Assembly: GCF_030490285.1 (NCBI RefSeq)
Contig: NZ_CP129884.1
Location: 3,534,001-3,598,000 of the forward strand
DNA: 64,000 nt
Direction of reading: 5' to 3'
Source of the DNA: Methylomonas montana
GTDB taxonomy: Bacteria > Pseudomonadota > Gammaproteobacteria > Methylococcales > Methylomonadaceae
Under the pieces are notes generated by a model. The model was not told the origin of the DNA. It ran no database searches and saw only the letters and a program-made list of their open reading frames with translations. Shown here one piece after another: positions 1 through 64,000 of this stretch. The position numbers and the translations under genes were made by a program. Positions within the stretch are counted from its first letter, which is position 1; every line of letters begins with the position of its first letter.

Positions 1-332
1 TAGAAAAATGGAATTTGGATTGTTTCTAAAGTTGCCATGGAAAAAACATTTTGGAGAGACTTAATCAATGACAGAAATGCCGCCATCTAGTGGACAGTCC
101 AATCGATGGGGAGTATTTCTAGGTAACTTTGGAGATTGAGGGTATTGATTGCCGCTATCCCAACGCCTATCAGCCCTTGCTTTAGAATGACGGCACCTTA
201 ACTTCAAGTTGCTTAGGTTTTGCAGTTACGGCCACTAATTCTTAACTGGATAATAATGGAATACTATAATTATATTGATGTTGGGAATGTTTCACTAAAC
301 ACTAAGCACAACATACAAACGAATTAATATTT
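1..332. other. Leader region without a supported gene
   Basis: The first 332 bases are AT-rich and interrupted by stops in all frames. The longest readable stretches are a few tens of codons with no recognisable motif. The last part presumably holds the promoter of the GMC oxidoreductase operon, but no clear -35/-10 pair or strong ribosome-binding site is visible before the ATG at 333. Confidence 0.4.
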
Positions 333-1946
333 ATGAAAGATTCAGTTCTTAATGACCAGACCGATAATCCTGAAGATATTGACTGGGATTATATTATTGT
401 TGGCACAGGCATTGGAGGGGCAACGTTAGGTTTCCGACTAGCTCAAGAAGGAAAAAAGGTTCTGTTTTGCGAGAAAGGACGTTCGTTATTTGCTACTTCC
501 GGGGAGTTTTCAGGAGATTATGCGGAGCAGTTCTTTCCAATTCGGAAATCGCCTTCTGAAGAAGATCATGAAGTTTTAGAACAGTCAGGAAGGTGGCCAT
601 TTAAAATCAAAGATGTTTCCGCAAAAAAGACAAAGAGTTTTATCCCCTTCATGGGCGTAGGAACGGGTGGATCTAGCTCGCTTTATGGTGCAGCAATGGA
701 ACGTTTCAAACCAGAAGACTTCGAAGCTGGTCGTTGGCATTTCGACGCTGAGGAATCTTCGATTCCTGAAAAATGGCCTATTACCTACGATGAACTTTCT
801 TCTTACTACGAATTGGCAGAAAAATTATATAGAGTTAGAGGGGATAATATGTCGTTTGCCGCGCCTCCGCTCTCCAATGCCAATAAGGAGTTATATGATT
901 TTTTACAAAAACAAGGGATGCATCCTTATAGGCTGCCAATTGCTTGCGAATTTTCCTCGAACAAATGCAATACATGCCAAGGATATCTCTGTTCCGAAGC
1001 ATGTAAAAATGACAGTTCAAAAATTTGTTTAGAACCAGCACTCACCAGATATGGAGCAACACTATTAGATCAGTGTGAGGTAGAAAAAATTCATTCGTCT
1101 AAAAACAAAATAACAGCAATTCACGCAGAGTGGAAAGGTAGTCAAATTCGGCTTAAAGGGAAGCATTTTGTTTTAGCGGCGGGGGCATTGGTAACGCCTG
1201 TTATTCTACTTCGCTCAGCCACGGAAAAATATCCAAGCGGTTTGGCAAACCACTCAGGGATGGTAGGAAAAAACTTGATGCGGCACTTTGTTGATATGTA
1301 TGTTTTTCATTCAGGAATCAAACCACAAAAGTACGAAAATATAAAAGAAATTGCATTTAATGATTTTTATTGTTCAACTAAAATGAAATTCGGGACTGTT
1401 CAATCATTTGGTTGGATGCCTCCCGCTGATATATTAGTCGAGACAATTGAACAAGATATACATAATACTGCGTTTGCTTTTGCTGCCTATCTTTATAGAG
1501 GGATAAAACCCATTATTAGGCCAATGGTAGAACAAATGTTGTGTAACCGTTTGATTCTTGCATCAACTCTCGAAGATTTGCCGTATACAGATAATAGAGT
1601 GTTCCCGGATGGTAATTCTGGAATCAAGTTTACGTACAAAATCAAAGATTATGATAAAAGGCGAATAAAAAGATTCCGAACGGAGTTAAAGCAAGTTTTC
1701 AAGCCTTTACGTCATATTCTTATCAAGCAAGCAGAAAACAATGAAAGACTCGCGCATGTGTGTGGTACTTGTAGAATGGGCGACGATCCAGCAACTAGCG
1801 TAGTTGATAAATTCAACCGCGTTCACGATTTTGATAATTTAACGATTATAGATAGCTCATTTTTTCCTTCTAGCGGGGGAGCCAATCCCTCCCTTACTAT
1901 TGCTGCGAACGCGTTGCGTGTCGCAGATCATTTATTGAGTCTGTGA
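333..1946 (+). CDS. GMC-family FAD-dependent oxidoreductase
   Basis: A 537-residue flavoprotein of the glucose-methanol-choline oxidoreductase family, expected to oxidise an alcohol or sugar hydroxyl (or reduce a related group) using FAD. The N-terminus carries the dinucleotide-binding motif VGTGIGGATLGFRLAQ (about residues 23-38) followed by an acidic residue at the end of strand 2 (FCEKG). A GVGTGGSSSLYG segment (about 110-120) fits the FAD-contact loop, and the C-terminal GMC domain has the HVCGTCRMG and SSGGANPSLTIAANALRVADHL blocks. A cysteine-rich stretch near residues 205-225 (CNTCQGYLCSEAC) is unusual and could bind metal or form disulfides. It is first in a tight operon with two methyltransferases and an SDR, suggesting tailoring of a small molecule or lipid. 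The substrate cannot be read from sequence. Confidence 0.85.
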   Translation: MKDSVLNDQTDNPEDIDWDYIIVGTGIGGATLGFRLAQEGKKVLFCEKGRSLFATSGEFSGDYAEQFFPIRKSPSEEDHEVLEQSGRWPFKIKDVSAKKTKSFIPFMGVGTGGSSSLYGAAMERFKPEDFEAGRWHFDAEESSIPEKWPITYDELSSYYELAEKLYRVRGDNMSFAAPPLSNANKELYDFLQKQGMHPYRLPIACEFSSNKCNTCQGYLCSEACKNDSSKICLEPALTRYGATLLDQCEVEKIHSSKNKITAIHAEWKGSQIRLKGKHFVLAAGALVTPVILLRSATEKYPSGLANHSGMVGKNLMRHFVDMYVFHSGIKPQKYENIKEIAFNDFYCSTKMKFGTVQSFGWMPPADILVETIEQDIHNTAFAFAAYLYRGIKPIIRPMVEQMLCNRLILASTLEDLPYTDNRVFPDGNSGIKFTYKIKDYDKRRIKRFRTELKQVFKPLRHILIKQAENNERLAHVCGTCRMGDDPATSVVDKFNRVHDFDNLTIIDSSFFPSSGGANPSLTIAANALRVADHLLSL

Positions 1947-1991
1947 ATTTTAACTTATATTTTATTGAAGTATATTTGGGAGCTTCACGAA

Positions 1992-2603
1992 ATGAAAATG
2001 AACTTTCTTGAAAAAATGGCGATGAACAATCCAATTCGGTTTTATATTCAACGCCAAATCGAAGCACCATTGCTTAAAAAACTTGGAGCAAACGTTGACG
2101 GCTTGGATGTACTGGAAGTGGGATGCGCTCATGGCGTCGGAACGGAAATAATTTTAAACCAATGGAACGCAAAGAAAGTGTTTGCTTTTGATTTGGATGA
2201 AGATATGTTAAGTAAAGCGAAAAACAGGTTAAACGAATTCAGCAGTAATAGATTAGAGTTGTTTGTTGGTGATGTTACAAACCTGAAATTTCGCGACAAC
2301 AGTATTGGTGCAGTGGTTAATTTTGCCGCGATTCATCATGTTCCGGATTGGCAGGTCGCTCTAAGCGAAATTCATCGCGTTTTAAAGCCTAATGGTCAGT
2401 TTATTTTTCAAGAAGTTACCGAACAATGGATATTACGATGGCCCTATAACGTATTATTTAAGCATCCGATGGAAAATCGGTTTTCAGGGAATGTATTTAT
2501 TCAGGAACTGGAAAGGCTAGGTTTTGAAATTAGGCAAAGCTGGGTTCAGAAGGCCGGCGGAGATTTTATTTTTGGCGTAGCGAAAAAACTTGAAAGCAAA
2601 TGA
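1992..2603 (+). CDS. Class I SAM-dependent methyltransferase (UbiE-like)
   Basis: A 203-residue methyltransferase. The ATG at 1992 is chosen over a TTG at 1965 because GGGAG ends nine bases before it. Motif I is LEVGCAHGVGTE, followed by the acidic tip FAFDLDEDML, then GDVTNLKFRDNSIGAVVNFAAIHHVPDW (motifs II/III) and HRVLKPNGQFIFQEV. This is the layout of Methyltransf_11 proteins acting on small molecules or lipids. It starts 45 bases after the oxidoreductase stop, and its own stop overlaps the next start in an ATGA, so it is translationally coupled to the second methyltransferase. The methyl acceptor is unknown. Confidence 0.85.
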   Translation: MKMNFLEKMAMNNPIRFYIQRQIEAPLLKKLGANVDGLDVLEVGCAHGVGTEIILNQWNAKKVFAFDLDEDMLSKAKNRLNEFSSNRLELFVGDVTNLKFRDNSIGAVVNFAAIHHVPDWQVALSEIHRVLKPNGQFIFQEVTEQWILRWPYNVLFKHPMENRFSGNVFIQELERLGFEIRQSWVQKAGGDFIFGVAKKLESK

Positions 2604-3499
2604 AGAAAAGCGGCTTTGACTGTAATAATCACCCCCTGACGTGTCCAGTTTGTAATTTTTCAACCACCGATCCTAGGCCGCAGGATTTAGGCACTGTCAA
2701 AGGAAATACCGAGCGCTACCTCCATACGGATTTTCCATTATGGAAATGCCCGAAATGTTTGAGCATCATAAGTATTCAGCCTGTAGATTTTGAAGATATT
2801 TACAAAGATTACCCGTTAAACAAACGCCAGTTGGATGTGTTTGCTAAAGGAACATTGAAAAATCTTACTGGACGCCTGTTGAGGTCAGGGGTAAAGAAAA
2901 CGGACACAATTCTTGATGTTGGGTGCGGAAACGGCATCTATGTCGACTATCTTAAACAACAGGGTTTTCAGAGTGTTGTAGGCTATGATCCTTATGTCGA
3001 AGCGTTTGCAGAATTGCCGTCAGATAAAGCTCCGTTTGACGTCATTGTCAATAACGATACATTGGAGCACTGCGATGATATTTATAAACTGATCGAATTA
3101 AACCTTGAGCTTTTGAGGTCTGGAGGGCTTTTATATATAGGCACCGCTGATTCTGAGCCGGTCAATATGGAAAATTTAGAGCCACATGTTATGCGGCTTC
3201 ATCAACCCTATCACCGTATTATCATTACCGAATCGACATTACATAACATTGTTAAGCGTTACGATGTTACATTGGTTGCTCATTACCGTCGTTCATATCA
3301 CGATACACTAAGACCGTTTTCCAATTATCGCTTTCTCGACGAACTGAATAAAGCGCTTGGCCATAATCTCGATCATGCGATGAATGAGCAACATACTACG
3401 CGTGCGTTTTTGCGGAATCCGAAATTATGGTTTTTTGCGTTATTTGGTTATTGGTTTCCTTCCGCCGCCGAACCAGCGGTTATTGTCAGAAAAAATTAG
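2600..3499 (+). CDS. Zinc-ribbon class I SAM-dependent methyltransferase
   Basis: A 299-residue protein. It opens with a probable zinc ribbon, CPVC (residues 15-18) paired with CPKC (about 50-53), and continues with a Rossmann methyltransferase domain: ILDVGCGNGIYVDYL (motif I) and VGYDP, followed by FDVIVNNDTLEHCDD in place of the usual motif IV. This ribbon-plus-MTase layout is seen in Methyltransf_23 proteins of polysaccharide and secondary-metabolite clusters. The C-terminal 100 residues are specific to the subfamily. The ATGA overlap with the previous gene argues that the two methyltransferases are made together. The substrate is unknown. Confidence 0.8.
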   Translation: MKKSGFDCNNHPLTCPVCNFSTTDPRPQDLGTVKGNTERYLHTDFPLWKCPKCLSIISIQPVDFEDIYKDYPLNKRQLDVFAKGTLKNLTGRLLRSGVKKTDTILDVGCGNGIYVDYLKQQGFQSVVGYDPYVEAFAELPSDKAPFDVIVNNDTLEHCDDIYKLIELNLELLRSGGLLYIGTADSEPVNMENLEPHVMRLHQPYHRIIITESTLHNIVKRYDVTLVAHYRRSYHDTLRPFSNYRFLDELNKALGHNLDHAMNEQHTTRAFLRNPKLWFFALFGYWFPSAAEPAVIVRKN

Positions 3500-3518
3500 C
3501 CTGGGGAGGCGGTAGCGG

Positions 3519-4271
3519 ATGAAAATAGAAGGAAACACCGTATTGATAACCGGCGGAGACTCCGGCGTGGGTCTGGCTCTAGCCAAAGCCCTACTTCAAC
3601 TGAATAATACGGTAATTATTGCCGGTCGTAATGACGAAAAATTGCTTCAAGTGAAAAATAAATTTCCTAGGCTTCATGCAGTAAAGTGCGATCTTTGCCA
3701 AGATAGTGAGCGGAAAAATCTTGTGAGTGAACTGAAGAATCAGTTTCCAGAGCTGAACATTGTTATAAACAACGCGGGAGTTGCTTTTTTTAGTGATTTA
3801 AGAGACGAGAATTTCTACGAAAACATAGTAAAGGAGATGGAAACGAATTTCTTGGCACCGCTCAGGCTGGCGCAGTTATTTTCAGAACATTTAAGAAATC
3901 AGCCTTATTCTGCTATAGTAAATATCGGCTCTGCGGCTGCTTTTCTGCCTTTGACTGTAATGCCGGGATATAGTGCCTCGAAAGCTGCGTTACATTCAGT
4001 TTCGCAATCGCTTCGCTATCAGTTAAGGAATACCAAAATGCAAGTGATCGAGGTTTTATTACCGCCAGTAGATACACAAATGGTGGTTGATTTTAAGATG
4101 AAAAAGTTATCGCCTGATAAGGTAGCCGCCGAAATTATCAAGGAATTAAAGGAAGGTCGGGTATTTATTCCGATAGGGCAGATAAAGATTTTGCTTTGGA
4201 TATATCGCTTTTTTCCTGGGGTAATGGGAGTTCTCGCGAACCGAATGGTTTCAAACGCATTAAACAAATAG
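3519..4271 (+). CDS. Short-chain dehydrogenase/reductase (DltE-like SDR)
   Basis: A 250-residue classical SDR. It has the cofactor motif TGGDSGVG (residues 11-18), the strand-2 AGRND that favours NADP(H), the NNAG motif (about 87-90), a serine in NIGSAAA, and the catalytic YSASK (about 151-155). The start has a strong GGGGAGG site. The 3' end overlaps nothing and is followed by a bidirectional terminator. As the last gene of the oxidoreductase-methyltransferase operon it probably reduces or oxidises a carbonyl in the same pathway. The actual substrate is not predictable. Confidence 0.85.
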   Translation: MKIEGNTVLITGGDSGVGLALAKALLQLNNTVIIAGRNDEKLLQVKNKFPRLHAVKCDLCQDSERKNLVSELKNQFPELNIVINNAGVAFFSDLRDENFYENIVKEMETNFLAPLRLAQLFSEHLRNQPYSAIVNIGSAAAFLPLTVMPGYSASKAALHSVSQSLRYQLRNTKMQVIEVLLPPVDTQMVVDFKMKKLSPDKVAAEIIKELKEGRVFIPIGQIKILLWIYRFFPGVMGVLANRMVSNALNK

Positions 4272-4317
4272 AAGTCGAGTAAGAATTATGGACGTAAAGT
4301 ATGTTGACGCAAAAACG

Positions 4318-4341
4318 AAAAGCGCTCAAAGGAGCGCTTTT
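4318..4341. terminator. Bidirectional rho-independent terminator
   Basis: A perfect 10-bp inverted repeat, AAAAGCGCTC and GAGCGCTTTT, with a four-base loop. The A-run and T-run flanks let it end transcripts from both sides. It separates the SDR gene (plus) from the convergent PEP-CTERM gene (minus). Confidence 0.85.
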
Positions 4342-4367
4342 CTCAACTTACCAACCTTTTGATAAAT

Positions 4368-5165
4368 TTAACTTCTTTTTCTGCGAGAAAAACCAGCACC
4401 AACTAAGCCTAAGCCTAAAAGAGCCATTGTGCTTGGTTCGGGGACTGTTTTAACCGGTCCAATGGATAAGTCAACATCTACGATACCACCGTTGGTGTTG
4501 AATATTACCTCAATGGCACCAAGCCTTGTAAGATCGACGTTTCCACTACACGTCACAGAATTAACATGCCCAGCAACTGTGTCAAAATCAGTCTGTCCGC
4601 ACAATCCTAAGCCTTGTGCGTTGTCGAATAAGTCAAAGGCAATAGTTTGAAAATGATTTCCCGAATTTGATGCAAGATCGTAAATTGTGTAGTTGCCATC
4701 AATGTCATAAAGGCCAATACTAAAATCAAAACCAAGGTCTGCTGTCAAGACTTCGAAGAAAAATGCATCTCCAAGGCTGTATAGGTTTTCTCCGCCTAAA
4801 CCATTCGTATCAAGGGCACTACTATTATCCTGGCCGTCCCACTGTACTATGCCTAATCCGTTAGTGCCTTGGTCGTTATTAAATGCTAAGTGGCCGTTAT
4901 TTACGACTATAGAAGTTGCATCAAAACCCGGATCATTAGTAGTGATAAGGTCTGCTTTTATATCACGATACCCGCCTAAAATTGAAGCATATGCACCGCT
5001 CTCGGCAAAGTTAGTGGCGTTGTCGGCATTTGCGCCTTCGACCTTGTCTAAAACTTGAATGCCACCCGGTGGATCTGCAAATAAGTCAATATAACCATCC
5101 GCACTCGCGCTTGCGCTCGCAGAAAGTGCGAAAACCGCGCCCAATATTTGTGTATGTAATTTCAT
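4368..5165 (-). CDS. PEP-CTERM sorting-domain exported protein
   Basis: A 265-residue exported protein. The N-terminus is a signal peptide (MKLHTQILGAVFALSASASASA). The C-terminus is a full PEP-CTERM anchor: VPEPST, then a hydrophobic helix (MALLGLGLVGAGF) and a basic tail SRRKRS. Proteins of this class are cleaved and sorted by an exosortase and usually accompany exopolysaccharide. The middle, rich in Asp, Asn and Gly, has no recognised enzyme motif. A ribosome-binding site (GGAG) precedes the ATG. No exosortase gene is in the window, so the sorting enzyme must be elsewhere. The nearby TPR protein is a plausible partner. Confidence 0.9.
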   Translation of the reverse strand: MKLHTQILGAVFALSASASASADGYIDLFADPPGGIQVLDKVEGANADNATNFAESGAYASILGGYRDIKADLITTNDPGFDATSIVVNNGHLAFNNDQGTNGLGIVQWDGQDNSSALDTNGLGGENLYSLGDAFFFEVLTADLGFDFSIGLYDIDGNYTIYDLASNSGNHFQTIAFDLFDNAQGLGLCGQTDFDTVAGHVNSVTCSGNVDLTRLGAIEVIFNTNGGIVDVDLSIGPVKTVPEPSTMALLGLGLVGAGFSRRKRS

Positions 5166-5345
5166 AATAAACTCCAGTAAAAACTCTCGAACTCAACAAA
5201 CAATCTGTTGATTGCGATAAAGAATAAGCAGTATACGGGCCATAATATTTATGTTATTGAAATTTAAATAAAAACCCAAATGGCGCGGCAAGGTTTTACG
5301 TTATAGTGTAAAAAAATCTGACACCAAGGGACTCCTCGAAAAACC

Positions 5346-5560
5346 GGCACCCATAAGAAAATATCCAACTTCCAAAAGCGGCGCAATACGCGGATTGCCA
5401 AAACCCGTACCCGAGTTGAGCATGTGTTTGCCAGCTTGGAACTGATGGGCGACAAAGGCTTGCGAAGTATTGAGCTAGCTCGCGCCACGTTAGCTGAAAT
5501 TTAAGGACGCCACGTATAATTTGCGCCGCCTCTGCAGTTTAAGGAGCGGCCGCATTAAGC
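5346..5560 (+). pseudogene. IS5-type transposase C-terminal remnant
   Basis: The plus strand encodes the typical tail of IS5/IS1182-type transposases: RRNTRIAKTRTRVEHVFASL, then LRSIELARATLAEI and a stop at 5502-5504. After a frameshift the expected ending TYNLRRLCSL reappears from 5512. No N-terminal or DDE-bearing part remains, so this is a dead scrap of an insertion sequence. It lies between the PEP-CTERM gene and the TPR gene, both on the minus strand. The 170 bases after it have no gene and may be the old element end. Confidence 0.75.
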
Positions 5561-5731
5561 CTGCTTGCCTTCTGACAAGCATAGTGTGTGCCTGTCATCG
5601 TTAAAAAAAGGCGATTTCAGGATAAAAGCAGCCCCAAACAGGGCGACAATAAGGCACCAAATCAGCTGGCTGGTTTGATGGGTCACTTAGATACAGATTT
5701 GTAGGCCATTTTGCCTGTATTTCGAGGTCCC

Positions 5732-7339
5732 CTAATGTGATTCAAGCTTATTCAGTAATTCTTCGGCTGACTGACGCTCTTCTAACGAATCGGTATGTTT
5801 GATTAATTCTTTCAAAAGTATCCTGGATTGATCGATTTTGTCTGTTTTGGCTAATGCCTCGGCTAAATGAATGCGTACAGTCGTGTTATCTGGTTGTTCT
5901 TTTAGCGCTTTTTGAAAAATTTCAACAGCCATCGAAAATTGATTGTTTTTCATTAACATTACACCATAAGTATCCAAAATCTTAGGATCATTTGGAGCGA
6001 TATCTTTTGCCGCTTCAGCTTGCTGCATCGCCGCCTTGAGGTCTCCTTGTTCGAAATGTAGCCACGCTAGATTGTTTTTAATGTACGGATCGCCGGGAGT
6101 GAGGCTTAAGATTTCTTTGTATTGCTGAATGGCCTCTTGCTGACGATCATTTTTTCTAAGCAGCTCGGCGTAGCGGCCACGCAGCACTGCATCTTTAGGA
6201 AATTTTTTGACCTGGTTTTCCAGCGTAATGAAAGCTGATTGCTTATCGCCTGTGGCGATTTGTGCCAAGGTTAATTGGAGGGCAATATCTGTCGTATCTT
6301 GTAAGGCATAAGCCTCCTTAAAGAGTTTTACCGCTTCTTCCGGCTGCTTTTGTGCGAGAGCGAGTCTTCCAGCCAGTGCCTTTGGGGCTACCTTATCAGG
6401 GTATTGCTTCATTAACGTGTGCAAAATTTCACTCGATGCCTTCATTTGTCCGTCATACGCTAAATATTGAGCTAGTTGAAACTGGGTCGGTGCATTGGAT
6501 TCAACCGCTAAAGCTTTGTTTATCTCCGCTACGGCATGCGAATATTGTTTAAGTAGAAAATATGCATAAGCAACCGTTTTATGGGTGAACGGTGTGTCGG
6601 GAGAAGCCTGGACCGCTTTTTCAACAAGCATTTCAGTTTCGCGAGTATCTTTCTTTAATGGATTATCGAGTCTTATCAGAAGTAATAAGGTACTAAGGCT
6701 ATCGGGATGATGTTTAAGTGCTGCCAGATATAGGTCTCTGGCTTTGTCGGTATTCTTTTCACTTACGGCGTAATCAGCAAGTGCTGCGGATGCCACGGGT
6801 TCTCCCGGACTCATTTTGAGCGCTTGATTAAAGGCAGCTATAGATCGGTCTTTTTCCCCTAAACCTTGATACGCAAAACCTTCTAAAATAAAAGCATATG
6901 GTTTGTCAGGAAAAAATTCTTTTTGTTTTTTTGCTATTCCCAGTGCTTCGCTGTACTTTTTGGCTTTAACATAGTGCATGCCAAGCGTGACACTGGTTGA
7001 AGGCATATTTGGAGCCTTTTCCCAAGCCTGTTTGAGCTCGTTCAACCCCTTTGTTATGTCACCAGCACGAAAATGAAGAATGCCGTTTCTAAGTAAATTT
7101 CTGATCGAATCATCTTCGCTTTCAAGTAATTTAACATCGTCAGTTCCTTGATAAACTTCGCCTGATTCAAGTCCGGGAAGCGCTTTGTTGGAATCAAACG
7201 AAGGAAAAATCACCTCGCTTTGCGAGTCTAAGTCGAATTTAGCTGCATAGCCTTGCGGTGCAAACAAAGCTGACAGAAAAATCAATTGTGTTATCGCTTT
7301 TAGGGTTCTGTTTGAATGGCTTAAAAAATTGGCGTACAT
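5732..7339 (-). CDS. Periplasmic TPR-repeat protein, PEP-CTERM-associated type
   Basis: A 535-residue protein with a long signal sequence (hydrophobic LIFLSALFAPQGYA, cleavage near AYAA-type residues around 32) and about ten tetratricopeptide repeats from residue 85 onward. Examples are AFNQALKMSPGEPVASAALADYA and NLAWLHFEQGDLKAAMQQAE. It resembles the TPR proteins that travel with exosortase/EPS loci (PrsT type), but it lacks a clear lipobox cysteine. An AAGGAG site lies seven bases before the ATG. TPR arrays serve as protein-interaction scaffolds, and with the PEP-CTERM neighbour a role in exopolysaccharide or surface-protein assembly is the best inference. Confidence 0.75.
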   Translation of the reverse strand: MYANFLSHSNRTLKAITQLIFLSALFAPQGYAAKFDLDSQSEVIFPSFDSNKALPGLESGEVYQGTDDVKLLESEDDSIRNLLRNGILHFRAGDITKGLNELKQAWEKAPNMPSTSVTLGMHYVKAKKYSEALGIAKKQKEFFPDKPYAFILEGFAYQGLGEKDRSIAAFNQALKMSPGEPVASAALADYAVSEKNTDKARDLYLAALKHHPDSLSTLLLLIRLDNPLKKDTRETEMLVEKAVQASPDTPFTHKTVAYAYFLLKQYSHAVAEINKALAVESNAPTQFQLAQYLAYDGQMKASSEILHTLMKQYPDKVAPKALAGRLALAQKQPEEAVKLFKEAYALQDTTDIALQLTLAQIATGDKQSAFITLENQVKKFPKDAVLRGRYAELLRKNDRQQEAIQQYKEILSLTPGDPYIKNNLAWLHFEQGDLKAAMQQAEAAKDIAPNDPKILDTYGVMLMKNNQFSMAVEIFQKALKEQPDNTTVRIHLAEALAKTDKIDQSRILLKELIKHTDSLEERQSAEELLNKLESH

Positions 7340-7415
7340 TGGTACTCCTTGCTCTTTGGTGGATTTGCTTCAATTTAAAGTTTAGAACTACTAAACCCCA
7401 ATAAACTTAGAATAA

Positions 7416-8600
7416 ATGAACACTAAACGTATCCTTTTTTTTGCGGAAACGGTTACTCTCGCGCATGTCGCGCGATGCATTAAAATTGCAAATGAACTAG
7501 CCCGCTGCAAAAATTATAGCATTATGCTGGCTGCTGACTCACGATTCGATCAAATGCTGGGGTTAATCAAATTTAAGCGGATAGACTTGTATTCCATAAG
7601 CTGCACGGAATTCAAGCAACGATTACAGAAAGGGATGCCAATTTATAACGTTAACGAGTTGACTCGATACGTTAATGAGGAATTGGAAATTATCGATGAA
7701 GTTAAGCCGGATTTTGTTATCGGTGATTTCAGGCTTACTTTGGCGATCAGTTGTCGCCTAAGAAAGGTTCCGTTCGCGACGATCACCAATGCGTATTGGA
7801 GTCCTTATGCAAATATCGAATATCCAGTTCCTGAAATGATTCTGACTAAAATCCTCGGCGTCCGTTTTGCTCAGAAAATATTCGATTTTGTCAGACCTTT
7901 TGTCTTTAAAATTCATACGAATGCGTTTAACAAAGTATGTAAAAAATTTGGGCACTCAGGGCTAGTAAAAGATTTACGAGAGATGTACACCGATGCTGAT
8001 TTCACTTTTTATGCGGATTTGGATTCTTTTATTCCGATGAAACATTTCCCGTCAAGTCATTTGTTTATCGGCCCGGTACTATGGTCCGCACCGGTACCTT
8101 TACCTGACTGGTGGGATAGAGTACCAGCCGAAAATCCAATTATTTTCATTACACTTGGAAGTTCCGGAGACAGTAGCGTTTTGCCGTTATTATTGCAAAC
8201 TCTGAGTGCAATGCAAGTCACGGTAATTTGCGCGACCGTTGATGATTTTCCGCAAGAAATGGGGGCTCGTAGCATATTTTTAAGTAAATATTTGCCAGCG
8301 GATGTGTGTGTAAAAAAAGCTGACGTTGTGATCTGCAACGGAGGAAGCCCAATGGTTTATCAAAGCCTAATCGAAAATAAACCTCTTATAGGGATTCCAA
8401 GCAATCTGGATCAATTTTTGATGATGAGTCTGGTAGAAAAATTGGGCCATGGTGTGCTTATTCGGCCTAGTCAGGTTAGTTCGGAGAAGATAATGTCTGC
8501 TGTTAATCGAACGTTGTCGAATAAGAACAGGCCGGAAGTCAGTGAGGATCGTTTATTTGATGCAAGAAGAATTTCGGAATTGATAGATTCCGTTACGTAA
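7416..8600 (+). CDS. GT1-family (MGT-like) glycosyltransferase
   Basis: A 394-residue GT-B glycosyltransferase. The N-terminal half starts with ILFFAETVTLAHVARCIKIANEL. The C-terminal half has the nucleotide-sugar region typical of UDP-glucuronosyl/macrolide transferases: FITLGSSGDSSVLPLLL, then SKYLPADVCVKKADVVICNGG and PMVYQSLIENKPLIGIPSNLDQF. It diverges from the TPR gene over a 76-base AT-rich promoter region and has no strong ribosome-binding site. With the upstream oxidoreductase/methyltransferase operon it could glycosylate a lipid or small-molecule acceptor, but the acceptor is unknown. Confidence 0.8.
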   Translation: MNTKRILFFAETVTLAHVARCIKIANELARCKNYSIMLAADSRFDQMLGLIKFKRIDLYSISCTEFKQRLQKGMPIYNVNELTRYVNEELEIIDEVKPDFVIGDFRLTLAISCRLRKVPFATITNAYWSPYANIEYPVPEMILTKILGVRFAQKIFDFVRPFVFKIHTNAFNKVCKKFGHSGLVKDLREMYTDADFTFYADLDSFIPMKHFPSSHLFIGPVLWSAPVPLPDWWDRVPAENPIIFITLGSSGDSSVLPLLLQTLSAMQVTVICATVDDFPQEMGARSIFLSKYLPADVCVKKADVVICNGGSPMVYQSLIENKPLIGIPSNLDQFLMMSLVEKLGHGVLIRPSQVSSEKIMSAVNRTLSNKNRPEVSEDRLFDARRISELIDSVT

Positions 8601-9190
8601 CATTAGATAGTCATTTTGAGATTTGCTCGGTCAAGGGAGGAAGCGCCGAAATCACCCCCCCCCGTAATGGCAAAATAGCATCTGCACAGCTCGAATTTCT
8701 TAGCGTTTTGTCAGGCGCGCCAAATCAGCTCAAATCCTGCTTCACAAAGAACCGAAATATCCGCCACGCCAAAACCCAAAACACCAAGCAAAACGTATAA
8801 AATGTTTTTATAGAGAAATAGCAAAAGGTGTCAGAGTTCTTTGTTCGAGCCACCCAAGACCCGTAAAGGATCCAGAACCCTTTGCTCGAGCCAACCCAAT
8901 GCAAAATTTCCTGACCCACTGCCTGAGGCTTAGGGTATAGCTTGTTATACTCTGCGAATGTCGGCGCCACGCATGAAGTCAATGCAATATGCAATGAATG
9001 ATATTTTTACAATAAAAACAGCGCCTTATTGATTGGTATCGTTTCTGACTCAACGAATCAATGCGGCTTGAGGGGGAGATAAAATCAACAGCCTGTTAGT
9101 GGCTAAACTCAAGGTAAAAAAGGGCAGCCTGATTTTTAGTTAGGTGTAGTCGGCACCAATACCTCCCCTCGGCCTCCGTTTAACCACCAT
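8601..9190. other. 590-bp gene-poor junction of AT-rich and GC-richer DNA
   Basis: No convincing coding frame is present; a minus-strand open frame of 89 codons at 8725-8994 has no recognisable motif. The segment contains a run of nine C residues near 8657 and an imperfect direct repeat (8832-8899). Base composition changes visibly across it, from AT-rich on the left to GC-richer on the right. Confidence 0.5.
8832..8899. repeat. Imperfect direct repeat, two copies of about 26 bp
   Basis: Copies at 8832-8857 and 8872-8899 share CAGA, CTTTG, TCGAGCCA and CCCAA blocks with a few differences. They sit at the composition boundary. Their origin is unknown; they may be remnants of a mobile-element end. 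Confidence 0.4.
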
Positions 9191-11215
9191 TCAAAACGGA
9201 ATAAACACCATGGCAATCACATCGTTGCTATAGGCGTCCTCAACCTTATATTCCCGATATCCTTTGGATACCGCCCCACCCAATACGTAATTCTTGCCTT
9301 GGTATTGCACAACTTCGGAACTGCGTTGGCCGGTTTTCAGCTTAAAGAACGACTCGTCCAAACCCAGCGTATCACCTATCTTAAGCTTCGAATGATTGGC
9401 AACGCCGATAATGGTTTTATTTCGTTCGACAAACACCGCGAAGCAGCCTGCCAAGATATTGCCTTGCTTATCGCGCGGTAACACATCGTTCAACATCGAT
9501 TGAAATTGCGGCTCGCTGTCGAACACGATGCCTATACCACCCAATATTTGTCTCGGGTCATGCAAATCGGTGATCGCGGCATTGTAAATATAGGTATGCC
9601 GACCCTGGTACAGCGGCGTTTTCGCAAACGCCGAGACGCTATAACGCTGCGAGCTGCCATTTTTTAAGGCCTCGGACGCGCCACCCAGTGCATCGACCTG
9701 CATGCCGACCAACATTGACTGCTTGGGATCGGATACCGCCAGAATCCGGCCGCTGCGGTCGTAGACATAGAGGTTGGTGTAAACCGTGTATAGCGCATTG
9801 ATATACTGCAAAATCTCGGTGATTTGCCGGCTGGCGGAAAAAGACAGATCGGCACTCGCTAAACAGCGTCTGAAGGCTGAGGTCAGCGCCCACCAACGGC
9901 AATCGTTAGCACGCTCGTATAAATTACGGTCCATGATATCGACCGCCAACGAGGCTAAAAATCCGGCATTGTTCAAATGCGAGGACATTACGGTCACTTC
10001 CTGCAAGCAGTTAACCGAGGCAGCAAAAATACCGGCAATATCACTGCCGATTTGTTTGATCGCCTCCAGCACCGGCATGAACTCGGCAGCTTTTTTCCGG
10101 GCCGAGGCGATTTGGCCGTTCAGCACCAGCAAACCCAAATCGGTATTAATATCCGCCGAAGCCTTGCGGATGTCGCGCAACTCCTTAGGAAAAGTACTGG
10201 CCTGATCGATAATGTCAGCGTAATTATTTTTCTGCCCCGCCGAATCATCCTGGCTAAATGCCTTATCCAGCGCGGTCATCATCACCCCACGCCAACCCAG
10301 ACCATAAAAGCCCTGATAACCGGCGGTAGCGCGGGTATTGATGATGTAATCTTGGCGCCGATAGGAAGCGATCCGCACTCGCTCCTCGCCTTTAAAACTG
10401 GTATTCAGCGGCAGCAGTCGTTCGTCACTGCTGGCGATCACGCGCCCGTCCGCGTCAGTCACGGCTATGGTTCCAGTATCACCCGGCATCAACAGCCCAG
10501 CGAAAATGCCCTTCATCTCGTCATCGAATCGAAAGCACAGGCATAAAACCCCCAACAACTGCGAACTCTTGTCATCGGTACTGGTGATCTTGCAGGAATA
10601 AATCAACGAACGCAGCCGATTATCTTGTAAGTCCGAATGCCTAAACGTTTCCAGATAATCTTGACTGGTCGCCAGGGTTTCCGCCAACAGCGGATCGCTG
10701 GAAAAACGTATCGGATTGGTCTGGTCCAAATGAGCCTTTACCTGGCCTTGAGTATCGAAAACGATGATCTCATCATACACACTGTATTTTCTGACATATT
10801 CTCGCAGCCGATTTTCGATGAACTGCTCCTGGTCGGCACTGGGCATGTCTAACGCCAGAAATGCTCTTATATCCTCGTCAGTCGCCAGAAAACCGACATC
10901 CGCGGTACGCTCGAACAAATTACGAATCAGCAGATCGATGGCGACTTGGGCTTTCGACGAATTATCCAGCACCAACTTCTGCACATTTTCAATCAGCAGA
11001 TTACGGGTCAGTTGTTTCTGAAGCTCACCGAACTTATTCTGGGTGCGATGCATATCATCCAGAATGGTCGTCGCCACGTTATGGCTGTTGATTTTACCGA
11101 TCAGGGCGATCTTGCCCCACCAATCGTTCAACGAGGCCAGTTTGCTTTCAAAGCTTTTTACCACGGGCATCGCCGACAACAGCTTAGCCGAATGAGTTTC
11201 CAAGAGTGTATTCAT
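9191..11215 (-). CDS. Soluble double-Cache sensor protein
   Basis: A 674-residue protein; the ATG at 11215 is chosen over an open-frame extension to 11518 because AAAGGA lies six bases upstream and the extension is not family-like. It contains two copies of an extracellular-sensor-like Cache architecture. The first is near residues 80-320: helix with RNLFERTADVGFLA, then YDEIIVFDTQGQVKAHLD and TGTIAVTDADGRVIASSD. The second lies near 430-670: RNLYERANDCRWWAL, YTNLYVYDRSGRILAVSDP and VFVERNKTIIGVA. Neither copy has a transmembrane helix or signal peptide, so sensing would be cytoplasmic. There is no HAMP, kinase, GGDEF or MCP signalling domain, so output must pass through partners. A sigma-54-like promoter precedes it, and it diverges from the Anbu gene. 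Confidence 0.7.
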   Translation of the reverse strand: MNTLLETHSAKLLSAMPVVKSFESKLASLNDWWGKIALIGKINSHNVATTILDDMHRTQNKFGELQKQLTRNLLIENVQKLVLDNSSKAQVAIDLLIRNLFERTADVGFLATDEDIRAFLALDMPSADQEQFIENRLREYVRKYSVYDEIIVFDTQGQVKAHLDQTNPIRFSSDPLLAETLATSQDYLETFRHSDLQDNRLRSLIYSCKITSTDDKSSQLLGVLCLCFRFDDEMKGIFAGLLMPGDTGTIAVTDADGRVIASSDERLLPLNTSFKGEERVRIASYRRQDYIINTRATAGYQGFYGLGWRGVMMTALDKAFSQDDSAGQKNNYADIIDQASTFPKELRDIRKASADINTDLGLLVLNGQIASARKKAAEFMPVLEAIKQIGSDIAGIFAASVNCLQEVTVMSSHLNNAGFLASLAVDIMDRNLYERANDCRWWALTSAFRRCLASADLSFSASRQITEILQYINALYTVYTNLYVYDRSGRILAVSDPKQSMLVGMQVDALGGASEALKNGSSQRYSVSAFAKTPLYQGRHTYIYNAAITDLHDPRQILGGIGIVFDSEPQFQSMLNDVLPRDKQGNILAGCFAVFVERNKTIIGVANHSKLKIGDTLGLDESFFKLKTGQRSSEVVQYQGKNYVLGGAVSKGYREYKVEDAYSNDVIAMVFIPF

Positions 11216-11319
11216 AATATCCTTTGCTGACCGGTTGCAAATAACGATGTGTCGGGATAGCGACAAGACTGCTTGAGCCGAAGCCTGCGCAGCGCATTGC
11301 TTAAACTCGCGCATCTGAA

Positions 11320-11336
11320 AGCAGTATCCGTACCAA
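11320..11336 (-). promoter_or_regulatory. Sigma-54-type promoter for the double-Cache gene
   Basis: On the minus strand the sequence reads TTGGTACGGATACTGCT. GG and GC are separated by exactly ten bases, matching the -24/-12 consensus TTGGCACG-N4-TTGCW at most positions. The predicted start of transcription is about 90 bases before the ATG at 11215. Confidence 0.5.
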
Positions 11337-11420
11337 ACCGTTAAATCCGAGACCTTTCGATCTAGGCGGGACGTATTTGCGAGCGAACGAGATACCGATC
11401 GCACCAAATCTTGACGTGCT

Positions 11421-11437
11421 CGCACCGGCATGGAGCA
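11421..11437. promoter_or_regulatory. NtrC-like 17-bp dyad
   Basis: CGCACCGGCATGGAGCA matches the NtrC enhancer pattern TGCAC-N5-TGGTGCA at ten of twelve fixed positions. It lies between the two divergent sigma-54-like promoters of the Cache gene and the Anbu gene, about 85 bp from the former and 105 bp from the latter. Confidence 0.4.
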
Positions 11438-11540
11438 GATAAAACCGAGTTCCAAGTCAGCTGAAATTGACCCGGCTCCCGTCGCGATAATACCGACCAA
11501 TACGCCGCCTGCTGACACCGGCAGTTAATCAAGACCGCCC

Positions 11541-11558
11541 CTTGGCCTTTATCCCGCA
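11541..11558 (+). promoter_or_regulatory. Sigma-54-type promoter for anbu
   Basis: CTTGGCCTTTATCCCGCA has GG at 11544-11545 and GC at 11556-11557, the required ten-base gap. The -24 half is good and the -12 half is only fair (CCGCA for TTGCA). Transcription would begin about 33 bases before the ATG. Confidence 0.45.
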
Positions 11559-11601
11559 TCTTTAGTACACTGCCAACAACCCATTTCCAGGCGCAGAGCG
11601 T

Positions 11602-12354
11602 ATGACTTACTGTATCGCTGTCTCTCTAAAGGACGGACTGGTATTAACCTCGGATTCCAGAACCAATGCCGGCATCGACAATGTCAGCATCTACGGCAAA
11701 ATGCATGCTTTTACCACGGCGGCCGACCGTAAGATCGTCCTACTCAGCGCCGGCAACTTGGCCACCACCCAGGCCGTGATCGACCAGTTGAAACGCGACA
11801 TCAAGGAAGAAACCGAAGTCAATCTGGATAGCGTACGTTACTTGTCGGAAGCGGCGGACTATATCGGCAAAATCAGCGTCGAAAAACAACGCCGCCATGT
11901 CGACGCCGGTCAAAGCAGTTTCAACCCTTCCGCCACTTTTATCCTGGCCGGCCAAATCGGCCAAGAGCCTCATGGCGCCTATTTGGTTTATCCGGAAGGC
12001 AACTGCATCACCACCTCCCGGCAAACCCCCTACCTGCAAATCGGCGAAAACAAATACGGCAAACCGGTATTGGATCGCTTCATCAAAATCGACACCTCGC
12101 TACAGGAAGCCGGCCGCTGCTGTTTGATCTCGATGGACTCGACCATGCGCAGCAACGCCAGCGTCGGTGCGCCGGTGGAACTGTTGATTTACCACAGGGA
12201 CACCCTGGCGCTGGATGAGTATTATTGTTTTCAGGAAGACAACGAGTATTTGATTCAACTGCGGCGGATGTGGCACGAGAAACTAAAAGAAGCGTTTGCA
12301 ACCTTACCGCAGTTCAGTAAGAATGATTCAAGGCCGTTACCGGGCAGTATATAA
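11602..12354 (+). CDS. anbu: Anbu proteasome-like peptidase
   Basis: A 250-residue Ntn-hydrolase of the Anbu (bacterial proteasome homologue, COG3484) family. Removal of Met1 exposes a threonine nucleophile (MTYCIAV). The catalytic Asp (TSDSRT) and Lys (YGKMHAF) fall at mature positions 17 and 32, as in proteasomal beta subunits. The length fits the family. Anbu assembles into an open-helical or ring-like particle, but no unfoldase partner is established. It is typically linked to circularly permuted ATP-grasp, alpha-E and transglutaminase genes, all of which follow here. A sigma-54-like promoter precedes it. The true peptide substrate is unknown. Confidence 0.9.
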   Translation: MTYCIAVSLKDGLVLTSDSRTNAGIDNVSIYGKMHAFTTAADRKIVLLSAGNLATTQAVIDQLKRDIKEETEVNLDSVRYLSEAADYIGKISVEKQRRHVDAGQSSFNPSATFILAGQIGQEPHGAYLVYPEGNCITTSRQTPYLQIGENKYGKPVLDRFIKIDTSLQEAGRCCLISMDSTMRSNASVGAPVELLIYHRDTLALDEYYCFQEDNEYLIQLRRMWHEKLKEAFATLPQFSKNDSRPLPGSI

Positions 12355-12417
12355 ATCAGTGTAAAAGGCGTTGGCCATCCCGATTCAAGCGGCAGCCACC
12401 CATACAAAACACGATCT

Positions 12418-12458
12418 GCCAGTCCTTGCACCCCATCTTTAGAGGCGCAAGGACTGGC
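12418..12458. terminator. Convergent-gene stem-loop, probable terminator
   Basis: A perfect 12-bp inverted repeat, GCCAGTCCTTGC and GCAAGGACTGGC, with a 17-base loop lies in the 159-bp gap between the convergent anbu and alpha-E genes. There is no T-run, so termination would be atypical or the element may stabilise 3' ends. Confidence 0.5.
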
Positions 12459-12513
12459 GCACCGCATCGGGAAAACCCATGATACTTACCCGTGCCGACT
12501 CTCGGCAGCCACG

Positions 12514-13452
12514 TCAAGCTTCATGGTTATTAAAAAACCACGTCGCGGCTATCTGTCGATGCAAATCGTCGAACTGGCTCTGCAAGCCATCCAACACCTG
12601 ATGCAATTGTTGCGGAGAGGCCTGCTGAATATCGATAGCCAACAAATGTTGTTCCAGCTGTTCCAGATGTGGATACAACTCGACAGCATGCGGCAAGCGC
12701 TTGATGCAGTGCGTAATTTCTTCCAGACAATGCAGCACCGCCCTGGGAAAATCCGGATTTTTTAACAGATAATTCAATACATCCTCGCCCTTAATCCGGT
12801 TGCGTACATGTTTGCGGTACATCAGCACCGCGCTCAGCGACTTTAAGACATTAATCCACAACATCGTCTCGTACTCGCGCATCTTGTCGCTACGATTTTC
12901 CGCCAGCAATACGGTGCCGAAATCCATGATCCGGCTGGTCATGTCGGCCCGTTCCAGATTACGACCGATACAGATAAACCGGGCACTGTCGCTAAGACTC
13001 ATCGCTCCGGCCATAAAACCGGTAAAACGCTGGCAACCAGCCATGATTTCCTGCAAAAACAAGGCCCTACCCCTGCGGTTGGACAGGCTATCCAGATTAT
13101 TGTTGGCATACAGATACATCTCGTTGACTTGCTGCCAGGCTTCGTCGGGCATCAGTTCCCTGCTGGTGCGGATATTCTCGCGGGCAAATGACAGCGAAGC
13201 CAGCAAGGAGCCAGGGTTATTCATATCGGCCAGCAAAAAACGGGTTGCATTTTGCTCGCTGGGATTTTTAAAGCGCTGGTAAAACGCCTCTTCCACGCCA
13301 CAAATGTTCAGCAGATTGCGCCAGCCCAGTTCCACCCCATAAGGCAGATCGTAAATCAAATGCATCGTGGCGCTGATCAGGCGGGCAGTGTTTTCGGTGC
13401 GTTCCAGATAACGCGCCATCCAGTACAAACGTTCGGCAGATCGCGATAACAT
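12514..13452 (-). CDS. Alpha-E domain protein (stand-alone)
   Basis: A 312-residue all-helical alpha-E (DUF403, COG2307) protein. The start is taken at ATG 13452, where the sequence opens with the family signature MLSRSAERLYWMARYLERTENTARL. A GGGAG site lies inside the end of the upstream gene, and the longer frame would overlap that gene. A second signature is RNLERADMTSRIMDFG (about residues 150-165). The family is predicted to work with the circularly permuted ATP-grasp ligase encoded one base upstream, probably as a structural or catalytic partner in peptide synthesis. No biochemical function is established. The pair forms a two-gene operon divergent from the fused copy. Confidence 0.88.
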   Translation of the reverse strand: MLSRSAERLYWMARYLERTENTARLISATMHLIYDLPYGVELGWRNLLNICGVEEAFYQRFKNPSEQNATRFLLADMNNPGSLLASLSFARENIRTSRELMPDEAWQQVNEMYLYANNNLDSLSNRRGRALFLQEIMAGCQRFTGFMAGAMSLSDSARFICIGRNLERADMTSRIMDFGTVLLAENRSDKMREYETMLWINVLKSLSAVLMYRKHVRNRIKGEDVLNYLLKNPDFPRAVLHCLEEITHCIKRLPHAVELYPHLEQLEQHLLAIDIQQASPQQLHQVLDGLQSQFDDLHRQIAATWFFNNHEA

Positions 13453-13453
13453 C

Positions 13454-14908
13454 TTATTGCTCCCTATTGATAATCCAAGTGTCTTTACTGCCACCGCCCT
13501 GCGAAGAATTCACCACCAGCGAACCGGCCCGCAGCGCCACGCGGGTCAAGCCGCCGGCGGTGACAAAGCTGTTCTCGCCTTGCAAGATAAAGGGCCGCAA
13601 ATCGATGTGCCGAGGTTCCAGTTTGTCGCCACACAGTGTCGGGCAAGTCGATAAAGCCAAGGTCGGCTGGGCGATGTAATTACGCGGATTATCCTGGATC
13701 AACTTATGAAAATGCCTGATCTCCTTTTGCGTAGCGTGAGGACCGACCAACATACCGTAGCCGCCCGATTCGTTGGCCGGCTTCACCACCAGTTCCGGCA
13801 AATGCGCTAACACATAGGCACATTGCTCTGGGTCGCTACATAGATAAGTCGGTACATTGGGCAGGATGGGTTCTTCGTTTAGATAATACCGAATCATTTC
13901 CGGCACGTAGGCATACACCACTTTGTCATCCGCCACGCCAGCACCTGGCGCATTTGCTAAGGCCACATTGCCGGCCTTCCACGCCCGCATCAAGCCCTTG
14001 ACGCCCAACACCGAGTCCTTATGGAACACTTCCGGGTCGAGAAACAAGTCGTCGATGCGCCGGTAAATCACATCGACTTGCTCCAAGCCCTTGATGGTGC
14101 GCATATAGACGCAATCGTCGTCCTTGACCAGCAAGTCACCGCCTTCCACCAGCTCCGCGCCCATTTGCTGGGCCAAGAAAGCGTGTTCGAAATACGCGGA
14201 GTTGTAGATGCCCGGTGTCAAAACCGCGATTTGCGGCGTGTCGTCAGGCTTGGGCGCCAGTGAAGCCAGCATCTCGAACAATTGGGTCGGGTAATCGTCC
14301 ACCGGCAAAATATTCAGATTTTCCAATAACTCCGGAAATATCCGCTTGGTAATCACCCGGTTTTCGATCATGTAGGACACACCGGACGGCACCCGTAAAT
14401 TGTCCTCCAACACATACAGCTTACCGTCGCCGGCCCGTACCAGATCGCTACCGCAGATATTGGCCCAACTGCCGAACTTAGGTCGCATGCCCAGACATTC
14501 CTGACGGAAATTGCTGGAACTGGCGATCAGTTCGGCCGGCACCAGGCCATCCTTGATAATCTGTTGTTCGTTATAAATATCGTTTATGAAGCAATTCAAG
14601 GCTTTCAGGCGTTGCTTCAGGCCGGTTTCGACGATTTTCCATTCCTGAAAATCGATCAAGCGCGGAATAATGTCGAACGGCCACGCCCGATCGATATTGC
14701 CTTCGTCGCTGTAAACCGTGAAGGTGATGCCCATCTCCATGATCGCCGCTTCCGCCGCCGACAATCGGCCTTTAATGGCTTCCATGCCCAAGGATTGTAG
14801 GTATTGACTCAAACTGGCGCAGGCGTCACGAGACTTGCCGCCCGCTGCTATCATTTCGTCGTAAGCCTTGTCGGCGCTGTACTGCGCCCAAATCGATTGC
14901 GTAGCCAT
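13454..14908 (-). CDS. Circularly permuted type 2 ATP-grasp ligase (canonical copy)
   Basis: A 484-residue COG2308 protein, a circularly permuted ATP-grasp enzyme predicted to ligate amino acids or peptides to carboxylates. Start MATQSIWAQY at 14908 has AAGGA ten bases upstream. Key blocks are intact: LYVLEDNLRVPSGVSYMIENR (metal/ATP acid residues), VDVIYRRIDD, LVVKPANESGGYGMLVGP (nucleotide lysine and flexible loop) and HIDLRPFI. These resemble active members of the family and contrast with the degenerate residues in the fused copy at 15365-17899. It is transcribed away from that copy, behind a very good sigma-54-type promoter. Confidence 0.9.
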   Translation of the reverse strand: MATQSIWAQYSADKAYDEMIAAGGKSRDACASLSQYLQSLGMEAIKGRLSAAEAAIMEMGITFTVYSDEGNIDRAWPFDIIPRLIDFQEWKIVETGLKQRLKALNCFINDIYNEQQIIKDGLVPAELIASSSNFRQECLGMRPKFGSWANICGSDLVRAGDGKLYVLEDNLRVPSGVSYMIENRVITKRIFPELLENLNILPVDDYPTQLFEMLASLAPKPDDTPQIAVLTPGIYNSAYFEHAFLAQQMGAELVEGGDLLVKDDDCVYMRTIKGLEQVDVIYRRIDDLFLDPEVFHKDSVLGVKGLMRAWKAGNVALANAPGAGVADDKVVYAYVPEMIRYYLNEEPILPNVPTYLCSDPEQCAYVLAHLPELVVKPANESGGYGMLVGPHATQKEIRHFHKLIQDNPRNYIAQPTLALSTCPTLCGDKLEPRHIDLRPFILQGENSFVTAGGLTRVALRAGSLVVNSSQGGGSKDTWIINREQ

Positions 14909-14948
14909 ATTGTTTACATCCTTGAGCATTGCTTTTATGGTGCGGATA

Positions 14949-14965
14949 TGCTCGATAATGGTGCG
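14949..14965. promoter_or_regulatory. NtrC-like site 1
   Basis: TGCTCGATAATGGTGCG matches TGCAC-N5-TGGTGCA at ten of twelve fixed positions. It lies between the divergent ATP-grasp operons, 25 bp centre-to-centre from a second site, the tandem arrangement used by NtrC oligomers. Confidence 0.5.
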
Positions 14966-14973
14966 AAAAGTAC

Positions 14974-14990
14974 TGCACCATTTCGAAGCA
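14974..14990. promoter_or_regulatory. NtrC-like site 2
   Basis: TGCACCATTTCGAAGCA keeps the left half-site TGCAC and the GCA of the right half with seven bases between the half-sites, as in the NtrC consensus. It is weaker than site 1. Confidence 0.4.
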
Positions 14991-15019
14991 AGCCGGTTCT
15001 AATGGGTTGATACCCCTAA

Positions 15020-15037
15020 AGCAATAGCAATGCCAAG
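15020..15037 (-). promoter_or_regulatory. Sigma-54-type promoter for the minus-strand ATP-grasp/alpha-E operon
   Basis: The minus strand reads CTTGGCATTGCTATTGCT: TTGGCA and TTGCT with GG and GC ten bases apart. This is the best -24/-12 match in the window. The predicted start is about 100 bases before the ATG at 14908. The NtrC-like sites would then fall within the 5' leader, an unusual but workable position for an enhancer. Confidence 0.6.
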
Positions 15038-15194
15038 TTTCAAGGACGCTACCCAAACAATCGGATAAATAGGCCCATCCGCTGGTTTGATCTGTGCCGA
15101 CCAGCTACTGATCGCTTTGGACATCAGTACCGCTCCAGGCCAATCGCCCTGGACTATTGTCGAAGCCGGGACTCACGAGTTAGTCGCACGCTTC

Positions 15195-15211
15195 ACGGCA
15201 TGGTTTTTGCG
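15195..15211 (+). promoter_or_regulatory. Sigma-54-type promoter for the fused ATP-grasp/alpha-E operon
   Basis: ACGGCATGGTTTTTGCG has GG at 15197-15198 and GC at 15209-15210 with the ten-base gap. The NtrC-like pair lies about 230-270 bp upstream of the expected start, a classical enhancer distance. It would leave a 5' leader of about 140 bases. Confidence 0.45.
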
Positions 15212-15364
15212 TTTGCATTTGTCCCATGCAAAGCCCGTTAGCAGCAACCCGATACCTCATTCAAAACATCAACCCCTGCCTGGAATCCGATTCGGCATAA
15301 ACGCCGAATCGCGATCAAGTTTGATAAATTGCGCAATACCCAACAAACCGGCAAACTAAGCCTT

Positions 15365-17899
15365 ATGAAAACGCTAAGTACACCAGAAGCTTTCGCGCCG
15401 GGATATCCCCTCGACCCAGGCATCTACGACGAAATGTTGGACGAGACCGGCCGAGTGCGGCCGCATTGGGCGCATCTGATGCAGGCCTTGCAGCAACTCG
15501 GGCCACGAGAAGTCGGGCTACGCCACCTGGAAGCCCTGAAACTGCTGCGCGAAAACGGCGTCACCTACAACGTCTACGGCGATCCGGACGGCATCAACCG
15601 TCCCTGGCAACTCGACCCGGTACCGCTACTATTGTCCGGCGACGAATGGTTCGATATCGAGGCCGGCTTATTGCAACGCGCCGAACTGTTGAACCTGATC
15701 CTGGCAGACTTATATGGTCCACGCGAGTTGATCAAGAAAAACCTGCTACCGCTGGAACTAATCTATAACCACGGCGGCTTCCTGCGGGTTTGCGATCAAG
15801 TGTTCCTGCCAGGCCAACATCAACTGGTGTTGTACGCCACCGACCTGGCCCGTGGCCCGGACAAAAAAATGTGGGTATTGGGCGACCGCACCCAAGCACC
15901 CTCGGGCGCCGGCTATGCACTGGAAAACCGGATGGCGATGTCGCGCGTCTTGCCCAGTCTGTTCCGCGACACGCATGTCCACCGGCTGGCGCGTTTCTTT
16001 CAATCTCTGCGCGCCGGCCTGAACGCCATCGCCCCCAGCGACGCCGAAATCCCGCGCATCGTAGTGCTAACCCCCGGCCCGCTGAACGAAACCTTCTTTG
16101 AACATGCTTATTTAGCCTCTTATCTAGGTTATCCCTTGGTACAAGGCGACGACCTGACCGTCCGCGACGGCTATGTCTGGCTGAAATCGCTAGTCGGTCT
16201 GCAACGGGTTGACGTGATTGTGCGCCGGGTCGACGACAATTACTGCGACCCCTTGGAATTGCGCGAAGACTCCCGACTGGGCGTCCCCGGCTTGTTGGAC
16301 GTCGCCAGACGCGGCAATGTCGCCATCGCCAATCCGCTGGGCAGCGGCGTGCTGGAAAATCCCGGAATCATGCCCTTCCTGCCTGGGATCGCCAAACACT
16401 TCCTCGGCCAAGCGCTGAAACTGAACTCGATCGCCACCTGGTGGTGCGGCCAGGCCCGCGAACTGAATTATGTGCTGGCCAATTTGGAACGGCTGGTGAT
16501 CAAACCGATCTACCGCAAACCTGGCGAACACTCGGTGTTCGGCCATCAACTCAGCCGGACGCAGTTGGCGACCTGGCGCGAGCGAATCCGCGCCCGACCG
16601 GCCATGTACGTGGGTCAGGAATATGAGAGCTTTTCCACGGTACCGTCGTTGATTGCCTGCGGCTACGAACCACGCCCCACGCTGCTGCGTTGTTTCATGG
16701 TGGCGCGCGCCGACGGCTATGCCTTGCTGCCGGGCGGCTTGACCCGTAGCGCCCCGCAATACGGCGACATGTTGATCACCAGCCAAATGGGCAGCATCAG
16801 CAAGGACACCTGGGTGATCGCCACCGAGCCGCAACACGCTGCGATCCAGGCCAAACAGAGCAACAGCGGAGTGGCTAACCACGGCAACGCTCTGCCCAGC
16901 CGGGCAGCGGACAATATTTTCTGGGTGGGCCGCAATGCCGAACGCGCGGAAGGCGGCGTGCGCCTGCTGCGCGCCACCATCAAAAAACTGTTCATCAATC
17001 CCGACTGCGATAATCCGGATTACCAACACAGCCTTCAGACTCTGCTGTGTTGCGTGACCAGTATGACCGGCACCTACCCCGGATTTTTTGCCGAGGATAA
17101 CGATAGTCTGCTACAAGCACCCGAAACCGAACTGCTGGCGGTGGTGACGGCCGAAAACCGTATTGGCAGTTTGGCCAACACCGTGGCCAGAATGGCACAA
17201 TCGGGTTATGCGGTGCGCGATTTGTGGTCGTCCGACACCTGGCGGGTGATAGACGAGATCGAGGAACAAATCACCGAAGCCCGGCGGCTAGGCAAAACCG
17301 GTTTATGGTCGATGCAGGAACAGATGGACCAGTTGATTACCACCTTATCGGCGTTCAGCGGCTTGGTGATGGAAAGCATGACGCGCGGTAACGGCTGGCT
17401 GTTTCTGGACATCGGCCGGCGGCTGGAGCGCGGCTTGCAGCTAGTTTCGGTATTAAGAACCGCATTTGCGATGGCGCAAAGCGAAGCGGCGGAAACCCGC
17501 TTGATCGAATCCTTATTGGACACCAGCGATAATCTGATCTGCTACCGCCAGCATTACCGCAGTAATCTGGAACTGGGATCGTTTCTGGAATTATTGTTGA
17601 TGGACCCGAATAACCCGCGCTCGCTGGCCTATCAAATCAACCGACTGCAGGAGCATGTCGGCAAACTGCCGCGCGAAACCGACAAGCGCCGGATCAGCCC
17701 AGCGGAGCGGCTATTGTTGGAGGCCAGCTGTATTCTGAATATCGCCAATATCGAAGACTTGCTGAGCGTATCCGAAGCCGGCATCCGCGAAACGCTCGAT
17801 CAACATCTCGGCAAAATCTACGCGCTGTTGGCCGCGCTGTCCGATACCCTGACGTCTACCTATTTTCGGCACGGGGACGCGCCGCAATCGCTGTCTTAA
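15365..17899 (+). CDS. Fused circularly permuted ATP-grasp (degenerate) and alpha-E protein
   Basis: An 844-residue fusion. The first 475 residues follow the same circularly permuted ATP-grasp fold as the minus-strand gene. Residues about 490-840 are an alpha-E domain opening with LPSRAADNIFWVGRNAERAEG. ATP-grasp landmarks are altered: LGDRTQAPSG replaces LEDNLRVPSG, KPIYRKPGEHSVFG replaces KPANESGGYG, and RPTLLRCF replaces RHIDLRPF. The active-site acids and glycine loop are therefore lost or moved, and this half may be non-catalytic or use a different mechanism. The start at ATG 15365 fits the family; an earlier TTG exists and the ribosome-binding site is weak. It sits nine bases upstream of the transglutaminase gene. 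Confidence 0.88.
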   Translation: MKTLSTPEAFAPGYPLDPGIYDEMLDETGRVRPHWAHLMQALQQLGPREVGLRHLEALKLLRENGVTYNVYGDPDGINRPWQLDPVPLLLSGDEWFDIEAGLLQRAELLNLILADLYGPRELIKKNLLPLELIYNHGGFLRVCDQVFLPGQHQLVLYATDLARGPDKKMWVLGDRTQAPSGAGYALENRMAMSRVLPSLFRDTHVHRLARFFQSLRAGLNAIAPSDAEIPRIVVLTPGPLNETFFEHAYLASYLGYPLVQGDDLTVRDGYVWLKSLVGLQRVDVIVRRVDDNYCDPLELREDSRLGVPGLLDVARRGNVAIANPLGSGVLENPGIMPFLPGIAKHFLGQALKLNSIATWWCGQARELNYVLANLERLVIKPIYRKPGEHSVFGHQLSRTQLATWRERIRARPAMYVGQEYESFSTVPSLIACGYEPRPTLLRCFMVARADGYALLPGGLTRSAPQYGDMLITSQMGSISKDTWVIATEPQHAAIQAKQSNSGVANHGNALPSRAADNIFWVGRNAERAEGGVRLLRATIKKLFINPDCDNPDYQHSLQTLLCCVTSMTGTYPGFFAEDNDSLLQAPETELLAVVTAENRIGSLANTVARMAQSGYAVRDLWSSDTWRVIDEIEEQITEARRLGKTGLWSMQEQMDQLITTLSAFSGLVMESMTRGNGWLFLDIGRRLERGLQLVSVLRTAFAMAQSEAAETRLIESLLDTSDNLICYRQHYRSNLELGSFLELLLMDPNNPRSLAYQINRLQEHVGKLPRETDKRRISPAERLLLEASCILNIANIEDLLSVSEAGIRETLDQHLGKIYALLAALSDTLTSTYFRHGDAPQSLS

Positions 17900-17908
17900 G
17901 GAAGCCCC

Positions 17909-18790
17909 ATGCGTTATCGAGTCACTCATACCACCACATATCGCTATCACCAGCCGGTAGGATTGTCCTATAACGAAGTCCGGATGCAGCCGCGCCCCTG
18001 CCCCAACCAGCAATTGCTAAGTTCGAGCCTGCGCATCGCCCCCCAACCCAGCGATTATCGGACCCGAACCGATTTTTTCGGCAATCAGGTGGTCTGGTTT
18101 TCGATCCGCGAACCGCATCGGGAATTCCTGGTCACCGCGGTGAGCGAAGTGCAGGTGTTTCCGCAGCCGGTGCAGCTGGACTTCAGCCACGGCATGAGTT
18201 GGGAGGCGGTCAAGGAAACGCTGAGGACCGACAGGAGCGAACCTACGCTGGAAGCCAGGCAATACGCACTGGACTCGCCGTTCATCGCCGCCGATGCCGA
18301 TCTGGCCGATTACGCTCAAGCCTCGTTCTCCCCCGGCAAAACACTGATCGAAGCGATACACGACCTGATGCAACGCATCCATCGCGACTTCACCTTCGAC
18401 CCGGAATTCACCAATCTTGCCACGCCTTTGGCCACCGTGCTGGAACACCGGCGCGGGGTCTGTCAGGACTTCGCCCACCTCGCCATCGGCTGCATCCGCT
18501 CGCAAGGCCTGGCAGCTCGCTATGTCAGCGGTTACATCGAAACCTTGCCGCCGCCGGGTAAGAAAAAACTGGTCGGCGCCGACGCCTCGCACGCCTGGTT
18601 CTCAGTGTACTTGCCGGATCTGGGCTGGATGGATTTCGACCCTACCAACAACCAACTGCCCGGCGACCGACATATCATCGTCGCTTGGGGCCGCGACTAT
18701 AGCGACGTGACGCCTTTGAAAGGGGTGATTTTCGGCGGTCAAAACCATGAATTAAAAGTGGCGGTGGAAGTAGCAAATTTGGGAGCATAA
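17909..18790 (+). CDS. Transglutaminase-like cysteine protease
   Basis: A 293-residue COG1305-type protein. It has the N-terminal beta domain usual for this family (MRYRVTHTTTYRYHQPV) and a papain-like core with catalytic Cys in RRGVCQDFAHLAIG (about residue 190), His in DASHAWFSVYLP and Asp in WMDFDPTNN. No signal peptide is present, so it is cytoplasmic. AAGGA precedes the ATG and the gap to the fused ATP-grasp gene is nine bases, so they are co-transcribed. In this gene neighbourhood such enzymes are thought to cleave or transfer the peptides made by the ATP-grasp partners, with Anbu as a second protease. The chemistry is inferred. Confidence 0.9.
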   Translation: MRYRVTHTTTYRYHQPVGLSYNEVRMQPRPCPNQQLLSSSLRIAPQPSDYRTRTDFFGNQVVWFSIREPHREFLVTAVSEVQVFPQPVQLDFSHGMSWEAVKETLRTDRSEPTLEARQYALDSPFIAADADLADYAQASFSPGKTLIEAIHDLMQRIHRDFTFDPEFTNLATPLATVLEHRRGVCQDFAHLAIGCIRSQGLAARYVSGYIETLPPPGKKKLVGADASHAWFSVYLPDLGWMDFDPTNNQLPGDRHIIVAWGRDYSDVTPLKGVIFGGQNHELKVAVEVANLGA

Positions 18791-19018
18791 TTTTCGCCAT
18801 GCCACACTAGCTTGTTAGTTCCAGGGACCACAACTGCCGCGCTATACCTCTATCTCTATCCCCTTCATCAACAGCATTCCGCGACCGATTTCCAGATATT
18901 GATTACGTCCTTACATTACAGACACTCAACCCGTGACAACACATGGTATTTCATGAGATAAACTGGCCGGCCTATTCTCCTGATTTCTGTAAGCATTAAC
19001 CTACAAAAAGATAATCCA

Positions 19019-22000
19019 TTGCGACATTTATTGACCCGTGCCGGCGCCAGAATAGTAGGATTGGCCATTGTCTATGCGCTAGTCGCGAAACTGGTGTTGG
19101 CGTTTTTTGCGGCAAATTATTTGGTTTCCGTCATCTGGCCCTCCAGCGGCATCGCGCTGGCAGCTTTGCTCTTGGACGGCAAAAAACTCTGGCCCGGCGT
19201 ATTCCTCGGCGCATTGGCCGGCAATCTATGGGCAGGCAGTTCGGTTGCGCAAGCTTTGCCGATAGCGGGTGGCAATACCCTGGAAGCCTTGGCCGTTTGC
19301 TATTTGCTGGGGACGCTGGCTAGCAAGCTGCAACAGCCGCGCGATTACCTGCGCTGGTTATTTGCAGCGGGGTTAGCTTCCGGTATCGCCGCCATCATCG
19401 GTTCCTCGGCCTTATGGTATTCCGGCGCTATATCGGAACGGCAATGGCCAAGCAACCTGGCCTATTGGTGGATGGGCGATACGCTGGGCATCACCATCGT
19501 GGCGCCGTTGATTCTGATGTGGCGGCAACCTATCAGCTTCGTCTGGAGTCGGCTACAAGCCTGGCACATGGCGATTTATTTGCTTACGGCATTTCTGATA
19601 GGACAAATGGTCTTTTTGCAATGGCCGTTTGATCTTGGCCACTATGGTAAAGCATTTTATATGTTCGCCTTTTTGGTCTACGGCGCGCTGCATTTTGGCT
19701 TGCACGGCACCTTGATTCTGATAGGCATGGTCACGCTGCAAAGTATGTTCAGCGTCATTCTGCAAGTCGGCTATTTTGCAGCCGACAGTGGCGAAACCGG
19801 ATTGATACTGCATTGGTCGTTCCTGTTGATGATGTCCAGCATAGGGATTCCACTGGCGCTGGCCTTTGTGCAACATAAACACGCCGAACAGAACATAAAA
19901 GCCATTAGCGACTTCAATCGGCAAATTCTGCAATCGTTACAGGAAGGCGTGGTAGTCTACGATATTCACGGCCGCTTCAAACTGTGGAATCGCTTTATGG
20001 AAAAGCTCAGCGGCATCGCCGAAGCCGAGTGCTTGGGCAAGTCGCCGCTGCATGTGTTTCCCTGGCTAGCGAAAACCACGCTGCCCCAAGGCATGCAAAA
20101 AGCACTAGCCGGAGAAACCGTCAGTCATGCCCCCTTTATGTCCAGCACAGGCATCTGGATCAGCACAGTGCAAATGCCGTTGCGCGACGAACAGGAACGT
20201 ATCGTCGGCGTGATCGAGCTGATTAACGATGAGTCGCTGCACATTGAATTCGGCAAATCCCTGTCGGCCAGCGAATCGCGCTTCCAAAGCATTCTCGACA
20301 ACACACCCGCGGTCATTTACAGCAAGGACCGGAACGGAACCTATCTGCTGATCAACCGCCAATTCGAAAAGCTGTTCAACATCGACAATGAGACTATCAG
20401 AGGCAAACGCGATACTGATCTGTTTCCGCCAGACCAAGCCCGCGCACTTCGTGAGAACGATTTCCTGGTATTGAATACCGGTCAAGCACGGATATTTGAA
20501 GAACAAGTCTCTCATTGGAACGGCGAAACCCGCATTTATTTGTCGCATAAATTTCCATTACGCAATCCGCAAGGCGAAATTTATGCGGTGTGCGGCATCT
20601 CCTCCGACATCAGCGAACGCAAACAAGCGGAGAAAATGCTGCAAGAAAGCGAGCTGCGCTGGAAGTTTGCGTTGGAAAGCGGCGGCGACGGCGTTTGGGA
20701 CTGGGATCTGGCGACCGGCAAAGCATTTTATTCGCCGCGCTGCATGGAAATCCTGGGTTTGAACGAGCAGGATCGAAACTACAATTACCGCAATTGGCAA
20801 GACACCATACACCCGGAAGATCATGCCCGGATGATGGCCGATTTACAGGCGCATCTGGAAAACCGTAGCGCGCGCTTCCACAACGAACATCGGGTCAGAC
20901 AAGCCAATCAGCAATGGCGCTGGATCCTGACTCGCGGCCTGGTAGTCAGCCGCGATGCGAACGGCAAAGCCCAGCGCATGATCGGCACTCAGACCGATAT
21001 TACCGAACGCAAGCAGTTGGAATGGACCCAACTCGCCAAGATTGTCGATGGCTCGCCGGAAGCAATGTTGCTGGTCGGCGCTAACGGCAACATCAAACTG
21101 GCCAACTCACCTGCCGCGAGGATATTTGGCTATCCGCTTGACGAGTTGATCGGCACCAAAGTCGACAGCCTGGTGCCGCATGCCGCCCGACCCGGCCACG
21201 ACCGGCAACGCGCGCATTTCGTGAGCGATAACAAGGCCAGACCGATGAATGCCAGCCGCGACTTGAAAGCCTTGCGCCGCGACGGCAGCGAATTTCCAGT
21301 GGAGATCAGTCTAACGCCCATCGATATCGATAATCAGCGGGCCATCATCGTCTCGGTGCTGGATGTTAGCGAACGCAAACGGGTTGAACACGAAATGCAG
21401 TTGATGGCGATGATCTATCAGGCCATCGGCGAGGCCGTGATGGTGGCGGATGCGAATAATCGCATCATTGCCATCAATGAGGCATTTACCCGCCTAACCG
21501 GCTACACGGAACTGGACGCGATCGGTCAATCCACCAATCTGCTGAAATCCGGCCGTCATGACCCGGATTTCTATCAACCGATGTGGCACTCGCTGGCGCT
21601 CACCGGGCATTGGCAGGGCGAAATCTGGAACAAACGCAAAAACGGCGAGATTTACCACGAGTGGCTGGTGATCAACACCATTTATGGCAGCAATGGCAGC
21701 GTGGAACGCCGTGTGGGCATGTTCTCGGAAATCACCGAGCAAAAGCAGGTCGAACAAACCATCTGGCGGCAGGCTAACTTTGATCCGCTCACCGACCTGG
21801 CCAATCGGCGCATGTTCCAGGACCGTTTGAGCCAGGAAATCAACAAAGCCCAGCGCGACGGCAACAGCCTGGCGGTGATGCTGCTGGATCTGGATCATTT
21901 TAAGGAAGTCAACGACACCCTGGGCCACGGCATGGGTGACACATTGTTGCAAGAAACCGCCAAACGCATCCTCAGTTGCGTACGCAAGGTGGACACCGTG

Positions 22001-23158
22001 GCCCGCCTGGGCGGCGACGAATTTACCATCATACTAGGCGATCTGGACTCGGGCGTCAGCGCCGACCGAGTAGCGCAGGCGATCTTGCGAAAGCTTGCCG
22101 ATCCGTTCCGCCTAGGCGATGAGCAAGCCTATATCTCGGCCAGCATCGGCATCACACTATATCCACAAGACGCCAAAGAGGCCGAGCAATTGGTCAAAAA
22201 CGCCGACCAAGCCATGTATTCCGCCAAACAACAGGGCCGCAACCGTTACAGTTACTTTACCCTAGAAATGGAACAAGCCGCGCAAAACCGGATGCGCTTG
22301 ACCAACGATTTACGTCAGGCGCTTGCCCAACAGCAATTTCGGGTGGTTTATCAGCCGATCGTCGCGTTGAATAGCGGCCATATCCACAAAGCCGAAGCGC
22401 TGATTCGCTGGCAACATCCCAGCCGCGGCATGATCAGTCCAGTCGAATTCATACCGCTTGCGGAAGAAACCGGTTTGATCGTCGATATCGGCAACTGGGT
22501 ATTTCACACCGCGGCGACGCAGGCAGCCGAATGGCGCGCCAACTACCAAGCGAACTTTAAAATTGCGGTGAATAAATCGCCGGTACAATTCATCCGTAGC
22601 GCTGAAGGTGGCAACGACTGGATCAGTTATCTACAACAACAAGGCATGTCCGGGCAAAGCATCGTCGTTGAAATTACCGAAAGCCTGTTGCTGGACGCGG
22701 ACAGCACCGTGCGTGAACATTTATACGCCTATCGCGACGCCGGTATCCAGGTGGCGATCGACGACTTTGGTACCGGTTATTCCTCGCTATCCTATTTGAA
22801 AAAATTCGATATCGATTATCTGAAGATCGATCAATCCTTTACCCGCAATTTGGCCGCCGGTTCCAGCGACCATGCCTTGTGCGAGGCCATCATCGTGATG
22901 GCGCACAAACTGGGGCTACAAGTAATCGCCGAAGGCATTGAAACCCAACAACAGCTGGATCTGCTGACGGCGGCCGGCTGCGATTATGGTCAAGGCTATT
23001 TGTTCTCCAAACCGCTGCCCGCCGCTGAATTTGTCCTATTGTTCGATACGGAAGCGCAGCCATCGGCACAAACCTCGACAAAACCGGCGGCAAGATCGGC
23101 AACCCGCGCTGATTCCAGCATTTCCAAACTGTTCGCTTCCGACAAATCGGTGGATTGA
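19019..23158 (+). CDS. MASE1-PAS(x5)-GGDEF-EAL cyclic-di-GMP protein
   Basis: A 1379-residue inner-membrane signalling protein. Residues 1-290 form a MASE1 multi-helix sensor (SVIWPSSGIALAALLL, WWMGDTLGIT). Five PAS/PAC units follow (about 300-930), each ending in ERK-type linkers. A GGDEF domain with intact RLGGDEF and an upstream RKVD inhibitory I-site is followed by an EAL domain with EALIRWQHP, NKSPVQF, EITES, DDFGTGYSSL, KIDQSF and EGIE all present. Both synthesis and hydrolysis of cyclic-di-GMP are thus possible. The start is a TTG at 19019 with no strong ribosome-binding site and could be a little off. The 228-bp gap before it has no recognised element. Confidence 0.9.
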   Translation: MRHLLTRAGARIVGLAIVYALVAKLVLAFFAANYLVSVIWPSSGIALAALLLDGKKLWPGVFLGALAGNLWAGSSVAQALPIAGGNTLEALAVCYLLGTLASKLQQPRDYLRWLFAAGLASGIAAIIGSSALWYSGAISERQWPSNLAYWWMGDTLGITIVAPLILMWRQPISFVWSRLQAWHMAIYLLTAFLIGQMVFLQWPFDLGHYGKAFYMFAFLVYGALHFGLHGTLILIGMVTLQSMFSVILQVGYFAADSGETGLILHWSFLLMMSSIGIPLALAFVQHKHAEQNIKAISDFNRQILQSLQEGVVVYDIHGRFKLWNRFMEKLSGIAEAECLGKSPLHVFPWLAKTTLPQGMQKALAGETVSHAPFMSSTGIWISTVQMPLRDEQERIVGVIELINDESLHIEFGKSLSASESRFQSILDNTPAVIYSKDRNGTYLLINRQFEKLFNIDNETIRGKRDTDLFPPDQARALRENDFLVLNTGQARIFEEQVSHWNGETRIYLSHKFPLRNPQGEIYAVCGISSDISERKQAEKMLQESELRWKFALESGGDGVWDWDLATGKAFYSPRCMEILGLNEQDRNYNYRNWQDTIHPEDHARMMADLQAHLENRSARFHNEHRVRQANQQWRWILTRGLVVSRDANGKAQRMIGTQTDITERKQLEWTQLAKIVDGSPEAMLLVGANGNIKLANSPAARIFGYPLDELIGTKVDSLVPHAARPGHDRQRAHFVSDNKARPMNASRDLKALRRDGSEFPVEISLTPIDIDNQRAIIVSVLDVSERKRVEHEMQLMAMIYQAIGEAVMVADANNRIIAINEAFTRLTGYTELDAIGQSTNLLKSGRHDPDFYQPMWHSLALTGHWQGEIWNKRKNGEIYHEWLVINTIYGSNGSVERRVGMFSEITEQKQVEQTIWRQANFDPLTDLANRRMFQDRLSQEINKAQRDGNSLAVMLLDLDHFKEVNDTLGHGMGDTLLQETAKRILSCVRKVDTVARLGGDEFTIILGDLDSGVSADRVAQAILRKLADPFRLGDEQAYISASIGITLYPQDAKEAEQLVKNADQAMYSAKQQGRNRYSYFTLEMEQAAQNRMRLTNDLRQALAQQQFRVVYQPIVALNSGHIHKAEALIRWQHPSRGMISPVEFIPLAEETGLIVDIGNWVFHTAATQAAEWRANYQANFKIAVNKSPVQFIRSAEGGNDWISYLQQQGMSGQSIVVEITESLLLDADSTVREHLYAYRDAGIQVAIDDFGTGYSSLSYLKKFDIDYLKIDQSFTRNLAAGSSDHALCEAIIVMAHKLGLQVIAEGIETQQQLDLLTAAGCDYGQGYLFSKPLPAAEFVLLFDTEAQPSAQTSTKPAARSATRADSSISKLFASDKSVD

Positions 23159-23241
23159 GCGCATCGGATATTGAACGCTTTTGGCAAAAACCCGCCAAAT
23201 TGGCTACTATCCAACTTATGCCAAATTTTCTAGGAGTATTT

Positions 23242-24297
23242 ATGCGCATCGACCTAATCCGTTTCAAGGCCGTGTTACTGAGTGGCGCGTTATTCAGCCT
23301 ACCGGCTTCTGCCCAGGACACGCCCAGCCCGCAACAAGCCCTGCAAAATTTCGGCATCGAGTCGGCGCAATTCGCCCAGCTGGAACGCGGCGAAATCGTC
23401 GGCTACGATGTCAGCGAAACCAGTCAAAAAGAACTGGCGATCGGCGTGGCGATGATCATTCCGGTGGCCTTGCCGCAAATCGTCGATTACATCAAAAGCG
23501 GCAAACTCAATGCCGGCGAGAGCGACATCATCGCCAGCGGCGCACTCACCGATAACGCCGGCATCGACGCCTTCAAGAAATTCGGCTTTACCGACAAGCA
23601 GCTCGACGAGGCCAAAGCCTTTTTAGAAGCCGAGCCCGGCGACGAATTCAATCTATCCAAAAGCGAATTCGACAGTTTGCAAAGCCTGAAAGCCGGACTG
23701 GAAAACGCCGACAACAAAACCCTGCTGAAAACCGCCAATCAAAAATATCGGGAATTTCTGCTGCAACGCTTGCAGGTCTACCGTAAAAGCGGCCTGGCCG
23801 GCATCCCTGCCTACAGCCGAGACGACGGCAGTGCCGACCCAGCCGCCGAATTGCGCAACGACGCCGTCAACAGCAAAGCCTGGGCGCGCTATTTTCCGGA
23901 ACTGCAACAAGCTTGGCTCAATTATCCGGCCACGCTGCCGGCCAATGCCACCGAGCAATTCAGCTGGCTCAATCGCCGGGTCGAAGACCGGCCCACCGCC
24001 ATCCTCAATCACCGCGTGATGGTCACCGGCGAGGCCGGCGGCATTATCGTCTCCCGGCAGTTCTACGTCGGCCATTCCTACAACTCCAGCCATGTAGTGG
24101 CCGGCGGTTTACCGTATAAAGACGGCACACTGGTGTTTTATTCGATCCGCAGCTCCACCGACCAAGTCGCCGGCATGGGCAGCAGCCTGAAACATTCGAT
24201 AGGCCGCGAGCAGATGAAAAAAGAAATGATCAAACGTCTGCAACGCCTGAATAAAGACCTAAAACGTAAACCCGCCACGGTCGCCGTCGAGCAATAA
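23242..24297 (+). CDS. Secreted or periplasmic protein of unknown function
   Basis: A 351-residue protein. The ATG at 23242 has AGGAG upstream and begins a clear signal peptide (MRIDLIRFKAVLLSGALFSLPASA-Q). No enzymatic motif is recognised. The mature protein is acidic and Ala-rich. Its C-terminal part (LNRRVEDRPTAILNHRV, then FYVGHSYNSSHVVAG and YSIRSSTDQVAGMGSS) reads as a conserved beta-rich domain seen in uncharacterised proteobacterial proteins. It follows the c-di-GMP gene by 83 bases and may share its transcript. The function is unknown. Confidence 0.6.
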   Translation: MRIDLIRFKAVLLSGALFSLPASAQDTPSPQQALQNFGIESAQFAQLERGEIVGYDVSETSQKELAIGVAMIIPVALPQIVDYIKSGKLNAGESDIIASGALTDNAGIDAFKKFGFTDKQLDEAKAFLEAEPGDEFNLSKSEFDSLQSLKAGLENADNKTLLKTANQKYREFLLQRLQVYRKSGLAGIPAYSRDDGSADPAAELRNDAVNSKAWARYFPELQQAWLNYPATLPANATEQFSWLNRRVEDRPTAILNHRVMVTGEAGGIIVSRQFYVGHSYNSSHVVAGGLPYKDGTLVFYSIRSSTDQVAGMGSSLKHSIGREQMKKEMIKRLQRLNKDLKRKPATVAVEQ

Positions 24298-24322
24298 ACT
24301 CACCCCGCCGGCCGCAAGAATG

Positions 24323-24374
24323 GCTACCCAAGCCGCATCCAATGCTAGTATTAGCCTTGAATCGCTTGGGTAGC
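24323..24374. repeat. 11-bp inverted repeat upstream of ppa
   Basis: GCTACCCAAGC and GCTTGGGTAGC flank a 30-base loop between the secreted-protein gene and the pyrophosphatase gene. It could end the upstream transcript or fold in the ppa leader. No T-run is present. Confidence 0.4.
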
Positions 24375-24431
24375 GTCCCCACCATCGTCATAATCCCTCG
24401 CAACTATTTCCGTTAACACAGAAAACTTTAG

Positions 24432-25055
24432 ATGAATATTCAACACAAAGCACACCCTTGGCACGGCATTTCCCCCGGCGACAACACGCCAGACATCGTC
24501 ACCGCTTTCATCGAAATCGTCCCATCCGATACCGTTAAATACGAAATCGACAAGGAAAGCGGCTATCTGAAAATCGACCGGCCGCAGAAATTCTCCAACA
24601 TGATTCCGACGCTGTACGGCTTCATCCCGCGCAGTTATTGCGCGGAAAAAACCGCCGATTACGCCGCCGCCCGGTCCGGCCGCCCGGTCAGCAAGGGCGA
24701 CGGCGATCCCTTGGATATTTGCGTATTGAGCGAACGCAGCGTGACCCACGGCGACATCCTGCTGCAAGCGATTCCGATCGGCGGATTCCGCTTACTGGAC
24801 GGCGGCGAAGCCGACGACAAGATCATCGCGGTGATGAAAGGCGACGAGTTCTATCGGCAATGGCGCGATGTCTCCGACTGCCCGGAATCCTATATCAACC
24901 GCCTGAAACATTACTTCCTCACCTACAAACATCTGCCCAGCGAGAAAAGCGTCTGCGAAATCACTCACGTCTACGGCCGCGAAGAGGCCCACGAGGTGAT
25001 CAAGCGCGCGATGGCGGATTATCAGTATCATTTTGGCTGCCAGGACGACGAATAG
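24432..25055 (+). CDS. ppa: Family I inorganic pyrophosphatase
   Basis: A 207-residue soluble Mg-dependent enzyme hydrolysing pyrophosphate to phosphate, which pulls biosynthetic reactions forward. It has the family I signature DGDPLDICVL (about 93-102), preceded by the YGFIPRSYC strand and followed by the DDKIIAV segment. It is longer than E. coli Ppa (176 residues), with an insertion after PRSYC and a C-terminal helix, as in a distinct family I subgroup. The next gene, an antitoxin, is unrelated. Confidence 0.92.
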   Translation: MNIQHKAHPWHGISPGDNTPDIVTAFIEIVPSDTVKYEIDKESGYLKIDRPQKFSNMIPTLYGFIPRSYCAEKTADYAAARSGRPVSKGDGDPLDICVLSERSVTHGDILLQAIPIGGFRLLDGGEADDKIIAVMKGDEFYRQWRDVSDCPESYINRLKHYFLTYKHLPSEKSVCEITHVYGREEAHEVIKRAMADYQYHFGCQDDE

Positions 25056-25184
25056 ATTTGTCTGGACATGGATGCGCCGAGCAGCAATCGGCGCATTCGC
25101 AGTTGCGTTACCTCTAGCAACGACAAGATGCAAAATAAGACCGCTCGGCGCATGCCAAGGTTTTACCAACCAAGAATTAAATCC

Positions 25185-25412
25185 ATGCACGCCGAGAAAA
25201 TCATTTTAGAAACCGATCAACAAGGCAAATTGCTGCAAATACCCAAATTGCCGCCCAATGCGCGATTGGAAACCATCTTCCTGGTACTGAATCAGTCTCC
25301 TCCACCGCCAAAGAGACGCAAGCCTTCTACGCTGATAGCCAGGAAAGGCAAAATCGTTGGCGATATCATGGCACCCGCCGCAACCGAGAGTGAATGGGAC
25401 GCTCTGAATTGA
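25185..25412 (+). CDS. VapB-like antitoxin
   Basis: A 75-residue protein starting at ATG 25185 (MHAEKIILETDQQGKLLQIPKLPPNARLE is split by several beta-strand signals). It has the size and strand-rich N-terminus of small type II antitoxins, and its last 19 bases overlap the start of a PIN-domain toxin frame, the usual vapBC layout. No clear DNA-binding fold is identifiable by eye. It may now be an orphan because the toxin gene is broken. Confidence 0.55.
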   Translation: MHAEKIILETDQQGKLLQIPKLPPNARLETIFLVLNQSPPPPKRRKPSTLIARKGKIVGDIMAPAATESEWDALN

Positions 25413-25801
25413 TACTGTTGGATACGCACATTTGGGTTCGCTGGCCAGTTGGTAACGACCCGTTGCCGGACGTTATCGTCGAGATAATAGAAACCAGCGA
25501 GACTATTGCCGTTTCGGCAATTTCGATTTGAGAAGTCATTCTGTTGCAAAAACGCCAACGCATTGAATTGCCTGTTCCGCTCAATCAATGGCTTGATGCG
25601 GCGTTGCATGGCTCCGATATTCAAGTAATCCCCATTACCAGCGAAATCGCCCACTTGGCCGGCATTTTCCCCGAACATCACAAAGACCCAGCGGACCGGC
25701 TCATCATCGCCACCAGCATCGTCAATCAAAATAAACTCATCAGCTTTGATTCGGCATTTCCGAATTATCAGGAATTGACCGACCCATTAATTACCGCTTG
25801 A
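25394..25801 (+). pseudogene. VapC-type PIN toxin with premature TGA
   Basis: From ATG 25394 the frame reads MGRSELILLDTHIWVRW (PIN strand 1 with catalytic Asp) up to AVSAISI. A TGA at 25529-25531 follows where relatives have Trp (ISxxSxWE), and the same frame then continues as EVILLQKRQRI, DPADRLIIATSI and FDSAFPNY to the natural stop at 25801. The 135-codon length and the remaining acidic residues are otherwise normal. A single TGG-to-TGA change therefore appears to have inactivated it. Sequencing error or readthrough are alternatives. Confidence 0.8.
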
Positions 25802-25914
25802 GACGGGTACTCATCACCAACCTCAATCTCTTTGAGATCAAAAGCCGGCTCCGCGTGCACCTAAGACAATTTTAATTCTTGCTGGAAGCATGACTCTTGC
25901 TAGAATCTCAAGTT

Positions 25915-26130
25915 ATGACATTTGATTATCTTAACCAGCCCAAATACTACAGAAACCGCATTGAAGCCATCGTCGAAGCCTTCTCGACGATGCAGGAAGA
26001 CCTCGACAAGGAATGCAAAGCCATCATGAAACAATGGGCCAAGCGCTAAGCGCAAATCGATCTTGGCTTAAACGAAACGTTACACCAGCATGCGATGAAT
26101 GCCGCCGTATAACACTAAGGAATCGATATC
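25915..26130 (+). pseudogene. DUF2130-family C-terminal remnant
   Basis: An ATG at 25915 opens 44 codons resembling the conserved tail of DUF2130 proteins: KYYRNRIEAIVEAFSTMQED, then MKQWAKR and a stop. After the stop the frame still reads AQIDLGLNETL and GIDI, matching the expected KQI...GI continuation at a few positions. The upstream several hundred codons of such proteins are missing. It is a decayed scrap. Confidence 0.6.
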
Positions 26131-26229
26131 AGCGAACAGACTGTCGAAAATGTCGAGCACTCTAAACAGCGCTGGGCCTGCGCCTCTCCGACGATTTCCC
26201 GAATCTTACCGAGACAAACCAGCACCGAC

Positions 26230-26556
26230 ATGAAGTCATTTTCCGTAAGTTATACCGACACCACCCCCAACCGCGCCCGCCGCCGTTTCCTAAAACTGGC
26301 CGCTGCTAGTCTGGCGACCACCAGCACGCCGGCGGCGGCGCTGTTCCGGTTGAACAATCAATGTCTCGATCCAGCCGGAACGCCGGCATCGGCCTTGGAA
26401 ACCGCGGCCTGGCAAGGCATCAATCCGGCCGACTGGTGGGATTGCCATACCCACATCGTCGGTTCCGGCGACGGCGGTAGTGGCATCACCCAAACGCCGG
26501 ATATGCATGCGCCGCTGCGGCATCCGATTCAAACTCTGCAGCATTGGGTTCTTTAG
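26230..26556 (+). pseudogene. Truncated Tat-exported amidohydrolase
   Basis: 108 codons begin with a twin-arginine signal (RRRFLKLAAASLATT). They reach the first metal-binding strand of an amidohydrolase (WWDCHTHIVGSGDGG, the HxH motif) and stop soon after (LQHWVL). Full-length relatives are several hundred residues and need further His and Asp ligands that are absent. The gene is cut short, and the next gene is on the opposite strand only 48 bases away. Confidence 0.7.
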
Positions 26557-26604
26557 CCGTAAAAACGGGTAAGTCGATAGAATGGGCTGAACAATCCGTC
26601 GCCG

Positions 26605-27516
26605 CTATCTGATCGCCCGCAATAAATTACCGTAAAACAAGGCCTTGCCGGTTTTTGTCTGCATCCAGAGTTGTTTGATTTCGATCTGATTCTTAGCGAA
26701 ACATTGCTCGGCGGCGTTTTGCAAATCCGCCAAATCCACTTTCGGCGAGTAGGTATTCAGGATTAAAAACGCGCCCGGATGCATCAAGCCGCGCGCGGTT
26801 TCGATCAAGTCGGCGAGATGATTTTCCAATTTCCATTTTTCGCCCTTGGCGCCCAGGCCCCAGGCCGGCGGGTCCATGATGATGCCGTGGTAGCGATTGC
26901 CGCGTTTCAGTTCGCGCTTGGCAAATTTCAACGCATCTTCAAGCACCCATTTGATGTCGGTTAGTCCGCTGCGCTCCCTATTTTCGTTAGCCCAACCCAG
27001 CATCTGCTTGACCGAATCCACATGCACCAGCTCCGCGCCATTGGCACGGGCCACCAGCGATGCCGCACCGGTATAGGCAAATAGGTTTAACACTTTTTGA
27101 CCAGGTTTCACCCGTGCCGCGATAAAGCGCCAATTGGCTTGCTGTTCCGGAAACAGGCCTACATGTTTGAATTTGGTGAGCTTCAAACCGAAGTGCAATT
27201 GTTGATAGGCAATATCCCAGTGCTCGGGAGCCTGCTGTTTCAAGTTTTTCCAAGTGCCTTGGGTGGACGATAGCTCCTCGAATTCCCAATCCGCCCTATC
27301 CAGCCAATCGGACCATGACCAGCCCGGTTTGAAATGGGCTTGGATATCGGGACGGATGGTAACGACTTCGCCCCAGCGCTCCAGCTTCTTGCCGTCGCCG
27401 GCATCCAGCAACTCGTAATCGGGCCAGCCGAGCGCATATTCACGTAAGTCTATTTCGGCTTGTCCTGCGCCGATGTCGCCATTGTTTGCAGCGGGCTTGC
27501 GAGGACTGATAGCCAT
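26605..27516 (-). CDS. RlmI/RlmK-like SAM-dependent RNA methyltransferase
   Basis: A 303-residue class I methyltransferase related to the 23S rRNA cytosine methyltransferases of the RlmI type. The domain order is an N-terminal beta region (YELLDAGDGKKLERWG), then motif I LNLFAYTGAASLVARANGA, VDSVKQMLGWANENRERSG, the MDPPAWG motif IV and LILNTYSP. The PUA domain of RlmI is missing. The ATG at 27516 has AAGGA just upstream and is preferred to the in-frame ATG at 27531. The target nucleotide is not defined by sequence. Confidence 0.8.
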   Translation of the reverse strand: MAISPRKPAANNGDIGAGQAEIDLREYALGWPDYELLDAGDGKKLERWGEVVTIRPDIQAHFKPGWSWSDWLDRADWEFEELSSTQGTWKNLKQQAPEHWDIAYQQLHFGLKLTKFKHVGLFPEQQANWRFIAARVKPGQKVLNLFAYTGAASLVARANGAELVHVDSVKQMLGWANENRERSGLTDIKWVLEDALKFAKRELKRGNRYHGIIMDPPAWGLGAKGEKWKLENHLADLIETARGLMHPGAFLILNTYSPKVDLADLQNAAEQCFAKNQIEIKQLWMQTKTGKALFYGNLLRAIR

Positions 27517-27531
27517 AGGTTCCTTAGCCAT

Positions 27532-27828
27532 TTATTTATGTTAGGGCGCTGATTTTCAGTTGATCCAAAGGCCAATCGATAACGCCGCAGGATGATTAAG
27601 GAGTGGATTTTATGCCGGAAAGCCGCCGCCGGCCACTTCCGGCGCCGAATATGCGTCAATCGATACTCCGCCGCCATCAAAATAGCCACCAAGCCATTTG
27701 ACCTCGATTTGCTTATCCGGCAACATGCCTGCAGCCCAATCGAAACCGTATTCGGCCAGGCCGTCTATTTCAGAACGTAATCGAACAAAAACTATAACCG
27801 AGTCATTTACGGACAGGGATTTAAATCC
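27532..27828. other. Gap with a possible short minus-strand frame
   Basis: No firm gene. A minus-strand frame ending at 27610 reads in protein-like fashion (from ATG 27726: LPDKQIEVKWLGGYFDGGG, then APEVAGGGF) and stays open upstream without a start codon, so it may be a remnant. On the plus strand AAGGAG precedes a 29-codon Arg-rich frame at 27612 that is probably spurious. Confidence 0.3.
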
Positions 27829-30234
27829 ATGAAAATCAAACCGCTAGCACCGTCGCAGCTGTATAAACCGTGCAACCTGGAACAGTTAAGTTTCACCTCC
27901 ACCGAGGAGCTGGACGATGCCGATACCGTGCTGGGCCAGGACCGGGCAATAGCCGCGATCAAATTTGGCATACGCATCAATAAAAGCGGTTACAACATTT
28001 TTGCGATGGCCCCGGACGGTACCGGCAAACTGACGATCATCACGCAACTCGCCGAGCACGAAGCCGGCCGCCAGCCGGTGCCGTCCGATTGGTGTTATGT
28101 GCATAATTTCAAACAGCCGGCCAAACCCAAGGCGATCCGTCTGGAACCGGGCGAAGGCAAGGGATTTCAAGACGACATGGCCGAGTTGATCGACGAGCTC
28201 AGCGTTGGCATCCCGGCCGCCTTCGATGGCGATGAATATCGATCCCGCGCCGGCGAACTGGAAAATCAATCCCGTCAACGGGAAATTGAGGTACTGAATA
28301 CACTGCGCGAAGAAGCCGAACAAGCGCATGTCATTTTCACGGAAACGCCCAACGGTTACGCGTTTTTGCCGGCCGACGACAACAACGAACCGCTGACGCC
28401 GGAACAGTTCAATAAGCTGGATAAAGACCGCCAGCATAAATTTCACGATACGGTATTGGCGTTACAGGAGCGCGTGCAGGACGCCATCAAAAAATTTCCG
28501 CAATGGCGCAAGGAGACCAAACGCAAGCTGCAAGCCTTGAACCGGGAAGTCGCGGAACTGGCGGTACATCATTCGATAGACGAGTTGAAGGACAAATACG
28601 CCAAGCATCAGGCGGTGCTGGATTATCTCAGCGCGGTGCAACAAGACATCATCGACCATGTCCGTGACTTTATTCCGCATAGCGACAAGGTGCTGTCCTT
28701 CATGGAATTGCCGCAAGACCCTAATCCGTTCAAGCGCTATCAGGTCAATCTGATGGTGGATTTAAATCACAAACGCTCGGCGCCGGTGATTTGCGAGGAT
28801 TTACCCAATCATGGCAACCTACTGGGCCGCATCGATCATCAGGCGCAAATGGGTTCGCTGGTGACAGATTTTACGATGATCAAGCCCGGCGCGTTTCACA
28901 AAGCTAACGGCGGCTATCTGATCCTGGATGCCCGTAAGGTGTTGATGCAACCCTACGCCTGGGAAACCTTGAAACGCACCTTGCACGCCGGCGAAATCCG
29001 CATCGAATCGCTGGAACGAGCCTTGAGTCTGATCAGCACCTCGTCGTTGGAGCCGGAACCGATCCCGCTAAACGTGAAAGTCATCCTGCTCGGCGATCCG
29101 ATGCTGTATTACCTGTTGAGCTTTTACGACCCGGAATTTCAAGACTTTTTCAAAGTCGCCGCCGACTTCGCCGGCCATGTCAATCGAGAAAACAACAGCC
29201 TGGAATACGCCCGCCTGCTGGCGACCATCGCCCGCCGCGAAAAATTGCGGCCGCTCAGCCAACAAGCCGTGGCCAGAATCATCGAACATAGCGCGCGGAT
29301 GGCCGAGGATGCGGAAAAGCTGCTGACCCATCTGCGCAGCATCAAGGACTTGTTGACCGAAGCCGATTACTGGGCCGCCGAAAACGGCCATACCCTGATC
29401 GCCAATAGCGATGTTCAGCAAGCCATTGACGAAAAAACCCACCGCTTGGACAAACTCCGTGAGCGGCTTTACGAAGCCATCCAGCGCGGCACGGTGATGA
29501 TCGATACCCAAGGCAAAGTCGCCGGCCAAATCAACGGTTTGTCGGTTTTACAACTGGGTGAGTTCAGCTTTGGTCAGCCGTCGCGGATCACCGCCACCAC
29601 TCGGATGGGTAACGGCAAGGTGGTGGACATCGAACGGGAAACCGAACTGGGCGGGGCGATTCACTCCAAGGGCGTACTGATTCTATCCAGCTTCATCGCC
29701 TCCCGTTATGCCCGCACCAGCCCGTTTTCGCTATCCGCCAGTCTGGTGTTCGAACAATCCTACGGCCATGTGGAAGGCGATAGCGCGTCCCTGGCGGAAT
29801 TGTGCGCGATTCTGTCGTCGCTGGCACAAGTGCCGTTGCGCCAGGATCTGGCGATGACCGGCTCCGTGAATCAGCTGGGTCAAGTACAGCCGATCGGCGG
29901 GGTAAACGAAAAAATCGAAGGCTTTTTTGATATTTGCGCGGCTCGCGGTCTGAGCGGCAGTCAAGGCGTGATCATCCCGGCCAGCAATATCCCGCATCTA
30001 ATGCTGCGCTGGGATGTAGTGCATGCCGCGCAAACCGGACAATTTCATATTTACCCGGTCAGCCATGTCGATGAAGCGCTGGGTTTATTGAGTGAAATGG
30101 AAGTGGGCTTAGTCGACGCGCAAGGCCAGTACCCGGCCGACTCGTTTAACGGTAGGATAGCTACGCAGCTGAAGCAATTTACCACACTGATCAAGGAGTT
30201 CAGCGCTAAACCTTCCGATGCGAAGAACGATTAA
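27829..30234 (+). CDS. Lon-like ATP-dependent protease (S16 family)
   Basis: An 801-residue AAA+ protease of the stand-alone Lon-like family found beside classical Lon. A modified Walker A (APDGTGKLT) lies near residues 61-69, followed by a long helical insert (about 130-290) and a second ATPase part (HKANGGYLILDARKVL, Walker B-like). The C-terminal S16 domain has the catalytic Ser in VEGDSASLAELCAIL and Lys in GGVNEKIEGFFDIC. It is presumed to degrade damaged or regulatory proteins in the cytoplasm. A purine-rich GGGA lies before the ATG. It is convergent with the DODA gene. Confidence 0.88.
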   Translation: MKIKPLAPSQLYKPCNLEQLSFTSTEELDDADTVLGQDRAIAAIKFGIRINKSGYNIFAMAPDGTGKLTIITQLAEHEAGRQPVPSDWCYVHNFKQPAKPKAIRLEPGEGKGFQDDMAELIDELSVGIPAAFDGDEYRSRAGELENQSRQREIEVLNTLREEAEQAHVIFTETPNGYAFLPADDNNEPLTPEQFNKLDKDRQHKFHDTVLALQERVQDAIKKFPQWRKETKRKLQALNREVAELAVHHSIDELKDKYAKHQAVLDYLSAVQQDIIDHVRDFIPHSDKVLSFMELPQDPNPFKRYQVNLMVDLNHKRSAPVICEDLPNHGNLLGRIDHQAQMGSLVTDFTMIKPGAFHKANGGYLILDARKVLMQPYAWETLKRTLHAGEIRIESLERALSLISTSSLEPEPIPLNVKVILLGDPMLYYLLSFYDPEFQDFFKVAADFAGHVNRENNSLEYARLLATIARREKLRPLSQQAVARIIEHSARMAEDAEKLLTHLRSIKDLLTEADYWAAENGHTLIANSDVQQAIDEKTHRLDKLRERLYEAIQRGTVMIDTQGKVAGQINGLSVLQLGEFSFGQPSRITATTRMGNGKVVDIERETELGGAIHSKGVLILSSFIASRYARTSPFSLSASLVFEQSYGHVEGDSASLAELCAILSSLAQVPLRQDLAMTGSVNQLGQVQPIGGVNEKIEGFFDICAARGLSGSQGVIIPASNIPHLMLRWDVVHAAQTGQFHIYPVSHVDEALGLLSEMEVGLVDAQGQYPADSFNGRIATQLKQFTTLIKEFSAKPSDAKND

Positions 30235-30240
30235 ATCCTT

Positions 30241-30279
30241 ATCTCGCCTACCTGGGGATCCAGCTTGTCGGGGCGAGAT
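30241..30279. terminator. Possible convergent terminator hairpin
   Basis: ATCTCGCC and GGCGAGAT (8 bp) flank a 23-base loop in the 127-bp gap between the convergent Lon-like and DODA genes. The T-run is weak. Confidence 0.4.
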
Positions 30280-30361
30280 TGCTTGAGCCATTGGCTATTA
30301 GGCAGTGCGAATAAATTCGCCCCTACAATATATCCCGATACCGGAAGCAATTGGCGCAGAC

Positions 30362-31153
30362 CTAACTGTCAATTTGCACCGATAACATCGAAATAGCCCC
30401 CAGCGAGGTTTTATCCGTCAAGAACGTCGCCTCTTCATCCTGGGTTTGCAAACCCAGGATGTACAGCAAGGGCAAAAAATGTTCGTCTGTAGGAATGGCT
30501 AAAGCTGAATCGGTAATCTCCCGGTATCTGGCTAACGCGCGATGATCTCGGTCCGCAATCAACTGTTTGACCCGTTCGGCAAACGCGATGGCCCAATGAT
30601 GTGCGGTGTCCCGCCAAATCACGGCCTGCAAGTTATGTACGATATTGCCGCTACCGACGATCAACACGCCCTCCTCGCGCAGCCAGCCTAGCGCTTTTCC
30701 CAATTGATAATGCTGTTCCGGCGACTTATTGCTATCCAGACTGAGTTGCAGAACTGGGATGTCCGCATCCGGATACATGTGGCGCAGAATCGACCAACAA
30801 CCATGATCCAAACCCCAATCCTGATCCAGCTGGATCGACGGCATAACCGCATGAATGCGCGCTGCCAACGCCGGCTTGCCGGGCGCCGGATATTCAAAAT
30901 CGAATAAGGCTTGCGGAAAGCCGTAAAAATCGTGAATGGTCCTTGGTTGCGGCATCCCGGTAATCCGAATCCCCACGGTTTGCCAATGCGCAGAGATGCA
31001 CAGAATAGCCTTGGGCCTGGGCAGGCGCCGCCCCAGCTTTGCCCAGGCCCGGCTAAACTCATTATCTTCAATCGCATTCAACGGGCTGCCGTGGCCGATG
31101 AATAAGGCTGGCATCCTCGGCAAGTTATGGTTGACAGGCTTGGCCGAATTCAT
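30362..31153 (-). CDS. DODA-type extradiol aromatic ring-opening dioxygenase (YgiD-like)
   Basis: A 263-residue LigB-fold dioxygenase, 4,5-DOPA-extradiol type. Metal and active-site histidines are visible in FIGHGSPLNAI, CISAHWQT, LDHGCWSILRHMYP and GSGNIVHNLQ. It would open catechol rings using non-haem Fe(II) or Zn. GGGAG lies nine bases before the ATG at 31153, which is preferred to ATG 31168. It is the third gene of an azoR-pirin-DODA operon controlled by the divergent LysR regulator, consistent with handling of quinones and catechols. Confidence 0.88.
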   Translation of the reverse strand: MNSAKPVNHNLPRMPALFIGHGSPLNAIEDNEFSRAWAKLGRRLPRPKAILCISAHWQTVGIRITGMPQPRTIHDFYGFPQALFDFEYPAPGKPALAARIHAVMPSIQLDQDWGLDHGCWSILRHMYPDADIPVLQLSLDSNKSPEQHYQLGKALGWLREEGVLIVGSGNIVHNLQAVIWRDTAHHWAIAFAERVKQLIADRDHRALARYREITDSALAIPTDEHFLPLLYILGLQTQDEEATFLTDKTSLGAISMLSVQIDS

Positions 31154-31191
31154 CGTATCTGCTCCCATAAAGTGTTCTGCCCGTTGAAAAT

Positions 31192-32070
31192 CTAAGCCAC
31201 TACGTTAAAACGACCGGCCTGGTAATCGTCTATGGCCTGCTCGATTTGCTCGCGGCTATTCATCACAAACGGCCCGTGCTGAACTATCGGCTCGCGCAAT
31301 GGCGCGCCGGCCACCAGGATCAAGCGACTGTCTTGCTTGGCCTGCAAGATCACGCCATCCGCCGCATTGTTGTTCAGAACCGCCATCCGTTGCGCGGAAA
31401 CCGACCGTTCAGCCACCGCCACCTCGCCACGATACACGTAGAAAAAGGCGTTATGTCCAATGGGTAGAGACTGACTGAAACTAACGCCAGCCGGCACATG
31501 CACATCCAGAAACAGCGGTTCGGTATTGGGCCGTTGAATCGCCCCCATTACGCCATGGCTGGCACCGGCGATGACTCTGACCTTGACGCCGTCCGCCGTG
31601 ACCCATTCCGGAATCTGCTCGCTTTGCACATCCTGGTAACCCGCCGCCTGCATCTTCTCCGCAGCGGGCAGATTGATCCACAATTGAAAGCCTTCCAGCA
31701 AGCCGTCTTTTTGCTCGGGCATTTCCGAATGGATAATGCCGCACCCGGCGGTCATCCATTGAATGCCGCCGGTTTCCAGCAAACCTTGATGGCCGGCGTT
31801 GTCGCTATGCCGCATCCGCCCGGAGACCAAATAAGTCAGGGTTTCAAAGCCGCGATGCGGATGATTAGGAAACCCGGCGATGTAGTCGTTAGGTTTGTCG
31901 CTGCCAAAGGCATCCAGCATCAAGAACGGGTCGAGACGTTGCTGCAGGGCTTGGCCCAGCACGCGGGTCAATTTTACGCCGGCGCCATCCGAGGTTGCGT
32001 GGCCAAGCACGATTTGTTCGATAGCCCGCGAACGGCGTACCAAATCGGTTTTGCGTGTTTCATTGTTCAT
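31192..32070 (-). CDS. Pirin-family protein
   Basis: A 292-residue bicupin. The N-terminal cupin bears the metal ligands of pirin: NHPHRGFETLTYL, HSDNAGHQG and GCGIIHSEMP, with the conserved glutamate. Some pirins act as quercetin 2,3-dioxygenases and others as redox regulators. The operon with an azoreductase and an extradiol dioxygenase points to aromatic or quinone chemistry. An AGGAG site precedes the ATG. Confidence 0.9.
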   Translation of the reverse strand: MNNETRKTDLVRRSRAIEQIVLGHATSDGAGVKLTRVLGQALQQRLDPFLMLDAFGSDKPNDYIAGFPNHPHRGFETLTYLVSGRMRHSDNAGHQGLLETGGIQWMTAGCGIIHSEMPEQKDGLLEGFQLWINLPAAEKMQAAGYQDVQSEQIPEWVTADGVKVRVIAGASHGVMGAIQRPNTEPLFLDVHVPAGVSFSQSLPIGHNAFFYVYRGEVAVAERSVSAQRMAVLNNNAADGVILQAKQDSRLILVAGAPLREPIVQHGPFVMNSREQIEQAIDDYQAGRFNVVA

Positions 32071-32097
32071 GGCTGATCTCCTGTGTTCGATTGATAT

Positions 32098-32697
32098 TTA
32101 GGCTGCCAACGCGGCGATCTGGGTAGCGGCGGCTTGCAAGGCCAATTGTTCGGCATCGCCGCCCATCGCCAAACCTTCCGCATAAATGAAAGTGACATCG
32201 GTCATGCCTAAAAATCCCAAGACGGTACGCAAATAAGCGCTTTGACTATCGGTCTCGGTACCGCTGTGTTTGCCGCCGGCGGTCTGGATCACATAGACTT
32301 GCTTGTTTTTTAGCAAGCCCTCCACGCCGTTTTCGGTGTATTGAAACGTCACCCGCGCACGGGCGATAGCATCTATCCAGGCTTTCAGTTGCGCGGGAAT
32401 CCCAAAGTTATACATGGGCGCGGTCAACACCACGGTGTCGGCTTGTTGAATCTCGGCGATCAAGGCATCGTCCAGCGCTACGCGTTGCGCTTGTGCCGGG
32501 CTGCGCTGCTCGGCGGGCGTACTCAACGCAATCAAAGCCGCTTCATCCAGCAATGGATGTGGGGTTTTCGCCAAGTCGCGCACCACCAATCTCGCGGCAG
32601 GAAATTGCTGGCGCAAACTAGCGACCAGCGTATCGGCCAGACGGCTGGAATAAGCGTTTTCGGCGCGGATGCTGGAATTGATTTGCAGAATGTTCAT
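32098..32697 (-). CDS. azoR: FMN-dependent NADH-azoreductase
   Basis: A 199-residue flavodoxin-fold enzyme reducing quinones and azo compounds by two electrons. It shows [21 protein letters not shown] (FMN phosphate loop), [17 protein letters not shown] (FMN ring contact) and TAGGKHSG. The length and order match AzoR. GGGAG precedes the start. It is the first gene of the azoR-pirin-DODA operon, divergent from a LysR-type gene whose product is the likely regulator. Confidence 0.92.
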
Positions 32698-32777
32698 GTC
32701 AGTCTCCCAATTGTTTTGAAGTTGGGCTGACTATACGCCTGCAGAATATTGGGCAGAAGACCAGAAAATGGATAACA

Positions 32778-32797
32778 TTGTTCCATTGGAGGAACAA
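32778..32797. promoter_or_regulatory. Inverted repeat overlapping the lysR ribosome-binding site
   Basis: A perfect 7-bp inverted repeat, TTGTTCC and GGAACAA, with a 6-base loop spans the GGAGG of the LysR gene, three bases before its ATG. It may be an autoregulatory operator, and in RNA it would hide the ribosome-binding site. Confidence 0.5.
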
Positions 32798-32800
32798 TTT

Positions 32801-33700
32801 ATGCACATCGAACCCAACGACCTGTGGCTGTTTGCCAAAATCGCTGACGCCGGCAGTTTTTCCAAAGCAGGCGAATCGCTTGGACTACCCAAATCCACCT
32901 TGTCGCGGCGTATCAGCAATCTGGAAAAACAGCTGGGCGAGCGCTTGCTGCAACGCACTACCCGGCAACTGAATCTGACTGAATTTGGTCTGCGCTTGCT
33001 GCAACACGGCCGACAGGTCAGCGAGGAAATCGAAGCGGCGATGGCGTTGGCTCAGCATCGGCAAATCCAGCCCAGCGGCGTGCTGCGCATCTCGATGCCC
33101 AATGACTTTGCCAATCTATGCCTGGCGCCGCTGCTGGCCGAATTCAGCGACACCTACCCGGCTATTGCGTTGGAAATCGATTTATCCGCGCGCCGGGTTG
33201 ATCTGCTCGGCGAGAGTTTCGATCTCGCCATCCGGATGGGAGACCTGAACGACGACACAACGCTAACGGCAAAACGCCTGTTTCGGGAAACATACGGCCT
33301 GTATGCATCGCCAGAGTATTTGCGTGTACATGGCACCCCAACAGATCCCGAAGACTTGCTGAGCCACGACGCGCTGCATTTATTGACAAGCAACAGAGAA
33401 CCCCAAGTCTGGCGCCTGCACCGGGACGAACAACACTGGACCGGGCTGCCGCCGGCGCGCATATCCGCCAATTCGCCTGAATTGCTCGTCAGACTGGCCC
33501 GGCAACATCAAGGCATCGTCGCCGCACCGAGCTTTCACACCCAAGGGTATCTGCAAAGTGGAGAACTGTTGCGCATACTGCCGGACTGGTGCCTGCCGCA
33601 GACTGACGCCTGGCTGGTGTTTCCCGGGCGAAAATTAATGCCGGCGAAGACCCGCGCTTTCCTGGATTTTTTGGAAAACCGCCTCAACCAGCCGGTTTGA
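32801..33700 (+). CDS. LysR-family transcriptional regulator
   Basis: A 299-residue LTTR. The ATG at 32801 is set by GGAGGAA just upstream; the frame is open for 11 more codons but these fall in the regulatory repeat. The winged helix-turn-helix covers residues 1-60 (FAKIADAGSFSKAGESLGLPKSTLSRRISNLEKQLGERLLQR). The effector-binding domain follows, of the CrgA-like subgroup (GVLRISMPNDFANLCLAPLL). It diverges from azoR and probably activates the azoR-pirin-DODA operon in response to an aromatic or quinone inducer, as is common for this arrangement. The inducer is not known. Confidence 0.92.
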   Translation: MHIEPNDLWLFAKIADAGSFSKAGESLGLPKSTLSRRISNLEKQLGERLLQRTTRQLNLTEFGLRLLQHGRQVSEEIEAAMALAQHRQIQPSGVLRISMPNDFANLCLAPLLAEFSDTYPAIALEIDLSARRVDLLGESFDLAIRMGDLNDDTTLTAKRLFRETYGLYASPEYLRVHGTPTDPEDLLSHDALHLLTSNREPQVWRLHRDEQHWTGLPPARISANSPELLVRLARQHQGIVAAPSFHTQGYLQSGELLRILPDWCLPQTDAWLVFPGRKLMPAKTRAFLDFLENRLNQPV

Positions 33701-33859
33701 TCGAACGGATCGCGAGTTGATTTTGAATCGCAGAGGTATTTTTAGGCCTGCGATCGACGAAAGTGTCAGGAAAGGCGCATGGTGCAAAGCCCCCTTTTCG
33801 CACCATGGCAATTGACTCTTTGCTCAAACAAGTTTGCCGTTGTTGATACGCAGGTCTGG

Positions 33860-33879
33860 ATTCCCGCTTTCGCGGGAAT
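33860..33879. repeat. REP-like hairpin (ATTCCCGC...GCGGGAAT)
   Basis: ATTCCCGC and GCGGGAAT with a TTTC loop sit within a longer GTCTGGATTCCCGC...GGGAATGACGG module of the kind repeated in many proteobacterial intergenic regions. Only one copy is in the window. The 273-bp region around it has no gene. Confidence 0.6.
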
Positions 33880-33933
33880 GACGGGTACAGGGAGTTTAAG
33901 GGACACTTCAGTAGTCCATTTTTTCAACTACGT

Positions 33934-33956
33934 GAAGGCGTGGAATCCACGCCTTC
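33934..33956. terminator. Palindromic hairpin at the metalloprotease 3' end
   Basis: GAAGGCGTGGA and TCCACGCCTTC form a near-perfect palindrome 18 bases beyond the stop of the minus-strand metalloprotease gene. No T-run follows, so it may act as a weak terminator or mRNA-stabilising stem. Confidence 0.5.
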
Positions 33957-33973
33957 TTCTCAGTGGCAATCGC

Positions 33974-36211
33974 TTACCAGGAAAAGCTGCCTGCAACTTG
34001 GCCACTGCCGTCGTAAGTGTATCCACTCTTGACGACATTGGTTACGGTAAAGGCGCAGGTGCCGGACGTGCTGCTTGGCAGGGTCGTGCTGCTGATATTG
34101 ACGGTGCCATTGGCACCAGTAGTGCCCGATGTAGAACCCGTTACGGCTTTATAACCGGAACTTGTTTTCACTGATCCGCTCCACGAACCGTAAACGGTGG
34201 CGCTGGCAACAGTCGATGCGCCGTAGTTGACCGCAACATTTGCGACACATTGAGACCTGCCTTTACTGAGCAGCTTGCGGGTTAATGTGGTGCTACCCAC
34301 CTTCATGCTGACTGCAGTTGGCGCCTGAGTCACGTTAATCGTTTGCGTACTGCTATTTTTCAAACCGCTATTATCGGTAACGGTCAATGTAGCGGTATAC
34401 GTGCCGGGCGTGTTGTAAACATGGCTTACTATTGATGTACTGCCGTTGGCGGTACCGTCACCATAATTCCAATCATACCCGGCAATGCTGCCATCCTGAT
34501 CGCTAGAGCCAGTACCGTTAAATGATGACGTCAATGGAGCGTCGCCAGAGCTTGGCAAAGCCGAAATCTCCGCTGTCGGCGCCATCAATGTCGTCGCGCT
34601 TTTGGGATAGCTGCCGGTAATTTGGTATTGGCCGAAGCTGGCATAATCGGAGTAACCGGTCGTTAAATCGCCGTAGCCAACACCCTCGATTTGCAGGAAA
34701 TATTGGCCGGCGCTCAAGCTTGCGGTCAATGATGCCGACAAACTATCGGCCGGATTGGCCGAGGCTATTGCGTTACCGGCGCTGTCGATTAATTTTACGG
34801 AGAGGTCCAAATCAGGCGCTATCGATCCCGAATCGACATTGAATTGCACATTGCCGCCGTCCGTAAAAAAGGTGAACACGTCGAGATCGGCATTACCTTC
34901 GATGATGCCCGTTTGCAGCACGGCGCCGGGATCACCGGATAACGGGGCAGCGCTTGCCGTTGTACTGGAGTAATCATCCGCGCGTAACGGCGTGCCCGCC
35001 GCACTAATCACCGCGACATCATCTTGTAAATTGTTGGCGTCTGGATATTCGCCTTTGCTCCACTGCGTGACGGGTTGGTAATAGCCGACACCCATGATAG
35101 GCGCCCAGCCAGTTGCACCGCTGCCTTGACCGGAATAATAGCCAACGGTGGAGGTGCCGTCATGGTTGAGATTCAGGTTATGACCTACTTCATGCGATAC
35201 CGCTTCGGCGACATATTTGGGATAGCCGTTACCTAATTTATCGAAGAACGCCCACGCCGGCTGATAACGATCCGGCGTGGTGGATGAGTAATAAGAGAAC
35301 ACGTTGACATAAGCCACACCGCCGCACGCTTGGCTACACAACTCAGGCATGGAATGTGTGATCACCGCGCGCGTACCGTATTGCGTGTCGGTACTGCTGG
35401 TTCGTTGCAGTGCATCGGCAGCCGGTTCTTGAGTGGTAACGTCCACGTCAAACGGGGCGTAGTCTTCCGCGACACGCTGCCAGATTTCTCTTATATTATT
35501 CAATTCCGCACTGCTAAAAGCGCTGGCATTGCCATCGGTGTCAAAGGCTTGGGCGTTTAGAGTCCCGCCATACCAGGCGGTATTAGTCGCAACATGGCCA
35601 TTAAAATCCAGATAAATCACTCGGCTAGCGCCGGGTTTACTATGCAGCGTGAAAGGATCCGCAGTTGAAGACGCCACAGAAGCAAAAGTTGCGGTGTCAG
35701 TTACCGTCGTGGCATTGACCGAGTTGATGTCATTGCTGGTGTCTTTGGGCTCTGGTTTAGGAATCGGTTTCGTATCCGACTCGACATAAAGCAGTCTTCC
35801 GCCTTCATCAATCCAGGCCGTTTGATCCGTTCTCAGAATGTTTTCCAAACGCTCGGCGGACATGCCATATGCTTTTGCCACTAACGGCAGCCTGTCTCCC
35901 AGCGCATCAACTGCCGCTTGACCATTGAGTTTCTCTTTTAGCGTAATTTGTGGAAATGGCGTTTCCGTTGCATCGGCTTGCGCCAGATCATCGACTTTGG
36001 ATAAAGACTTTTGCGAATTGGCGCGAACTACCTCTATGGGATTTTGTAGTCCAGAACCATTCAGACCCGAGACAAAGGCTAGTACCCGGCCATCCGGGAG
36101 GGTTTCCAGTCCATAGTTGTAACCTATCAAGGCCTTCTCGGCGTCTTCCCGCGTCGAAAAATAAAGCGGCTCGGACGGAATGCCGGCAGCGGGAGCCGGC
36201 AGTTTCGTACT
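33974..36211 (-). pseudogene. Metzincin-type lipoprotein metalloprotease, main part, split by IS630
   Basis: 745 codons remain of a secreted zinc metalloprotease. The core carries HEVGHNLNLNHDG, the extended HExxHxxGxxH-like zinc site, with a downstream MGVGYY Met-turn candidate. A pre-peptidase C-terminal-like domain (ADLDVFTFFTDGG) and a PKD domain (GYDWNYGDGTANGSTS) follow, then a C-terminal Ser/Thr/Gly-rich region with two cysteines. The true 5' end lies at 37413-37317 beyond the IS630 element; joining the halves with one TA gives a continuous 778-residue lipoprotein frame. The apparent start at 36256 lies inside the element and would yield a product without a signal peptide. Confidence 0.85.
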
Positions 36212-36213
36212 TA

Positions 36214-37314
36214 CTGCTCTTAAAGAAAGTATTGTCACTAACCTGCATATTGACATTCTGGGTGTCTGAAAAAAGATTTCACGACATGCGGGAGTTTTTG
36301 TAAGCGATGCATGGCGGATTGGACGAGTTTCTTTAATTCAATTTTATTTTCTGGCATTTGCTTGGCGACGCGCGGTTTGATATAGCCCCAGACCTGTTCG
36401 TCCGGATTCAGTTGTGGCGCATATGGCGGCAGAAAGGCCAACTGCAACCGGCCTTGCTGTTGTTCCACAAACGTTTTGACGATCTTGGCCTTGTGAATCG
36501 GATGGCCATCGACGACCAGTATGATCGGCTGTTCGGCACCGCGCAGCAGACGTTTCAGGAATTCGATAAACACGTCGGCGGTGACGTTGCCTTCCTGGAC
36601 CATAAAGCGAAAATCGCCCCGCGCACTGACCGCAGAGATCAGATTCAAACCGTATCGCCGCCCGGTCGCCTTCACGGTCGGCGTCCGACCGACCGGCGCC
36701 CAGGTGGTGCCTGCATGAAAGTCGGAGCGCACGCCGGCTTCGTCGGCAAAATAAATCACAGCACCCGTGCGTTTGGCTTCGGCTTTCAAGGCAGGAAACT
36801 CGTCGGCCTGCCATTTTTCCACCAAGACTGGGTCCTGCTGCCAAGCCCGATACAAGGGCTTTTGCGGGGTAAACCCCAGCAACCGCATGATCCGTCCCAC
36901 ACTCGGCGCGGTCAGGCGTTTGCCAAACTGGCGATAGATGACTTCCCCGATTAGCGACAAGGTCCACAAGCCAAATTCCAGTCTCATTTGCCAGGGTGTT
37001 TTGTCCCGCACGGTCTCGGCGATCCAGCGCATTTCGTCGGGCGTCACCAGCGGTGGGCGGCCCGTAATCTTCTTGGCCAGCAGGGCATTTTGACCGCCGG
37101 TTGCAAAGTCGGACAACCACCGAAACACCGTGCGAATGTTGACGCCCATCGCTGCCGCCACACTGGCCGCCGTCTGCCCATTTTTCACCGCTTTGACCGC
37201 CTGCTGTCGCATCACTTGCAGAGTATGGTGATCAATTTCCCGGCCGTCTGAATCTCGTTTACATTTCATGGAAATATTATCTCATGAATATGGCTTAACT
37301 TATTTTAAGAGCAG
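36214..37314 (-). mobile_element. IS630-family insertion sequence, complete
   Basis: A 1101-bp element. Its inverted ends begin CTGCTCTTAAA on both sides, with a further matching AAGT, and it is flanked by a TA at 36212-36213 and 37315-37316, the target duplication of IS630/Tc1-mariner elements. It carries one intact transposase gene. The perfect ends, intact gene and exactly reversible target argue for a recent insertion. Confidence 0.9.
36238..37269 (-). CDS. IS630-family transposase
   Basis: A 343-residue transposase in a single uninterrupted frame. An N-terminal helix-turn-helix (QTAASVAAAMGVNIRTVFRWL) and winged region precede the DDE catalytic domain: FADEAGVRSD, then LVVDGHPIHKA and LPPYAPQLNPDEQVW supply the Asp, Asp and Glu. 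All key residues are present, so the element should be able to move. Confidence 0.95.
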   Translation of the reverse strand: MKCKRDSDGREIDHHTLQVMRQQAVKAVKNGQTAASVAAAMGVNIRTVFRWLSDFATGGQNALLAKKITGRPPLVTPDEMRWIAETVRDKTPWQMRLEFGLWTLSLIGEVIYRQFGKRLTAPSVGRIMRLLGFTPQKPLYRAWQQDPVLVEKWQADEFPALKAEAKRTGAVIYFADEAGVRSDFHAGTTWAPVGRTPTVKATGRRYGLNLISAVSARGDFRFMVQEGNVTADVFIEFLKRLLRGAEQPIILVVDGHPIHKAKIVKTFVEQQQGRLQLAFLPPYAPQLNPDEQVWGYIKPRVAKQMPENKIELKKLVQSAMHRLQKLPHVVKSFFRHPECQYAG

Positions 37315-37316
37315 TA

Positions 37317-37413
37317 AATCGCCGTCGAGCAAAGTTGTCTGATTGGGTGCCCCGGCGGCACAACCCACCAAAGCGGTAAATATGGCCGATGCTATCAGTG
37401 TCTGTCTGTTCAT
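37317..37413 (-). pseudogene. 5' fragment of the IS-split lipoprotein metalloprotease
   Basis: From ATG 37413 the minus strand encodes MNRQTLIASAIFTALVGCAA, a lipoprotein signal peptide with lipobox LVGC (Cys18), then GAPNQTTLLDGDL. The frame reaches the TA target exactly after 33 codons including the TA, and continues in phase at 36211 as STKLPAPAAG. This is the missing start of the protease. A weak GGGA lies upstream. The mature protein would be anchored in the outer or inner membrane. Confidence 0.85.
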
Positions 37414-37686
37414 AATAATTTTCCCGGTGAAAAGGCTATGCCTTAAAAAACGGATAATGCGACTTGTTCAGACCAAAATCCCTGGTGCAGAATTAAACGT
37501 AAAAAAAAGACGGACTATTGAGAGGAGGGTCTTGTTTTCCAAAAATAACAATTTGTTACGGTAAATTATCGGCTGCACTGACGGCCTGAATCGGCGGGGA
37601 CTGCGTTGATTCCATGCTTAAATGCTTAAATGTTGCGGGCACACTAGACCGAACAGGCATAGACCAACCAAGGTATCGGGTATCGC
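37414..37686. other. 273-bp gap upstream of the split lipoprotein gene
   Basis: No gene is supported. It should contain the promoter of the interrupted lipoprotein gene. A short tandem ATGCTTAAATGCTTAAATG occurs near 37614-37632, of unknown meaning. Confidence 0.4.
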
Positions 37687-40011
37687 CTACCAGCGGCCGA
37701 TGAAGACAAATATGAGATATGGAATGAAACCTACTAAGCTGTATATCGAAGAATCAAAACAAGCTAACTCGCCGTTCCAGCCAATGCGATTAGTGTAATA
37801 AAGATTGATCATGGTAATCAGCCACGGAATGCTGAGAGTTAATCCCAGCCGCATTGTCCAACGTCTCCAGACCGGCAGAGTCTCCGGTTCACCAAAAAAA
37901 ATTTCATAACCACTGACAGTCAGCAATAGTGCAGCACCAATCGTAAACAGCGTAAAACTACATTGTGCGACGAAAGTTAATATCAAACCCATCAGCCCAT
38001 TCCCAAACAACATCCATCGCCGTCTAACGCTTTTGGGTCGTTTATGCCCGTCCACGATATCTGATGGAGGCTGTACTTCGCAGTCTGCCGTCTGCGGTTT
38101 AACTTTCGCCTGAATGCCGGCGATTGCCGAATCGGAGAGTGCCAAAGTTTGTTGCAACTTAGTCAGGCGATAGCGAACGTGATTGGCGTCCAGTGTTTCG
38201 CCGGCCTGAACGATTGCTAGCAGTTCTTGCTGATATAGTCGCAGATTCTCGGGAGAATCCATCTCCTGAGCGGTTCCCAAATCGCCTTCCTCGGGAACAA
38301 CCTCAGTCGACGGACCCGATACATGCGTTTCTGGAGTATCAGGTTCGGTAACGACATCCGGTTCCAATCCCTGATTTTCCTCGGAAAGCGCTTCAATATC
38401 CTCATCCGGCGTGGCGATGTGCTCTGAAATAATCCGCACCTTAATGCTGGCCGCATCCTCGTCCTTCAGTTCCAAGACTCGTTGATAGCGATTCAATTCC
38501 TCCCAACTCTCATCGCTCAACGGCGATTCACGCCTGATCGTCTCCCGCATAGTCTGTTCATAATCCTGCAACTTTTGCCCATAAGCTGCAAATTCGCCAA
38601 TGATGCGGTTTTCTATGACTTCGACATCGGCAGGGTTCAAACCCAGTTGATGTTGTTCCTGAAGCAATGCCTGACGTTGCGAGTCGTTAAGAGGATTGTA
38701 CTGCTGTAAAGTGTCCGCCAGCGTCTGTTCGTATTGCCGCAATTTTTTTTGATACTCGGCAATCTCGACGGTAACTTGCTTTTCAATTCGGGATACGTCT
38801 TTATCCGCCAACTCCCATTCCCGGCGCATCTTTTGCAATTGACGCCGGGATTTTTCGCTCAAAGGATTTTCGCCGTTCATCGCCCGACTCAACGCCTGCC
38901 GGTATTCAGATAAGTGTTGCTGGTAAGTGGCGATTTTTGCTCGGACGTTGTCCTCGATAGCTTGCGTATCTTCGTTTCTCAACACCAATATCTGCTGAAG
39001 ATTTTCGGTCAGCGTTTTCAACTCCACGCCGCTGAGCGGCGTATCCTGTTGTAGCGCTTCGGTGAAGTCACATTCGTAGCGTAGTAAGCGTTCTCGGAAG
39101 TCCTGGCGGGCTTCGGCTAAAATGTCATCTTCGATAGCTTTGGCTTCGGTGTCCGATAGTCGGGTGCGGGTTTTCAAGGCATCTAAAATCTTGCGTCCGA
39201 CAAAGCTGACATCTCCACGAGTCACATAGCGTCTGACTTCCTGGGCGTATTGTTCTCTGGGATCGACGGGCGGCGTTTTTGTGAGCCGGATTGTGTAGCC
39301 CTCTTTGCCCGGATAAATCTCCGGTTTCATCGCTGGCTGAATTTCCCTGACTTTTTGACTGGCATACTCATGCAATTCGCCAATCGATACGAAGCCGTCA
39401 CCATTCGAGTCGGCCGCGCCAGTCGCCATGCCGTCGATCAGAAAGCGGGTGTAGACAGATAAATCAGCGTCTTGTTGCTCGAAAGAATATTGCGTTGACG
39501 TGGATGAAGTGAGAACCGCGCGCCCTTCACCTCCCAGTTGTGCGGCAATGTTTACGCTGCCGTCGTCTTTGGCAGACAGGCCTTCGGCAAAAGCGCCACT
39601 GAAGCAGCTGTCCAGAATCACGACCTGGCGCTTGCTGCGGCTGCGATCCATGTTTTCGTGGATAAAACCAGCCGCCACCGCCGAAGAGCGGATCAATTCG
39701 CCGCGCGGCGTCTTGCGCGTGTAACGTGTCGCCAGGTAGAGCCTGCCGGTATCGTCTTTGACGCCGTGACCGGAAAAATAAAGCAATATCAGATCGTCTT
39801 TTTGTCGGCCGGCAAAAAGCTTCTCGATCTCTTCTTCCATTTTTTGGCGGTCAGGGCTTTTTAAAACGGTGATATCCGACTCGACAAACTCACCGATATC
39901 GTTACGTTTTAACACCTGCTGCAGGGCATCAACATCCTTAACGGCGCCAGGCAAGGCATTCAGACCAGGCTCGTAATCGCTAACTCCGATCAGTAAAGCT
40001 ATTTTAGCCAT
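37687..40011 (-). CDS. Caspase-like (C14) peptidase with EF-hand loop, helical repeats and membrane tail
   Basis: A 774-residue prokaryotic caspase homologue. The peptidase domain (1-260) has the catalytic dyad His82 (YFSGHG) and Cys136 (ILDSCFSG). A textbook EF-hand loop (DSNGDGFVSIGE, 201-212) follows, suggesting calcium control as in metacaspases. Residues about 260-540, and again about 595-650, hold roughly six divergent helical repeats of about 65-70 residues, each with a PLS-type turn and a D-x-IE ending. Residues about 675-774 contain several hydrophobic helices (GLMGLILTFVAQCSF, LIFVFIGRW), placing it at the inner membrane. AGAGG precedes the ATG and 14 bases separate it from the EACC1-like gene. 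A suicide or immune effector role is inferred. Confidence 0.88.
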   Translation of the reverse strand: MAKIALLIGVSDYEPGLNALPGAVKDVDALQQVLKRNDIGEFVESDITVLKSPDRQKMEEEIEKLFAGRQKDDLILLYFSGHGVKDDTGRLYLATRYTRKTPRGELIRSSAVAAGFIHENMDRSRSKRQVVILDSCFSGAFAEGLSAKDDGSVNIAAQLGGEGRAVLTSSTSTQYSFEQQDADLSVYTRFLIDGMATGAADSNGDGFVSIGELHEYASQKVREIQPAMKPEIYPGKEGYTIRLTKTPPVDPREQYAQEVRRYVTRGDVSFVGRKILDALKTRTRLSDTEAKAIEDDILAEARQDFRERLLRYECDFTEALQQDTPLSGVELKTLTENLQQILVLRNEDTQAIEDNVRAKIATYQQHLSEYRQALSRAMNGENPLSEKSRRQLQKMRREWELADKDVSRIEKQVTVEIAEYQKKLRQYEQTLADTLQQYNPLNDSQRQALLQEQHQLGLNPADVEVIENRIIGEFAAYGQKLQDYEQTMRETIRRESPLSDESWEELNRYQRVLELKDEDAASIKVRIISEHIATPDEDIEALSEENQGLEPDVVTEPDTPETHVSGPSTEVVPEEGDLGTAQEMDSPENLRLYQQELLAIVQAGETLDANHVRYRLTKLQQTLALSDSAIAGIQAKVKPQTADCEVQPPSDIVDGHKRPKSVRRRWMLFGNGLMGLILTFVAQCSFTLFTIGAALLLTVSGYEIFFGEPETLPVWRRWTMRLGLTLSIPWLITMINLYYTNRIGWNGELACFDSSIYSLVGFIPYLIFVFIGRW

Positions 40012-40025
40012 GCCAATGACCTCTG

Positions 40026-40406
40026 CTATGAATTTAAAAATTCTTGGGCTTTTTGAAAAGCGTAGTCAAACTCTGCCTGACTGCCGGCTTTCAAACTCAG
40101 CTCTCGACCGTCCTTTGCCTTAACCATCAATTCGATTTGTTTGCCCCCCAGGCGATCTCCCAGGAAATTTATCAGTTTTTTTATATTGGCGAGACTAACC
40201 TCCGCAGTCAGCATTCCTAGCAGAAATCCACCGACTGCTTTCGAACCCTCCGGCGCATCTTCGGAGATAACGAGATCCGCCGCTTCCACACCGTCAACTT
40301 CCCGTATTTGTGGAAGTAAACGTTCTACAGTTTGCTGTAATTCCTCGACATCTAAATCAGGATCAGAAATGGTGACGGTTAATTGAACGTTATTATTATT
40401 TTTCAT
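40026..40406 (-). CDS. EACC1-like effector-associated small protein
   Basis: A 126-residue cytoplasmic protein. It has an N-terminal strand (VQLTVTISDPD), a helix EELQQTVERLLPQI, a strand with EAADLVISEDAPEGSKAVGG, a central helix pair (VSLANIKKLINFLGDRLG) and a strand pair KQIELMVKAKDGRELSLKAG. This order, with the APEGSK motif, fits the effector-associated constant component 1 (EACC1) family described alongside caspases and other effectors in bacterial conflict systems. It precedes the caspase gene in the same operon, so it probably regulates or licenses that effector. The assignment is from pattern alone. Confidence 0.6.
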   Translation of the reverse strand: MKNNNNVQLTVTISDPDLDVEELQQTVERLLPQIREVDGVEAADLVISEDAPEGSKAVGGFLLGMLTAEVSLANIKKLINFLGDRLGGKQIELMVKAKDGRELSLKAGSQAEFDYAFQKAQEFLNS

Positions 40407-40790
40407 GCTCTTAAAACCTTATTGGTTGATCATGCCCGAGAAATTGTTTGAATCAGCGGAACGCATTTTTCTGCGAGAATATCGGGCAGATGTGAGGCGA
40501 CAACATAACTGATACAAATTCACCCGGTTTACGCGACACTTCAAACTACGCTATCCGTGGCAATATTAAACAGTTTAGTGCCAGTTAGGCTAGCGTCTAG
40601 TTTGTACATATACCGAATGAATCGCCTCGAACAGCATAGCGGGTCTGTTAGCGACATCCACATTGGTCTATGATTAAGTCGCTACATTGTGATTAGCTAA
40701 CGATTATTGTCTGCTTTGGATGGCGCCATCACGCTGAACCCTGGCAGCAGCAACGGCTCCCGCGTCGCCAAGGATGTAACCATAAACTCG
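40407..40790. other. Divergent promoter region between EACC1-like and haem-sensor GGDEF genes
   Basis: This stretch of about 380 bp holds the promoters of the caspase operon (minus) and the GGDEF gene (plus). A spaced TGCCCGA/TCGGGCA inverted repeat at 40434-40490 is the only structure seen. No -10/-35 or sigma-54 pair stands out. Confidence 0.35.
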
Positions 40791-43700
40791 ATGAGTCTGA
40801 AACACCGCATCCACCTTCTGATTGGCTTGACGCTGGGTATCGGATTTATCCTGTTCGCCACGCTTAGCTATCAAGCCGAAAAAGCCGCGGCCGAAGCCAA
40901 TTTGCTGGCGTCCGCCGACCAGGTGCGTAGTGTGTTGATGGCGACCCGGCGCGTCTATCATCATCAATTCATCGACAGTGGCTTACCGCTCAACGAAAAA
41001 ACCATCGGTTTTTTACCGGCTCACGCACTCAGTCAGATTTCCAGGGATCTGACAAACTGGGACAAGACCGGTTTCTCCTTCAACAATGTCAGCGATCAGC
41101 CACGCAATTTGACCCAAAAAGCCGACGAGACGGAAATGTCGGCGATCGAGTATTTTCGCCAACACCCGAAAGCCGAGCTTCGCTTCGTGGCATTTACCTC
41201 TGCAAATGGCGAACCTTACTATCACTACGCCCGGCCAATCTGGATCGAGCAGTATTGTCTGCAATGCCACGGCGATCGCAATCAGGCGCCAGACACCATC
41301 CGTGACTTGTACGATACGGCATACGACTATCAAGTAGGCGAACTGCGCGGCATCCTCAGCATCAAGATTCCGGCCCGAACCATACAGGCACAACTCCGAC
41401 ACGGTTTTTTATTCACCTTAGCGTGGACCGGCTGCACCTTGCTACTGCTTTGGTCGGCGGTGGGCTTTGTCATTCGTCGCGACGTCCTACGACCATTAGC
41501 CTCGTTAAAATCCGGCATCAATCATCTGGCCGGCGGAGTGCTTTCAGGCCGCGTCGGCACCCTGCCCGGCGAATTTGGCGTTATCGGCCAGGCATTTGAT
41601 GACATGGCCTGTACGCTGGAACTGGAACAGACACGTCTGGCCTCTTCGGAACAGAGCTTCCGTTATCTGGCGACCACGGCAACCGATGCCATCATTCTTG
41701 CCACGGCCGACGATAAAATTCTATTTTGGAACGAAGGCGCGGAGCGCATCTTTGGCTACAGGCAGTCCGAGATTATCAATCAATCCATCACCACCATCAT
41801 TCCCGAACGGTTCCGTGAGGCTCATAGCTCGGCGATGCAACGCATTCTCCAAGGCGGAAGCGGTACGCATTTTGGCCATCCCCTTGAATTGACCGGCCTG
41901 CGTCGCGACGGCATCGAGATTCCGGTCGAAATATCGCTTAACACCTGGGAAAGCGAAAGCAAACATTATTTTGTCGCGATCATTCGCGACATTACCGATC
42001 GTAAACACACCGAAATTGCATTGCGCGAAAGCGAAAACCGCTCCCGCCGTATCCTGGAGCTGACCAGCGACCTGATTTATTCCTGCCATCGGGCCGAGGA
42101 CGGCCTGTTCAGAATCGAGTGGATCGGCGGTAATGCGGAACATCTGTTCGGCCATCCAATCGAAGAATTGATGAGTCTCGGTTGCTGGTGCAGCTTTGTG
42201 ATTGAAGACGATCTGCCGCTTTTCGCCAGCCATATCACTGCCCTGAAGCCCGGCCAATCCAGCGAAATCGTGCTGCGTATCCGCCATCGCGACGGATCGT
42301 TGCGCCATCTGTGCAGTTATGCCGAGGTCGAGGAAGATAGCAACAGCCGGGGCCAACACCGGTTGTTCGGCGCCTTGCAGGACGTCAGCGAACATAAAAT
42401 TTTCGAAGCCTCCCTGCAAGAAAGCGAGGCGCGTTTTCGAAGTCTCGCCGATTCCGCCCCGGTATTAATCTGGGTCGCCGAAACCGATAAAGGTTGTAGC
42501 TGGTTTAACAAGACCTGGCTCGATTACACGGGCCGTAGCCTGGAGCAAGAGCATGGCAGCGGTTGGACCGAAGGCGTGCATCCGGATGACTTACAGCATA
42601 GCCTGGAAATTTACACCTCCCATTTCGATACTCGCCAACCCTTCCAAATGGAATACCGTTTGCGCGGCCGCGACGGCGAATACCATTGGTTTATCGATGT
42701 CGGCAAGCCGCGCTATGGCGAACACAACCAATTCCTTGGTTACATCGGCATGATGACCGACATCACCGAACGCAAGCAAATCGAAGAAACCATCCGCTTC
42801 CGGCAATTTAGCCTCGACCATGCTGGGGAAGACATATTTTGGATCGGCAAAAATGGACGGATTCTGGATGCCAACCAACCAGCCTGTCGCAAACTCGGCT
42901 ACTCTCGTGAAGAAATGCTCCAACTCACGGTGGCCGATATCGACGCGTTTTTTCCGTTCTCGCAATGGCCGGAACATTGGCAGGCACTTAAACAAAACAA
43001 GACGCTACGCTTTGAATCCTGTCATAAGCGTCGCGACGGGATTATTTTTCCCACCGAAATCGTCGCCAACTATTTCGAATACGGCGGCCTGGAATATAAC
43101 TGCGCGCTGGTGCGCGACATCTCCGAACGCAAAGCGTTTGAGCAGGCTTTAAAAGAGAAAACCGAGTACTTGGATACCATCCTGCGCAGCGAACCGGAAT
43201 GCGTGAAAGTGGTCGCCAAGGATGGGCAACTGCTGGAGATGAATCCAGCCGGTTTGAAACTGCTGGAAGTCGACAGCGTCGAGGAAGCCCGCGAATACGG
43301 CCTGATCAACTTCCTCCTGCCCGAATTCCGGCCGCTATTTTTAAAGTTGCACCGCCAGGTGTTTCTGGGTAAATCCGGATCGCTGGAGTTCATCATCGAG
43401 GGCAAACGCGGCAGCCGTTACTGGCTGGATACGCATGCCGCGCCACTATTCGACGAACACGGCAAGGTCAAGGCGCTGGTCGGCGTCACCCGTGACATTA
43501 CCGAGCGCATCAACTTACTGCAAGAACTGGAACATCAGGCCAAAAGCGATTTCCTGACCGGACTGGCCAACCGCCGGCATTTTCTGGAACTGGCCGAACT
43601 GGAGATCGCCCGCGCGCAACGTTACGATAATTGGCTATCCATGCTGATGATGGATATCGATTTCTTTAAAAATATCAACGATACCTATGGCCACAAGGCC

Positions 43701-44036
43701 GGCGATCTGGTGCTGCAAAAGTTCGCGACCGTCTGCAAAAACATCCTGCGCGAAGTCGATGTGATCGGCCGCATGGGCGGCGAAGAATTCGCCATTTTGC
43801 TACCGGAAACAGCCGGCGAACGGGCACTGGAAGTCGCGCAGCGCTTGCGCCAGGAAATCGAGAATACTCGCGTGGTATGGGACAACCAGGATCAGCCCAT
43901 CCAGTTCACCGTATCGATCGGCGTCGCCACCATGGCCACGCCTCAGGCATCCGTGGAAAGCATTTTGCAGGAGGCTGATACCGCGCTTTATCAAGCCAAG
44001 AATACCGGGCGCAATAGTGTAATCGCGTCTTTTTGA
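40791..44036 (+). CDS. Tll0287-like haem-sensor PAS(x5)-GGDEF diguanylate cyclase
   Basis: A 1081-residue membrane sensor. ATG 40791 begins just before TM1 (IHLLIGLTLGIGFILFATL). The periplasmic domain is DUF3365/Tll0287-like with a c-type haem motif CLQCHG near residue 160. After TM2 (FLFTLAWTGCTLLLLW) come a HAMP-like linker, five PAS domains and a GGDEF domain with RMGGEEFAILLPE. No EAL domain follows, so it should make c-di-GMP in response to a redox or gas signal at the haem. An upstream TTG at 40707 extends the frame but is less likely as start. Confidence 0.87.
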   Translation: MSLKHRIHLLIGLTLGIGFILFATLSYQAEKAAAEANLLASADQVRSVLMATRRVYHHQFIDSGLPLNEKTIGFLPAHALSQISRDLTNWDKTGFSFNNVSDQPRNLTQKADETEMSAIEYFRQHPKAELRFVAFTSANGEPYYHYARPIWIEQYCLQCHGDRNQAPDTIRDLYDTAYDYQVGELRGILSIKIPARTIQAQLRHGFLFTLAWTGCTLLLLWSAVGFVIRRDVLRPLASLKSGINHLAGGVLSGRVGTLPGEFGVIGQAFDDMACTLELEQTRLASSEQSFRYLATTATDAIILATADDKILFWNEGAERIFGYRQSEIINQSITTIIPERFREAHSSAMQRILQGGSGTHFGHPLELTGLRRDGIEIPVEISLNTWESESKHYFVAIIRDITDRKHTEIALRESENRSRRILELTSDLIYSCHRAEDGLFRIEWIGGNAEHLFGHPIEELMSLGCWCSFVIEDDLPLFASHITALKPGQSSEIVLRIRHRDGSLRHLCSYAEVEEDSNSRGQHRLFGALQDVSEHKIFEASLQESEARFRSLADSAPVLIWVAETDKGCSWFNKTWLDYTGRSLEQEHGSGWTEGVHPDDLQHSLEIYTSHFDTRQPFQMEYRLRGRDGEYHWFIDVGKPRYGEHNQFLGYIGMMTDITERKQIEETIRFRQFSLDHAGEDIFWIGKNGRILDANQPACRKLGYSREEMLQLTVADIDAFFPFSQWPEHWQALKQNKTLRFESCHKRRDGIIFPTEIVANYFEYGGLEYNCALVRDISERKAFEQALKEKTEYLDTILRSEPECVKVVAKDGQLLEMNPAGLKLLEVDSVEEAREYGLINFLLPEFRPLFLKLHRQVFLGKSGSLEFIIEGKRGSRYWLDTHAAPLFDEHGKVKALVGVTRDITERINLLQELEHQAKSDFLTGLANRRHFLELAELEIARAQRYDNWLSMLMMDIDFFKNINDTYGHKAGDLVLQKFATVCKNILREVDVIGRMGGEEFAILLPETAGERALEVAQRLRQEIENTRVVWDNQDQPIQFTVSIGVATMATPQASVESILQEADTALYQAKNTGRNSVIASF

Positions 44037-44080
44037 CGCCTCCGAACACCATTCAATATCCGGCCCGTAACAGCCCATCG

Positions 44081-45325
44081 TCAGAACATCAGCAGCAGAT
44101 CCGTCGACACTAATAATTGACGATGACTGGTTCCAACATCGAAAGCCCGCCAACCGTCACTGACATCGTAACGCACGCTAGGCCGCAAGGTCAGCCAGGG
44201 CCAGGGTTTCCAGTTTGCACCAAGGGTAGCGGCATAATAATTAGCCGCCTGTCCTGTCATGGTCGGCTTGCGCGCGGGTACGCCAACCCGAGCACCGTCA
44301 TCGTCGCGAAACCCTTCCAGACGCAAGCCCAAACCCACGTCGTCCAACAGATCGTAATTTAAATAACCGACCACGCCATACCACTCCGCGCCATGGACAC
44401 CGCGGGCCTTACTAACCCAGCCGTAATCGTGTTGTAAGGTGACATGCCAGCGCTCGCCAATGTCTTGCTTCAAAACCACGCTGTACAAATTGACGTCCTG
44501 CGCCACGGCTCCGCTCAAACTACCGTGCGCACCGCTCACTGCCAGCGAGCTACCTGTTTTGGGCTGCGTCCAGTTAACGCCGCCAATAAATCCCCAATTT
44601 TCCAAACGATGCTGAAAGCTGCCGTCCCAGCCGGCATAGGGGCTACCCGTCACAGCACCGGCTTTTAGTTCGAGATTGTCGTTGACAGAATAACTGGCCA
44701 GCATGCCGGTATGCGAGAACGGCTCGCCGAACTGCATGCTATAGGAATGCGAGTAAAAGAAATTGTCGGGCGCGCTGACCGCTTCGTTGCCGATCAGCGT
44801 GTAAAATTCGCCGAATTTAAGCCGCAGCCCACGACCTAGCGGCGCGGACAGTTCCAGATAGGCTTGCGGAAAGGCGATACCGTAGATGCGCTGATGTAAA
44901 AGGTGCGAGTCCCAATGATTGGCCGGGTCGCCCATCGAGCGGGTATAAAATGCATCGCTGCCGAACATAAAATCCAAGCGGCCGCCCCAACGCCACTGGT
45001 CTGCATCGGTGGAAACACTACGTTCCAGAAATTGATACCACTGGTTCAGTTGCAGTTCGCCGGCCCGATCGGAAAAACTCACCGGGCCATTGAATCGATC
45101 GGCCGGCTGATTGGCGTTGTAACTAATGCCGGCATTCAGCCAACCGCCCCATTTCAGATTCCCTTTTTCAGGCGCAGACCCTTGTTCAGAGTTCTGTGCC
45201 GGGATCAGATCGAACAAACCTTGGTCGGCCTCAGGCAGCTCAGCATCGGCCCACGTACAAGCTGATACCGCCGATAAAACATGCGCCAAAATCCAGGCGA
45301 TCCCAGGTAAACCTAGACGATTCAT
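44081..45325 (-). CDS. Outer-membrane beta-barrel porin (BBP2-like)
   Basis: A 414-residue protein with a signal peptide (about 1-26) and a barrel of alternating hydrophobic/polar strands rich in Trp and Tyr, ending in an aromatic terminal strand (RQLLVSTDLLLMF, C-terminal Phe). Segments such as GGWLNAGISYNANQPADRFNGPV and LRLKFGEFYTLIGNEAVSA are characteristic of the outer-membrane beta-barrel porins of the BBP2/DUF1597 group. It is downstream of SulP and carbonic anhydrase on the same strand, so it may pass bicarbonate or other anions through the outer membrane. This is inferred from context. Confidence 0.75.
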   Translation of the reverse strand: MNRLGLPGIAWILAHVLSAVSACTWADAELPEADQGLFDLIPAQNSEQGSAPEKGNLKWGGWLNAGISYNANQPADRFNGPVSFSDRAGELQLNQWYQFLERSVSTDADQWRWGGRLDFMFGSDAFYTRSMGDPANHWDSHLLHQRIYGIAFPQAYLELSAPLGRGLRLKFGEFYTLIGNEAVSAPDNFFYSHSYSMQFGEPFSHTGMLASYSVNDNLELKAGAVTGSPYAGWDGSFQHRLENWGFIGGVNWTQPKTGSSLAVSGAHGSLSGAVAQDVNLYSVVLKQDIGERWHVTLQHDYGWVSKARGVHGAEWYGVVGYLNYDLLDDVGLGLRLEGFRDDDGARVGVPARKPTMTGQAANYYAATLGANWKPWPWLTLRPSVRYDVSDGWRAFDVGTSHRQLLVSTDLLLMF

Positions 45326-45429
45326 GATGATTCAAGTGCAAGACCTTACCGACAGCCGGACCGACTTGGTCGGTTCGGCTGGCATGAAAATGAGCTGAAT
45401 TGATTATTGCGTTACGGACTTACGCAAGG

Positions 45430-47028
45430 TCAGGCATGGCCGGCCGCAGCGACCAGCCTGGGTACGAACGCTCCCTCGTATTCAAGCGTCTGAGATTCCA
45501 ACGCAAAGCCGCGCAATTCGACGTCGATATTACGATCCGGCGCGGCCTGCAAGAAGTCGGCGATGGTTTCCAGAATATCGTGATCGATGAACAGCGCCTT
45601 GTCGCCATCGATGATCAATTCACTGTCGTCGGCAATACTGCTCAGATAATGGCGTAACAGCGCTTTATTCAAAAAAGACACATCCTTGTGCAGCCTGAGG
45701 AGGTAATGCGAACCGTGTTGGGTCAGAGACATCGCCACATGAAAATTGGCCCGCAATACGAAGAAAATGCCGCACGCCATGCCTATCGCGATACCTTCCA
45801 ACAAATCGGTGCACAGAATCGCCAGCACGGTGATGCTGAACGGCACAAACTGATTCAAGCCTTTTTTATAGAACTCGACGAACATCATCGGTTTGGCCAG
45901 TTTGTAACCGGTTTGCAGCAAAATCGCCGCCAGACAAGCCAACGGAATTTTGTTCAGATAATGCGCAAAAAACAGCACGCTAACCATCAACAACACGCCG
46001 TGAAAGAAACAGGCTATCCGGGTTTGGCCGCCAGCGTTGATGTTGGCGGAACTGCGGACAATCACTGCGGTGATCGGCAAGCCCCCAATCATGCCGCTGA
46101 CAATATTGCCCAAGCCTTGGGCCTTGAGTTCGCGATTGGTAGGCGAAATTCGTTTATGTGGATCCAGCTTATCCACTGCTTCGACGCTTAACAGGGTTTC
46201 CAGGCTGGCGATGATCGCCAGCGTCGTCGCCACGCTGTATATCTGGGGATTAATGAAATAACTGAAATCCGGCAGCCGCAATTGATTGACGAAGTTGCTG
46301 GTACTTCCCAGCTCCGGCAGCGACACCAGATATTTTTCGCTGATAGCCCACTCTGGGGCGAATCGCAAGGCCCAGGTATTGAAAGCCACACCCCAGGTAA
46401 CCGCCAATAACGGCCCGGGAATAATCCGCAATAGATCAAAGCGTTTCACCAAGCCGCTTTCCCAAACGATCAGAATCAGCAAAGCCACCACGCTGACCAA
46501 CGTGGCACCGGGCGAAATGCCATGTAACGACTGGGCAAAATCCAGAAAACTGGATCTGGCGGTTTCCTGCATATAGCTTTCATCGCCCACGTAACCCGCG
46601 TCGTAACCGGTAGCATGCGGGGTTTGTTTAATGATCAGAATCATACCGATCGCCGCCAGCATGCCTTTGATCACCGAAGACGGAAAAAACGTGCCGATCA
46701 TGCCTGCCCTAAGAAAACCCAGCGCCATTTGCATGATGCCAGCGATCACCAGGCTCAATAAAAATGCCTTGAAACTGCCCAGCGTTTCGATGGCATTGAA
46801 GACGATCACCGTCAAGCCCGCCGCCGGCCCGGACACGCTAAGCTGCGAGCCGCTGAACCAGGCCACCACCATACCGCCCACCATGCCGGAAATAATCCCG
46901 GCAAACAGCGGCGCGCCGGACGCCAGCGCAATCCCCAGACATAAAGGCAAGGCCACCAAAAACACCACGATGCTGGCCGAAAAATCCTGACGTAAATATT
47001 TCAGATAGTAGTCCAAGTGCGTTTTCAT
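45430..47028 (-). CDS. SulP-family anion transporter with STAS domain
   Basis: A 532-residue inner-membrane transporter of the SulP (SLC26-type) family with about 12-14 helices: FSASIVVFLVALPLCLGIALASG, QLSVSGPAAGLTVIV and SVEAVDKLDPHKRISPTNREL. The last 100 residues form a short STAS-like domain (ELIIDGDKALFIDHDILETIADFL). A GGAG site lies eight bases before the ATG. The carbonic anhydrase gene is 31 bases upstream in the same operon, the arrangement seen for SulP-type bicarbonate uptake, so bicarbonate rather than sulfate is the probable substrate. Confidence 0.88.
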   Translation of the reverse strand: MKTHLDYYLKYLRQDFSASIVVFLVALPLCLGIALASGAPLFAGIISGMVGGMVVAWFSGSQLSVSGPAAGLTVIVFNAIETLGSFKAFLLSLVIAGIMQMALGFLRAGMIGTFFPSSVIKGMLAAIGMILIIKQTPHATGYDAGYVGDESYMQETARSSFLDFAQSLHGISPGATLVSVVALLILIVWESGLVKRFDLLRIIPGPLLAVTWGVAFNTWALRFAPEWAISEKYLVSLPELGSTSNFVNQLRLPDFSYFINPQIYSVATTLAIIASLETLLSVEAVDKLDPHKRISPTNRELKAQGLGNIVSGMIGGLPITAVIVRSSANINAGGQTRIACFFHGVLLMVSVLFFAHYLNKIPLACLAAILLQTGYKLAKPMMFVEFYKKGLNQFVPFSITVLAILCTDLLEGIAIGMACGIFFVLRANFHVAMSLTQHGSHYLLRLHKDVSFLNKALLRHYLSSIADDSELIIDGDKALFIDHDILETIADFLQAAPDRNIDVELRGFALESQTLEYEGAFVPRLVAAAGHA

Positions 47029-47059
47029 ATCGCAATCTCCGGTCTATTAACGGACAGCC

Positions 47060-47692
47060 TCAATGGGCGTATCGATAGATTTTGTGAATTGGCGCGCTAT
47101 CGTCGATCTGCACCAATTCGTCGAGCAAGCCGTCGTTTAGCCCGTATACCCAACCATGCAAACTGATTTTTTGACCGGACATCCAGGCCGATTGCATGAT
47201 AGAGCTATGCGCCAGACGCTGGACCTGTTCGACGACATTCCATTCGACTAACCGGTTGCTCCTTTTTTCGGGCGGTAAGCCATCCAGTTCGTCCTGATAC
47301 AGCCGATAGATTTCCTTGATATGCGCCAGCCATTTATTGGCGATCGCCAGCTCCTCATGTTGCGCTTGCAAAGCGGTTTCGATACCGCCGCAGCCGTAAT
47401 GGCCGCAGACGATTACATGCTTAACCTTCAGTACGTTAACCGCATACTGCAACACGCTCAGTCCGTTGAAATCGGTCGTCACGACTTGATTGGCAATATT
47501 GCGGTGTACGAATATTTCGCCAGGTTGCGCTTTAACGATGGTATCCGCCGGCACCCGACTATCGGCACAGCCTATCCATAAAAATTCGGGAGTTTGTTCC
47601 TTAGCTAGCTTGGTAAAAAAGTCAGGCTTTCTGCCTAGCATGGCTTCCGACCAAGCTTTGTTTTCCAGTAATAATTTGGCGGGTGTCTGCAT
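47060..47692 (-). CDS. can: Beta-class carbonic anhydrase
   Basis: A 210-residue enzyme interconverting CO2 and bicarbonate. The start at ATG 47692 follows GGGAGG; an upstream 18-codon extension is discarded. Zinc ligands and dyad are present in CADSRVPAD and GHYGCGG, with NIANQV and GWVYGLNDG typical of the Can clade. It leads the carbonic anhydrase-SulP pair and would hydrate CO2 for anaplerotic carboxylation or trap imported bicarbonate. Confidence 0.93.
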   Translation of the reverse strand: MQTPAKLLLENKAWSEAMLGRKPDFFTKLAKEQTPEFLWIGCADSRVPADTIVKAQPGEIFVHRNIANQVVTTDFNGLSVLQYAVNVLKVKHVIVCGHYGCGGIETALQAQHEELAIANKWLAHIKEIYRLYQDELDGLPPEKRSNRLVEWNVVEQVQRLAHSSIMQSAWMSGQKISLHGWVYGLNDGLLDELVQIDDSAPIHKIYRYAH

Positions 47693-47978
47693 AGGACCCT
47701 CCCCTTGGCTCATTGATGTTATCGATGCGATTCTTACGCGTCGCACTTAAGCAACCGGCATAGACAAATGTCTAGCCGGGGCTGAGCAAATAATATCGAA
47801 TCGAAATTTTTATGCAAGCAATAAAGTTTCGATTCGATATTTAAATGCGCTAACGATGAGCGAAACCAAGGGGACGCGGAAACTGCCGGAGAGGCGCGCC
47901 GGATACACCGAGGCAAGCAGCACGCGAAGGATGGACAATATTATTTAGCGATTTGGCGAGCGCACATCGGCAATGCTG

Positions 47979-48674
47979 TTACCAAGGCAAGGCGGAGCCA
48001 TCGTACTTAACAAAGCGGCCGGTATCGGCCAGACTGAAGTTATCGATCACCCGGCGCATGCCGGACACGCTTTCCTCGACATCGATCAGGCCATTCGGCC
48101 CGCCCATGTCGGTTCTGACCCAGCCCGGATGCAAAATCAATACGCCAACCGATGTTGGCCGCAAATCGATGGACAGGCTTTTCAGCGCGGCATTCAAGCC
48201 AGCCTTGCCGGAGCGATACAAGATACTGCCGCCGCTAGTATTGTCGGTCATGCTGCCCATCAAACTGCTCAAGGCCACGATCAAACGTTTGTCGCCGCGC
48301 TTTAAATGCGGCAAAAATGCCTCGGCCAATTTAAGCGGCGCCATCACGTTGACGGCCAATGAAGCGGTCCAGGCTTGATGATCGATATGCCCGAAACCGC
48401 GCCCCGGTTTATCAGCATAGACACCGGCGTTATTCAGCAAGACATCGATCTTGCGGTCCGCCAGTTTTGCCGCCAGCGCATCGATTTGATTGAAATCCGC
48501 CACTTCCAGCGCTTCAATTTGGATTTGCGGGTACTGCTTGGCAAGCTCGGCCAATTGCTCGGCTTTGTTCGGATGGCGGCAAGCCGCTATCACCTGATGA
48601 CCGGCGGCGGCGTATTGCCGGCAAAACTCCAGACCCAAGCCGCGATTGGCGCCGGTGATTAAAACAGTTTGCAT
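47979..48674 (-). CDS. Short-chain dehydrogenase (C-factor-like SDR)
   Basis: A 231-residue SDR with TGANRGLG (cofactor loop), NNAGVYADKPG, SSLMGSM and the catalytic YRSGKAGL in place of the usual YxxxK. VLILHPGWVRTDMGG is typical of the C-factor/carbonyl-reductase subgroup. TGGAGA lies before the ATG. The substrate is unknown. The gene is alone between carbonic anhydrase and KTSC. Confidence 0.88.
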   Translation of the reverse strand: MQTVLITGANRGLGLEFCRQYAAAGHQVIAACRHPNKAEQLAELAKQYPQIQIEALEVADFNQIDALAAKLADRKIDVLLNNAGVYADKPGRGFGHIDHQAWTASLAVNVMAPLKLAEAFLPHLKRGDKRLIVALSSLMGSMTDNTSGGSILYRSGKAGLNAALKSLSIDLRPTSVGVLILHPGWVRTDMGGPNGLIDVEESVSGMRRVIDNFSLADTGRFVKYDGSALPW

Positions 48675-48847
48675 CGTTAAGTCTCCAGACGAATTGTCAA
48701 AATAAAGCGCCAGGCAGCGGGAAATTTCGATCGCCCCGTAAACCTGAGGCCATTCCAGTGAGCTGACCGGCGGAAAATCCGCGATTGAACTATTTGCGAG
48801 TAGTCATGCCTTATCGCCACAGTCCCAGCGTCCACCAGGAGGCTACC

Positions 48848-49048
48848 ATGCAAATGCAATCCGTAAAATCCAGCATGATCGATGTGATCGGCTACGACGA
48901 GCAAACCCATAAATTACGGGTGTCTTTCAGAGACCAGCAAGCCCAGGATTTCTGCCATGTGCCGGAACACCTGTATAACGCGTTTTTGAACGCGCGCTCC
49001 AAAAACCGGTTCTACAAACGCCATCTGCAAGACTCGTTCCCCTGCTAG
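48848..49048 (+). CDS. KTSC-domain small protein
   Basis: A 66-residue protein. AGGAGG five bases before ATG 48848 sets the start (MQMQSVKSSMIDVIGYD). The KTSC pattern (V-SS-I--IGYD, then LRVSFRDQ, VPEHLYNAFLNARSKNRFY) fills the whole chain. The domain is named for lysyl-tRNA-synthetase C-terminal association; its biochemical role is not settled. It is convergent with the exonuclease gene, overlapping by four bases. Confidence 0.85.
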   Translation: MQMQSVKSSMIDVIGYDEQTHKLRVSFRDQQAQDFCHVPEHLYNAFLNARSKNRFYKRHLQDSFPC

Positions 49049-50439
49049 GCTTGCAGCCCGCGGCCGCCTTGGCTACTCGATACCAGCGAGACAATGTCGG
49101 CTTTTTTCAAAGCCTTACTCAACACCAGATAGGTATCGCGATCGAATGCAGGACGGCCGCCGGCCAGTAATTGATGAATGTCCGCTGCATGCTTGGCGGT
49201 ACCCAGATAACACCAGCGATCAAACACATGCAACTCCTCGCCCTCGCGGACGCCTATCGGCCCAGGATAGGGCCAACTGGCGAGTTTGAGTTTGTTCATC
49301 GCGATCATCAATCTCGCGGAATGGACCAACGGCGCTTCCTTAGCCACGCACGCACCCCGGCATTTTTTCAATTGATGGGCAAAACAGGGCCGGCCGGCGG
49401 CAGTTTTTTCGATACCCAACACGCTCAAACACAATTGATGTTGATCGGCGACGCTACGCAAGGCTTTTTGCGCGTCGCGCAAGCTGTGATACAAACCATA
49501 CAGATTGTCTTGCTCGCCAAAATCCAGATCATCCGCCCAACTCAACACCGGCCGCAAATGTTCGCCCTGCTGTTGCAACTGCCAGGCACATAACGCGCTT
49601 TTCCGGCGCAAGCGTTGGTTGTGGACCGGCATCATCTGCTTGATCAATTTGGACTCGGTCAGCAAAGCGCCCAGCTCGCCGGCTGTTTCGATCCAGTCTA
49701 TCCGCCGCAATTGCTGGGCCAGACTCATCTCCTTGTTGTTCTTGTGGTCTGCGGCAAAATGCGCCAGCACCCGCGAGCGAATGTTGACGCTTTTTCCGAT
49801 GTACAAGGGCAGATCGTTCTCGCCGTAAAACAGATAAACGCCCGGCCCTTCCGGCAAATCGTGGATCAATAGCGGGTCGATATGCGACGGCAGGCTGGAG
49901 CGGTTGACCAGCTTTTCGACCGTGGCATCGAGAGTCTCTTTAGGAAAGTTCTCGCCGAGATGGGTCCAGAACTGATGAATCAATTGCGCATCGGCCAAGG
50001 CTCTATGTCTATCCTTGGCCTTGAGCCGGTAGCGTTCGATCAGGCTGTCCAGGTTGTGATGACGATGCTGCGGATACAAAGCGCGGGACAGCTTGACGGT
50101 ACACAGCACGCTGGGCCGGAAGGTCAACCCTATCCGATTGAACTCGTTCTTCAAAAACCCGTAATCGAAACGGGCGTTATGGGCGATGAACAAGCGTCCT
50201 TCCAGCAATTCCGCCACTTCGCCGGCCACTTGCGCAAAAGTTGGCGCCTCGGCGACCATCTCGTTGCTGATGCCGGTCAATTGTTCGATAAACAGCGGGA
50301 TACGGGTTTGCGGATGCAGCAACTGGTTCCACTCGCGCACGCCGTCGGCATCGACCAATACGATGCCGATTTCGGTGATACGGTCCTTGGTCGCGGAAGC
50401 GCCGGTGGTTTCCAAATCGACAAAAGCCAAGGCCTGCAT
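49045..50439 (-). CDS. DEDDh exonuclease fused to GIY-YIG nuclease
   Basis: A 464-residue repair-type nuclease. Residues 1-170 are a DnaQ-like 3'-5' exonuclease (FVDLETTGAS, HNARFDYGFLKNE, HRALADAQ). Residues about 200-290 are a GIY-YIG domain (GPGVYLFYGENDLPLYIGKSVNIRSRV) like the N-terminus of UvrC or Cho. The C-terminal part has HQLKKCRGACV, as in Cho-type proteins. It probably trims or incises damaged DNA. It starts four bases after gcvP and may be expressed with it. Confidence 0.9.
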   Translation of the reverse strand: MQALAFVDLETTGASATKDRITEIGIVLVDADGVREWNQLLHPQTRIPLFIEQLTGISNEMVAEAPTFAQVAGEVAELLEGRLFIAHNARFDYGFLKNEFNRIGLTFRPSVLCTVKLSRALYPQHRHHNLDSLIERYRLKAKDRHRALADAQLIHQFWTHLGENFPKETLDATVEKLVNRSSLPSHIDPLLIHDLPEGPGVYLFYGENDLPLYIGKSVNIRSRVLAHFAADHKNNKEMSLAQQLRRIDWIETAGELGALLTESKLIKQMMPVHNQRLRRKSALCAWQLQQQGEHLRPVLSWADDLDFGEQDNLYGLYHSLRDAQKALRSVADQHQLCLSVLGIEKTAAGRPCFAHQLKKCRGACVAKEAPLVHSARLMIAMNKLKLASWPYPGPIGVREGEELHVFDRWCYLGTAKHAADIHQLLAGGRPAFDRDTYLVLSKALKKADIVSLVSSSQGGRGLQA

Positions 50440-50443
50440 CGCT

Positions 50444-53356
50444 TTACTCAGGAGAACCTCCCAACGGTTCGGCCCAATCTGTCGGACAACTGCACATCAC
50501 GTTGCGGTCGCCGTAGACGTTATCGATGCGGCCGACCGGCGGCCAATATTTGTCGTCGTGCTGATGGCTGTCCGGGAAAAAGGCTTTTTGCCGGGAATAC
50601 GGCAGCGTCCATTCCTCCAGCAATAAGCGATGGGTATGCGGCGCATTGTGCAGCACATTGTTATGGCTGTCGGCAAAGTTGTTTTCGATCTCTTGAATCT
50701 CCTGCCGAATCGCAATCAAAGCCGCGCAGAAGCGGTCGATCTCGGTTTTGTTTTCGCTTTCGGTGGGTTCTATCATCAAAGTATCCGGCACCGGAAACGA
50801 CACGGTCGGCGCGTGGAAACCGTAATCGATCAGACGCTTGGCGATGTCCTCGACAGTGACGTTGGCGGTTTTTTTGAACTGGCGGCAATCGATGATGCAT
50901 TCGTGCGCCACCCAGCCGTTGGCGTCGGCATACAAAATCGGATAATGCGGCGCCAGCCGGCGAGCGATGTAGTTGGCATTCATGATCGCCGCCAACGTAG
51001 CCCGCCGCAAACCGGTCGCCCCCATCATCGCGATATAGGCCCAGGAAATCGTCAAAATACTCGCAGAGCCCCACGGCGCCGCCGACACGGTGCCAACCGT
51101 GCCGTGCTCGCCCTTCGCCGGATTGACGCCTTCTATGACCGGATGATCCGGCAAGAACGGCGCCAAATGCGCGCCCACCCCTATCGGCCCGACGCCGGGG
51201 CCGCCGCCACCGTGCGGAATGCTGAAGGTCTTGTGCAAATTCAAATGCGCCACGTCGGCGCCGATTCGTCCCGGCCGACTGATACCGACCAAGGCATTGA
51301 AGTTAGCGCCGTCCATATACACCTGACCACCGTATTGGTGGACGATGTCGCAGATCTCGCGAAACGCTTGTTCGTAGACGCCATGGGTGGACGGATAAGT
51401 AATCATCAGTGCCGCCAGCGTGTCCTGATATGCCATGGCCTTGGCGCGCAAATCCTCGGCGCTGACGTTACCGTGGTCGTCGCAAGCGACCACGACGACG
51501 GTCAAGCCCGCCAAAGTGGCGCTGGCCGGATTGGTGCCGTGCGCGGAGGCTGGAATCAGGCAGATAGTGCGTTGGCCCTGGCCGTTGACCTGATGGTATT
51601 TGCGTATTACCAGCAAGCCGGTGTATTCGCCTTGCGAACCGGCGTTGGGTTGCAGTGAAAAAGCATCGAAGCCGGTCAGGTCGCAGAGCATGTCTTCCAA
51701 CTCGGCAAACAATTGCTGATAGCCCTGGGCCTGATACAGCGGCACGAAAGGATGCATCGCGGCAAATTCGTAAAACGAGATCGCCTGCATCTCGGTGGCG
51801 GCATTCAGTTTCATCGTGCACGAACCCAAGGGGATCATCGCCCGGTCCAACGCAATATCGCGGCGCGCCAGTTTGCGCATGTAACGCATCATCTCGGTTT
51901 CCGAGTGATACAGACTAAACACCGGGTTTTGCAGGATCGCATCGTCGCGCAACAAAGCATCCGGGATGCACTCGTTCAGCGTCGCATCCAGTGCGCCGAT
52001 ATCCGGCAGTTCAGCGATCGGCAGCGCAAACACCTGCCACAATGCTTTTAAATGCTCACGAGTGGTCGATTCGTCGAGGGAGAAGCCCAGCGTGTCGGCA
52101 TCGACAATCCGCAGATTGATGCCGGCTTCCTCGGCCTGAGCGGCGATGCGCCTGGCCCGGTTCGGCACTCTAACTTGCAAGGTATCGAAATAGCAGCGGC
52201 TCAGCACTTGATGGCCGCTACTGGCAAGGCCGGCGGCCAGAATCTGCGCGTAACGGTGTACCCGGCCAGCGATCAGTCTTAGCCCTTCCGCACCGTGATA
52301 GACCGCGTAAAAGCTGGCGATCACCGCCAGCAAAACCTGCGAAGTGCAGATATTGCTGGTGGCCTTGTCGCGGCGGATGTGTTGCTCGCGAGTCTGCAAG
52401 GCCATCCGCAACGCGATCTGGCCGTGGCTATCCTTGGAAACGCCGATCAAGCGGCCCGGCATGGAGCGCTTGAATTCGTCGCGCGTCGCAAAAAACGCCG
52501 CATGCGGCCCGCCGTAACCCATAGGCACGCCGAAACGCTGGGCGCTGCCGACCGCAATATCGGCACCAAAGGCGGCCGGCGGCTTCAATAACACCAGACT
52601 CAGCAGGTCGGCGGCTACCGTGACTAGCGCGGATTTGCGATGGGCAATGTTTGTGACTTCGCTTAAATCCCGCACGGCACCACTGGAGCCGGGATATTGC
52701 AGGATCAGTGCAAAAAACTCGTATTGCTCCAGATGGTCGAAAGGATCGGCGACGATGACTTCATAGCCCAAGGAACCGGCCCTAGTCTTCACCACGGCGA
52801 TAGTCTGCGGATGACAGTCTTGATCGATCAACACCTTGTTGGAAAGACTTTTCGCCAAGCGCCGCGACATGGTCATCGCTTCGGCTACCGCAGTGGCTTC
52901 GTCCAGCAAGGAGGCGTTGGCGATGTCCATGCCAGTCAGATCGATGATCATCTGCTGAAAATTCAACAAAGCCTCCAGCCGACCCTGCCCCACCTCCGCC
53001 TGATACGGCGTGTAAGCGGTATACCAGCCGGGATTTTCCAACACGTTGCGTTTGATGACCGCCGGCATGATGGTGTCGTTATAGCCCATGCCTATCATCG
53101 ACACCAACACCTTGTTGCGTTCGCGCATGTTGCGCAGATATTTGATCACGGCCCGCTCGCTGATGGTGCCGGTCAATTTCAGCGGCTCGTGATTGAGGAT
53201 ATTGGCCGGAATCACCCGCTGAACAATGTCTTCCAGATCCTGCAAACCCAGCTCGGCCAGCATTTCCCGGGTTTGCTGTGGATTGGGGCCGATATGGCGC
53301 TGAATGAAATTACCGCGCATTTCCAGTTGGTCGAGACGGGGGCGTTTTACAGGCAT
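50444..53356 (-). CDS. gcvP: Glycine dehydrogenase (decarboxylating), P protein
   Basis: A 970-residue single-chain P protein of the glycine cleavage system. It decarboxylates glycine on PLP and passes the aminomethyl group to lipoyl-H protein. The N-terminal half has [17 protein letters not shown] and [18 protein letters not shown]-like [12 protein letters not shown]. The C-terminal half has [14 protein letters not shown], the PLP lysine in [16 protein letters not shown] and [13 protein letters not shown]. It starts four bases after gcvT; gcvH is not in the window. Glycine and one-carbon metabolism link it to the sdaA gene at 61.6 kb. Confidence 0.95.
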
Positions 53357-53360
53357 GGGA

Positions 53361-54449
53361 TTAGCTTCTCAGGTAACGATGGGGAACGAAAGGTAGCGGA
53401 CTGACCGTGACGCTGATCGGAGAGTTCCGCACCATGGCGGTTAATACCGTGCCATGCGCGGCAAATCGGCGATCCAGCAGTGCCATCGCCACCGGCCGGC
53501 TCAAACTGGGCGAATAACTGCCGCTGGTCACATAGCCAACTTGTTGGTCCTGGTCATATATCGCGCAACCTTCGCGCACCGGAATTCGGCCGTCGATCAG
53601 TAAACCCACTCGTATCCGCTCGGCACCGTCTTGAAGTTGCGCCAGAATTTTCTCGGCGCCGGGAAAATCGCGATGGCCTTTCTTGAACAGCCATTGCAGG
53701 CCCGCCTCGATCGGCGTGATCGTCTCGCTGAGTTCATGGCCGTACAGGCAAAGGCCCGCTTCCAGCCGCAAGGTATCGCGGGCACCCAGACCAATCGGTT
53801 CGACGCCGTCTTCCGCCAGCAATAAACGCGCAATCCGTTCGGCTTCGGCTTGCGGCAAGGAAATTTCAAAACCGTCCTCGCCGCTATAGCCGCTGCGGCT
53901 GATATTGCATGCGATGCCGGCTATCTCCGTATCGCCAGCCTGCATGAAGGACAGCCCGACGGCCGCTGGCGCAAACTTCGCCATCACCGCCGCCGCGCCC
54001 GGTCCTTGCAACGCAAACAATGCCCTATCGGCCAATTCCTCGAATCGGCAGTTTCCGGATAACTGAGCGCACAAATAGGCGAAATCCTTATCCTTGCAGC
54101 CGGCATTGACGATGATCGCCAAGCCCGCGTAGATTCGGGTGACGATGATGTCGTCGATCACGCCGCCCTCGGCGTTGGTCAGCACCGTGTACTTTTGCGC
54201 ACCGACTGGCAAATCGACGATACCGCCGGGCGTCAGTTTTTCCAGTTCGGCGGCAGCCATGTCGCCGAGAACCTGGCATTGACCCATATGGGAAATGTCG
54301 AAAAAGCCGGCTCGACTGCGGCAGTGCAAATGCTCGTGGATGATGCCGTTTTTATACTGCACGGGCATTTGGTAACCGGCAAACGCCGTCATTTTCGCGC
54401 CCAAGTGCAAATGTAGATCGTACAGCGGCGTTTGTTTCAAGTCCGTCAC
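53361..54449 (-). CDS. gcvT: Aminomethyltransferase, T protein
   Basis: A 362-residue T protein that transfers the one-carbon unit from aminomethyl-lipoyl-H protein to tetrahydrofolate. It has [13 protein letters not shown] near the start, [26 protein letters not shown] and [18 protein letters not shown] at 54449 following GGAGG ([16 protein letters not shown]) fits the family start better than the ATG at 54464, which would sit within the ribosome-binding site. It heads the gcvT-gcvP-exonuclease run. No glycine riboswitch is evident upstream. Confidence 0.93.
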
Positions 54450-54599
54450 GGCGTCATCCTCCATAGGTTCGGCAATGCCCTAGTCTAGGCCAAACCACAA
54501 GACTCTGCATGCAAGCAAAAACCTTTGTCATTAAGGCCGTTCACATCCGCGCGAAATAATGATAAAAGTAACCGCACAACAACTAACCAGGAGGTGTCA

Positions 54600-54674
54600 G
54601 TGATTTCAGCGAGTATTTATATATTAACCATCAGTTTTGCCGTCTACGCCATTTACAGGGTGCGCGCTAAGTAA
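54600..54674 (+). CDS. Predicted 24-residue membrane microprotein
   Basis: A GTG start follows a perfect AGGAGG by five bases. The 24 codons encode one hydrophobic helix (ISASIYILTISFAVYAIY) ending in a basic tail (RVRAK), the pattern of a single-pass small membrane protein. It stands alone in the region between gcvT and the acyltransferase and is followed by a hairpin terminator. No family is recognised. The good ribosome-binding site, clean amphipathic ending and terminator favour a real gene. Confidence 0.55.
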   Translation: MISASIYILTISFAVYAIYRVRAK

Positions 54675-54722
54675 GCGTTACCGTTCAAACAAGCGACAGG
54701 GCTTGTTCAACTATTCAACAAA

Positions 54723-54754
54723 CCTTATCTCGGGCTATCTAGCTTGAGATAAGG
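54723..54754. terminator. Hairpin after the microprotein ORF
   Basis: CCTTATCTC and GAGATAAGG (9 bp) flank a 14-base loop 48 bases after the microprotein stop. No strong T-run follows. Confidence 0.5.
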
Positions 54755-55039
54755 AATAAGTTACGAAACTGGATGTCTTGCCAATTCGCCATCCTTGGCG
54801 GGGGCATGGGCGTCGGGCGAAACGATGCCGGCGGCTTGTTTTCCATGGTATACGCCGACCGCTCCGAGATTGTTGCATGAGCGCCAGCCACCTCAGGTCT
54901 GGAGCCGGGATTTATCAAGGCCTTGCCGGAGTCCTTTCCGACCACCGGCTTTGCGATGGACTCCGAATTTCTTGCCCGCCGATGCTAAGGCTAGCGAGCA
55001 ACGGTCACGACCAAACGCTACGTTTGTTTATCCCCTACT
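54755..55039. other. Non-coding or decayed stretch before the acyltransferase
   Basis: About 285 bases with frames broken by stops in every phase. The base composition is protein-like (GC-rich third positions in places) but no motif is recognised. It may be decayed upstream sequence of the chain-length-factor gene. Confidence 0.3.
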
Positions 55040-55159
55040 ACTCGTCACGACAGCGAGCAACCGCTACAATTGCCGACCTTTAACAAGTTCCTGCAATCCG
55101 AGCAAACCATATTGCAGTTGGGTGATCAGGGCCGCAGCTGGCAATGGCAAAAAAATTAA
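55040..55159 (+). pseudogene. Ketosynthase chain-length-factor C-terminal remnant (aryl-polyene type)
   Basis: The plus frame ending at 55159 reads QPLQLPTFNKFLQ and ILQLGDQGRSWQWQKN. This resembles the end of the short ketosynthase-like chain-length factors that precede the acyltransferase in aryl-polyene clusters. The frame has a stop at 54992-54994 and no ketosynthase core, so only the tail remains. It overlaps the acyltransferase start by 16 bases, as an intact upstream gene would. Homology was judged by eye. Confidence 0.45.
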
Positions 55160-55938
55160 TACAACACATCGATTACGGCTGGCGCTTGCTGGCTACCGCC
55201 ATCAGCTTTACCAGCTTTGGCATCGGCGGCGTCTTACTCTGGCTTCTCGTGTTTCCGCTATTGTCCCTGTGGCCCGGCAACCGGGATCAAAAAGCCCGCC
55301 GAGCCCAATTCACCGTACATATCAGTTTTTACGCCTTTATTGGCTTGATGCATCGCTTGGGCGTGATGACTTACGAAGTGATTGGGCTCGAAAAACTCAA
55401 CCGCCCCGGCCAATTGATCGTCGCCAACCATCCGACCCTGGTGGACGTGGTGTTTCTGCTCAGCCGGATTAAGCAAGCCAATTGCATCGTCAAGGCCAGC
55501 CTGTGGCGTAATCCGGCCATGCGCGGGCCGATTTTAAATGCCGGCTATATCAGCAATGCCGATTCGGAAACCATGATTAACGACTGCGCGGCCTGGCTGC
55601 AAGCCGGCGGAGCGATGATTATTTTCCCGGAAGGCACCCGCTCGGTACCGGGCCTACCTTATCGGTTTCAACGCGGTGCGGCGGCGATTGCTTTGCAAGC
55701 CAATAGTATAATCACGCCGGTGACGCTAAGCTGCCGGCCCAACACGCTGACCAAGGACCAGGCCTGGTACCAAATTCCACCGCAACGCTTTCATTTACAA
55801 ATGATCGTGGGTGAGGACCTCGAAATGGCGCCGTTCCGAGCGTTACAACCCCGGTCGATTGCGGTGCGGCGTTTGACTCAATATTTACAGGATTATTTTA
55901 CCCAACAAAGAGAACGCAATGAGCGAGATGGAAACTGA
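55144..55938 (+). CDS. Lysophospholipid acyltransferase-like protein (aryl-polyene cluster type)
   Basis: A 264-residue PlsC-family acyltransferase anchored by an N-terminal helix (LLATAISFTSFGIGGVLLWLLVF). Motif 1 is NHPTLVD (the NHxxxxD catalytic box) and motif 3 is FPEGTRS. It probably transfers an acyl or polyene chain from ACP to a lipid acceptor. It overlaps the downstream ACP gene by 20 bases, the coupling seen in aryl-polyene operons. Both genes look intact although the rest of that cluster is missing here. Confidence 0.8.
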   Translation: MAKKLIQHIDYGWRLLATAISFTSFGIGGVLLWLLVFPLLSLWPGNRDQKARRAQFTVHISFYAFIGLMHRLGVMTYEVIGLEKLNRPGQLIVANHPTLVDVVFLLSRIKQANCIVKASLWRNPAMRGPILNAGYISNADSETMINDCAAWLQAGGAMIIFPEGTRSVPGLPYRFQRGAAAIALQANSIITPVTLSCRPNTLTKDQAWYQIPPQRFHLQMIVGEDLEMAPFRALQPRSIAVRRLTQYLQDYFTQQRERNERDGN

Positions 55939-56197
55939 ATTAAAACACCTGATCATCGACACACTGGCGTTGGAGGACTCCGAGGTGGCCGATATCGACA
56001 GCAATGCCGCGCTGTTCAACAGCGGCCTGGGACTGGATTCCATCGATGCCTTGGAACTGGGTCTGGCGATCCGCAAAAAATACCAAATCAAAATCGATGC
56101 CGAACAAGACGACGTGGTAAAAATCTTTGCCTCGGTAGCAACACTCGCCCAATTTATCGAATCCGAGCGCAGCAGAAGAAAGTCCCCGGCAATATGA
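55919..56197 (+). CDS. Acyl carrier protein (aryl-polyene type)
   Basis: A 92-residue acidic helical carrier. The phosphopantetheine serine is in LGLDSIDALELG (about residue 42), followed by the helix AIRKKYQIKI. The start overlaps the acyltransferase end. Its stop overlaps another ATG (ATGA at 56194), so a further gene once followed; only about 18 codons of that frame (MTKPENFKSARTTGDVV) remain before the convergent PocR-GGDEF gene begins at 56248. Confidence 0.88.
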   Translation: MSEMETELKHLIIDTLALEDSEVADIDSNAALFNSGLGLDSIDALELGLAIRKKYQIKIDAEQDDVVKIFASVATLAQFIESERSRRKSPAI

Positions 56198-56247
56198 CCA
56201 AACCCGAGAATTTTAAGTCGGCCCGCACCACCGGCGACGTGGTGATG

Positions 56248-58560
56248 TTACAAATTAATGCAATCTTGAGCGAATTTCGAAAAACTACGGACCTTGTTAC
56301 GGCCGCTGTGCTTGGCGTGATACAGCGCTTTATCGGCCAGATTAAGCAGGTTACCGATGTTGGTGTTTTTATCCATCAGCGTAGCGACGCCGATGGATAC
56401 CGTGAAGCGCAACACCTGCCCAGAATCCAGCAGGAGTTGGCTATCGGCCACCGAGACCCGCAATCGTTCCGCCGCTTCAACGGCCTTGCTGTGATTGGTT
56501 TCAGGCAATAAAACCGCAAATTCCTCGCCGCCCAAACGGCCGGGAATGTCGATTTCCCTTAAGTTGGCCGCTAAAATGCCACTCATTTCTTGCAGGACCT
56601 GGTCGCCAACCGCATGGCCATAGCCGTCGTTGACGGCTTTAAAATGATCGATATCCAGCATCAACACCGACAATGGATTACCGTAACGATCCGACCGCGC
56701 CAGCTCCGCTTCGCCTTGCTCCATGAAATAACGGCGGTTGGCGATACCGGTCAGATAATCGGTCCGCGCCTGACGCTCCAGCTCGGCTTGCATGGCCTTG
56801 CGTTGGCTAATGTCCCGTACGAAGGCGCAGTTATATTCCAAACCTTCAAAGACGATGTAATTGGCGATCACTTCCACCGGTATTTCGCGCTTATCTTTAG
56901 TGCGCTGCACAGTTTCAAACTTCAAGGAGCCGTTTCGTTTTAATTCTTGCCAATGGCTCCACCACATGTCCGCCGAAAAACGCGCATCGATATCCATCAC
57001 GCGAAGTTCCAGCAATTCCTCGCGGCTATAACCCAAAGAGCGGCACGCGGTTTGGTTGACAAACTGAATCGTGGCATCCGGGCCGATCCAGTATAAACAG
57101 TCGGTCGCCCACTCCACCGAAAACTGGGTCAATTGCAGTCGTTGCTCGGCCAACTTGCGCTCGGTAGTATCGATGATCGAAGCGATATAGCCGGCCAGCG
57201 TCTGATTGTCGGTAAAACAAGGCGTGAAATTTAATTGGATATAGACTTGGCTAGTCACGGGTTTACTGGTTTCGTAAAGCCGATGTTTCCTGATTAGCTG
57301 AAAGTCGATGAAGCGTTCCTCGGATGCGGATAATCCTTGGCTCAGCGCAATTTTAGTCTCCGGCAAAATGGCAGGATCGTTGAATAAACAATAGTTTTCC
57401 AAGGAATCGTCAGGCGATACGCCGAACATTTCCCGCGCAGCCCGATTCACCGTCAAGACTTTACCCTTCTGGTCGAAAACATTGATGCCGATCGGCGAGT
57501 GATCGAAAAAGGCTTTCAGATTGGCTTCGCTGGTTCGCAACGCCTGTTCTGCCTCTTTGCGCTCGCTGACATCGTTGTAAATGGTGACGATTTCGCCGCC
57601 GGGCAGCTTGTAGACATAACTCTCCCGCCAACCCTGGATCCGCTCGTCCTGGTAATAGGCCGCCGGATAGGCTTCCGGGTGTCCGGTTTTGGCGACTCGC
57701 CGCAAAACAGCCAGCAAACCAAACGCCGCCATACCGGGAAACATTGCCGTGAGTCTTTTGCCGATCACTTCGCGGCGAGTGAGTTTTTCGATGCGTTCGG
57801 CCGCTTTATTAAAACCAATAATGATAAAGTCGTCACCATCGTCACTGAGTCTGAATACCACCACGCCGCTGCTCATATGCTTGAACAGCGCCGTTAACCG
57901 CGCCTCGCTAACGGCCAGCGCCCGCTTCTCGTGCAGCAACTGCAGATTCTTCTCATACAACTCTTCGGTGCGCTCTTCGACGCGCTGAGCCAATTCATTG
58001 TTGAGTTTCGTTAGTTCGGCCGTGCTCTGCTTTTGTTGCAAGCGGTCCAGACCATGATTGGCAAGGGTTTGCGCCAACTCAACATACATTTTGGTGATCT
58101 TTTCCAGCCGCGGCCTGGGGATCACCGGGATATTGGCAACGGCTTGCAGATAACTGTGCTCATCAAAACCGTATCGCTGGGCCTGACTGCGGAAAAACTC
58201 CAGATCGGGCGGCACGGTAAAACATTGGCCGATAAATACATTAGCCACATGTTGACCACTGACGATAATCGGCATTGCCACATCGACCAAACCATTCAGA
58301 CAATCGTAGATTGCAAAATCCTCACCTTGTAACAGGTGTTTGGCTAACGACGTGTCGCTTTCGATGCAGTTGGCGCAGGTTTCGGGATTAACCCGATGAA
58401 AACCGACGCAAGCCTCCTGCCAACCGGAACCCGTGATAACCCCACCATCAGTGTCGAGAATTGCGTTGCCAAGACCAATCGCCTGACTCAGGCTATCCAT
58501 CAGCGATTGCAGACTGACGACATCGACTAATTCGGCATATTTGATGATTTGATCGGACAT
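56248..58560 (-). CDS. PocR-PAS(x3)-GGDEF diguanylate cyclase
   Basis: A 770-residue soluble protein. Residues 1-175 are a PocR ligand-binding domain (SGWQEACVGFHRVNPETCANCIESD, with the conserved cysteines). A coiled coil (about 180-215) follows, then three PAS/PAC modules and a GGDEF domain with RLGGEEFAVLLPE. PocR domains bind small hydrocarbon-derived ligands or diols in characterised proteins, so a metabolite signal for c-di-GMP synthesis is inferred. It lies in reverse orientation in the middle of the decayed polyene locus, and its 3' end abuts the truncated frame after ACP. Confidence 0.9.
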   Translation of the reverse strand: MSDQIIKYAELVDVVSLQSLMDSLSQAIGLGNAILDTDGGVITGSGWQEACVGFHRVNPETCANCIESDTSLAKHLLQGEDFAIYDCLNGLVDVAMPIIVSGQHVANVFIGQCFTVPPDLEFFRSQAQRYGFDEHSYLQAVANIPVIPRPRLEKITKMYVELAQTLANHGLDRLQQKQSTAELTKLNNELAQRVEERTEELYEKNLQLLHEKRALAVSEARLTALFKHMSSGVVVFRLSDDGDDFIIIGFNKAAERIEKLTRREVIGKRLTAMFPGMAAFGLLAVLRRVAKTGHPEAYPAAYYQDERIQGWRESYVYKLPGGEIVTIYNDVSERKEAEQALRTSEANLKAFFDHSPIGINVFDQKGKVLTVNRAAREMFGVSPDDSLENYCLFNDPAILPETKIALSQGLSASEERFIDFQLIRKHRLYETSKPVTSQVYIQLNFTPCFTDNQTLAGYIASIIDTTERKLAEQRLQLTQFSVEWATDCLYWIGPDATIQFVNQTACRSLGYSREELLELRVMDIDARFSADMWWSHWQELKRNGSLKFETVQRTKDKREIPVEVIANYIVFEGLEYNCAFVRDISQRKAMQAELERQARTDYLTGIANRRYFMEQGEAELARSDRYGNPLSVLMLDIDHFKAVNDGYGHAVGDQVLQEMSGILAANLREIDIPGRLGGEEFAVLLPETNHSKAVEAAERLRVSVADSQLLLDSGQVLRFTVSIGVATLMDKNTNIGNLLNLADKALYHAKHSGRNKVRSFSKFAQDCINL

Positions 58561-58742
58561 TGATTTACTGGGATCGAACAGTTCAAATTAACAGTCTGTC
58601 GTTAAAAGTTGATAATAGTAGTCAGGATAAACACGAAGGCAAACCCGCTCCAATGGAATGCGTCGGGTTTGTATAAGCTAAGTGTCAACAGTATAGTCTA
58701 GTTACCGAATCGATGAATTTAGGTTAATTAAAAACACGGCTT

Positions 58743-58759
58743 GGCCGGTTTTACCGGCC
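58743..58759. repeat. 7-bp hairpin between decayed locus parts
   Basis: GGCCGGT and ACCGGCC with a TTT loop lie upstream of the MMPL remnant. They may be a terminator of an upstream gene lost by deletion. Only one copy is seen. Confidence 0.4.
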
Positions 58760-58848
58760 GCAATGAAATCTTATTATGCGATATATGCTTGTTTAAAATC
58801 CAAAATTTACTCTATCGCCGATCGTCAGTGCCCGGCATCCGATTCGCG

Positions 58849-59076
58849 ATGAATGCGGCGGTGGATTATGCGGTTTTTTTTCAGATGGCCGACAGCGACG
58901 AAGCCAGCAACAATACTGCGCTAGCCGTAACGCTATCAGCGTTCACCATCTTGCTGACCTATGGGCTATTGGCTGCCAGCGATACCTCGATCGTGCATGC
59001 CTTCGCCGTGACGCTGGCTAAGGGTATTTTCAGCACCTTTTTTTTGGCACAGTTGATCGGCTGTCGTTGGCTATGA
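58849..59076 (+). pseudogene. MMPL-family exporter C-terminal remnant
   Basis: The frame from about 58849 encodes AAVDYAVFFQMADSDEASNN, then TLSAFTILLTYGLLAASDTSIVHAFAVTLAKGI. These resemble the last transmembrane block of the MMPL/RND-type exporter of aryl-polyene clusters (DYAxFF and FGLLAxSxTxxxxxFG). The preceding several hundred residues are absent. Its stop overlaps the YdbH-like start (ATGA). This is the second end of the decayed polyene locus. Confidence 0.55.
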
Positions 59077-60908
59077 CACTCTCCCCTACGCCAAAAAGTG
59101 CGAAACGGCGCGGTTCGTGGCTACGAACCGCGATCGCTGCGCTAATAGCGCTGCTATTGCTTGGTTTGGCGGTTTGGTGGCAAAGATCGATACTGGTGCA
59201 GTGGCTGCTGCAACACTCACTAAAACAAACCGCGTTAATAGCCCCCAGGCTGTCGGGACTTGCGTTCGATTTCAAACAAGCCAAGCTCACTGAAATCAGC
59301 TTCGGTCTGGCAACCCTGGCCGGCGACTTATCGGTTGCGATGGAAGATGTCACAACCGATTACGACCTGGAAAAAAAAATCGTCAACACCCTCAGCATCG
59401 CTCACGCCACGCTGAAATTTAACTACCATCCTGCCGACAAAACCGAAACAAAAAACGCTACGGACAGCGATGCCAAGCGCTTACCGCTGGACCGATTGAG
59501 CATTGCAAAACTGGATATCGACATCGATACGCCTTGGGGCTTGAGCCGATTCACCGGTCAGGCGGACATCGTGCGCGGCGCGGCCGATTCGATCGAAGCA
59601 AAATTTCAGGACAGTCAACAATCGATTTGGCTGGAAATCGAGCCTGGTTTTAGCACCGCCAAACTCAAGGTCGAACGGCTACCGAGCGGCAAGATTTTCG
59701 AAATGAATGCCAAACAACTTGACCAACCCGCCAAGCAAATCAGCCTGAATGCCAACGCGCTTGCGCTTATCGAGTGGTTTGGCAGCAGTTTGCTGATACC
59801 GGAGACTTTGCGGGCAAAAACCCAAACAACCGACTTAGCGAAGATAAGCCCGCTGCTAAGCGCTACGCAACTGAGCGCAAACGCCCAATCGCCGGACAAC
59901 TTCGCCACACTGCAAGCCAAAGCCTTGCTGACGCGGGATAAACGCGCTCTACTGGCTATCGATTTGTCGATGGCCAACAACCAGACCATCGATACCGTCG
60001 GCCGCCTGGACATGTCCGCCACGGAAGCGTTCGATTTAGTCAAACCGTGGTTGCCGGCGATGGCCGCCAGCTGGACGCTTTCCAACGGCAAGGTACAAGG
60101 AAACTTCAATCTGCATAAGCCAGCCGATCAAGACAGCTCCGGAACCGCACAGTTGAAGATTAGCGCGTTGGCCTTGGCAGCCGGCGCGGCGCAAATTGAG
60201 AACGGCAACATCGCGCTAACCATCCCGGAACTGGCGGAACGGGCCATAGACTTGTCTGCAGAGATACCGACACTAGGCTTGGGCAAGGAGTTAGTGGCGC
60301 GCGATCTTAACGTTAAGGCGCGCTATCTCGATCAGGAATTAACGCTAGATCACGCCAGTTTGGCTATATTCGACGGCACGATGGAGTTGATGCCGGGCAA
60401 AATACGCTTGGAACAAACGCCCATGCTGTTGACGTTGCGCGTGCATGGCGTGGATCTGTCGCAACTATTGGACAGCCTGCATTACCCGAATATTTCCGGA
60501 ACCGGCCGTATCGACGGCGAACTGCCCTTGCAGCTAGCCGCCGGAACTATCGACCTGCAAGAAGGCTCCCTCAGCGGGACCCGACCGGGTGTGTTACGCT
60601 ATGTTGGACCGGCCGACAGCGAGAATATTGCCTTTAAGGCGCTACGAAACCTGGTTTACCAAAATCTGCAAGCCAAGGTAAATTATCGCCCCAATGGCGA
60701 TTATCATCTGGGCTTGCGTTTGGAAGGCAGTAACCCGGAAGTACTGTCCGGACATCCGCTGGCCTTTAACCTGAATATCAGCGGCCAGCTGCCCGAGCTA
60801 TTGCGAAAAGGTATTTTAGCCGGCGATTTCGAACGAACTATTTTGGAGCAGGCCACCGCTAAACCGGCAAATGCTAAATCATCGCCAAAGCCACCACCCC
60901 CAAAATAG
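59073..60908 (+). CDS. YdbH-family intermembrane transport protein
   Basis: A 611-residue protein. One N-terminal helix (TAIAALIALLLLGLAVWW) anchors it in the inner membrane. The rest is the repetitive beta-rich AsmA/DUF2125-like periplasmic domain that YdbH, TamB and related proteins use to bridge to the outer membrane. Late segments VDLSQLLDSLHYPNISGTGRIDGELPL and GSNPEVLSGHPLAFNLNISG are typical of YdbH C-termini. It is shorter than E. coli YdbH (879 residues). It is followed by YnbE- and YdbL-like genes, the conserved partners. A role in phospholipid transport to the outer membrane is inferred from those families. Confidence 0.8.
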   Translation: MTLSPTPKSAKRRGSWLRTAIAALIALLLLGLAVWWQRSILVQWLLQHSLKQTALIAPRLSGLAFDFKQAKLTEISFGLATLAGDLSVAMEDVTTDYDLEKKIVNTLSIAHATLKFNYHPADKTETKNATDSDAKRLPLDRLSIAKLDIDIDTPWGLSRFTGQADIVRGAADSIEAKFQDSQQSIWLEIEPGFSTAKLKVERLPSGKIFEMNAKQLDQPAKQISLNANALALIEWFGSSLLIPETLRAKTQTTDLAKISPLLSATQLSANAQSPDNFATLQAKALLTRDKRALLAIDLSMANNQTIDTVGRLDMSATEAFDLVKPWLPAMAASWTLSNGKVQGNFNLHKPADQDSSGTAQLKISALALAAGAAQIENGNIALTIPELAERAIDLSAEIPTLGLGKELVARDLNVKARYLDQELTLDHASLAIFDGTMELMPGKIRLEQTPMLLTLRVHGVDLSQLLDSLHYPNISGTGRIDGELPLQLAAGTIDLQEGSLSGTRPGVLRYVGPADSENIAFKALRNLVYQNLQAKVNYRPNGDYHLGLRLEGSNPEVLSGHPLAFNLNISGQLPELLRKGILAGDFERTILEQATAKPANAKSSPKPPPPK

Positions 60909-60951
60909 GGAATCAATAAACCAAGCCGCCGCCGGCGGACCGGAGGAATGA

Positions 60952-61149
60952 ATGAACTGGAAAGTTGCAAGCTGCGCGGCCATCATATGCGGCAGCGTCT
61001 ATCTCACGGGGTGTTCGCCCTCCGTCAAACTGGAAGCGCCGGACAAACCGATTGAAATCAATATGAACGTCAAGATCGAACACGAAATCCGCTTGAAAGT
61101 GGAAAAAGACGTAGACGAATTGATCACCAGCCAGAAAGGCCTGTTTTAA
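60952..61149 (+). CDS. YnbE-family lipoprotein
   Basis: A 65-residue lipoprotein with signal and lipobox LTGC (about residue 21), then APDKPIEINMNVKIEHEIRLKVEKDVDEL, the YnbE signature. GGAGG precedes the ATG by five bases. It partners YdbH in the ydbH-ynbE-ydbL set, thought to form a continuous envelope-spanning bridge. Confidence 0.9.
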   Translation: MNWKVASCAAIICGSVYLTGCSPSVKLEAPDKPIEINMNVKIEHEIRLKVEKDVDELITSQKGLF

Positions 61150-61160
61150 AGGAGTCACCG

Positions 61161-61505
61161 ATGAAAAACAAAAAAATGCTGTCCATGTTGGCGCCGCTGT
61201 TTCTTGGCTTATGCCTGGTCGCCATGCCGGTTAGTGCCGCCGTCGATCTAGCGACGGCCAAGTCCTCTGGATTGGTGGGCGAACAGATGAATGGTCTCCT
61301 GGGCCTGGTTAAACCTGACGCATCCGCCGAGATACAAGCACTGGTTAAAAGCATCAATGCCCAACGTTTAGCCGAGTACCAACGCATTGCCGCTAAGAAC
61401 GGTGTCGCGGCCGAGGAAGTGGCCCGGCTGACTGCTCAGAAAGTGATAGGGCAAGCCGCGCCGGGACAATTTGTGGAGACACCGTCTGGCTGGGTGCAGC
61501 GCTGA
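61161..61505 (+). CDS. YdbL-family periplasmic protein (DUF1318)
   Basis: A 114-residue exported protein: signal peptide to AMPVSA-A, then AKSSGLVGEQMNGLLG, INAQRLAEYQRIAAKNG and the ending PGQFVETPSGWVQ, as in YdbL. AAAGGAG lies before the ATG. It completes the ydbH-ynbE-ydbL operon and is thought to modulate the YdbH-YnbE bridge. Confidence 0.92.
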   Translation: MKNKKMLSMLAPLFLGLCLVAMPVSAAVDLATAKSSGLVGEQMNGLLGLVKPDASAEIQALVKSINAQRLAEYQRIAAKNGVAAEEVARLTAQKVIGQAAPGQFVETPSGWVQR

Positions 61506-61649
61506 ATAAAAATAGGCGTTGGTGATCGGGTATTTGGCACTATGGCGGAAACGGCTGACGGTTCTCCGCCCACGCTGAAACAAGCGCGTTTATTCAAAGA
61601 AACGACGTAGTGGCTTCGATCCTCCTCCCCTGCAACCTACGGAGCCCCG

Positions 61650-63029
61650 TCAACACTCAATCAAATTAACCGCCAATCCGCCGCGCGAGGTTTCCTTATA
61701 TTTGGTTTTCATATCGGCGCCGGTTTCGCGCATGGTCTTGATGACCTTATCCAAAGACACGAAATGGGTGCCGTCGCCACGTAGCGCAATCCGCGCGGCA
61801 TTGATGGCCTTGACCGAGCCCATCGCATTTCGCTCGATACAAGGCACTTGCACCAAACCGCCGACCGGATCGCAAGTTAAACCCAAATTATGCTCCATGC
61901 CGATTTCGGCAGCGTTCTCGACCTGTTCCGGTGTGCCGCCCAGCACTTCGGCTAAAGCGCCAGCCGCCATCGAACAAGCGACGCCGACTTCGCCTTGGCA
62001 GCCGACTTCGGCCCCCGACAGCGAAGCGTTTTCTTTATAAAGAATCGCAATCGCCGCAGCCGTCAATAAGAAACGGATCACGCCATCTTCGTTCGCTCCC
62101 TCGCAAAACCGCCAATAATAATGCAAGACCGCCGGAATGATGCCCGCCGCACCATTCGTCGGTGCCGTCACTACCCGACCGCCCGAGGCGTTTTCCTCGC
62201 TGACCGCCAGCGCGAACAAATTCACCCAATCCAATGTACCGACCGGTACGCCAGGCGTTTGTTGCGGTATTTCGCCGCTCAGTTGTCGATAAAGATTCGC
62301 GGACCGGCGCTTCACTTTCATGCCACCCGGCATCACGCCTTCCTGGTGCATACCCCGGTCGACGCAAGCCTGCATGACCCGCCAGATTTTCAGCAAATCC
62401 TGACGTATTTGCGCTTCGCTCAACCAAGCCTTTTCATTGCTCATTATCAAGCTGCTGATCGACTTGTTATGCAGGGTGCACAGTTTTAGCATCGCTGCAC
62501 CAGTTTTGAATGGGTACGGCAGGCAGGTATCGTCATTATTCAAACGATCGGCCGCCGCAATCGCGTCGGTTACCACAAAACCGCCGCCAACCGAATAGTA
62601 ATCGGCTTGCAACAATTCAGCGCCACCGGCATCGAAGACCGTAAAGCGCATACCGTTCGAATGGTAGGGCAACACCTTGCGCTGAAACAACAAATCGGCT
62701 TTTTCATTGAATTGTATCGGGTAGCGCTGTAGCAAACTCACAATCCCTGTATCGCGTATCGTCTGTAGCCGTTGCGGAATCAGATCGGGATCGACCGAAT
62801 CCGGCGCCTCGCCTTCCAGCCCCAACAATACGGCCTTATCGGTGCCGTGCCCCTTACCGGTTGCGCCGAGAGAGCCGAATAACTCTACCCGCAGACGGGC
62901 AACTCGACCGATGATACCCTGTTGCTCCAGATTGCCGACAAAGGTCTTCGCCGCCCGCATGGGCCCCACTGTATGCGAACTGGAAGGTCCAATTCCGATT
63001 TTAAAAATATCGAAAACGCTGATAGCCAT
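61650..63029 (-). CDS. sdaA: L-serine ammonia-lyase, single chain
   Basis: A 459-residue Fe-S dehydratase converting L-serine to pyruvate and ammonia. The start at ATG 63029 ([20 protein letters not shown]) fits the family; a 23-codon upstream extension is discarded. The beta domain has [14 protein letters not shown] and [15 protein letters not shown]. The alpha domain has the cluster cysteines in [34 protein letters not shown] and the C-terminal ECstop. It links to glycine/serine flux with gcvTP. Confidence 0.95.
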
Positions 63030-63215
63030 GCTCGCCCCGCAAAAGTGTAAAAACGCTATCAACCCGGCATCTAGGACAAGCCAAGTTAATCTCACCAATA
63101 ATCAAGCAATGATCATACCGCGGCTGTTGGGCCAAAGCGGCAGAGATTGGCTTCTTAACTGGATGCCCGTTAAATTTGGGCAGGATCAGAGGCACATTAG
63201 GGTTTTGTTCACAGA

Positions 63216-63443
63216 TCAACCCAATTTTTTAATGCCTACAAACTTGTTTTGCGCGGTCAATTCCATTTCAAAATAGCCCTGAATTCCATCCTTGGTCAAA
63301 TACCGCCTGACGTTCCCGGCCGGAAATGCGATGCGGCGGCCGTCGTCGGCGATCACCGTCACGGTTTTAGCAACGCCTTGGTAAAAGCTTAGATACTGGT
63401 CGGAACTCAGATAGAGTTGGAAGCGGATGAATTGATTGGACAT
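63216..63443 (-). CDS. DUF2835 small protein
   Basis: A 75-residue protein beginning at ATG 63443 (MSNQFIRFQLYLSSDQYLSFYQG). The DUF2835 pattern is complete: YLSFYQGVAKTVTV, DDGRRIAFPAGNVRRYL and DGIQGYFEMEL. The function is unknown. It lies 43 bases after htpX on the same strand. Confidence 0.88.
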   Translation of the reverse strand: MSNQFIRFQLYLSSDQYLSFYQGVAKTVTVIADDGRRIAFPAGNVRRYLTKDGIQGYFEMELTAQNKFVGIKKLG

Positions 63444-63486
63444 GGAAACAACCGCGCCGGCATGGCCGGCGCAGCTAAACAATGAA

Positions 63487-64000
63487 TTAACGGTTGTTTT
63501 GCAAGGCTTCGATACGTTCTTCCAACGGCGGATGACTCATAAACAAACGTTGCACGCCGCCGCCGTTGATGCCGAAAGCCGCCAGTTCGCCGGGCAATTG
63601 CGCCGGTTCGTGCGAACGCTGTAAAGCCCTTAACGCACCTATCATTTTTTGACGACCGGCCAAGCTGGCACCGCCGGCGTCGGCACGGAATTCGCGGTAA
63701 CGCGAGAACCACATGACCAACATCGAAGCCAGAATCGACAAGGCGATTTGGGCGACCATCTGGGTGATGTAATAAGCCGGGCCGTAACCGCGCTCGGTTT
63801 TAAATACTACTCTGTCCACCACATGGCCGATGATGGTGGCGAAGAAGTACACGAAGGTGTTGACCACACCTTGCATCAAGGCCATCGTGATCATATCGCC
63901 GTTAGCGACGTGGCTGATTTCATGGCCGACTACCGCTTCCACTTCGTCGGCGCTCATACTGTGCAGCAGGCCGGTACTGACCGCCACCAGGGCGTTATCG
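63487..64000 (-). CDS. htpX: HtpX-type membrane zinc protease, partial (5' end beyond the window)
   Basis: The C-terminal part, about 171 codons, of a membrane metalloprotease that degrades misfolded inner-membrane proteins. It has [11 protein letters not shown] (HExxH), two hydrophobic segments ([30 protein letters not shown]), [13 protein letters not shown] (third zinc ligand Glu) and the tail [13 protein letters not shown]. The frame is open to the right edge, so the start is missing. Confidence 0.93.

Follow-up and report, generated by a model that had tools for sequence, protein, structure and literature searches.

Three putative NtrC-type sigma54 promoters in a Methylomonas montana block of ATP-grasp, alpha-E, transglutaminase and Cache genes, with anbu probably outside that control

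The window, the whole 64,000-nucleotide stretch of the Methylomonas montana genome analysed here, carries the following genes:

9191 to 11215, minus strand: tandem-Cache protein, 674 aa (Pfam dCache_1, 1.1e-15)
11602 to 12354, plus strand: anbu, proteasome-like Ntn hydrolase (Pfam Proteasome, 1.4e-5; PDB Anbu structures 5loy, 2.8e-68, and 5nyw, 2.3e-60)
12514 to 13452, minus strand: alpha-E protein (Pfam Alpha-E, 1.3e-79; likely start ATG at 13452 read from the sequence, reading frame open to 13494)
13454 to 14929, minus strand: circularly permuted ATP-grasp ligase (Pfam CP_ATPgrasp_2, 2.2e-166; PDB 3n6x, 5.4e-159)
15365 to 17899, plus strand: ATP-grasp-alpha-E fusion protein (CP_ATPgrasp_2, 2.2e-151; Alpha-E, 1.5e-69)
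17909 to 18790, plus strand: transglutaminase-like protein (Bact_transglu_N, 1.7e-28; Transglut_core, 6.3e-20)

A typical dCache receptor combines a membrane-anchored dCache domain with an output module. The tandem-Cache protein was rejected as a member of that class: its dCache match is above cut-off, but no membrane helix is predicted (no hydropathy window above 1.6) and no output domain appears among its Pfam or NCBIfam matches. Its two halves are homologous, aligning to each other in hhalign at 99.6%. The ATP-grasp ligase combines a CP_ATPgrasp_2 match above cut-off with a solved homologue. The anbu product aligns to 5loy from Thr1 with the SDSR and KMH motifs kept, and the available text of PMC6376114 gives Thr1, Asp17 and Lys32/33 as defining residues of Anbu. 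In the canonical arrangement, anbu, ATP-grasp, alpha-E and transglutaminase genes form one operon (Iyer et al. 2009, as cited in the available text of PMC5666114 and PMC6376114). The window holds the same families but not that operon, which is split here: one ATP-grasp and alpha-E copy is a fusion, a Cache gene lies next door, and anbu forms its own unit on the plus strand, convergent with the alpha-E/ATP-grasp unit.

An earlier note proposed that the Cache, anbu, ATP-grasp/alpha-E and fusion/transglutaminase units form a single NtrC-sigma54 regulon, since each is preceded by a -24/-12 pair and NtrC-like dyads lie in both divergent regions. All these elements were found where it had placed them, with GG-N10-GC starting at 11334 (minus), 11544 (plus), 15034 (minus) and 15197 (plus). 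Sites were scored with a 16-position sigma54 matrix built from the general consensus and unfitted (maximum 19.7), and dyads by matches to 12 consensus letters:

11320 to 11335, minus strand: sigma54 -24/-12 site of the Cache gene, TGGTACGGATACTGCT, score 13.44
11421 to 11437: NtrC-like dyad, 10/12, 86 bp before the -24/-12 site of Cache
11542 to 11571, plus strand: putative anbu promoter, conserved blocks TTGGCC and TTTAGTACACT, from the alignment of 23 loci
11543 to 11558, plus strand: claimed anbu sigma54 site, score 6.65, at chance level and poorly conserved
14949 to 14965: NtrC-like dyad, 9/12
14974 to 14990: NtrC-like dyad, 10/12, inside the leader of ATP-grasp and 206 bp before the fusion promoter
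15020 to 15035, minus strand: sigma54 site of the ATP-grasp/alpha-E unit, TGGCATTGCTATTGCT, score 13.48
15196 to 15211, plus strand: sigma54 site of the fusion/transglutaminase unit, CGGCATGGTTTTTGCG, score 12.46

The spacing that had been put forward as evidence, GG and GC ten bases apart, is uninformative by itself and was abandoned as a criterion: across 400 kb of the M. montana genome its frequency is 5.9 per kb on each strand, and seven such pairs lie in the two gaps. Scored against the genome background, three of the four sites stood out. Only 4 of 160 sampled upstream regions reach 12.46, the fusion score, and the Cache and ATP-grasp sites score higher still, whereas 50 of 160 reach the anbu score. 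The dyads also exceeded background, with two of at least 10/12 in the 818 bp of the two gaps versus ten in 400 kb of genome. Those near ATP-grasp are imperfect and lie downstream of its -12 element. Both regulators are encoded in the genome, rpoN (PF04552, 1.5e-68, at C1:510695) and ntrC (738.7 bits, cut-off 558.6). As a positive control, the P-II gene adjoining an ammonium transporter gave a sigma54 score of 14.6 with dyads of 11/12 and 10/12; a second P-II gene of the genome has no sigma54 site within 500 bp (best 4.6).

We then compared these sites with those of relatives, where the ATP-grasp and fusion sites proved to be kept. In an alignment of the gap from 11 relatives, mean identity is 91% over 15020-15037 and 81% over 15195-15211, against 33% for 15040-15190; the two dyads of this gap (60% for 14949-14965, 73% for 14974-14990) are less conserved than the adjoining 14930-14945 (89%). 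Upstream of ATP-grasp, 29/30 genus and order loci, window included, score at least 12.8, the genus rows not being independent of one another. All 17 fusion loci of the genus (window included) score at least 10; outside the genus, 0/19 fusion genes reach 12 and 1/19 reaches 10. For the class we used 125 ATP-grasp upstream regions (126 less L299, of 105 bp), a sample that left out the window, one further region (G039), partial matches and part of the fusion-type matches, and in which short upstream regions were positioned by match coordinates. Among the matches listed, a site of at least 12 was found in 42/125 regions, against 2.15 in shuffles and 9/125 on antisense strands, and about two thirds of the regions had no such site; far-upstream windows gave 3/94 (Fisher 5e-9). 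A site together with a dyad 40-180 bp upstream was present in 19/125, versus 0.3 in shuffles and 0/94 far upstream. The second ATP-grasp operon of the M. montana genome (C1:1028555-1035549) has a sigma54 score of 17.3 and an 11/12 dyad, and is also one of the 4 background upstream regions that reach 12.46. At the named ATP-grasp loci nearest to it, 57/80 have a site of at least 12 (vs 2.5), which gives 128 of the 235 ATP-grasp genes scored (29/30, 42/125 and 57/80). Scores are only -2.6, -1.1 and 3.4 in three ATP-grasp carriers that lack an rpoN match.

Two gene families served as class-wide controls. P-II genes gave 3/27 of at least 12 (30 best matches, 3/30 skipped as cut by contig ends), which is uninformative because those best matches are not necessarily glnK. 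The miaA upstream regions, a negative control, gave 3/29 (1/30 skipped), above the 0.9 of shuffles, and the antisense strands and far-upstream windows were therefore added to the ATP-grasp comparison. By score, geometry and conservation, the view that the Cache, ATP-grasp/alpha-E and fusion/transglutaminase units are NtrC-sigma54 targets is supported.

For the Cache gene, 13/24 upstream regions score at least 10 (vs 1.45) and 10/24 have dyads of at least 10 (vs 0.0). The dyad at 11421-11437 goes with this gene and not with anbu: it is present beside anbu at 8/8 loci with a Cache gene within 2 kb, window included, and at 0/22 without one. The soluble tandem-Cache gene is thus likely a new member of the nitrogen-starvation regulon; literature searches, none aimed at this protein, returned no report of an NtrC-sigma54-driven soluble duplicated Cache protein. 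The earlier note also named the Cache protein as a possible sensor. We lean slightly towards its being just another NtrC target here, neither partner nor sensor of the Anbu/ligase system, which is compatible with our preferred reading. Of the 24 Cache loci found in the genus, 16 lie away from anbu, and a sigma54 site of at least 10 precedes 12 of these; six other genera of the order have an ATP-grasp match (one weak), but only one of them has the Cache gene. Against this, Cache lies within 2 kb of anbu in eight genomes, the window's included. A point against a sigma54 promoter for Cache is that at these eight loci only the window's site reaches 10, the other seven scoring 2.8-9.7.

The claim of a sigma54 promoter before anbu was not supported, and its -24/-12 site was dropped. 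Besides its chance-level score, TTGG-N10-GC is kept in only 5/22 aligned relatives (6/23 rows with the window; 23 of 30 loci were aligned), and anbu upstream regions show no excess of sigma54 sites, with 0/30 of at least 12 at genus and order loci and 1/30 at class loci (the window plus the 29 best others; 99 genomes had a match). The conserved blocks before anbu are spaced like a sigma70-type promoter, TTGGCC-N18-TACACT, although a 9-of-12 sigma70 scan did not list them. The promoter of anbu seems to be an ordinary one, separate from the others, and Anbu is probably outside the NtrC-sigma54 regulon. A single direct regulon spanning anbu and the other three units is unlikely on these data, even though GG-N10-GC is present before anbu, a few relatives retain it, and a dyad, the Cache-linked one, lies about 105 bp upstream. 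In Pseudomonas putida, an increase of Anbu under nitrogen limitation has been reported (available text of PMC5666114, PMC6376114 and PMC7801951); in one RNA-seq of that species, however, the Anbu gene PP_2685 changed 1.12-fold in wild type, versus 11-15-fold for PP_2686-2688 (PMC7801951, as available). At 50/80 named loci anbu lies downstream of ATP-grasp on the same strand, which could account for operon-level enrichment elsewhere.

The same families and a sigma54 site of at least 12 at 57/80 named loci link the window to the canonical operon. In P. putida, PP_2687 and PP_2688 are presumably the alpha-E and ATP-grasp genes. The available text of PMC7801951, PMC5666114 and PMC6376114 describes PP_2685-PP_2688 as proteasome-like, transglutaminase and two hypothetical proteins, and ascribes them to NtrB/NtrC. 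Proteasome-like and transglutaminase genes occur together there and are induced by nitrogen limitation, but as consecutive genes, while the units of the window are separate and its anbu is without a sigma54 promoter. In Burkholderia cenocepacia, I35_5080-5083 (DUF404/407, DUF403, transglutaminase-like and large transglutaminase-like) are common targets of sigma54 and NtrC, changed by -6.0 to -9.4 in an ntrC mutant (PMC5491218, in the part available). These are the same families as in the window block, but that part of the paper names no Anbu, and the operon is closer in gene content to the second operon of the M. montana genome. None of five terms looked for occurs in a nitrogen-starvation paper on Paraburkholderia phymatum. 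The homologues disagree on rpoN: to judge from the same sources, the B. cenocepacia genes depend on it (PMC5491218), whereas a P. putida rpoN mutant still induced PP_2686-2688, by 14-20-fold, as the wild type did (PMC7801951), so that this RNA-seq shows no sigma54 dependence; PP_2685 changed 4.81-fold in relA/spoT and 1.45-fold in rpoN. The regulon is real but mostly known already: as far as these sources go, the nitrogen link that the earlier note drew for the ligases and Anbu was in print for homologous operons of both species.

We also think it unlikely that the sigma54 promoters are real but answer to a different enhancer-binding protein, for instance NifA. Besides NtrC, the genome encodes 15 matches to the ntrC model (280-399 bits), and one NifA-type TGT-N10-ACA lies at 11250-11265. 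The ATP-grasp/fusion gap, however, has no NifA-type site, ATP-grasp and Cache genes show an excess of NtrC dyads and have sites paired with dyads at the normal spacing, and NtrC dependence was measured for a homologous B. cenocepacia operon (PMC5491218, as available). It is very hard to believe that all the sites are chance matches: GG-N10-GC alone is common, but with a background rate of 2.5% the nominal P for sites at three of the four units is 6e-5, and the sites are conserved across relatives.

Three units with nitrogen-starvation switches and an anbu gene with an apparently ordinary promoter mean that the block is not one simple regulon. The earlier proposal is supported for three units and their dyads, but not for anbu. 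We consider it probable that the block holds three NtrC-type sigma54-dependent promoters and one gene, anbu, that is not under such control. Under nitrogen shortage, phosphorylated NtrC would occupy the dyad at 11421 and drive Cache transcription from the -24/-12 site 86 bp away. On the dyad pair at 14949-14990 it would form one enhancer cluster for two divergent units, ATP-grasp/alpha-E, with the dyads in its leader, and fusion/transglutaminase, with the dyads about 206 bp upstream. With anbu transcribed from a separate promoter that does not use sigma54, the ligases and transglutaminase would increase on starvation while the level of Anbu stayed steadier. Tentatively, the ligases induced by starvation may make or remodel amide (peptide) bonds, with cutting left to the transglutaminase-like protein and Anbu. 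A further reading, which we regard as rather doubtful, is that in this genus Anbu is uncoupled from the nitrogen-starvation switch of its ligase and transglutaminase partners, that starvation shifts the ratio of synthesis to cutting, and that the soluble duplicated Cache protein is a cytoplasmic sensor in that response.

The sigma54 sites before more than half of the ATP-grasp genes scored connect the ligases with nitrogen starvation across many lineages, and they point experimenters to the condition to use. The Cache gene offers a cheap new candidate sensor, and genomes with Anbu outside the switch would let the role of Anbu be told apart from that of the ligases.

The region within 9191..18790 of the window, whose host genome measures 4.63 Mb, carries the following genes:

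9191..11215, minus strand, tandem-Cache protein
11602..12354, plus strand, anbu (proteasome-like)
12514..13452 and 13454..14929, minus strand, alpha-E and ATP-grasp
15365..17899 and 17909..18790, plus strand, ATP-grasp-alpha-E fusion and transglutaminase-like protein

Solved Anbu chains align with the window Anbu (5loy, 2.8e-68), and 3n6x aligns with the window ATP-grasp (5.4e-159). Searches of the genome gave a single match for rpoN and, over the family cut-off, a single one for ntrC.

These units had been read in the earlier note as a single NtrC-sigma54 regulon, and all the sites quoted for it were found in place. Over 400 kb of the same genome, GG-N10-GC occurs 5.9 times per kb per strand, so the GG/GC spacing alone is uninformative. 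Scoring with a sigma54 matrix of 16 positions built from the consensus (maximum 19.7) gave 13.44 for Cache, 13.48 for ATP-grasp, 12.46 for the fusion gene and 6.65 for anbu. When 160 upstream regions were sampled from the genome, scores of at least 12.46 came up in 4 and of at least 6.65 in 50. One of these 4, in an unselected sample, belongs to a second ATP-grasp operon (site 17.3, dyad 11/12). NtrC-like dyads of at least 10/12 number 10 in 400 kb, against two in the two divergent gaps together (818 bp), where one of 9/12 also lies. The P-II gene that precedes an ammonium transporter gene served as positive control and carries a sigma54 site scoring 14.6 with dyads of 11/12 and 10/12; no sigma54 site was found within 500 bp of the genome's other P-II gene (best 4.6).

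For the ATP-grasp promoter, a site of at least 12.8 was present in 29 of 30 fetched ATP-grasp loci of the genus and order (window included). Of 370 genomes drawn evenly across the class, 120 carried a relative; 42 of the 125 upstream regions scored there reached at least 12, compared with 2.15 in shuffles, 9 on the antisense strand and, in windows far upstream, 3 of 94 (Fisher 5e-9). A site together with a dyad 40-180 bp upstream occurred in 19/125 (0.3 in shuffles, 0/94 far-upstream windows). Three carriers lacking an rpoN match, of which one was recorded as lacking it and two were missing from the match list, scored -2.6, -1.1 and 3.4. A further 80 named loci, the best 80 of 590, were retrieved with an alignment headed by the ATP-grasp of the second operon and are therefore relatives of that copy, not of the window's; among them, 57 had a sigma54 score of at least 12 (shuffles 2.5), 41 a dyad of at least 10 (shuffles 3.2) and 50 an anbu downstream of ATP-grasp on the same strand.

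For the fusion gene, all 17 genus loci (window included) had a site of at least 10 and 13 of at least 12, against 1/19 and 0/19 class-wide, so its control looks genus-specific. Across 11 relatives, mean identity to the window was 91% and 81% for the two sigma54 sites of the ATP-grasp/fusion gap and 60% and 73% for its dyads, compared with 33% for 15040-15190, 51% for the whole gap and 89% for 14930-14945. Relative to the fusion site, the dyad pair 14949-14990 is placed 206 bp upstream; relative to the ATP-grasp site it is 30 bp downstream, within the ATP-grasp leader. The pair may form a single enhancer cluster acting on both divergent units, which would be an unusual arrangement. Downstream of the transglutaminase gene lies a MASE1-PAS-GGDEF-EAL gene (19019-23158), adjoining it also in four other loci (L032, L033, L040 and L041); read-through from the sigma54 unit is possible.

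Among 24 Cache loci (window included), a site of at least 10 was present in 13 (1.45 in shuffles) and a dyad of at least 10 in 10 (0.0 in shuffles). Away from anbu, the site was found in 12/16, and in 9/16 it was combined with a dyad in the usual arrangement; beside anbu (n=8), only the window reached 10, the other seven scoring 2.8-9.7. Upstream of the Cache -24/-12 site, at a distance of 86 bp, its dyad occupies the usual place for an enhancer. A NifA-type TGT-N10-ACA was also seen in the Cache leader at 11250-11265 (background 0.13 per kb). Internally, the Cache protein is duplicated: its halves of about 280 aa each, 60-340 and 385-674, align with each other as repeats (hhalign 99.6%). It shows no membrane helix by hydropathy, and no NCBIfam model matched at 0.001. 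This would make it a soluble, double-module Cache protein lacking a known output domain.

Upstream of anbu, a score of at least 12 was reached in 0/30 genus and order loci (shuffles 0.8) and in 1/30 of the class sample (shuffles 0.6), the latter drawn from the top-scoring end of 99 genomes with a match; both sets include the window. In 23 aligned loci, TTGG-N10-GC occurred in 6, TTGG in 19 and TTAGTANAC in 15. With a spacing of 18 in the window, TTGGCC and TACACT point to a possible sigma70-type promoter; it was not among the hits of a stricter sigma70 scan. All 8 loci in which Cache lies no more than 2 kb away, the window among them and one at a distance of 1.8 kb, had an upstream dyad of at least 10, against 0/22 others. 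Since it tracks the Cache neighbor exactly, this dyad most likely serves Cache.

The second operon, unlinked in the same genome, has a very strong sigma54 site and a dyad:

C1:1028555-1035549 (L056:8555-15549), ATP-grasp, alpha-E, 417-aa ORF without Pfam match, transglutaminase-DUF2126 protein

Directly past it lies a GNAT/FeeM-like (N-acyl amino acid synthase-like) ORF (L056:15717-16484). A search of the genome for Anbu found the window copy alone. In eight genus loci (L044-L051), a window-type anbu stands upstream of an ATP-grasp/alpha-E/anbu2/transglutaminase operon, the two Anbu types about 3.4-5.4 kb apart.

Related systems have been described. I35_5080-5083 are reported as common NtrC and sigma54 targets (PMC5491218), COG3484 as enriched in predicted sigma54 targets (PMC12316311), and urea-metabolism domains as correlated with these domains in marine metagenomes (PMC3597751). 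Anbu is reported to rise on nitrogen limitation in P. putida (PMC5666114, PMC6376114); PMC5666114 also describes Anbu as constitutively expressed at a moderate level. NtrB/NtrC control is considered likely for PP_2685-2688 (PMC7801951). Fold changes there, in the order wild type, relA/spoT mutant and rpoN mutant, are 1.12, 4.81 and 1.45 for PP_2685 (the proteasome-like gene), 12.6, 37.3 and 14.2 for PP_2686, 11.0, 16.6 and 16.0 for PP_2687, and 14.7, 32.8 and 19.6 for PP_2688. According to its Table 2, the homologous genes under nitrogen limitation are still induced in the rpoN mutant, as are the urea-transport (urt) genes, termed NtrC-induced in the same paper. Such induction speaks against sigma54 dependence in P. 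putida and does not fit a scheme of plain NtrC-sigma54 control. A literature search on methanotrophs and NtrC gave no title on this system among the matches listed, which is no proof of absence.

On sequence evidence, predicted NtrC-sigma54 control holds for three of the four units, as a variant of a regulon already known. For Anbu such control is not supported, and the claim of a single regulon should be narrowed to match.
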